DNA of 21,369 nt from a virus, in IMG/VR virus record IMGVR_UViG_3300000117_000335, positions 1-21,369 of that record, one strand, 5' to 3'. The notes under the pieces were generated by a model. That model saw only the letters and a list, made by a program, of their open reading frames with translations. It was not told the DNA's origin and did not search any database. Position 1 is the first letter of the stretch, and the number at the start of each line of letters is the position of its first letter. Positions 1 through 21,369 of the stretch are shown here, one piece after another. A program made the translations under genes and the position numbers.

Positions 1-173
1 ATGCCGCCTGCCGCTATTGGCTTATTATTTATAAGCGCTGTAAACGACAACCCAACTTGTTCCAAATACAAAGCATATTTTCTATGCTCTGGTCTTAAAT
101 ACAATTCTTTAGCATTAAGCTGTTGGCTTAATATGTATTGAGCATGCTCTGTTTTAAACGGTACAATATCCAT
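1..173 (-). CDS. T7 gp13-like (DUF2833/GNAT-like) virion protein, C-terminus cut by window edge
   Basis: The reading frame starts at the ATG complementary to 171-173 and stays open to the window edge, giving about 57 residues. It begins MDIVPFKTEHAQYIL and reaches FTALINNKPIAAGG. The pattern of a short beta strand, helix, then a strand ending in a small-residue turn resembles the GNAT-like fold of DUF2833, which includes T7 gp13. In T7 gp13 the equivalent strand reads LSLYGFPLAIGG. T7 gp13 is an internal virion/assembly protein. Position supports the call, because in T7-like genomes gp13 follows gp12, and here the gene directly follows the gp12-like gene. The start codon overlaps the upstream stop by one base, so the two are probably translationally coupled. 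The family call is by pattern only, and the remainder of the gene lies outside the window. Confidence 0.6.
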   Translation of the reverse strand, partial: MDIVPFKTEHAQYILSQQLNAKELYLRPEHRKYALYLEQVGLSFTALINNKPIAAGG

Positions 174-2182
174 TATGTGTCATATATTTCCAATCTTGCA
201 TAAATTGCAAGTATGGTCATGGGTAAAGGTTGATCTTGTTTAACAGTTACAAAACCATTTGTACCATAATCGCTTGGAAACTCTGTTTCTTTATCTCCTG
301 TAAATAAAGGCACGGGTGCTGTCATTGCAGCAGAACTATCTCTAAATGGAATAATATCTAAATTGTCTTCATTGGGTCCTACTTTAGCACCAACAGTTTC
401 ATAAAATCGAACAGTTACATCATAAATTCTTTTAGTTTTAGTTTGGTCAGTTGTGCCTGCAGCATCATCTAATCTCATAGTTTTTAAAACTGAGTTATAA
501 CCTAATCCAACTTTTGCATTAGTTGCAGCTCTTTGTAATGAAATTGAACCACTAGATACAACAACATCTGGATGTGTAGCTCCATTAATAATTACTTTTA
601 CTGTTTCACCTTCTAAATGACTTAATCCACTTAATGTAGTTGTTGATGAACCATTATAAGATAAACCACTATCGACATAATGAAATTGCTCTAAATCAGA
701 ATTAAAATCTGATGGTGTTAAATATTCAACATATTTTTTAGTTGAACCATTAATTGTTCGTTCAACAATAACCCAAACTTGATCTTCGCTTGTATCAATA
801 TCTATTACAGCAACTGATTTACATTTAGCATCAGTACCTCCAAAATCATGCTCATGCCAAGCTACTACATCTTGTATTCTATTATAAGTCATACCCACTA
901 GCTTGCCATCTGTTCTTACACCCCATACAACTGAATAAGGTTCTTGTTGGTAATCAATTTGTATTAAACCACTTAATGTTATGTTTTCAGATAAAATAGT
1001 TAAATCGGGTGCAATATATCCATCACTATCAAAATTATATGCAAGCTCTCTAATTTTTCTTTTAGCTCTTTGTAAAAATATTGTTGTGTTACCAATTGAT
1101 AAAGCATCAACTCCAGCTGAACCGTATGAGGATTGTTTTCTAATATTTAAATTGGTTGGGGTTATAGGGTCTTCTGCAGCACCAGACGTTACAGTAAATT
1201 CTCCTCCTGTAGTCATTACAATTAAAGTTCTTGTTGCTTTGATTGCTTGGATAGCATTAACCTGGTTAGATGCAATAGTGTAAACCATAGCTGAACTATC
1301 AGTTACACTTGTGCTTAAACCGTCTTCCATATTTTCATAATCTCCAGATTGAGAAAAAAATAAAGTTTGTGGTTGGTCTGTAGTTCCTGCAAATACAAGT
1401 CTTTGTTCAAAGAATGACACACAACGAGGATGACCTGTAGTATCTGAGAAAGCACCTAAAGACCAATTTGTTGAAGAACTTGTTGAACCCATATCTTTTA
1501 ATATTTGTATAGTAACAACTGTGGTAGATGTTCTTGCGGTTATCTTTCCATAACCATCTCTAAATCGAACTAATCTTCCAACATCACTTGTTTGAAATCC
1601 TGTATTATTATTAATACCTGTTGTAGAAGAAGCAGTTAAAGTTCTACCAGTACCAACTGTATGTGCAGAAATTATAAATGTTGTAGAGGTTGTGTTGCTA
1701 TCTAAATAAGGACCATCGGTAAAATTAACTTCAGAAAGTGTCCAGGACGTGTGTCCAGTTCTAGATAATTTTCTAACCGCATGATTTTCATGGCACAGAT
1801 ACATAACATCAGCAGATTGTGCAAATTTAATATCAAACAATTCTGCTTCTAAATAAGGTGATGATATTTCATAAGCTGAACCACCCGATGTAATTTGACC
1901 ATTATCTTTATAAAATCTTATATATTGATTACCAAATTCTAAAATATAAGTTTGTGTTGTTGAAAATGAAAAAGGAATAAGCCTTGTATCTTTTGAACTA
2001 TCTTTAACTTCTGATACAAAATAAGTTCCTGGTCGTCTAGCAACAGGTCCATGAGGTTGAACTATAAAATTATTAATTTTTGTTCCTGCTGAAAAATATT
2101 TTTGAAAATCACTTCTACCTTCCATTCTGGGTGATAGTTGACCAGCTGTAAAACTAGGTACAGATATAATTGTTTTAGCCAT
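173..2182 (-). CDS. Tail tubular protein B-like (T7 gp12-type tail nozzle protein)
   Basis: This 669-residue protein begins MAKTIISVPSFTAGQLSPRM and continues with a conserved block around residues 35-55 (NNFIVQPHGPVARRPGT). The combination of a 'GxLSPxMxGRxD' opening and a 'GxVxRRPGT' block marks the tail tubular protein B/stabilisation proteins of many podoviruses. These form the nozzle of the short tail beneath the gp11-like adaptor. The rest is rich in beta strand, Ser and Thr, as expected for a stacked beta-propeller tail tube. Length is shorter than T7 gp12 (about 790 residues) but within the range seen in marine podoviruses. It lies one base downstream of the gp11-like gene and overlaps the gp13-like start, matching the T7 order 11-12-13. 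Confidence 0.85.
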   Translation of the reverse strand: MAKTIISVPSFTAGQLSPRMEGRSDFQKYFSAGTKINNFIVQPHGPVARRPGTYFVSEVKDSSKDTRLIPFSFSTTQTYILEFGNQYIRFYKDNGQITSGGSAYEISSPYLEAELFDIKFAQSADVMYLCHENHAVRKLSRTGHTSWTLSEVNFTDGPYLDSNTTSTTFIISAHTVGTGRTLTASSTTGINNNTGFQTSDVGRLVRFRDGYGKITARTSTTVVTIQILKDMGSTSSSTNWSLGAFSDTTGHPRCVSFFEQRLVFAGTTDQPQTLFFSQSGDYENMEDGLSTSVTDSSAMVYTIASNQVNAIQAIKATRTLIVMTTGGEFTVTSGAAEDPITPTNLNIRKQSSYGSAGVDALSIGNTTIFLQRAKRKIRELAYNFDSDGYIAPDLTILSENITLSGLIQIDYQQEPYSVVWGVRTDGKLVGMTYNRIQDVVAWHEHDFGGTDAKCKSVAVIDIDTSEDQVWVIVERTINGSTKKYVEYLTPSDFNSDLEQFHYVDSGLSYNGSSTTTLSGLSHLEGETVKVIINGATHPDVVVSSGSISLQRAATNAKVGLGYNSVLKTMRLDDAAGTTDQTKTKRIYDVTVRFYETVGAKVGPNEDNLDIIPFRDSSAAMTAPVPLFTGDKETEFPSDYGTNGFVTVKQDQPLPMTILAIYARLEIYDT

Positions 2183-2183
2183 T

Positions 2184-2765
2184 TTATAACCTGCTGTTTA
2201 TAAAGTCTTCGCTTAAAATATTATCTGCTTCACCTAACGTTGGGTCTGTATTATATCCTTCACTAGCATCTGCGTGTCTTGCTTCAGATAGTTTATCTTG
2301 ATATTTTTCTGCCATTCTTTGCTGTAATGTTGCATTAGCAGTAACGGCATAAGCAATATCAGATGCAAGAGCAGCTGAGATCGTTTCTCTTAATAAAACA
2401 TCCATTTCATTAGGGTCAGTAATTCTTGCAACATAAACCAATTTAACATTATCATCATTGGTTAAAATTTTACGTCCTTCAATTTTATAATTTGATTGAT
2501 AATTTTGAATTGTTAAAACTCTTAAACAATCTGAAGGTAAAGTATATTGTTTAGCAAATCCCCATGCAGGAGTAGCAGTATCAGCTGCTAAAGCTTGTCT
2601 TTTAATTGCTGCGTTCCAAGGATGCGCACGCAAAACACTATCTTTAACTGTTTCATATCTTGCATTGCATAGTCTTCCATTTTTAGAATTTTCTGTAAGA
2701 GATAAAATAGTTGAAGCACCTAATTGATTTAGAGCTGAGTTACAAATTTCTACTACACTAGCCAT
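2184..2765 (-). CDS. Tail tubular protein A-like (T7 gp11-type head-tail adaptor)
   Basis: The protein has 193 residues, almost the length of T7 gp11 (196). The N-terminus reads MASVVEICNSALNQLGA, followed by a block NARYETVKDSVLRAHPWNAA. This is the recognisable signature of the tail tubular protein A family: an ICNxALxxLG helix, then 'Y...RdxvLrahPWnfA'. A strand-rich segment with LPSDCLRVLTI follows at about residues 77-87. The protein forms the ring joining the portal to the tail nozzle. It sits between the capsid block and the gp12-like gene, as in T7. The start overlaps the end of the upstream 71-codon gene by 8 bases. Confidence 0.88.
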   Translation of the reverse strand: MASVVEICNSALNQLGASTILSLTENSKNGRLCNARYETVKDSVLRAHPWNAAIKRQALAADTATPAWGFAKQYTLPSDCLRVLTIQNYQSNYKIEGRKILTNDDNVKLVYVARITDPNEMDVLLRETISAALASDIAYAVTANATLQQRMAEKYQDKLSEARHADASEGYNTDPTLGEADNILSEDFINSRL

Positions 2766-2973
2766 CTTTTTTATTCTCCTTAATTATATACTTTCTTCTA
2801 ATCTTTCTATCGTTTTCTAATGCAAAAAGCTCATGTTCAGTTCTTTCAAGTTTTGCATCAAAACCATAGTGTATTTTAGCAGTATTTTTAAATCTATCTA
2901 CTAAAACATACCTGTAAACATAATCTCCTTTTTTAAAATGAAGTACAGGTTTTAAATCTTTTATTGTCTTCAT
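2758..2973 (-). CDS. Small hypothetical virion-operon protein
   Basis: This 71-residue basic protein begins MKTIKDLKPVLHFKKGDYVY and ends in a lysine-rich tail. I do not recognise a family. The core alternates aromatic and charged residues (FKKGDYVYRYVLVDRFKN), which suggests a small beta barrel rather than a coiled coil, with no membrane segment and no cysteines. It sits between the major capsid and the gp11-like gene, a position often occupied in podoviruses by small head-completion or decoration proteins. That role is inference from position only. A strong GC-rich hairpin lies just before its start and probably sets its expression below that of the capsid gene. Confidence 0.65.
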   Translation of the reverse strand: MKTIKDLKPVLHFKKGDYVYRYVLVDRFKNTAKIHYGFDAKLERTEHELFALENDRKIRRKYIIKENKKDG

Positions 2974-2978
2974 AAAGT

Positions 2979-3002
2979 AGTAGGGGGATTGCTCCCCCCA
3001 CT
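2979..3002 (-). terminator. GC-rich hairpin directly after the capsid gene (attenuator or partial terminator)
   Basis: On the minus strand the sequence just downstream of the capsid stop folds into a stem of five G:C pairs plus a flanking AGT/ACT extension across one mismatch, with a short loop (AGCAAT). It is by far the most GC-rich patch in the neighbourhood. Only three T residues follow before the next ATG, so it is not a classic strong terminator. T7 has its late terminator immediately after the capsid gene, so an analogous attenuating role that boosts capsid over tail transcripts is likely. An mRNA-end-protecting role is the alternative. Confidence 0.5.
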
Positions 3003-3012
3003 AAGCTAATTA

Positions 3013-3888
3013 TTACTCGTTACAAGGTATTTGTACTACTTTTTCTTCTTCCATTCTAGTAGCACCAATTGCCATAGAATAGTATACTTGAGTAGCATAA
3101 GACTTGTCGTTTCTTTCATCAATTCTAGCTTTAACATCAGAACCGATTGCTAATTTTACTGCATCTTCAGTAAACGCAAAGCACAATCTGTCGTCTGTGT
3201 TTGTAGCATCGAAGTTAAGTCTAGTAGACATAATGAAGTTGAAACCCATAAATGAGTTAATATCACCTTGAGCTAAAGCTTTAACTGTATTGAAGTCAGA
3301 GCTTTTTACTTCTGTAGTATTTAACAAATCTTGGATTTGTTTAGGACCACAAACAAGGTATCTCTTAATTGATGGGTCTACATCGTTATTATCTAAGATG
3401 AATTTAGCTGATAATAACTTAGCAACAGTTAAACCATCAGTTTGGTTTGCTGTAGCAGTTTTTTGAGATGAAGGTAAAGGAACAGCAGTTCCTCCAGCAA
3501 CACCTGTATCAGCTGAACCACCTAAAGCAGTAATGATAGTATCATCCATACTTCTACCCATAGCAGCAGCCGCAGCTTTTGCATAAGATGAAGTTGGGTC
3601 AATTAACATTCTTACTTTGTCTAGGTCGTCAATCAAGTCAGCCCACTCAAAATCTGATAAGCTCACACGTCTTCTAGAGTGTGGGGTATCAATTCTTGGT
3701 GTATCTCCGTGCCTTGTTGTTCTAGCAACAGCTGCAGTAACACCGATTTGGTCAAAGAAACCATTTTTTCCTCTGATCGTTTCGACATCAACAGCTGGTC
3801 TTAACTTACTCCCCATTTGTTGAGCAAGCATAGTCACATTTGAAGAATATTGTTCTACAAATGATTGTTCTACTAAAGTTATAGACAT
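3013..3888 (-). CDS. Major capsid protein
   Basis: The protein has 291 residues. It opens MSITLVEQSFVEQYSSNVTM, which resembles the N-terminal arm helix of podovirus capsid proteins ('FVxQYxxNVxxLxQQxGSxLRxxV'). Then come a segment around residues 50-95 with RTTRHGDTPRIDTPHSRRRV and DFEWADLIDDLDKVRMLID, and an AYAKA-like spine helix with GRSMDDTII. This layout matches the HK97-fold capsid family of BPP-1-like and marine podoviruses. The capsid is made on a scaffold, and the scaffold gene is immediately upstream. A strong ribosome-binding site (AAGGAG) precedes the ATG, within an unusually long, structured 143-base leader. Confidence rests on motif pattern, length and position between the scaffold and gp11-like genes. 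Confidence 0.88.
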   Translation of the reverse strand: MSITLVEQSFVEQYSSNVTMLAQQMGSKLRPAVDVETIRGKNGFFDQIGVTAAVARTTRHGDTPRIDTPHSRRRVSLSDFEWADLIDDLDKVRMLIDPTSSYAKAAAAAMGRSMDDTIITALGGSADTGVAGGTAVPLPSSQKTATANQTDGLTVAKLLSAKFILDNNDVDPSIKRYLVCGPKQIQDLLNTTEVKSSDFNTVKALAQGDINSFMGFNFIMSTRLNFDATNTDDRLCFAFTEDAVKLAIGSDVKARIDERNDKSYATQVYYSMAIGATRMEEEKVVQIPCNE

Positions 3889-4031
3889 AATTATGTCTCC
3901 TTTTTTGTTGTGTTAATGTTAAAAATAATCGGTTGATTGTCCTTACGGGTCGTCCTAGATTTTAAACCTCTCGGTTCGTTGTCTTTCCAACTGGCAAACG
4001 GGTCTTTCGATTATCCGCTATATTCAATTTA
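3889..4031 (-). promoter_or_regulatory. Structured 143-base leader between scaffold and capsid genes
   Basis: Genes in this operon otherwise abut or overlap, so a 143-base gap is exceptional. On the minus strand, GGATAATCG (4016-4008) can pair with CGATTATTT (3931-3923) over 9 bp including two G-U pairs, closing a domain of about 75 bases. Inside it, AACC-GAGA-GGTT (3976-3965) forms a hairpin with a GNRA tetraloop. GTTTG (3999-3995) can pair alternatively with CGAAC (3978-3974), which is mutually exclusive with that hairpin. CCAACTGG (3987-3994) is self-complementary. The heptamer ACGGGTC (plus-strand reading) occurs twice, at 3945-3951 and 3998-4004. The segment ends in the capsid ribosome-binding site. 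No coding frame of useful length is present. Confidence 0.5.
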
Positions 4032-4868
4032 CTACTGTGATTTTAATTTCAAAGCAAGTAAATCTTGAACCTCTTGAACAGCCGCTGCATGACCTGGGTG
4101 GTTTTTAGACCAGTAAGCAGAACCAGGTTGTTGTAATTCTCTGATTTGCTTATCGACTTCCGCAGGGGTCATATATTGTGGACCATTAGCTTGAACCAAC
4201 TTATCTTCACCTAATTCACTAGCTATATTAGCAAAAGCCTTTATAAACTCTGGATGATCGCCAATTCTGGTTCCATCAGATAAAGTTAAATTAGTTATTT
4301 CGCTATCTAAATATTTATTAGCAATGGCTCCAGCCTGCTGTAATTTATTTTCATATGCTGCACCCCACTCTTTTTTCAAAGATTGTTCTGCGTTCATACG
4401 TCCTTGTTCTGATTTAGAATTAATATCTTGGATGTAATTTTGTGTCATCTCATTATAAAAATTCATAATCCCTTCAGCTTGCTTAGGTAATAATCCATGT
4501 TTGTGAGCTGCTTCTTTAAAACCTTTTAAAGCATTTTCATCAATTGCTGAATTATCATCAAATTTAAATTCATAAGCATCTGGACTTTCTGGTCTACCCA
4601 GTTTGTTGTAAACTGCTTGCCAATCTTCGTCTGTTGCATATTTATTTGGAACAGGAATTTTATCTGAACCAATCATCTTTTGTGCATGGACATAAGATTT
4701 AACTAAGCCTGGAATATCTTGAATACTCTCTAAAGCTTTCTCACCTTTTAAATCATCTGGTAAAGTATCTTTCCAGTTTTCTATTTGTTGATTAATTGTT
4801 GGTGTATTATTTAACTCCGTAACATTGTTCTCAGACGGTTGTGCCGCTACCTGGTTTTCGCTACTCAT
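4032..4868 (-). CDS. Capsid scaffolding/assembly protein
   Basis: This 278-residue acidic, mainly helical protein has a low-complexity N-terminus (MSSENQVAAQPSENNVTELN). A conserved block follows at about residues 30-100: WKDTLPDDLKGEKALESI, then LVKSYVHAQKMIGSDKIPVP and GRPESPDAYEF. The 'sLvksy.haQkmiG.dki..P' and 'GrPesPd.Yef' motifs are typical of podovirus scaffolding proteins (T7 gp9 role). The C-terminal part contains helices and ends in a Lys-rich tail (VQDLLALKLKSQ) of the kind that contacts the capsid shell. The gene lies directly upstream of the major capsid gene, the universal position for a scaffold. Its ATG overlaps the preceding gene by 8 bases. Confidence 0.85.
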   Translation of the reverse strand: MSSENQVAAQPSENNVTELNNTPTINQQIENWKDTLPDDLKGEKALESIQDIPGLVKSYVHAQKMIGSDKIPVPNKYATDEDWQAVYNKLGRPESPDAYEFKFDDNSAIDENALKGFKEAAHKHGLLPKQAEGIMNFYNEMTQNYIQDINSKSEQGRMNAEQSLKKEWGAAYENKLQQAGAIANKYLDSEITNLTLSDGTRIGDHPEFIKAFANIASELGEDKLVQANGPQYMTPAEVDKQIRELQQPGSAYWSKNHPGHAAAVQEVQDLLALKLKSQ

Positions 4869-5088
4869 GTTTTTCTCCTTTAGGGTTTTTGTTTATTATT
4901 GATTTAATGAAAAGAACTACTTGTCTTTGTCCTTCTCTGTATGATGTTTCATGCGGGTCATTAGAAAATGATGTGTTATGCACGTTACATCTTTTTTCTA
5001 AATCAGATAAAATAGTTTGACCATCGTCTGATTTAAAAACTCTTTGGTATGTTTTTGTTAATTCAATTAAATCTTTATTGTTCACCAA
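4861..5088 (-). CDS. Bbp19-like small phage protein
   Basis: The 75-residue protein carries the layout of the Bbp19 family named from Bordetella phage BPP-1. It has an N-terminal helix with YQRVFKSDDGQTILSDLEKR, a Cys-containing turn, then SYREGQRQVVLFIKSIINK. The 'F.t..G..vL.dL...C' and 'EGqRqVvl.Ik..l' pattern is recognisable. The family lies between portal and scaffold genes in many podoviruses, exactly as here. Its function is not established, and a head-assembly role is assumed from position. It overlaps the portal gene by 14 bases upstream and the scaffold gene by 8 bases downstream, so it is translationally coupled within the head operon. Confidence 0.75.
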   Translation of the reverse strand: MVNNKDLIELTKTYQRVFKSDDGQTILSDLEKRCNVHNTSFSNDPHETSYREGQRQVVLFIKSIINKNPKGEKHE

Positions 5089-6655
5089 GTACCTTTGCTA
5101 ATGGTGCAGCTTTATTAGCTATCTCGGCAGCCTGCATTTCTTGTTGAGCTTGTTGTTGCTGCATCATTTGTTGTTCTTTTTCTGCTCTAATTTTTTGGAC
5201 TTCACCTTTTGATTTTAAAATCTTAGCAGGTATGCCTAAAACATCTTTAATATAATTAACAATATTATCTGTATCTAAGTAATCAAAAACAGGTGCAACA
5301 TTTTGTAATGAACCCATAATCTCAATACCTCTCATCAATGCTTGTAGCTCACCAGTTTTTTGAGCTTTAGCAAGTGGTGATACATATTCAATCTCAATAT
5401 TTTGTTCACCAATAAATTCTGGTATTTCTTTAAACTTATTATTTCTAAGTAATATGTTGAAACATCTTGTTATTAATGGCTGTAATAATTCTGATTGTAG
5501 TCTACCAAGCACGGGACCTAGTATTCTCATTTTTTCTTCGTTTCTTTGGATAACCTCAGTTGCGGTCATTTGCGGTCCTTGTACGGATAGCAATTGGTCT
5601 ACAAAAAAGTTTTGTCTGATTGCATCTCGTCTTTGTTCTTCCATTTGAATACCCACAGGATTGTTAGCTCCAATATTTAATGGTTCAATTCTTTCTCTGG
5701 TTCCAGCTCTGTAATAATTTAATCCTCCAGGCACCGTTCTAATAGGCATTATAAAGCCATCATCAGGCACCATCAATGGTGGGTCGATTTGTTTTTGTGC
5801 AGCCTTGATAGAAGTTTTAGACATTAAGTTTAACATCTTAACATCTGGTAATGCGTTCATTGCTGGACTTCTACCGTATGTTTCATTTGATGATTTTAAA
5901 TATCTAGGAACTGCATACGGAAATTCTTTGAAACCTTTTTCAGATAATAAAAAACCAGAGTCTTCGTGAACATAACAAGAAACATATTTGTTATTTCCAT
6001 ACTCTGTTGAAGGGTACACACTATGAATAATATTTACATTATCGTGTGGTGCATTATTAATTTTTTTAGCTAGTTCTGGTGGAAGCTCTGCTTTTGGAAA
6101 AGCATTGTAAATGTTTTTAGCTTTCATTTTAAATTTACGAGTTAAGCTATCAACATTGCCTTTTTCATCTTCAGTTATAAAAATTTCTGAAATATGAATA
6201 TTTTTAAATCTAATTTCATTTTCATCATCTTCTGAAATAAAAAGAGCTGCAGTACCAAATGCAATTAAGTCATGGTACAATTCAAATATTTCTTGTTGGA
6301 AATTACTTCTATTAAAAGCTTGGTTTAATACTCTGGTACAATCTTCTAACCATTCCATTGCTTCATCTTCCTGGTTCAACTCATCGTTTTTATATTTTAA
6401 ATAAAACCATGGTGAAACAGTATTAGTTAACATACCATGTAAAGATGCAGCTAATAATTCTAAAGCATGTGTTGCAGTACCATCAAAAATAAGCTCATGT
6501 CTTTTATCACCCTTACTTCTGTTTTTAGTAATATCTGCTTTTCTAGGTAACATATAATCCGCAACATCTTGCCAATGACTTTCCCAGTTTTGTCTTTCAG
6601 TTCTAAGAGAAGCATATCTCTCTAAAATCATTTTAGCTTTTGGTAATATTTTCAT
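5075..6655 (-). CDS. Portal (head-to-tail connector) protein
   Basis: With 526 residues, the protein is close to T7 gp8 (536). The N-terminus contains ILERYASLRTERQNWESHWQ, then DVADYMLPRK, the standard opening of T7/BPP-1-type connectors ('R..w...w.ei.dyllPr'). Further on are TATHALELLAASLHGMLTNT followed by SPWF ('a...La.gl.g.ltpp..PWF'), YGRSPAMNALPDVKMLNLMS, and TATEVIQRNEEKM, all conserved portal blocks. A Gln/Met-rich coiled-coil tail occupies the last 40 or so residues. The dodecameric portal forms the DNA entry vertex and docks terminase. The gene lies between the three tag-bearing small proteins and the Bbp19-like gene. Confidence 0.92.
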   Translation of the reverse strand: MKILPKAKMILERYASLRTERQNWESHWQDVADYMLPRKADITKNRSKGDKRHELIFDGTATHALELLAASLHGMLTNTVSPWFYLKYKNDELNQEDEAMEWLEDCTRVLNQAFNRSNFQQEIFELYHDLIAFGTAALFISEDDENEIRFKNIHISEIFITEDEKGNVDSLTRKFKMKAKNIYNAFPKAELPPELAKKINNAPHDNVNIIHSVYPSTEYGNNKYVSCYVHEDSGFLLSEKGFKEFPYAVPRYLKSSNETYGRSPAMNALPDVKMLNLMSKTSIKAAQKQIDPPLMVPDDGFIMPIRTVPGGLNYYRAGTRERIEPLNIGANNPVGIQMEEQRRDAIRQNFFVDQLLSVQGPQMTATEVIQRNEEKMRILGPVLGRLQSELLQPLITRCFNILLRNNKFKEIPEFIGEQNIEIEYVSPLAKAQKTGELQALMRGIEIMGSLQNVAPVFDYLDTDNIVNYIKDVLGIPAKILKSKGEVQKIRAEKEQQMMQQQQAQQEMQAAEIANKAAPLAKVLGEQ

Positions 6656-6658
6656 ATG

Positions 6659-6967
6659 TTAACCTAATAAAGTTTTTTGCTTTGTTTTAATACTATCAGT
6701 TAAACCCATGGCGGTATTTAAAATACTATAACTTTTGCCTTTTCTTTTTGCCTTTAACATTTGACTTGGTTCTTTTTTTTCAGTTGTATTTTTTGTTTTT
6801 GGTTTTTCATATACTTTAGGAGCAACTTCTACAAAACCCATTTCTTTTGCTTTTTTTTGTCTAAAAGATGGAGAGTAAAGAAAATGAAAAGCTTCTGCTC
6901 CTGTTTTTAATCCTGTTTTTTTTTGTACGTCCTCTGGTAAAAAATCATAAAAACTTTTTTTTGCCAT
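6659..6967 (-). CDS. Small protein with C-terminal KRKGK...TLLG tag (first of three)
   Basis: The 102-residue basic protein has an N-terminal segment MAKKSFYDFLPEDVQKKTGL with no recognised fold, then a Lys-rich linker. Its C-terminus reads KRKGKSYSIL...GLTD...KTLLG. The same C-terminal pattern (Lys/Arg-rich KGR, a 'TIL' strand, a spacer, then KTLLG) recurs in the next two genes although their N-termini differ completely. Proteins with an 'RKGRxSTIL...TLLG' ending are commonly seen beside the terminase or portal in podoviruses, usually as one gene. The function is unknown; a virion or head-vertex docking role is inference. Start and stop lie 3 bases from each neighbour. Confidence 0.75.
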   Translation of the reverse strand: MAKKSFYDFLPEDVQKKTGLKTGAEAFHFLYSPSFRQKKAKEMGFVEVAPKVYEKPKTKNTTEKKEPSQMLKAKRKGKSYSILNTAMGLTDSIKTKQKTLLG

Positions 6968-6970
6968 AAC

Positions 6971-7240
6971 TTATCCCAACAAAGTTTTCGTAGCAATTGT
7001 TGTGCTACCTAATTGCTCGTTGTCTGTCAATATAGTTGCACGTCTACCTTTTCTTTTTGTTTTAATAGCATCACTCATTTGTTGAGCATCTGCAGCTTGC
7101 GATGCAGTTGTTTCAACCACAGTTGGTTTTGGTGGTTGGGGTTTAGCAACTGGTGCAGGTTTAGGTGTGGGTTTAGGTACAGGTCTAGGTGCAGGTTTAG
7201 GTGCTTTTGGTCTTATTGGTTTTGGTACAAATCCTCCCAT
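6971..7240 (-). CDS. Pro/Lys-rich protein with C-terminal KRKGR...KTLLG tag (second of three)
   Basis: The 89-residue protein starts MGGFVPKPIRPKAPKPAPRP and continues as a run of about eight Pro-Lys dipeptides to residue 40 or so. This should form an extended polyproline rod with positive charge. After an Ala/Gln helix comes the shared C-terminal tag TKRKGRRATIL...TKTLLG. The N-terminus resembles a stiff tether and is unrelated to the N-termini of the genes on either side, so only the tag is homologous. The family is unnamed and the function unknown. The repeat-encoding DNA (6-9 base units such as ggtttaggt) could easily expand or contract, so rod length may vary between relatives. Confidence 0.72.
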   Translation of the reverse strand: MGGFVPKPIRPKAPKPAPRPVPKPTPKPAPVAKPQPPKPTVVETTASQAADAQQMSDAIKTKRKGRRATILTDNEQLGSTTIATKTLLG

Positions 7241-7244
7241 AATA

Positions 7245-7484
7245 TTATCCTCCTAATAAAGTTTTCTTTTCTGAACTATCATCTTCTTCTAAACCTTTAT
7301 AAGTAGTTAGTATAGTAGATGATCTTCCTTTACGTTTTCTTCTTAAAGCATCTTGTTTAGCTTTTGCTTCAGTTTCTCTTTCCTTGTCTTCAAACTTTGG
7401 TTCTACAGTAACCTTTTCTGCTACTGGTGCAGGCGGTGGCGGCGGCGGTGGTAACGCAGGCATTTTTGGTGTTAAAAAACTCAT
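7245..7484 (-). CDS. Polyproline protein with C-terminal RKRKGR...KTLLG tag (third of three)
   Basis: The 79-residue protein opens MSFLTPKMPALPPPPPPPAP, with seven consecutive prolines. A charged helix follows at about residues 30-48 (FEDKERETEAKAKQDALRRK), and then the tag RKRKGRSSTILTTYKGL...KKTLLGG. This third copy is closest to the form seen next to terminase genes in other phages, in which 'GRxSTILT' is usual. Together with the two following genes it forms an uninterrupted tandem set between TerL and portal. It begins 10 bases after the TerL stop. The role is unknown; the position suggests a part in packaging or the portal vertex. Confidence 0.75.
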   Translation of the reverse strand: MSFLTPKMPALPPPPPPPAPVAEKVTVEPKFEDKERETEAKAKQDALRRKRKGRSSTILTTYKGLEEDDSSEKKTLLGG

Positions 7485-7494
7485 AATTTAATCC

Positions 7495-8790
7495 TTATAA
7501 AATTTTATAATCTGATATTGCATTAGGAAATCTTTTACTAATATTTTCTTGATTTGGCAACTCATCAATTGCAATTGCCATATATCTAAACGCATCGTTA
7601 GCATGAGAACTCCAATCGTGGATTGGCTTGTTTGAGAACATTCTCATCTTTTCATTATACTTTCTGTGATAATGTCTAAGCGCATCTACTAATGGTCGAC
7701 AGTTCTCAAGATCAATATAAACTCTAGGAAATATCATTTTTGCAGCATGAATACCGTCTTCTAATGGTAATTTTGGTAAAATTCTAAAATTTATACCTAA
7801 TTGGTAAGCAACCTCGCGCCTTGTTTTACCCAGGCTAAATTCAGTAACTTCAATATCATGCGGTGCATAATGATGCTCATAAACATAATCTTTTTGTTTT
7901 ATGATGTTTACATAATGCGGCAAGCCTTCTCGATTGTTTTCATAGTAATCAATTATTCTAACGGTGTTACCTAATTGTTGAAAAAATATAATAGCGGTAC
8001 TATCTCCAACCCCTATATCCCATGCGGTATTAACTGGAAGCGCAGGGTCATATTCAATTCTAGTTATCCTACCTTTATCTTCTGCTTGCTTGACCAGATT
8101 GCCGTATATTGAACCCTCGATGTTGGCAATCCAATCACACTCAAATTCTTGTTTATATTTAGCTTCACCCATTTGAGCTAAGGCAGCATCCAATTCTTCC
8201 TGGTCAATAATTTTAGTTTTAGATACTGGAGCTGTAAATGCTAACCACTTCTCATCTTTAACTGCATGTTGGTAAATTTCATAAAAAAAATTTTGCATGC
8301 CAGCAGGAGTACCAATAAAATAACAAAACCCTTTACGATCTGATAATGCAGGTCTCAAAATTTCATTCCAAAGTTTAGGGTCTACTTGCGCTGTCTCGTC
8401 TATACACACCCCGTCTAAGAATATACCCCTTATGCTTTCTGCGTTCTCAGAAGACAATAATGTTATACGAGAACCATTAGGTAAATCGCATCTAAGTTCT
8501 GTTTCGTTATATCTTGTGCCAGGTATCTGAGCAGTAAATTGTTTGATGTAGTCCCATGCGATGGACTTGGCTTGCTTATACGTCGGCGCTACGTATGCAA
8601 ATCTTGGGTTTGGCAACGGGTGCATAAGAGCTGCTTTTATTAAATGATTTAAAATACAAACCGTCTTACCAAATCTTCGGTGGCAGTTAAGGACCGCGAA
8701 CCTGTGCTTGTCTAGCAAGTCGTGAAGTTCTTGTTGTTGGGGTCTAGGTGTATATAATTCTATGTGCATTAATGTATCGTTGGTACGCAA
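7495..8790 (-). CDS. Terminase large subunit (packaging ATPase/nuclease)
   Basis: The 431-residue protein has a full terminase motor. Walker A is CHRRFGKT (residues 36-43), Walker B ends VCIDE (128-132), and the coupling motif is YFIGTPAG (157-164). The C-terminal RNase H-like nuclease has the expected acidic residues at D258 (NTAWDIG), D312 (YAPHD) and D399 (HDWSSHANDAFRY). It translocates DNA into the prohead and cuts the concatemer. The ATG at 8790 gives this length. An in-frame ATG at 8769 (residue 8, MHIELYTPRP) forms a TAATG junction with the stop of the upstream gene and may be the real start, because family members usually begin just before the 'Y.PrpxQ' block. Neither start has a clear ribosome-binding site. 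Confidence 0.95.
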   Translation of the reverse strand: MRTNDTLMHIELYTPRPQQQELHDLLDKHRFAVLNCHRRFGKTVCILNHLIKAALMHPLPNPRFAYVAPTYKQAKSIAWDYIKQFTAQIPGTRYNETELRCDLPNGSRITLLSSENAESIRGIFLDGVCIDETAQVDPKLWNEILRPALSDRKGFCYFIGTPAGMQNFFYEIYQHAVKDEKWLAFTAPVSKTKIIDQEELDAALAQMGEAKYKQEFECDWIANIEGSIYGNLVKQAEDKGRITRIEYDPALPVNTAWDIGVGDSTAIIFFQQLGNTVRIIDYYENNREGLPHYVNIIKQKDYVYEHHYAPHDIEVTEFSLGKTRREVAYQLGINFRILPKLPLEDGIHAAKMIFPRVYIDLENCRPLVDALRHYHRKYNEKMRMFSNKPIHDWSSHANDAFRYMAIAIDELPNQENISKRFPNAISDYKIL

Positions 8791-8972
8791 TCAAATAAAC
8801 TGCTTGCGGTTTCATAATTCATGCCAGATTTGCTTAACATATAACTTGCAAAAGCTTCTGCAACATCAGAGTTTTCAAAACCATGAACATGTATAACTAG
8901 ACTATTAGTTTCTTTGTCTACAAATGCAAGTGTTGTTAAAGGGTCTTTTATTTTAGGTTTCTTTTTTTTCAT
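8769..8972 (-). CDS. Small hypothetical protein upstream of TerL
   Basis: The 67-residue protein starts MKKKKPKIKDPLTTLAFVDK and contains LVIHVHGFENSDVAEAFASY, a compact alpha/beta pattern with a helix ending in MLSKSGM. I do not recognise the family. Its stop overlaps the possible internal TerL start as TAATG, so it is probably the first cistron of the packaging/head operon and may feed ribosomes to TerL. No cysteines, membrane segment or catalytic motif are seen. It follows the 268-base repeat-rich gap. Confidence 0.6.
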   Translation of the reverse strand: MKKKKPKIKDPLTTLAFVDKETNSLVIHVHGFENSDVAEAFASYMLSKSGMNYETASSLFDCVPTIH

Positions 8973-9226
8973 AGTCTTTGTCTCTGTGTGTCTGTGTCAA
9001 AGTCCGAATATATATATATATTACAAACTGCGACCAGTTTAGCGGGTATAGTGGCATTTTTACAACACAATGTTGCATTTTTACATGCTATTAGTTGTGT
9101 CTCAGATATTAAACCCGCGATAATCTTTATAATATCTTAACTTTAATTGTTTACTTGTGTCTTGGTTGTGTGTTCTTCTTTTGTTCGTACTCCATAACAC
9201 ACGCGCGAGACTCTGTCTTCTCTAAC
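8973..9226. other. Largest intergenic region, with direct and inverted repeats
   Basis: No coding frame of note is present here. It holds, in plus-strand order, a TG-rich stretch (8976-8990), an AT run (9009-9021), an inverted repeat GCGGGT/ACCCGC (9042-9047 with 9113-9118) enclosing about 65 bases, an 11-base direct repeat inside that, and an inverted repeat GTGTGTT/AACACAC (9168-9174 with 9196-9202). On the minus strand, an A/T-rich TATTATAAA lies at about 9127-9135 as a weak -10 candidate for the packaging operon, without a good -35. A packaging site, the operon promoter region, or both, is the most natural reading for such a region just upstream of terminase. Confidence 0.5.
9054..9085 (+). 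repeat. 11-bp direct repeat with 21-bp period
   Basis: GCATTTTTACA occurs at 9054-9064 and again at 9075-9085. The start-to-start distance is 21 bp, two turns of B-form DNA, so both copies face the same side of the helix. Between them the hairpin CAACA-CAA-TGTTG is partly overlapped. I see no further copies elsewhere in the window by eye. The arrangement suggests a pair of protein-binding sites, for example for TerS, a regulator or an integrase arm domain; which of these is not decided by the sequence. Confidence 0.6.
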
Positions 9227-9257
9227 AAAAAAACCAACAATCAAGCCTTCTTGTTAT
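9227..9257 (-). terminator. Probable intrinsic terminator after the DUF6321-like gene
   Basis: On the minus strand the last codons of the 89-aa gene form AACAAG-AAGG-CTTG(A)TT, a short stem with one bulge. GTTGG and then seven T residues (9233-9227) follow. The stem is weak, but the T tract is the longest following any stem in this stretch and lies at the start of the large gap. It would end transcripts coming from the TerS side before the packaging operon. Confidence 0.4.
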
Positions 9258-9510
9258 TAGCAGCAAACTTGGCTGCAGCTTCTTTACTACCAAACCCCCA
9301 CTTCTTTAAAGCCAGCGCCAGGCGCGTTGGCTCTCCTTTATCATTCTTCATTGGTCCCTTCATCCCAGCAAACCTAGCTGCAAAGCTTACTCGTCTAGGG
9401 TTCTTACCAGATTTAACTGGTGGCTTGAGATTACTTCCTTCCTTACGTTTAAAATATTCTCTACCTTTTTCAGTTAGTCCGCCTGTTTCTGATTTATGTT
9501 CTTTTCTCAT
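9241..9510 (-). CDS. DUF6321-like small basic phage protein
   Basis: The 89-residue basic protein reads MRKEHKSETGGLTEKGREYF, then KRKEGSNLKPPVKSGKNPRR, VSFAARFAGMKGPMKNDKGE and PTRLALALKKWGF. The 'GGLtekGR.yf.rkeGsnLkppV' and 'GPMkdekGkpTRLaLaLkaWGf' blocks match a family of small basic proteins widespread in marine podoviruses and myoviruses (DUF6321, named from memory). Function is unknown, but the charge suggests nucleic-acid binding. It follows the 48-aa gene with no intervening base (stop then ATG), so the two form one transcript. Confidence 0.7.
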   Translation of the reverse strand: MRKEHKSETGGLTEKGREYFKRKEGSNLKPPVKSGKNPRRVSFAARFAGMKGPMKNDKGEPTRLALALKKWGFGSKEAAAKFAANNKKA

Positions 9511-9657
9511 TTACTTTCTCTTAGCAGTTTTAGCAGCTCTTTTAAATTGTTTTCTAGTTGGTGCGCCTTTAGTTCCAGGCTTTCTCATTCTCTCACCAGA
9601 GCCAGCTTTTATTCTAGCTCTCTTAGCATGAATATTTGCATAAAGACCTTTTTTCAT
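9511..9657 (-). CDS. Conserved 48-aa basic phage protein (KKGLYANIHAKR family)
   Basis: This short frame encodes MKKGLYANIHAKRARIKAGS, followed by GERMRKPGTKGAPT and a Lys/Arg-rich helix, 48 residues in total. The 'GLYaNIhaKR.Ri.aGSGE+MRkPGskGAPt' sequence is one of the most recurrent small proteins of marine T7-like and T4-like phages. Its function is unknown. A good ribosome-binding site (AAAGGGA) lies 5-8 bases before the ATG at 9657. The stop abuts the next ATG. It is divergent from the plus-strand gene at 9773 and shares its promoter/operator region. Confidence 0.82.
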   Translation of the reverse strand: MKKGLYANIHAKRARIKAGSGERMRKPGTKGAPTRKQFKRAAKTAKRK

Positions 9658-9715
9658 AATTTCCCTTTGTTTTATTTTGTAACATTTATTTATTAATTAT
9701 TTTAACAATCAATGA

Positions 9716-9730
9716 TTGACATTTTGTCAA
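9716..9730. promoter_or_regulatory. Operator 1: palindrome TTGAC-N5-GTCAA
   Basis: TTGACATTTTGTCAA is a perfect inverted repeat (six-base arms, three-base centre) lying over the -35 element of the promoter for the 187-aa gene. An overlapping 11-bp palindrome TCAATGATTGA (9709-9719) extends it on the left. The same TTGAC-N5-GTCAA pattern recurs at 15713-15727 and, with one arm altered, at 12679-12693. The likely ligand is the small HTH repressor encoded at 12457-12657, but this is inference. Confidence 0.65.
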
Positions 9731-9743
9731 AAATAACTAGATT
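9716..9743 (+). promoter_or_regulatory. Putative sigma70-type promoter for the 187-aa gene
   Basis: A perfect -35 hexamer TTGACA (9716-9721) is followed after 16 bp by TAGATT (9738-9743), matching four of six -10 positions. About 25 bases further on is the ribosome-binding site GGAGA in front of the ATG at 9773. The -35 is the left arm of a palindrome, so occupancy there would block the promoter. On the minus strand the same palindrome also supplies TTGACA, but the nearest good -10 (TAAAAT) is 20 bp away. Confidence 0.55.
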
Positions 9744-9772
9744 AAGATTATAACTAATAACGGAGAAAATCA

Positions 9773-10336
9773 ATGATTAAATCTTACATTTACAACAAAG
9801 ACAGCTTCGAAAATTCTGTTGAAGTTGATAACTACCCTTGGGGTTTTAAATTAAAAACTAAAAGACGTTATTGGGTAGAAACTACAAAACACGGAGACAG
9901 AGATGTTGTTTGTACTTTAAACCCTAAAACTAACAAATGGTGTAAACCTAAAAAATCTACTTATGATGCTGTCAGCCTTTTATACATCGCAGACAATGGA
10001 CATGTTAAGTTTACTGGTATTGGTAAACACGCAACTACAGAACAAGTAGAGGAATCTTTAAAAACTATAGACTACAATAAATTGTCAGATTTACAGAAAA
10101 AACAAATCTGTAATATTAAAGCAATTAACCACGTTATGAGTAAAGTAACTTGGACAGTAGAAAAAAGAGGTGAATACAATCTTTCAGACCCTGCAGACTT
10201 AGCAAGAATGAAAGCAGACGCAAACTCACCAGAGACAAAAGCTAGAGAAGAAGAACAAAAAAAGATTAATAATCAAATCAATCTAGCTATCGCGCATAAC
10301 ATTAACGCGTGTTACAAAAAAAATAATTTAGTCTAA
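9773..10336 (+). CDS. Isolated 187-aa protein of unknown function under its own operator
   Basis: The protein has 187 residues and begins MIKSYIYNKDSFENSVEVDN. It then has WGFKLKTKRRYWVETTKHGD and LNPKTNKWCKPKKSTYDAVS, a beta-rich domain with many Lys and aromatic residues. From residue 85 or so it becomes helical, ending in a charged coiled-coil-like tail (REEEQKKINNQINLAIAHNI). I cannot name a family, and there is no signal peptide or membrane segment. It is the only plus-strand gene between 1 and 12.7 kb, has its own promoter with a palindromic operator and a clear GGAGA ribosome-binding site 8 bases before the ATG. Its stop overlaps the TerS stop (CTAA). The arrangement resembles a moron or an early antirepressor-type gene; both are inference. 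Confidence 0.8.
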   Translation: MIKSYIYNKDSFENSVEVDNYPWGFKLKTKRRYWVETTKHGDRDVVCTLNPKTNKWCKPKKSTYDAVSLLYIADNGHVKFTGIGKHATTEQVEESLKTIDYNKLSDLQKKQICNIKAINHVMSKVTWTVEKRGEYNLSDPADLARMKADANSPETKAREEEQKKINNQINLAIAHNINACYKKNNLV

Positions 10337-10728
10337 CCCTCAATTACCTCGGGAGCCTTTTCTGGCTCCTGGGGTCTTCCCCAAGAAATAGTAATTTTAT
10401 TATCCGATTTAACTTCCTGTTTAACCTTATCTCCAAAAATACCACTAGCTAACTTAGATGCTAACCATCTCGCGTGGTGCGCTAGTTCTCTAGTCTGTTG
10501 AAAATACTTAGGGTCTTGAGGTTTACTTAGCATCTCATGTATTTGGTCAAGAATAGTGAACGTTCCAACTTCTCTTGCTTTCATAATTTGCTTATGAAAC
10601 TTATCATCATCACGCATTTTACGATAAACCACAGACAATGAAGGATAGTTTTTATCCTTACAAATTTCAGTTAAGGTTTTACCGTTTTCAAGCTTCTCTA
10701 TAATATTTTCTATTTTTTCTAATTGCAT
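10333..10728 (-). CDS. Terminase small subunit-like protein
   Basis: The 131-residue protein has an N-terminal HTH (residues about 10-45: KLENGKTLTEICKDKNYPSL, then SVVYRKMRDDDKFHKQI). A helix MKAREVGTFTILDQIHEMLS follows, and then the conserved block LAHHARWLASKLASGIFGDK. The sequence 'ltdIC.d...Ps...vyrw...d..F...i..AReig' followed by 'ar.Wlask..p..fGdKv' is the standard form of podovirus TerS-like proteins. It would recognise the packaging site and load TerL. The tail is Pro/Glu-rich. Unusually, it is separated from TerL by about 1.5 kb, including a plus-strand gene. Confidence 0.82.
   Translation of the reverse strand: MQLEKIENIIEKLENGKTLTEICKDKNYPSLSVVYRKMRDDDKFHKQIMKAREVGTFTILDQIHEMLSKPQDPKYFQQTRELAHHARWLASKLASGIFGDKVKQEVKSDNKITISWGRPQEPEKAPEVIEG
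10352..10382. other. Two tandem GC-rich hairpins at the convergent gene ends
   Basis: GGAGCC-TTTTCT-GGCTCC (10352-10369) is followed one base later by GGGG-TCTT-CCCC (10371-10382). Both stems are perfect and stand out from the AT-rich surroundings. They lie in the last codons of TerS (minus) and just past the stop of the 187-aa gene (plus), so each strand would place a double hairpin near a 3' end. There is no T tract, so factor-independent termination is doubtful. Blocking of convergent transcription or 3'-end protection is plausible. Confidence 0.4.
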
Positions 10729-10948
10729 TTAAAATGTACTCATCTGTTTTGTTTTTATATTGTGGTAAGTTTTTTAGAGATTTCAACTGTCCTTCAATTG
10801 AAGTAGGACCAGTAGACATCCCTGCATGATACTTACAGCGGTAATGACCTGTTTTCATCAGATTACCTTTACACCTGCAGCGCACCGTAAACTTAGAACC
10901 CCTGGTGTAACTTTCACATTGCTTTAGTAGTTTGTTACGACCAGGCAT
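10688..10948 (-). CDS. HGG-type zinc-ribbon-like protein upstream of TerS
   Basis: The 86-residue protein has a Cys-rich first half (C11, then CRCKGN and YRCKYHAG), followed by MSTGPTSIEGQLKSLKNLPQ. This matches the short proteins with 'C+.....+C++HGG.StGP.t.eGk.ri' that often precede terminase small subunits in proteobacterial phages. Here the second Gly is replaced (HAG). Four Cys and one or two His could bind a metal. The reading frame overlaps the TerS start by 41 bases, consistent with coupled expression. The exact function is unknown; a DNA-binding or packaging accessory role is inference. Confidence 0.68.
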   Translation of the reverse strand: MPGRNKLLKQCESYTRGSKFTVRCRCKGNLMKTGHYRCKYHAGMSTGPTSIEGQLKSLKNLPQYKNKTDEYILNAIRKNRKYYREA

Positions 10949-10998
10949 ACCACATATAGTAAATCATTTTTATTGTAAAATTTAAAGTTTAGCAAGCA

Positions 10999-11553
10999 TT
11001 AGGCTAATTTTTTAGTTTTTTTTTTAATCTCCCCGTTTAACCTATTCTTAGTATATTCAAAACCATCGGAGCCACGGAATTGATCGAGCAAACCTTCCGA
11101 TGCGTAAAACTTTAATTTAATACCTTGAAACTCAATATCCTTATTCTGGCTTGGCAGGAAGGGTGTATTCTGAGAATAGTTATTTCTATAATTATAATTA
11201 CTATATGGTTTAATTACTTTGGTTTTATTAATACTTATAATATTTGATAACTCAGAGTTATAAAATTTGATAACTCTCGAATTAGTAAGTAAATTCTCAT
11301 GTAATGGCAGCTTATATTCTAGTGTAGATTGTCTTCGTCTAGTCTGGATAATATTAAGCTTTTTTAGTCTGGCAATGGAACGGTAAACCGTAAGTTTAGA
11401 CAACCCGACCCTGTCTGCTATCGTCTGAACTCTAGGATAACAAACCTTAGTTTTACGATTATAAAAACTAACCAAACCAAAATAAACCAACTTATCCGAT
11501 GGGGTAAGCTTAGAGCTTTTTAATATGCTTTCATCCGCTACAAAGAAACTCAA
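10999..11553 (-). CDS. Winged-HTH replication-initiator-like protein
   Basis: The N-terminal domain reads KLTPSDKLVYFGLVSFYNRK, then CYPRVQTIADRVGLSKLTVY and RSIARLKKLNIIQTRR. This is the HTH_36-type winged helix found in phage replication proteins (O/DnaD-like) and some plasmid initiators. The middle is Asn/Tyr-rich and low in complexity (about residues 115-140), and the C-terminus is Lys-rich. No helicase or polymerase motif is visible. I chose the TTG at 11553 (184 residues) because a GGAGG lies 7 bases before it; a GTG at 11577 is possible but less well placed. The TTG overlaps the upstream stop (TTGA). It is the best candidate for a replication initiator, since no DNA polymerase is present. 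Confidence 0.68.
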   Translation of the reverse strand: MSFFVADESILKSSKLTPSDKLVYFGLVSFYNRKTKVCYPRVQTIADRVGLSKLTVYRSIARLKKLNIIQTRRRQSTLEYKLPLHENLLTNSRVIKFYNSELSNIISINKTKVIKPYSNYNYRNNYSQNTPFLPSQNKDIEFQGIKLKFYASEGLLDQFRGSDGFEYTKNRLNGEIKKKTKKLA

Positions 11554-11942
11554 AACGGTACCTCCGCTAAAACACACTCATTGCTGTGCCTCTCCTGCAG
11601 TATTTTTAGCATCTTTATAAATTCTAGGGGTTCCATGACCCTCAGCTCACTTTCGGCAGGTGTGAGCTTCTTAATGCGAAATTGGGTTACTTCATAGTGA
11701 GCTAAACCAGGGGTATAAAAAACCAGGAATGATGGTACTTTACAAGCTCTTGCAATTTTCTCAGTAACTGTGGTAGTTTTATAAGTTTGTCCTTTATCAA
11801 CCGCGGTCTCAAACATAGCTAGCGGCTCCTGGCACTTTTTACAAATCTCAATAAAATCCAGGTCCAATCCTGCCAGACCATCGAACTTTCTATGGTACTC
11901 GCTGAAGTGATCTCCTATATTAAAATAATTATATCTCGCCAT
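11550..11942 (-). CDS. Conserved phage protein, possible PD-(D/E)XK-type nuclease
   Basis: The 130-residue protein begins MARYNYFNIGDHFSEYHRKF and has a conserved core: D27/D29 and E32 near CKKC, then CQEPLAMFETAVDKGQTYKT and VTEKIARACKVPSFLVFYTP. I recognise this as a small protein recurring in podoviruses and siphoviruses with the pattern 'D.d.iE.C..C.epLal.E.a.d.Gq..K.t..t..lA...g.pa.lvlY'. Spacing of E45, D49, Q52 and K55 followed by a helix and a hydrophobic strand fits a minimal restriction-endonuclease-like fold. The CxxC may bind metal. The nuclease role is inference. It lies between two overlapping neighbours in the TerS/replication cluster. Confidence 0.6.
   Translation of the reverse strand: MARYNYFNIGDHFSEYHRKFDGLAGLDLDFIEICKKCQEPLAMFETAVDKGQTYKTTTVTEKIARACKVPSFLVFYTPGLAHYEVTQFRIKKLTPAESELRVMEPLEFIKMLKILQERHSNECVLAEVPF
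11561..11565 (-). promoter_or_regulatory. Ribosome-binding site GGAGG that decides a TTG start
   Basis: GGAGG on the minus strand lies 7 bases before TTG (11553-11551). It falls inside the last codons of the upstream gene, whose TGA overlaps the TTG. This supports a non-ATG start for the winged-HTH gene. Confidence 0.6.
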
Positions 11943-12117
11943 TTTTTCCTGGTATTCCTTTAATTAAACAATAATGCTCGCCACAATAATAGTTGTTATC
12001 CTCAATTATTACAGCAATCTTATCGCACTTAACGCACTTAGAGACCTTTTTCTCTGAGGTTGTTAAGCTTTCCGTTGATTTTGTTTGTAAGTTCGTCAAT
12101 TGCCTTATCCTTTGCAT
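11929..12117 (-). CDS. Small zinc-ribbon-like protein
   Basis: The protein has about 62 residues. The C-terminal half has CVKC, then DNNYYCGEHYC, a CxxC...CxxHxxC arrangement typical of a single zinc ribbon. It overlaps the end of the upstream coiled-coil gene by about 80 bases in another frame, and its stop overlaps the following ATG by 14 bases. The start is uncertain: the ATG at 12117 lacks a ribosome-binding site, while a TTG seven codons into the frame has AGGA 8-9 bases upstream. Only the zinc-binding part is secure. Confidence 0.5.
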   Translation of the reverse strand: MQRIRQLTNLQTKSTESLTTSEKKVSKCVKCDKIAVIIEDNNYYCGEHYCLIKGIPGKNGEI

Positions 12118-12226
12118 CAATAATTTTTTTTAATTCATTAGCTTCATGCTCATTGATTAGAACCTTAACTTCTAAATCTTTTTTTTCTTTTTTTTCAAGT
12201 TCAGTTTTTAGTTTGTTTATGCTCAT
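12038..12226 (-). CDS. Small coiled-coil protein
   Basis: This 62-residue, highly charged protein begins MSINKLKTELEKKEKKDLEV and continues as heptad-like helix (LINEHEANELKKIIDAKDKA). It is predicted to be one long coiled coil. No family is recognised. It overlaps the preceding 88-aa gene by 26 bases and carries a good AGGAG-like ribosome-binding site (GGAGGTAC) about 7 bases before the ATG. It may act as an oligomerising adaptor; nothing further can be said. Confidence 0.6.
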   Translation of the reverse strand: MSINKLKTELEKKEKKDLEVKVLINEHEANELKKIIDAKDKAIDELTNKINGKLNNLREKGL

Positions 12227-12467
12227 AAAGTACCTCCACTTTTTTTATAACCGAATTAGGTATAACATTCCTATTACCGACTTCTGTCCCGTCTGCATCG
12301 GTCGACCAATCAGAGCAAATGATTGTATTTTTTTTATTCTTTTCGATTATAAAACCTGCACTATAACAAATCGCAACATTATCTTTTTTTGCGGTCTCTA
12401 AATTTTTCCAATCACTAAAAGCGCAAATATCCTCCCAAGTGATTAGAACAAATTTTTTAAACTTCAT
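12201..12467 (-). CDS. Conserved small phage protein
   Basis: The 88-residue protein reads MKFKKFVLITWEDICAFSDW, then NVAICYSAGFIIEKNKKNTI, and ends with IPNSVIKKVEVLYEHKQTKN. The pattern 'v.W.Di...s.W......a......c.s.GfiI...k..iii......d......IPksvI..v..L' is familiar from many tailed phages as an uncharacterised protein near regulatory genes. It is probably a small all-beta fold. It follows the repressor gene (11-base overlap) on the minus strand and so belongs to the transcript that starts at the leaderless promoter. Confidence 0.65.
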   Translation of the reverse strand: MKFKKFVLITWEDICAFSDWKNLETAKKDNVAICYSAGFIIEKNKKNTIICSDWSTDADGTEVGNRNVIPNSVIKKVEVLYEHKQTKN

Positions 12468-12657
12468 AAAAATCTTTTATGGTAACTTTGTTTTTTGTAG
12501 CTGCCTTAATTTTATCTAGCATTTTAGGTCTAGGTATTCTAGAACCCGTACACCAACGATGAACGGTACTGGATGCGGTTTTACTTTGTAAACCAATGAG
12601 ATCAGCTAAACCTTTATAAGTTAATTTTTTTTTAATTCTAAATGTATTCAGTTGCAT
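12457..12657 (-). CDS. Small Cro/CI-like HTH repressor, probably leaderless mRNA
   Basis: Starting at the ATG of 12657 the protein has 66 residues. It opens MQLNTFRIKKKLTYKGLADL and continues IGLQSKTASSTVHRWCTGSR, then IPRPKMLDKIKAATKNKVTI. This is a compact XRE/Cro helix-turn-helix (residues about 12-40) with the 'P....l.kI..aT...Vt..dFy' ending seen in Cro- and YdaS-like repressors. The frame stays open upstream to 12735, but a -10 box (TATAAG, 12670-12665) sits only 7 bases before this ATG. That makes 12657 the natural start of a leaderless mRNA, as for lambda cI from PRM. An operator-like palindrome overlaps its -35. It is the best candidate for the phage repressor or Cro. Confidence 0.75.
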   Translation of the reverse strand: MQLNTFRIKKKLTYKGLADLIGLQSKTASSTVHRWCTGSRIPRPKMLDKIKAATKNKVTIKDFYEV

Positions 12658-12664
12658 AAATTTG

Positions 12665-12693
12665 CTTATAATTATTTTTTGACAAATTGGCAA
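12665..12693 (-). promoter_or_regulatory. Promoter of the HTH repressor gene (leaderless)
   Basis: On the minus strand TTGCCA (12693-12688) and TATAAG (12670-12665) are exactly 17 bp apart, each matching five of six consensus positions. Transcription should begin 6-8 bases past the -10, that is at or next to the ATG at 12657. No ribosome-binding site is possible in between. On the plus strand the same region supplies TTGACA (12679-12684), but its nearest -10 (TATATT, 12705-12710) is 20 bp away. Confidence 0.6.
12679..12693. promoter_or_regulatory. Operator 2: imperfect TTGAC-N5-GTCAA palindrome
   Basis: The plus strand reads TTGACAAATTGGCAA. One arm is the perfect TTGAC; the other is GGCAA instead of GTCAA. 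It overlaps the -35 of the repressor promoter, so binding would give autoregulation. Spacing and arm sequence are the same as in the two perfect sites at 9716 and 15713. Confidence 0.5.
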
Positions 12694-12778
12694 ACAAATT
12701 AAATTATATTCACTCAGCAAGCGAATATATTTCATTTATTGTTTACTGATAGTTTTCATTTGGTTATTAGTTTGTTCA

Positions 12779-13087
12779 ATGAATGTTGAAAATAAATTAA
12801 AAGATATTCTTAAAAAAGCAAATATTGAAACAGAGCTTCCAGAGTGGTCTAAGTTTTATAATTGGAACCATCACTCACCATCTCAAATAAATTTACCAGA
12901 TGATATTTTTTGTTTTAAATATTTTTATTTAACAGAAAGTGAAAGAGCTAAGTTTAAACCTAATTCTAAAATGGTTGCAGGAGCAACTATAGGTCAAGCA
13001 GTAGCTCAAATCTTTGCAAAGAAAATCTATAACAGAAATAAAAAACAATTTTTTAATACAGAGGAAACCAAATTTGATGACAGCTAA
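12779..13087 (+). CDS. RecB-like exonuclease, N-terminal part (frame-split gene)
   Basis: The 102-residue product begins MNVENKLKDILKKANIETEL and contains HHSPSQINLPDDIFCFKYFY, LTESERAKFKPNSKMVAGAT and IGQAVAQIFAKKI. 'SpSqi.lpdd...kYlyLt.eeRa...pnskM.aGa.iG.avq' is the N-terminal helical part of phage PD-(D/E)XK exonucleases paired with annealing proteins. It stops at TAA 13085-13087. The catalytic half continues in the +1 frame from 13077. No ribosome-binding site precedes the ATG, and a -10-like TATTAG lies at 12765-12770, so this mRNA could also be nearly leaderless (weak). On its own the product lacks catalytic residues. Confidence 0.7.
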   Translation: MNVENKLKDILKKANIETELPEWSKFYNWNHHSPSQINLPDDIFCFKYFYLTESERAKFKPNSKMVAGATIGQAVAQIFAKKIYNRNKKQFFNTEETKFDDS

Positions 13088-13742
13088 AAAAGAAGAAGTA
13101 TTTAAATTAGCAACTGCAGCTTATGATACTTACAAACCATTAAATGAGTTTGATGAATACGAATACAAAAACAACAAAGAAAATTTATTAGAAGTTTTAC
13201 AACAAACAATTAAAGGTATTGAAGAAATAGGTTTATCAGGCAACATTCTTGCAGAAAAACCAGTTAAGCATAAATTTCCTGGCTGTGTTTTACCTGTATC
13301 TGGTCAAATAGACTTATGCGATGATACAAAATTTATTGAAATTAAAACTAAGTGGAGAAAAAGAACTGGTAAATATAAATCAGATGGCTCTCCAAGCTTT
13401 AGTATTGTAAAGCCTGTTCCATTTGATGATTATTATTTACAAACTGCATTTTATTATTTTGCAACCAAGCTTGAACCGCATTTATTAATTGTAACAGAAG
13501 ACACTTATAAAATTTATACAAAAGAAAATTGTCCTCAATTACGACCAGACAATTTAAAATCTATTGCATTAAAGATAAGACAGACTTGTTTAAGAAGGGA
13601 ACGTCTAGCAGCTAGACACTCTGGAACTCATTTATGGACCAATGATGTTAATTTAGATTTAACCAATTTCAAGTGGGATGATGAACACAAAACAGTAGCA
13701 GAAGATTTATGGAACGAAAACCTCTTAACATCTACCAAATAA
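13077..13742 (+). CDS. RecB-like PD-(D/E)XK exonuclease, catalytic part (frame-split gene)
   Basis: From the ATG at 13077 this has 221 residues. The catalytic core is SGQIDLCDDTKFIEIKTKW, giving D79, E88 and K90, with Q122 in DDYYLQTAFYYF. That is the D...ExK...QxxxY set of Cas4/RecB-type nucleases. Such enzymes resect dsDNA ends for the neighbouring single-strand-annealing protein. The ATG overlaps the stop of the N-terminal part by 11 bases (ATGACAGCTAA). A join in the shape DDS-KKEEVFKLA would give a single protein of about 320 residues, the usual family length. The frame is open upstream to 13014, but that part only reads through the other half out of frame. Confidence 0.78.
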   Translation: MTAKKEEVFKLATAAYDTYKPLNEFDEYEYKNNKENLLEVLQQTIKGIEEIGLSGNILAEKPVKHKFPGCVLPVSGQIDLCDDTKFIEIKTKWRKRTGKYKSDGSPSFSIVKPVPFDDYYLQTAFYYFATKLEPHLLIVTEDTYKIYTKENCPQLRPDNLKSIALKIRQTCLRRERLAARHSGTHLWTNDVNLDLTNFKWDDEHKTVAEDLWNENLLTSTK

Positions 13743-13921
13743 ATTTATTTAAAAATAAATATAATTTTGGTAAACATAAAATTAGAGCCAATAATACAAT
13801 TATCATTTGTTCATTTATGATAATTATATTGCTCCCTCTGTTAGTTAACTATGGCTCTAATCTGTGGGATGTTGTCCAGTCTTTCTTTCCTTTCTCAATG
13901 TCCCACAGTAACTCATTATGA
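13709..13921 (+). CDS. Possible small membrane protein overlapping structured DNA/RNA
   Basis: The 70-residue frame has a basic N-terminus (MERKPLNIYQINLFKNKYNF) and one strongly hydrophobic stretch (TIIICSFMIIILLPLLV, residues about 30-46). It overlaps the exonuclease end by 34 bases, and its TGA overlaps the next ATG as ATGA. These are signs of a real coupled cistron, and the next gene lacks a ribosome-binding site. Against it, the hydrophobic part is encoded by an AT-rich palindrome and most of the frame coincides with nested inverted repeats, which may be the true functional element. Both readings are possible. Confidence 0.4.
   Translation: MERKPLNIYQINLFKNKYNFGKHKIRANNTIIICSFMIIILLPLLVNYGSNLWDVVQSFFPFSMSHSNSL
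13781..13861 (+). other. Nested inverted repeats, candidate structured RNA or cruciform
   Basis: ATTAGAGCCA (13781-13790) and TGGCTCTAAT (13852-13861) are perfect 10-bp arms. Inside them AATTATCAT (13798-13806) and ATGATAATT (13817-13825) form a perfect 9-bp stem with a 10-base loop, extended by five more pairs across one mismatch. The remaining inner strand (13831-13850) is left single-stranded and contains the palindrome TAGTTAACTA. Two perfect nested stems within 81 bases are far beyond what this AT-rich background would be expected to give. Confidence 0.6.
13862..13908 (+). other. Second hairpin, with pyrimidine-rich loop, before the annealing-protein gene
   Basis: CTGTGGGA (13862-13869) pairs perfectly with TCCCACAG (13901-13908). 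The 31-base loop contains CTTTCTTTCCTTTCTC, complementary to purine-rich ribosome-binding sites of the GGAGAAAG type used in this genome. The stem directly follows the nested hairpin and ends 9 bases before the ATG at 13918, which itself has no ribosome-binding site. It may control translation of the downstream recombination genes. Confidence 0.55.
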
Positions 13922-14517
13922 TAGAAAATAACTTAACTCCAAAACAATACTTAGAAAGTTTAATTCAAAATAAACAATGCTATGATCTGGATAATGGTAA
14001 AGTAGCTCTGTATCATAAAGATATAGAACAAATGGCAGCTTACTTCGATATAACTACTGATGTCGATATTAGAACTGCAGATGGTAAGATTAGATTTGCA
14101 ATCTGTAAAGCAACGGCAACGGTTAATTCTAATAATAGAACTTACTCTAGCCTAGGTGAAGCGCACCCAGATACTAATGGATTTGCATACTTTGTAGCGG
14201 TTGCAGAAAAGAGAGCTGTAGATAGAGCTATCCTAAAAGCGCTGCACTTACATGGTGATGTTTTATCTTATGAAGAATTAGATTTAAGAAAAAAACAACC
14301 AGTTAAAAAAACAACTGAGGAACCTAAAACAAAAGTTAAATCTTTAACTGAAGAAATAGAACACAAAATTTTATCTGCAAAAGATAAAGTCAGTTTTGTT
14401 AAGTTGCTTGGCAAGTATGAAAATTACTTGTCTCAATTAACAAAAGAAAATCCTGGTTACGCAAATAAATTGCTAGAAAAAATCCAGGTGAAACAACAAG
14501 AAATGGAGGACAAATAA
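13918..14517 (+). CDS. Single-strand-annealing-like recombination protein (putative)
   Basis: The 199-residue protein has a conserved core at residues about 30-110: KDIEQMAAYFDITTDVDIRT, then YSSLGEAHPDTNGFAYFVAV and AEKRAVDRAILKALHLHGDV. The stretch with a 'GEA' turn followed by 'A..a.kRAvdRaiLkalglhG' resembles the core of Rad52/ERF-type annealing proteins and related phage proteins of marine podoviruses. After residue 130 a Lys-rich linker leads to a helical C-terminal domain. It directly follows the exonuclease, the normal pairing of a two-component recombination system. There is no ribosome-binding site; the ATGA overlap and the hairpin just upstream suggest coupled or regulated translation. 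The family call is moderate. Confidence 0.6.
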   Translation: MIENNLTPKQYLESLIQNKQCYDLDNGKVALYHKDIEQMAAYFDITTDVDIRTADGKIRFAICKATATVNSNNRTYSSLGEAHPDTNGFAYFVAVAEKRAVDRAILKALHLHGDVLSYEELDLRKKQPVKKTTEEPKTKVKSLTEEIEHKILSAKDKVSFVKLLGKYENYLSQLTKENPGYANKLLEKIQVKQQEMEDK

Positions 14518-14817
14518 ATGTCGTTTAATCCAAAACCAGGATATGTTTGCTCGTTTGCGATGCAAAAAAATCCTAACAAAACAGAAGCTAAGCATCCAGA
14601 TTTAGTCTTAATTAATCATATGACTAAAAATGGAAAGCAGGCTCCTAAAAATTTTACCATTAAATTAAATGGTCAAGATGTTTGGTGCCAGGCTTCGGGT
14701 TATAAACAAGAAGATGGTTCAGTTAAGATAACGATTACTCAAACTGATACCAATAAGAAACAAGGTTTTGCGCCTAAGCCTGCATACAATGCAGCTGCAG
14801 CGGAAGACTTTATTTAA
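14518..14817 (+). CDS. Small protein, possibly ssDNA-binding
   Basis: The 99-residue protein starts MSFNPKPGYVCSFAMQKNPN. A strand-rich middle follows (FTIKLNGQDVWCQASGYKQE, DGSVKITITQTDTNKK), then a low-complexity linker and an acidic end, AAAEDFI. A small beta barrel plus flexible linker and an acidic hydrophobic tip is the plan of phage SSBs. The position after exonuclease and annealing protein also fits. No clear SSB motif is present, so this is inference. A strong GGAGG lies 8 bases before the ATG, and the start follows directly on the previous stop (TAAATG). Confidence 0.5.
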   Translation: MSFNPKPGYVCSFAMQKNPNKTEAKHPDLVLINHMTKNGKQAPKNFTIKLNGQDVWCQASGYKQEDGSVKITITQTDTNKKQGFAPKPAYNAAAAEDFI

Positions 14818-14819
14818 AT

Positions 14820-15032
14820 ATGAAATACGGTTTAACTCCAATACATCGTAAAGTTTATGAGTGGATTAAATCGTATATAAATAAGCACGGGTATGCGCCG
14901 TCTTACGATGAAATTAAGGTGGCGCATAATATGAAAACCAGGTCCCACGTTCACAAAATTATTGATAATTTAGAAAAAAGAAAATGGATAGCAAGAATAC
15001 CCGCAACAGCCAGAAGCATAACGATACTTTAA
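14820..15032 (+). CDS. Stand-alone LexA-type winged-helix DNA-binding protein
   Basis: The 70-residue protein is a complete LexA N-terminal domain: LTPIHRKVYEWIKSYINKHG, YAPSYDEIKVAHNMKTRSHV and HKIIDNLEKRKWIARIPATA, ending RSITIL. This aligns by eye with 'Lt.rq.evl.fI..yi.e.GyaPs..EIa...gl.SrsaVh..l..Le.kG.I.R.p...RsI.l'. The C-terminal S24 self-cleavage domain is absent, so it cannot be self-inactivated by RecA. It may bind a host SOS-like operator or a phage site. Only two bases separate it from the preceding stop, and its 3' end overlaps the DUF3310 gene by 49 bases. Confidence 0.78.
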   Translation: MKYGLTPIHRKVYEWIKSYINKHGYAPSYDEIKVAHNMKTRSHVHKIIDNLEKRKWIARIPATARSITIL

Positions 15033-15235
15033 AAACACTAGAGAACCAGGGAGGCAAGCATTACCAAGGCTTTGCTATTCAACCTGCTCAATTTATAATT
15101 AAAAATAAACTTCCATTTGCTGAAGGAAACGTCATAAAATATACGTTAAGACACCGCGAAAAGAACGGTGCCGAAGATATTAAAAAGGCTATACATTACT
15201 TAAAAATAATACTAGAAGTAGAGTATGGCGAATAA
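14984..15235 (+). CDS. DUF3310 (SaV-like) protein
   Basis: The 83-residue protein has, from residue 23, GGKHYQGFAIQPAQFIIKNK, then LPFAEGNVIKYTLRHREKNG and AEDIKKAIHYLKIILE. The 'hY....iqPiefi.....f.eGnviKYi.Ry..Kng.eDl.Ka..Yl' pattern is the DUF3310 signature. Such proteins are frequent in phage nucleotide-metabolism or early regions and are sometimes annotated as nucleotide kinase, a function that I do not consider established. The first 20 or so residues are Asn/Lys-rich and lie over the end of the LexA-type gene in another frame. Confidence 0.82.
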   Translation: MDSKNTRNSQKHNDTLKTLENQGGKHYQGFAIQPAQFIIKNKLPFAEGNVIKYTLRHREKNGAEDIKKAIHYLKIILEVEYGE

Positions 15236-15491
15236 ATTTGTCAAAAGATGGGACTATGAATGTATTGTTTCTTTTGAGACTACTTCAAATTCTGTTGAGC
15301 AATTGGCTATGATGAACAAACCGCCAGAAAACGCAAGCTGCGTTGTTAAACAAGATGATTTACGATTTATAAAATCAACCGTAAAGGAGGTAAAGCAGAT
15401 TGTCGATATACCAGCAGCTAACAGAGAAGATAGCTCAAGCCGAAAAGCAGAGAAAAAATCTTCTCTCAAGGATAAGCAAGACCAAAAATAA
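15225..15491 (+). CDS. Small hypothetical protein with charged tail
   Basis: The 88-residue frame begins MANKFVKRWDYECIVSFETT with a short beta-like segment and ends in a Ser/Lys/Asp-rich disordered tail. No family is recognised. Its ATG overlaps the preceding stop by 11 bases. The last 92 bases are shared with the following TTG-started gene in another frame, so the final 30 residues may be constrained by that gene rather than by function here. Confidence 0.5.
   Translation: MANKFVKRWDYECIVSFETTSNSVEQLAMMNKPPENASCVVKQDDLRFIKSTVKEVKQIVDIPAANREDSSSRKAEKKSSLKDKQDQK
15383..15390 (+). promoter_or_regulatory. Strong ribosome-binding site AAAGGAGG inside an upstream gene
   Basis: AAAGGAGG ends 9 bases before TTG 15400-15402. 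It is one of the best matches to the anti-Shine-Dalgarno sequence in the window, yet lies in the middle of the 88-aa gene. It is the reason for accepting the TTG-started 65-aa frame. Confidence 0.6.
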
Positions 15492-15597
15492 AATGGGTTA
15501 TTATCCAGTAAATACTTTGGCACTTGCTAAACAAGCTAACGAAAAGTTAGTGGATATAGTCCAGCTACAGGACCAAAGAAAACAGCTAGAATACTAA
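15400..15597 (+). CDS. Small coiled-coil protein with TTG start
   Basis: The 65-residue product reads MSIYQQLTEKIAQAEKQRKN, then LLSRISKTKNKMGYYPVNTL, and ends in a second charged helix VDIVQLQDQRKQLEY. Two helices joined by a short turn suggest a helical hairpin. No family is recognised. The TTG start is supported by the consensus ribosome-binding site 9 bases upstream. It is the last gene before the 175-base gap holding operator 3. Confidence 0.58.
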   Translation: MSIYQQLTEKIAQAEKQRKNLLSRISKTKNKMGYYPVNTLALAKQANEKLVDIVQLQDQRKQLEY

Positions 15598-15712
15598 GTT
15601 TTCTTAAATAGTAGCGCACAACTTGTAAAATTTCTTTTACTTGCTAAGGCTTCTTTGCACTTTTTTTAAAATATTCCGTAACATTAGTTGATAAAACAAT
15701 CACAGACACCTG
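15598..15712 (+). other. Gap between early genes and integrase unit, with hairpin and T run
   Basis: No gene is seen here. A small perfect hairpin GTAAAA-TTTC-TTTTAC lies at 15625-15640, and a run of seven or eight T follows at about 15660-15667. The two are separated by about 20 bases, so they do not make a standard intrinsic terminator, but the T run may end early transcripts weakly. I searched for a tRNA-like segment that could be an attachment site and found none. Confidence 0.3.
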
Positions 15713-15727
15713 TTGACTAAATGTCAA
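15713..15727. promoter_or_regulatory. Operator 3: palindrome TTGAC-N5-GTCAA
   Basis: TTGACTAAATGTCAA has perfect five-base arms and the same 15-bp length as operator 1 (TTGACATTTTGTCAA). The central bases differ while the arms are identical, as expected of a dimer-binding site rather than a duplicated segment. It overlaps the -35 of the unit encoding the integrase. Confidence 0.65.
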
Positions 15728-15742
15728 TAACTATGCTAGAAG
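15713..15742 (+). promoter_or_regulatory. Putative promoter for the integrase unit
   Basis: TTGACT (15713-15718, five of six) is followed by TAGAAG (15737-15742) at 18 bp or TATGCT (15732-15737) at 13 bp. The first has acceptable spacing and the second a slightly better -10-like core. The ribosome-binding site GGAG and the ATG at 15773 follow within 31-36 bases. The layout parallels the promoter at 9716, including the palindrome on the -35. Confidence 0.45.
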
Positions 15743-15772
15743 GTAACCAACTAACAATGGAGAAAAAAAATA

Positions 15773-15886
15773 ATGAGAAAACTAACTCTTAAACAATACA
15801 TAATCATGTTCATAGTTTTTGAACTTGTTTTTGTTGGAGTAGGTTTATTTGCATTACATCAATGGTCAACACAAGGAGGAATATAA
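15773..15886 (+). CDS. 37-aa single-pass membrane peptide
   Basis: The short frame encodes MRKLTLKQYIIMFIVFELVF followed by VGVGLFALHQW and a short polar tail. It has a positive N-terminus and one hydrophobic span (residues about 10-28), so N-in C-out topology is expected. GGAG lies 10 bases before the ATG. It is the first gene behind operator 3, and the ribosome-binding site of the next gene (AAGGAGG) lies in its last codons. Its function is unknown; small membrane peptides in lysogeny units can act in superinfection exclusion, but nothing in the sequence proves that. Confidence 0.6.
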   Translation: MRKLTLKQYIIMFIVFELVFVGVGLFALHQWSTQGGI

Positions 15887-15888
15887 CC

Positions 15889-16209
15889 ATGGGATTACAC
15901 GTAAACATATATAAATGGAATTTAGGTGATTGCACAAATGGAGGAATTTCATCTAAGACACACGAATTGTGTCTTGTAAATGTTCCTGGTCCTTTTGAAC
16001 CAGATAAAAAAATTCCTGCTGCATTACTTGTAGAAGGTAACTTACCTGGTACAGCAAAGATAGTTCCACTTAAAGAAACTCGTAAAGGTAAATGGTTTAT
16101 GTTTGGTGGTAACTTTGCTTATTCTTCTGATGCTAGATTTTGTGATGCTGTAGAAAAACTACAAGGCTCTAGTAGTCCAGTAGCAATTCACGACAGAACT
16201 GAAGACTAA
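15889..16209 (+). CDS. Hypothetical protein in the integrase unit
   Basis: The 106-residue protein begins MGLHVNIYKWNLGDCTNGGI and continues with a beta-rich sequence (LCLVNVPGPFEPDKKIPAAL, TAKIVPLKETRKGKWFMFGG). The ATG at 15889 is chosen because AAGGAGG lies 9 bases upstream; an upstream ATG at 15862 would start inside the membrane-peptide gene without a site. The 'TNGGIS' turn and 'GkWfMFGGnF' end recur in small marine phage proteins of unknown role. Its TAA overlaps the integrase ATG by one base (TAATG), so integrase translation depends on it. Confidence 0.65.
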   Translation: MGLHVNIYKWNLGDCTNGGISSKTHELCLVNVPGPFEPDKKIPAALLVEGNLPGTAKIVPLKETRKGKWFMFGGNFAYSSDARFCDAVEKLQGSSSPVAIHDRTED

Positions 16210-17252
16210 TGTTTATCAGAAAAAACGGAACCAAATACAAAGTATACGATGAGGGTCGAAAGACCCTCGCGTCATTTGATACTAAAGATCAAGCGATCGC
16301 CTGGACAACCAAGCCAAGCACTATAGATTTCACACAAGCTTTTAATTTATTTAATAAAAATATACAGGACCAAGTAAACAATGGCATAATTAAGAAACAT
16401 ACTGGACAAAGATACCAGGAAATCGTTTCCTGCCACATAGAACCCCTAATTTTTAACGTTCCAATTAATACATACAAATACTCAGATTTCTTAAACAACT
16501 ACCTTAAAAAGCTTTCTATGGCGGTTTCTCGTACGACTATGCAGCCTTTGTCTGCCAAAACCTACAAAGATATTATTGCGGTCTTTAGAATGATTATAAA
16601 GTACATTAGAGATTTAGATTATGACATTGGGGATTGTGCAAAGATATTAGATTACAGAACCAAGGTGCCTGCTAGTAAAAAAAATAAAACTAAAGATGAA
16701 TTTTATACTACGATCAATGATGCTAAATTATTAATTCAATCTGAAACTAATCTTAAATATAAAACTTTATATTGTTTAGCATTAGTCTCTGGAGCCAGAA
16801 CCAATGAGCTGCTTGCTGCTTGTTATGATGACTTTCAAAATAATACCTGGACCATACAGAATACTTTAGACAATGATAATGTATTTGAACCAGGGTCTGT
16901 TAAAACTATAGCAGGGTTTAGAACCGTGGATGTTACTGTTGAAGTAACTACATTAATTAAAAGTTTAAAATTACTTAATCTATCTAACAATAGGTTGTTC
17001 AATATTTCTAAAAGCCAGGTCAAGTATCATACTCAAAAACTCGCAAAGTCTATTGGGATTGCTTGGCAAGGTGGACTAAGTCCATTTAGAAAACTATCTT
17101 CAAGTTTAGTCTTTGATAGTAATATCTTGTCTGAAAAAGAATTTAGACAACGATATGGCTGGGAAGATTTAAAAACTTTTAGAAAGTATTACCAAAGACA
17201 AACAAGAAATAATGCAAGGGTCGATGGTATATTTAATAAACTAACAAACTAA
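16209..17252 (+). CDS. int: Tyrosine integrase (site-specific recombinase)
   Basis: The 347-residue protein has an arm-type N-terminus (MFIRKNGTKYKVYDEGRKTL), a SAM-like core-binding domain (about 40-150) and a catalytic domain. R197 (SGARTNE), K232 (SVKTIAGFR), R294 (SPFRK), W318 (YGWED) and the nucleophile Y327 (FRKYYQR, nine residues after W318) are visible. The usual His of the HxxR box is Ser291 here. It integrates the phage genome into the host chromosome and, with an excisionase, reverses this. It belongs to the operator-3 unit and is coupled by TAATG to the preceding gene. No excisionase is recognised; the downstream XRE protein could fill a directionality role. The start codon follows directly, so no other start is needed. 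Confidence 0.92.
   Translation: MFIRKNGTKYKVYDEGRKTLASFDTKDQAIAWTTKPSTIDFTQAFNLFNKNIQDQVNNGIIKKHTGQRYQEIVSCHIEPLIFNVPINTYKYSDFLNNYLKKLSMAVSRTTMQPLSAKTYKDIIAVFRMIIKYIRDLDYDIGDCAKILDYRTKVPASKKNKTKDEFYTTINDAKLLIQSETNLKYKTLYCLALVSGARTNELLAACYDDFQNNTWTIQNTLDNDNVFEPGSVKTIAGFRTVDVTVEVTTLIKSLKLLNLSNNRLFNISKSQVKYHTQKLAKSIGIAWQGGLSPFRKLSSSLVFDSNILSEKEFRQRYGWEDLKTFRKYYQRQTRNNARVDGIFNKLTN
16251..16268 (+). repeat. Perfect hairpin with GAAA tetraloop near the integrase start
   Basis: GAGGGTCGAAAGACCCTC forms a 7-bp, GC-rich stem with a GNRA tetraloop, 42 bases after the integrase ATG. It uses codons (CTC, GCG next to it) that are rare elsewhere in this AT-rich gene, hinting that the structure itself is selected. 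Candidate roles are slowing translation or protecting the mRNA; no T tract follows, so it is not a standard terminator. Confidence 0.5.
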
Positions 17253-17260
17253 GGAGCAAA

Positions 17261-17605
17261 ATGGCAAATAAACATTTACCATATGATAGTGAAGTTTGTA
17301 GCAAACTGATTGAAGCTACATCTTATAATCTAAAAAAATATAGATTAGAAAGAAAGATGACCCAAATGCGATTAGCAGATAAGCTATCTAAGTTTTTAGG
17401 TCAACGATACTCGTACCAACAAATACAAAAGTATGAGTCATTGGATAGAAAAAAGAATAACAAGATACCTTTACTGGTAGGCTATGCTTTTTCTAAAATT
17501 CTAAACAAACCATTAGAAACTTTTTTCATTAGTAAAGAAGAAAGAGATAATGCGATTATCTTTTCTGGCGCACTAAAACCAAAAGAAGAAACGGTTAATG
17601 GTTAA
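17261..17605 (+). CDS. XRE-family HTH transcriptional regulator
   Basis: In this 114-residue protein the HTH is at about residues 20-75: LKKYRLERKMTQMRLADKLS, then YSYQQIQKYESLDRKKNNKI and PLLVGYAFSKILNKPLETFF. 'l...R..k.mtQ..lAdkl....sy.qiqkYE.g.n.ip...l...a..l..pl..fF' is the typical XRE domain of bacterial and phage repressors. The tail is short, with no sensor or protease domain. The AAGGAG site lies a few bases before the ATG, 8 bases after the integrase stop. It may regulate integrase/lysogeny or be the long-term repressor, with the smaller HTH protein acting like Cro; the sequence does not settle which. Confidence 0.82.
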   Translation: MANKHLPYDSEVCSKLIEATSYNLKKYRLERKMTQMRLADKLSKFLGQRYSYQQIQKYESLDRKKNNKIPLLVGYAFSKILNKPLETFFISKEERDNAIIFSGALKPKEETVNG

Positions 17606-17894
17606 AAAAAAAGAACTCATATTGTATGTAAGCAATTGCTTTTACTGCGATAAGAGTTTGTATTCTAACATGGGTGGGTGGATAGCTAGTCCAAAGTTTA
17701 AGCCTACCCGTGTTACTAGATATTTCTGCCATGATGGTAAGGATGGCAGCTGCTTTGATAAATATTGTAACTTTGTCCATGACTTGCAGCTTAATGCTGA
17801 GATGGCGCATATCTCTACTTTAGAAACGGATTGGGAAAACAAACCACCGTATAAACAAATGATTGAGAAGTTTTTAAAAGATGGAAAAAAATAA
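17598..17894 (+). CDS. Cys-rich probable zinc-binding protein
   Basis: The 98-residue protein begins MVKKKELILYVSNCFYCDKS and contains RYFCHDGKDGSCFDKYCNFV. The Cys/His layout (CFYC, CH, C, C, then VH) suggests one zinc site. No family is recognised. Its ATG overlaps the XRE gene stop by 8 bases, and its TAA abuts the stop of the converging gene at 17895 (TAATTA), so plus and minus transcripts meet head-on here with no clear terminator between. Confidence 0.6.
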   Translation: MVKKKELILYVSNCFYCDKSLYSNMGGWIASPKFKPTRVTRYFCHDGKDGSCFDKYCNFVHDLQLNAEMAHISTLETDWENKPPYKQMIEKFLKDGKK

Positions 17895-18089
17895 TTATTC
17901 TGCAGGACTGTTGTTATTGCTATTAATATAATTATAAACCCTACCAATTGCTTTATCTATTCCAAACAATTCACCTTTAATATAATTTGTATCTTCTTTT
18001 AAATCTACAATAGATACCAGGACCCAAGTACATAAACCAAACAATGCGCTGCCAATAAAACCAACTATCCATTTAATATCAATTTTCAT
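17895..18089 (-). CDS. Small single-pass membrane protein at the end of the late unit
   Basis: The 64-residue protein starts MKIDIKWIVGFIGSALFGLC and continues TWVLVSIVDLKEDTNYIKGE. There is one transmembrane span (residues about 8-28) followed by a charged, probably coiled periplasmic or cytoplasmic tail. Small proteins of this type near a phage lysozyme are candidates for holin, antiholin or spanin. It is the last gene of the right-hand cassette, and its start overlaps the preceding gene by 4 bases. Confidence 0.6.
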   Translation of the reverse strand: MKIDIKWIVGFIGSALFGLCTWVLVSIVDLKEDTNYIKGELFGIDKAIGRVYNYINSNNNSPAE

Positions 18090-18250
18090 TCTGCAATCTT
18101 TCCTTTATTGGGACCCTTTTTAATAACATATTTTTGAGTACCATTAGCTCCATAGTTTACTTCTTTCTTTAAAGACTTAAACAAGGTCATCTCTTTAGAT
18201 TTTTTTTCAGAATTTTTTTTATAATTTTCAAGAAACTTGGTATCTCTCAT
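18086..18250 (-). CDS. Small basic hypothetical protein
   Basis: From the ATG at 18250 the product has 54 residues: MRDTKFLENYKKNSEKKSKE, a Lys-rich helix, then YGANGTQKYVIKKGPNKGKI. The frame is open to 18286, but AGGAG lies 5 bases before 18250 and overlaps the stop of the upstream gene, which decides the start. No family is recognised. The charge suggests nucleic-acid or membrane-surface contact. Confidence 0.5.
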   Translation of the reverse strand: MRDTKFLENYKKNSEKKSKEMTLFKSLKKEVNYGANGTQKYVIKKGPNKGKIAE

Positions 18251-18258
18251 GGCAGCTC

Positions 18259-18459
18259 CTAGTGTCTGCAAGTATCGCAAGTACAAATATCACCATCAAA
18301 GAAGTGATTATGAAACACGTCTTTGCAATGACATTTACAACCGCATAACTTACATCTATTTCTTTTTTTCCTTTTGGCTTTAGGTAAAAATAACTTATCT
18401 ATTTTATTAAATAGATTGTCTATTGAACCAAATAACCAGTAACAAAATTTATCCATCAT
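18259..18459 (-). CDS. Cys-rich zinc-binding-like small protein
   Basis: The 66-residue protein has a hydrophobic start (MMDKFCYWLFGSIDNLFNKI), a basic hinge (KAKRKKRNR) and a Cys/His-rich C-terminus (CKLCGCKCHCKDVFHNH, then CTCDTCRH). Seven or more Cys with several His could bind two metal ions. No family is recognised. The start overlaps the stop of the 47-aa gene (ATGATGG), suggesting coupling. Confidence 0.55.
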   Translation of the reverse strand: MMDKFCYWLFGSIDNLFNKIDKLFLPKAKRKKRNRCKLCGCKCHCKDVFHNHFFDGDICTCDTCRH

Positions 18460-18599
18460 TTACCTTGACCTTTATATTTTTTCCATGAACGTTTTTTACT
18501 TTTATTCATTGATGAAAACTTAGGTCTTCTACCAATGCTAGTTTTTTTTGGTATACGTTCATGCGGCTGTTTACTTATATCGAATTTTATTTTTGCCAT
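18456..18599 (-). CDS. Conserved 47-aa basic phage protein
   Basis: This short frame encodes MAKIKFDISKQPHERIPKKT, then SIGRRPKFSSMNKSKKRSWK and a KYKGQGK end. The 'kkTSIGrrpk.SsMnK.krRsWKkYrGQGk' sequence is a recurrent small protein of marine podoviruses. Its function is unknown. It overlaps the 38-aa frame before it by 29 bases and the following gene by 3 bases. Recognition of the conserved C-terminal motif is the main support, as no good ribosome-binding site is seen. Confidence 0.68.
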   Translation of the reverse strand: MAKIKFDISKQPHERIPKKTSIGRRPKFSSMNKSKKRSWKKYKGQGK

Positions 18600-18687
18600 A
18601 GCTTTTTTTTATCTTTTTTGTTTTTTTTACTTTAGGTTTTTTTCTGCTGTATTGACTAGCAAAACTCATAGGTGCGTATTTAGACAT
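18571..18687 (-). CDS. 38-aa Lys-rich peptide
   Basis: The frame encodes MSKYAPMSFASQYSRKKPKV and then a run dominated by Lys. GAGG lies about 12 bases before the ATG and overlaps the end of the preceding gene. It is plausible as a small basic accessory protein, but the A-rich DNA makes Lys-rich frames easy to obtain by chance. Confidence 0.4.
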   Translation of the reverse strand: MSKYAPMSFASQYSRKKPKVKKTKKIKKSYGKNKIRYK

Positions 18688-18688
18688 A

Positions 18689-19069
18689 TTATTTTTTCCT
18701 CACTAGGTCGGTTGCTTTTATTCCATAAATTGCTGCGACAATTGAAATCCAAAGTGAAACTAGCCACCATGGCATTTGCTGCAACTTCTCAAAATATAAA
18801 TCAATCTTCGCCTGGATGTCTTCATCCTCAGCGAATACTGAGTATGCTAGAAGAAACAGGGGACTTGAAACTGTTAAAAGTACAAATTCATCTTTCCAGT
18901 CTCCCTTCTGATGTTCAAATACTTTTCCAGAAAATTCAATATCCCCTCGTCTCATCTTCTCTGCATGAAGTAGTTTAGCTTCTGATAAAGCTTCTTTAGT
19001 CTTTTGTTTATCAGAATAAAGTTTGGCTCCAGTTTTTATAGCCATACCTAATAAATTCCACGGCATCAT
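18689..19069 (-). CDS. Holin-like membrane protein
   Basis: From the ATG at 19069 the protein has 126 residues. MMPWNLLGMAIKTGAKLYSD may be an amphipathic or membrane helix. A charged coiled segment with HQKGDWKDEFVLLTVSSPLF leads to a first clear span (VLLTVSSPLFLLAYSVF), and MPWWLVSLWISIVAAIYGIK gives a second. This is the layout of the 'GsWKDE...P......f.......P.W....l....a.yGi+' membrane proteins next to podovirus and siphovirus lysozymes, proposed as holins. Its ATG overlaps the lysozyme stop as ATGA, supporting a lysis-cassette role. Confidence 0.7.
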   Translation of the reverse strand: MMPWNLLGMAIKTGAKLYSDKQKTKEALSEAKLLHAEKMRRGDIEFSGKVFEHQKGDWKDEFVLLTVSSPLFLLAYSVFAEDEDIQAKIDLYFEKLQQMPWWLVSLWISIVAAIYGIKATDLVRKK

Positions 19070-19491
19070 AATCCACAATTCCTCATAATGTTTGCTAGCT
19101 CCTGGCAACGATTAGGGGTTTGCATATGCCATTTACTATCTAGCATTTGTTCAGCAGCTTCTCCATAGTCTGGTATCCCTAAAGCTTCAAACATGTTTCT
19201 AAATTTTGATACTCCTGCTTCTCCCAATTGGAATACCATAGAAGTAATGACATCTATTGCATCGTCTGCAATATCTAGATGTTCAGTTAATCTAAGCGCA
19301 GCTCGTCTTGCAATACCAAAATCATTATCAAATATTTCTTCTAATAGTTCTTTGTCATACACTTTGTCATCTTCAAAGTTATCTTCCTTAGTAATCTTAT
19401 GACCATAACCAATGGTTCTATAACCTAGGGTATCGACATATACCTGGTTTCTAAAACCTTCATGTTCTTTTATAATTTCTTTAATCTTCAT
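19066..19491 (-). CDS. T4-type lysozyme (GH24 endolysin)
   Basis: The 141-residue protein has the GH24 catalytic triad at exactly the T4 lysozyme positions: E11 (KEHEGFRN), D20 (VYVDTLG) and T26 (YRTIGYGH). It cleaves the glycosidic bond in peptidoglycan to release progeny. The C-terminal helical lobe includes ITSMVFQLGEAGVSKFRNMF and WHMQTPNRCQELANIM, corresponding to the 'vfnlG..g...F..ml' and 'w..qtp.Ra..l...+' of the family. No signal peptide is present, so it needs a holin, and a holin-like gene directly follows. The start overlaps the upstream nuclease gene by 11 bases. Confidence 0.94.
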   Translation of the reverse strand: MKIKEIIKEHEGFRNQVYVDTLGYRTIGYGHKITKEDNFEDDKVYDKELLEEIFDNDFGIARRAALRLTEHLDIADDAIDVITSMVFQLGEAGVSKFRNMFEALGIPDYGEAAEQMLDSKWHMQTPNRCQELANIMRNCGL

Positions 19492-19786
19492 ATATTATTT
19501 TTACACCAAGTTTACGTTGTAGGCTAGTCAAAGGTCTGAATATTTTGGTGCCACCATTTCGCCTAACTTTTTGACCTAAACGGTTAACAAACGTAGTGCC
19601 TTTTATTCTACGATTTAAAGCCTTTACATCATAAGCTTTATATTCGCCTGTCTTTTTATTGAGGGTAACTATATCAATGGGACCCAAGCCGCCAACGGGT
19701 AAAAATACAAGTAACTCTGGATTGTTTGCAAATTTAGTCTGTGCTTTTAATTCACAAACTAGACCTTTAATATTTTTGGCTGCCAT
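19481..19786 (-). CDS. Small PD-(D/E)XK nuclease, Holliday-junction-resolvase-like
   Basis: The 101-residue protein reads NIKGLVCELKAQTKFANNPE, then VFLPVGGLGPIDIVTLNKKT and EYKAYDVKALNRR. E12, D38 (GPIDIV) and D53-V-K55 form the PD-(D/E)XK active site, with Asp in place of the usual Glu in the last motif. The order helix-E, strand, 'GpiDiv', strand 'yDVKa' matches small resolvases (Hjc/archaeal type) and the endonucleases used by phages to debranch DNA before packaging. It stands immediately before the lysozyme gene. Resolvase activity is inferred from fold and size. Confidence 0.68.
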   Translation of the reverse strand: MAAKNIKGLVCELKAQTKFANNPELLVFLPVGGLGPIDIVTLNKKTGEYKAYDVKALNRRIKGTTFVNRLGQKVRRNGGTKIFRPLTSLQRKLGVKIIYED

Positions 19787-19826
19787 GGTTTCATAGTTTG
19801 ATCTTTCCCTTGTCCAGCCTGGTTAA

Positions 19827-20066
19827 TTAATTACCACTCCATTTAAAGAAACCAACGATAGCTCCCAATAGTCCTGCAAAAAAGATTAAAACATTTACAG
19901 CACCTTTACCTTTATTCATGTCGGTCCTTAAATCTTTGATGTCTTTACGCATTTCATCTATTGCTTTGAATAGAGTCTTCATTCTTTCAGCGCAAACTTT
20001 CTCGTGAGAAGATAATCTAAAACCAACTTGTTCAGTAGGGGTAATAGATTTCTTTTTTCTAGGCAT
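19827..20066 (-). CDS. Coiled-coil plus C-terminal membrane anchor protein (lysis-type)
   Basis: The 79-residue protein has a basic N-terminus (MPRKKKSITPTEQVGFRLSS), a charged helix (MKTLFKAIDEMRKDIKDLRT) and one C-terminal transmembrane span (VNVLIFFAGLLGAIVGFFKW). Coiled coil followed by a C-terminal anchor is the plan of XhlA-like lysis accessory proteins and of some holins. No signal peptide is present. It lies upstream of the nuclease and lysozyme genes. Holin, antiholin or accessory cannot be told apart from the sequence. Confidence 0.62.
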   Translation of the reverse strand: MPRKKKSITPTEQVGFRLSSHEKVCAERMKTLFKAIDEMRKDIKDLRTDMNKGKGAVNVLIFFAGLLGAIVGFFKWSGN

Positions 20067-20074
20067 AGCTCACT

Positions 20075-20197
20075 CTATAGTTTTTTTAAATTTTTTATAA
20101 ATTTTTCTTTAAATTTTATTATTTCTTTTTTTAAATTTTTCAAAGCCTTTTTCAAGTCTGTTAATTCATCCCAATCTTTCATAAAATTATCAAACAT
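20075..20197 (-). CDS. 40-aa amphipathic Lys/Leu helix peptide
   Basis: The short frame encodes MFDNFMKDWDELTDLKKALK, followed by a Lys/Ile/Phe-rich helical repeat ending NLKKL. A good AAAGGA site lies 2-7 bases before the ATG, and its first 8 bases overlap the stop of the secreted-protein gene. Regular spacing of Leu/Ile/Phe suggests an amphipathic helix. It fills what would otherwise be a 123-base gap. It may be real, but the A-rich sequence favours such frames by chance. Confidence 0.45.
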   Translation of the reverse strand: MFDNFMKDWDELTDLKKALKNLKKEIIKFKEKFIKNLKKL

Positions 20198-20405
20198 TTT
20201 CCTTTGGTACCTCATTACAAAAATAGTTCATATATAATTTATTATCCTCAATACTGTCTTTCATTTCTACTGAAAAAGATTTAATTAATTGTCCACCTGC
20301 ACCGACACACTCAGACCAAGACTTAAACTCTGTAGGTAAGGTTGCGGTATTATTACAATAGCCTGTTATAGCAGAGCATATGCTAAAGGCTAGTATAAAT
20401 TTCAT
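20190..20405 (-). CDS. Small secreted Cys-containing protein
   Basis: The 71-residue protein has a signal peptide, MKFILAFSICSAITGYC, and then a short mature part with EFKSWSECVGAGG and YMNYFCNEVP. The two conserved Cys after the signal could form a disulfide. The 'F.sW..C..aG........' and '..y.C.e' pattern recurs in marine phage lysis regions. The Tyr before Cys17 does not fit a lipobox, so it is probably a soluble periplasmic protein. Its role may be in lysis or envelope modification, which is inferred from the neighbours. It overlaps the tail-chaperone gene end by one base. Confidence 0.65.
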   Translation of the reverse strand: MKFILAFSICSAITGYCNNTATLPTEFKSWSECVGAGGQLIKSFSVEMKDSIEDNKLYMNYFCNEVPKENV

Positions 20406-20770
20406 TATGCTGGTTTAGTAGGGAATACCACAGCTTCAACATCAGCAACAGTAGTTAAACCATTTGTTATATCTCTTAATGCTTGTCTATAAGTTGTCAT
20501 CTCTGCACTCATAGTATTATCAGATAAAGCAAGATAATCTGTATCTGTTAATAGTTTATTTCTTTTGGTTCTTAAATTAGTAATAGCTACATTAAAATCT
20601 GCCTGTGCATCAAGAGCATCTAATTGTGCTTGAGTAGGTTGTACAATATCTAAATTCCATTCTTTAATGTAAGCACCTTTGCCATCACTATCGTCTTGAA
20701 GTAATACATCTTTTTTGAAATCTACTTCTGAACCTACATATAATTTTATTTTAGTTGAAAGTTGTGTCAT
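20405..20770 (-). CDS. Phage tail assembly chaperone-like protein (XkdW/DUF4376 type)
   Basis: In this 121-residue protein the conserved C-terminal half reads LRTKRNKLLTDTDYLALSDN, then YRQALRDITNGL, with a final VVFPTKP. The 'R..+L..tDy..l.D.......e...YRqaLRDl.....' followed by 'vvfPtkP' motif is that of the small proteins found after tail fibre genes in many phages (Phage_TAC/XkdW-like). They are thought to assist fibre assembly. It lies 2 bases after the receptor-binding-type gene, fitting that role. Confidence 0.75.
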   Translation of the reverse strand: MTQLSTKIKLYVGSEVDFKKDVLLQDDSDGKGAYIKEWNLDIVQPTQAQLDALDAQADFNVAITNLRTKRNKLLTDTDYLALSDNTMSAEMTTYRQALRDITNGLTTVADVEAVVFPTKPA

Positions 20771-20772
20771 AA

Positions 20773-21285
20773 TTAATCTCCTATCCTGTATGCACCGAAA
20801 AAAGTACCTGTACGAGAAAAACTCTCTGTTCCAAAAGCTGTTGATTCATACCATGCGTAAGCTTCTATATAATCAGTTGTTCCATTAAACTCTAGAATTG
20901 TTACGATTGAAGGAGTCATAGTTTTTCCAGGATTAGCTACTAAATCCCACCAATTTTCATATATACCACTAACACCATTAAATCTAATTTGAGCAGAAGC
21001 TTCTTGTAAAGCTGATGAATTATTTTCTGCAGCTCTAACTGAGAAATGACAAAAATATTTACCAGCTACATTAGGTGTAAATCTATAGTTTGTTGTGTGG
21101 TCATAACAATTATCTGTATCAAAAACTTCTTCATTAAAAAGTATTTTATTTCTACCAGCATTTGTACCTACTGTTTGGTTACTACTTAACTGTGCTTCAA
21201 AAGCTGGATAGTTTTGACCAGATATACCACTAGGTAATTCTGTTACACTAGATAAAGAATTATTTTTTAAAGTTATTATTGCCAT
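20773..21285 (-). CDS. C1q-like tail-fibre tip/receptor-binding protein
   Basis: The 170-residue beta-rich protein contains FEAQLSSNQTVGTNAGRNKI, then LFNEEVFDTDNCYDHTTNYR, and FTPNVAGKYFCHFSVRAAEN. 'F.......v...........Nev.fDtd..yd..t.rFTp..aGkY.v' followed by aromatic strands to FFGAYRIGD is the C1q/TNF-like jelly roll seen at the tips of phage fibres. It probably trimerises at the distal end and contacts the host surface. It is downstream of a gene cut by the window edge, probably the main fibre or another tip protein. Confidence 0.78.
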   Translation of the reverse strand: MAIITLKNNSLSSVTELPSGISGQNYPAFEAQLSSNQTVGTNAGRNKILFNEEVFDTDNCYDHTTNYRFTPNVAGKYFCHFSVRAAENNSSALQEASAQIRFNGVSGIYENWWDLVANPGKTMTPSIVTILEFNGTTDYIEAYAWYESTAFGTESFSRTGTFFGAYRIGD

Positions 21286-21286
21286 A

Positions 21287-21369
21287 TTATATTCCTATTA
21301 ATGCTGCGTTAGCTTCACTTGTTGGTATGTATATATTATTTTTCATATCAATTAAATACCAATAAGTGC
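21287..21369 (-). CDS. C-terminal end of a tail/fibre protein (partial)
   Basis: The last 26 or so codons of a gene entering from the right edge read TYWYLIDMKNNIYIPTSEAN and then AALIGI before TAA at 21287-21289. Only this end is visible and no fold can be assigned. One base separates its stop from the ATG of the C1q-like gene, so it belongs to the same late unit. It is probably a tail-fibre or other virion protein. Confidence 0.5.
   Translation of the reverse strand, partial: TYWYLIDMKNNIYIPTSEANAALIGI

Follow-up and report, generated by a model that had tools for sequence, protein, structure and literature searches.

A conserved palindrome at integrase and cargo promoters predicts a distributed repressor regulon in uncultivated relatives of HTVC010P-type phages

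Introduction

Could one palindrome, lying over three separate promoters of a marine phage, be the operator through which a single repressor of the virus controls its integrase and other genes? HTVC010P-like phages have mostly been described as lytic. They are among the most abundant known marine viruses (PMC4981710), and freshwater HTVC010P-like genomes were reported to be lytic and to have no integrase (PMC6811365). The window analyzed here, that is, the whole stretch of 21,369 nucleotides (positions 1 to 21,369 of the linear viral record IMGVR_UViG_3300000117_000335), comes from an uncultivated tailed phage, and its terminase shares 60 to 63% identity with those of HTVC034P, Greip, and other HTVC010P-type Pelagibacter phages. 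It encodes a tyrosine integrase (16209..17252, plus strand; PHROG 1, E value of 3e-24), in which residues R197, K232, R294, W318, and Y328 were invariant over an alignment of the window's own clade (clade A) and a more distant one (clade B). Searches of phage isolates with this integrase, or with the product of the gene behind the first palindrome (gene A), returned 0 relatives, and a tRNA scan of the window found none. The titles and abstracts of the literature on SAR11 prophage repressors or cro mentioned no such circuit.

Three palindromes over promoters in the window

The preliminary description had pointed to two palindromes with identical arms and a third retaining one arm exactly, and these hold up as the only exact matches to TTGAC-N5-GTCAA in the window plus a site with one mismatch. 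Operator 1 (9716..9730, plus strand; TTGACATTTTGTCAA) lies 5' of gene A and overlaps a promoter-like sequence, TTGACA-16-TAGATT, at 9716-9743. Operator 2 (12679..12693, minus strand) reads TTGAC-N5-GGCAA and lies 5' of a gene for a 66-aa helix-turn-helix (HTH) protein; read on the minus strand, the left arm of this site provides the -35 hexamer TTGCCA (12693-12688), followed by a 17-bp spacer and the -10 hexamer TATAAG (12670-12665), 7 nt from the ATG. Operator 3 (15713..15727, plus strand; TTGACTAAATGTCAA), again exact, lies 5' of a unit of cargo, integrase, and HTH genes, with the -35 hexamer TTGACT, a spacer of 18 bp, and the -10 hexamer TAGAAG (15737-15742) preceded by TG. All three sites fall in promoter gaps, as had been claimed, though noncoding sequence makes up only ∼5.5% of the window by our own gene list. 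The overlap with -35-like hexamers was also borne out at each site, but it adds little because TTGAC is itself the -35 consensus. Elsewhere, pairing of the arms at this spacing with no more than one mismatch occurred at a single further site, at 2138 inside a tail gene.

The position of operator 2 depends on where the HTH gene starts, as the site lies within the longest reading frame (92 aa, start at 12735) and 5' of the 66-aa start (ATG at 12657-12655). In three contigs (L003, L004, and L045), codons 1 to 20 of this frame are frame-shifted relative to the remainder; therefore, judging from these alignments, the 66-aa start is very likely correct and the site lies in the promoter. Both the 66-aa HTH gene and the CI genes of relatives appear leaderless, with a -10-like TATAAG or TATATT ∼6 to 7 nt 5' of the ATG (window, 12655-12670; L228, 760-800). 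Next to the HTH gene, a nuclease-like gene (12779-13742) occupies two overlapping frames in the window and one 324-aa open reading frame (ORF) in clade B, which may reflect a frameshift, a split gene, or a sequencing error.

Dinucleotide shuffles gave an expectation of 0.02 exact matches each, and two matches occurred in 0 of 300 shuffles. At two mismatches, the 13 sites observed were at chance level (11.6 expected), and eight inverted-repeat words with 5-bp arms (at least two G/C) recur in the window, compared with 0 to 4 in 8 shuffles. Since the motif was selected after inspection of the window sequence and other palindromic words recur, these statistics are merely suggestive; relatives were therefore examined, and conservation settles the matter.

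Conservation among close relatives

Clade A relatives were gathered by scans with the integrase, gene A, and the HTH protein, and their integrases share 83 to 100% identity. Conservation upstream of the same genes was the check proposed in the preliminary description, and all three sites were kept in every clade A contig covering them and were not scattered through coding sequence. Operator 1 was exact in all contigs covering the gene A slot, operator 2 showed TTGAC-N5-GGCAA with the same degenerate arm throughout, and the integrase unit carried the identical 15-mer of operator 3 in all covering contigs. Among nonredundant clade A contigs, 10 of 10 arm columns were invariant at each operator, compared with 19/65, 14/65, and 32/65 flank columns (one-sided Fisher P values of 2e-5, 2e-6, and 2e-3, for columns that are not independent of phylogeny). 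The centre was variable in operators 1 and 2 and constant in operator 3. When viral contigs were scanned for the exact 15-mer of operator 3, 114 stretches were found; those having further genes in common with the window were clade members only, and the matches also included L196, an unrelated-looking contig.

One contig, L008, was considered as a counterexample, having the integrase and no site, and was rejected because its clade A part starts after operator 3. Its first 6,184 positions (L008, 1-6184; IMG/VR) are cyanophage-like, include a psbA-like gene, and are joined mid-gene to the clade A integrase region at ∼6184; the contig is probably an assembly chimera.

Exact sites in a distant clade

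Clade B, which is apparently temperate, comprises G010, G011, G016, and shorter contigs, and its identity to the window is ∼70% for the terminase, 24 to 30% for the integrase, and 37 to 46% for the HTH protein. The three long records (34 to 40 kb) each contain exactly two exact sites, at the gene A and integrase promoters, and the site is found at the promoter of gene A even though this gene is inverted relative to its neighbors. That the palindromes are due to chance, or are -35 boxes that happen to have a second arm, is thus extremely improbable: TTGAC does match the -35 consensus and other palindromic words do recur in the window, but both arms are conserved across clades around variable centres, and exact sites recur in distant relatives at the homologous promoters.

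Clade B also carries a CI-like gene of 228 to 235 aa, divergent from the Cro-like HTH gene. A site of the same form lies over the CI start codon (TTGACAGTATGGCAA in L107), and another lies at the cro promoter (TTGACTTTTAGTCAA in L239; others are more degenerate). Many clade B promoters have two sites 21 to 22 bp apart. Presumably, the CI-like repressor of these relatives uses the same operator. A complete tRNA-Pro(TGG) gene, probably the attachment site, lies ∼0.4 kb 3' of the clade B integrase (L106, 8587-8661; L107, 6777-6853; L109, 11696-11772). A search of genome contigs found no SAR11 genome with a related prophage; its single match, L218, is a clade B phage contig inside a Verrucomicrobia-labeled metagenome-assembled genome (MAG), with an exact operator 5' of the integrase cassette.

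Joint variation of operators and regulators

In a third group, clade C, the integrase shares 37 to 40% identity with that of clade B. No exact TTGAC-N5-GTCAA was present in clade C contigs; the same 5-N5-5 geometry occurs in the same places, with TTACC or TTGCC arms and sites paired at 31 or 41 bp. A divergent pair of CI-like and Cro-like genes is present, an operator again covers the CI start codon, and the recognition helices of both proteins are unlike those of clades A and B. Moreover, two contigs (L268 and L274) combine clade C sequence around the integrase promoter with B-type CI/Cro helices, and their sites have TTGAC arms. Three others (L250, L271, and L278) mix types and fit no simple code, and a strict code linking recognition-helix residues to operator bases was rejected, as no clean pattern emerged. 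Tandem sites in relatives are 21 to 22, 31, or 40 to 41 bp apart, that is, whole helix turns, with a spacing of 34 in L250 being out of helical phase. Such joint variation of arms and helices is what an operator of phage-encoded CI/Cro proteins would predict, in a sample that is small and phylogenetically structured, with phylogeny confounded with regulator type. By its arrangement, the operator set in the relatives is the apparent signature of CI/Cro-type operators. Clade C contigs also have a second conserved palindrome, TTAGAACTATTCTAA, 57 bp 5' of the first operator at the integrase promoter (L253, 4957-4971; L246, 3370-3384; and other clade C contigs).

The sites were observed only in integrase-bearing relatives. 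Like the window, HTVC010P-type pelagiphages (HTVC034P, Greip, Lederberg, and Skadi) have divergent small HTH and nuclease genes; unlike it, all five isolates examined (Lederberg, HTVC034P, HTVC028P, Greip, and Skadi-10) contain no exact site. Only HTVC028P among them has an annotated integrase, and its possession of an integrase with no operator counts against the model. Environmental relatives with an HTH protein of ∼42% identity but another recognition helix likewise had no exact site. Palindromic 15-mers are typical of host regulators too, and a host transcription factor bound at the site would let the phage sense the state of its host; this is very improbable, however, because the five isolated pelagiphages examined have no exact site and the arms change among relatives together with the phage regulators.

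Candidate binding proteins

The likeliest repressor had been proposed to be the 66-aa Cro-like HTH protein (12457..12657, minus strand), the first gene of a leftward unit, and it remains the best candidate. Both TTGAC-bearing clades have it as their HTH_3-type regulator, its predicted structure resembles P22 c2 and 434 repressor, and operator arms vary where CI/Cro recognition helices vary. Its 92-aa form scored 22.5 bits against Pfam HTH_3 (curated cutoff, 23; E value of 1.2e-4), and several PHROG repressor families matched the 66-aa protein with E values of 1e-5 to 1e-3. The AlphaFold2 model is a five-helix HTH (pLDDT of 91) that aligns with P22 c2 over 60 residues (Z score of 8.3, root mean square deviation of 2.2) and with 434 repressor at a Z score of 6.9, although such a modeled shared fold does not by itself show function. 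A 70-aa LexA-like HTH protein (14820-15032) is also shared, at ∼51% identity, and may be a binder.

No CI homologue was found in the window, which is incomplete, or in clade A contigs, and another repressor could replace CI. The 114-aa HTH protein (17261..17605, plus strand), encoded directly 3' of the integrase in the operator 3 unit, would suit this role, autoregulating through operator 3 and repressing at operators 1 and 2; it matches PHROG repressors and is conserved at 74 to 100% in clade A. Nevertheless, it was found in clade A only, and clade B, with the same exact operators, has no homologue at an E value of 1e-4, so that we regard it as an unlikely binder, though it may be a second player.

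Lambda CII is one regulator acting around the -35 region of three separate promoters, including that of the integrase, where it recognizes direct repeats and activates. A CII-style activator of lysogeny genes, contacting the -35 region of several promoters, would fit the three promoters seen here (one of them for an integrase), their imperfect -10 elements, and their spacers of 16 to 18 bp. It is quite unlikely nonetheless, as the repeats are inverted rather than direct, the relatives have tandem CI/Cro-like operators, and one site in clades B and C covers a start codon, which makes activation there unlikely. The window thus resembles the CII regulon in having sites around -35 at three separate promoters, integrase included, and differs from it in that both arms are conserved as inverted repeats and probably mediate repression.

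Cargo genes behind the operators

Gene A (9773..10336, plus strand) encodes a 187-aa protein that had no match in families, defense models, or a fold search against the PDB; it is widespread among marine viruses, and its predicted structure is confident (pLDDT of 93). In three contigs (L007, L010, and L011), unrelated ORFs occupy its slot, and the gene that the preliminary description took as isolated is, judging from these replacements, an exchangeable cargo slot. The integrase unit starts with a 37-aa membrane-like ORF (15773..15886, plus strand) and a 106-aa cargo protein (15889..16209, plus strand; PHROG 6045). Several small genes of this unit vary, and similar cargo ORFs occur in clades A (L150) and B (L029, L030, and L218). 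Operators 1 and 3 have thus been retained while unrelated cargo took the place of the genes behind them. In two clade C contigs (L266 and L267), gene A itself lies within the integrase unit, 3' of the operators. Beyond clades A and B, no TTGAC-type operator was found 5' of gene A; in L055 the sequence there is TTGCT-N5-AGCAA. In the integrase unit, cargo genes frequently have the ending ...EAA* and a stop codon that overlaps a start codon, giving the look of a modular cassette (L029, 1291-2582; L218, 2404-4020; window, 15773-16209), and this ending probably arises because the last codons contain a ribosome-binding site.

Proposed regulation and significance

Because the same three places are kept in relatives, one virus repressor most likely controls all three. 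We consider it likely, from comparative sequence analysis, that a Cro/CI-type repressor system encoded by the phage itself has the palindrome as its operator and that in the window a dimer of the 66-aa HTH protein represses the three promoters. One subunit would bind each TTGAC arm, the arms lying 10 bp, or roughly one helix turn, apart, and the bound protein would probably block RNA polymerase near the -35 region of the promoters of the cargo slot (gene A), the 66-aa gene itself, and the unit of cargo, integrase, and 114-aa HTH genes. Arm mismatches predict that operators 1 and 3 would be filled before operator 2, and since operator 2 would be weaker, autorepression would follow only after the strong sites are filled. 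Early in lytic infection, when the 66-aa protein is made, the integrase and cargo would be off; as its level drops they would be switched on, and expression in the lysogen, like the sign of control, is predicted on this basis. More tentatively, the window's clade may have lost CI and may leave the decision between lysis and lysogeny to the Cro-like protein and the integrase-linked 114-aa HTH protein, with the operators as docking promoters for cargo. Cargo landing behind operator 1 or 3 would then fall under immunity control, and for this reason the operator rather than the gene would be conserved.

As in the CI/Cro immunity regions of lambda, P22, and 434, palindromic operators overlap promoters and the candidate has a P22 c2-like fold; clades B and C share with lambdoid phages the divergent pair of CI-like and Cro-like genes, helically phased tandem operators, and an operator at the CI start, and the window shares the palindromic operator at the cro promoter (operator 2 over the -35 of the 66-aa gene). 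Unlike in those regions, operators here also lie at distant integrase and cargo promoters, and the window's clade has single operators, with no CI gene found there. The stoperators of cluster A mycobacteriophages are described as numerous, asymmetric sites that halt transcription elongation (PMC9283540). They are comparable in that one phage repressor would serve sites at several places in the genome, but the window has three promoter palindromes and each long clade B record two exact ones.

What appears new is that, in HTVC010P-like phages, integrase and cargo genes are marked by a predicted repressor regulon with distributed sites, ordinary in principle and unexpected in this group. The predicted regulon belongs to uncultivated relatives that encode an integrase, in a group of marine phages that is very abundant and mostly lytic, and the motif is a sequence tag that would help in recognizing such relatives. 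In addition, the operators yield a list of cargo genes under predicted immunity control, and the way operators and CI/Cro alleles vary together would define immunity groups testable in vitro without culture of the phages.
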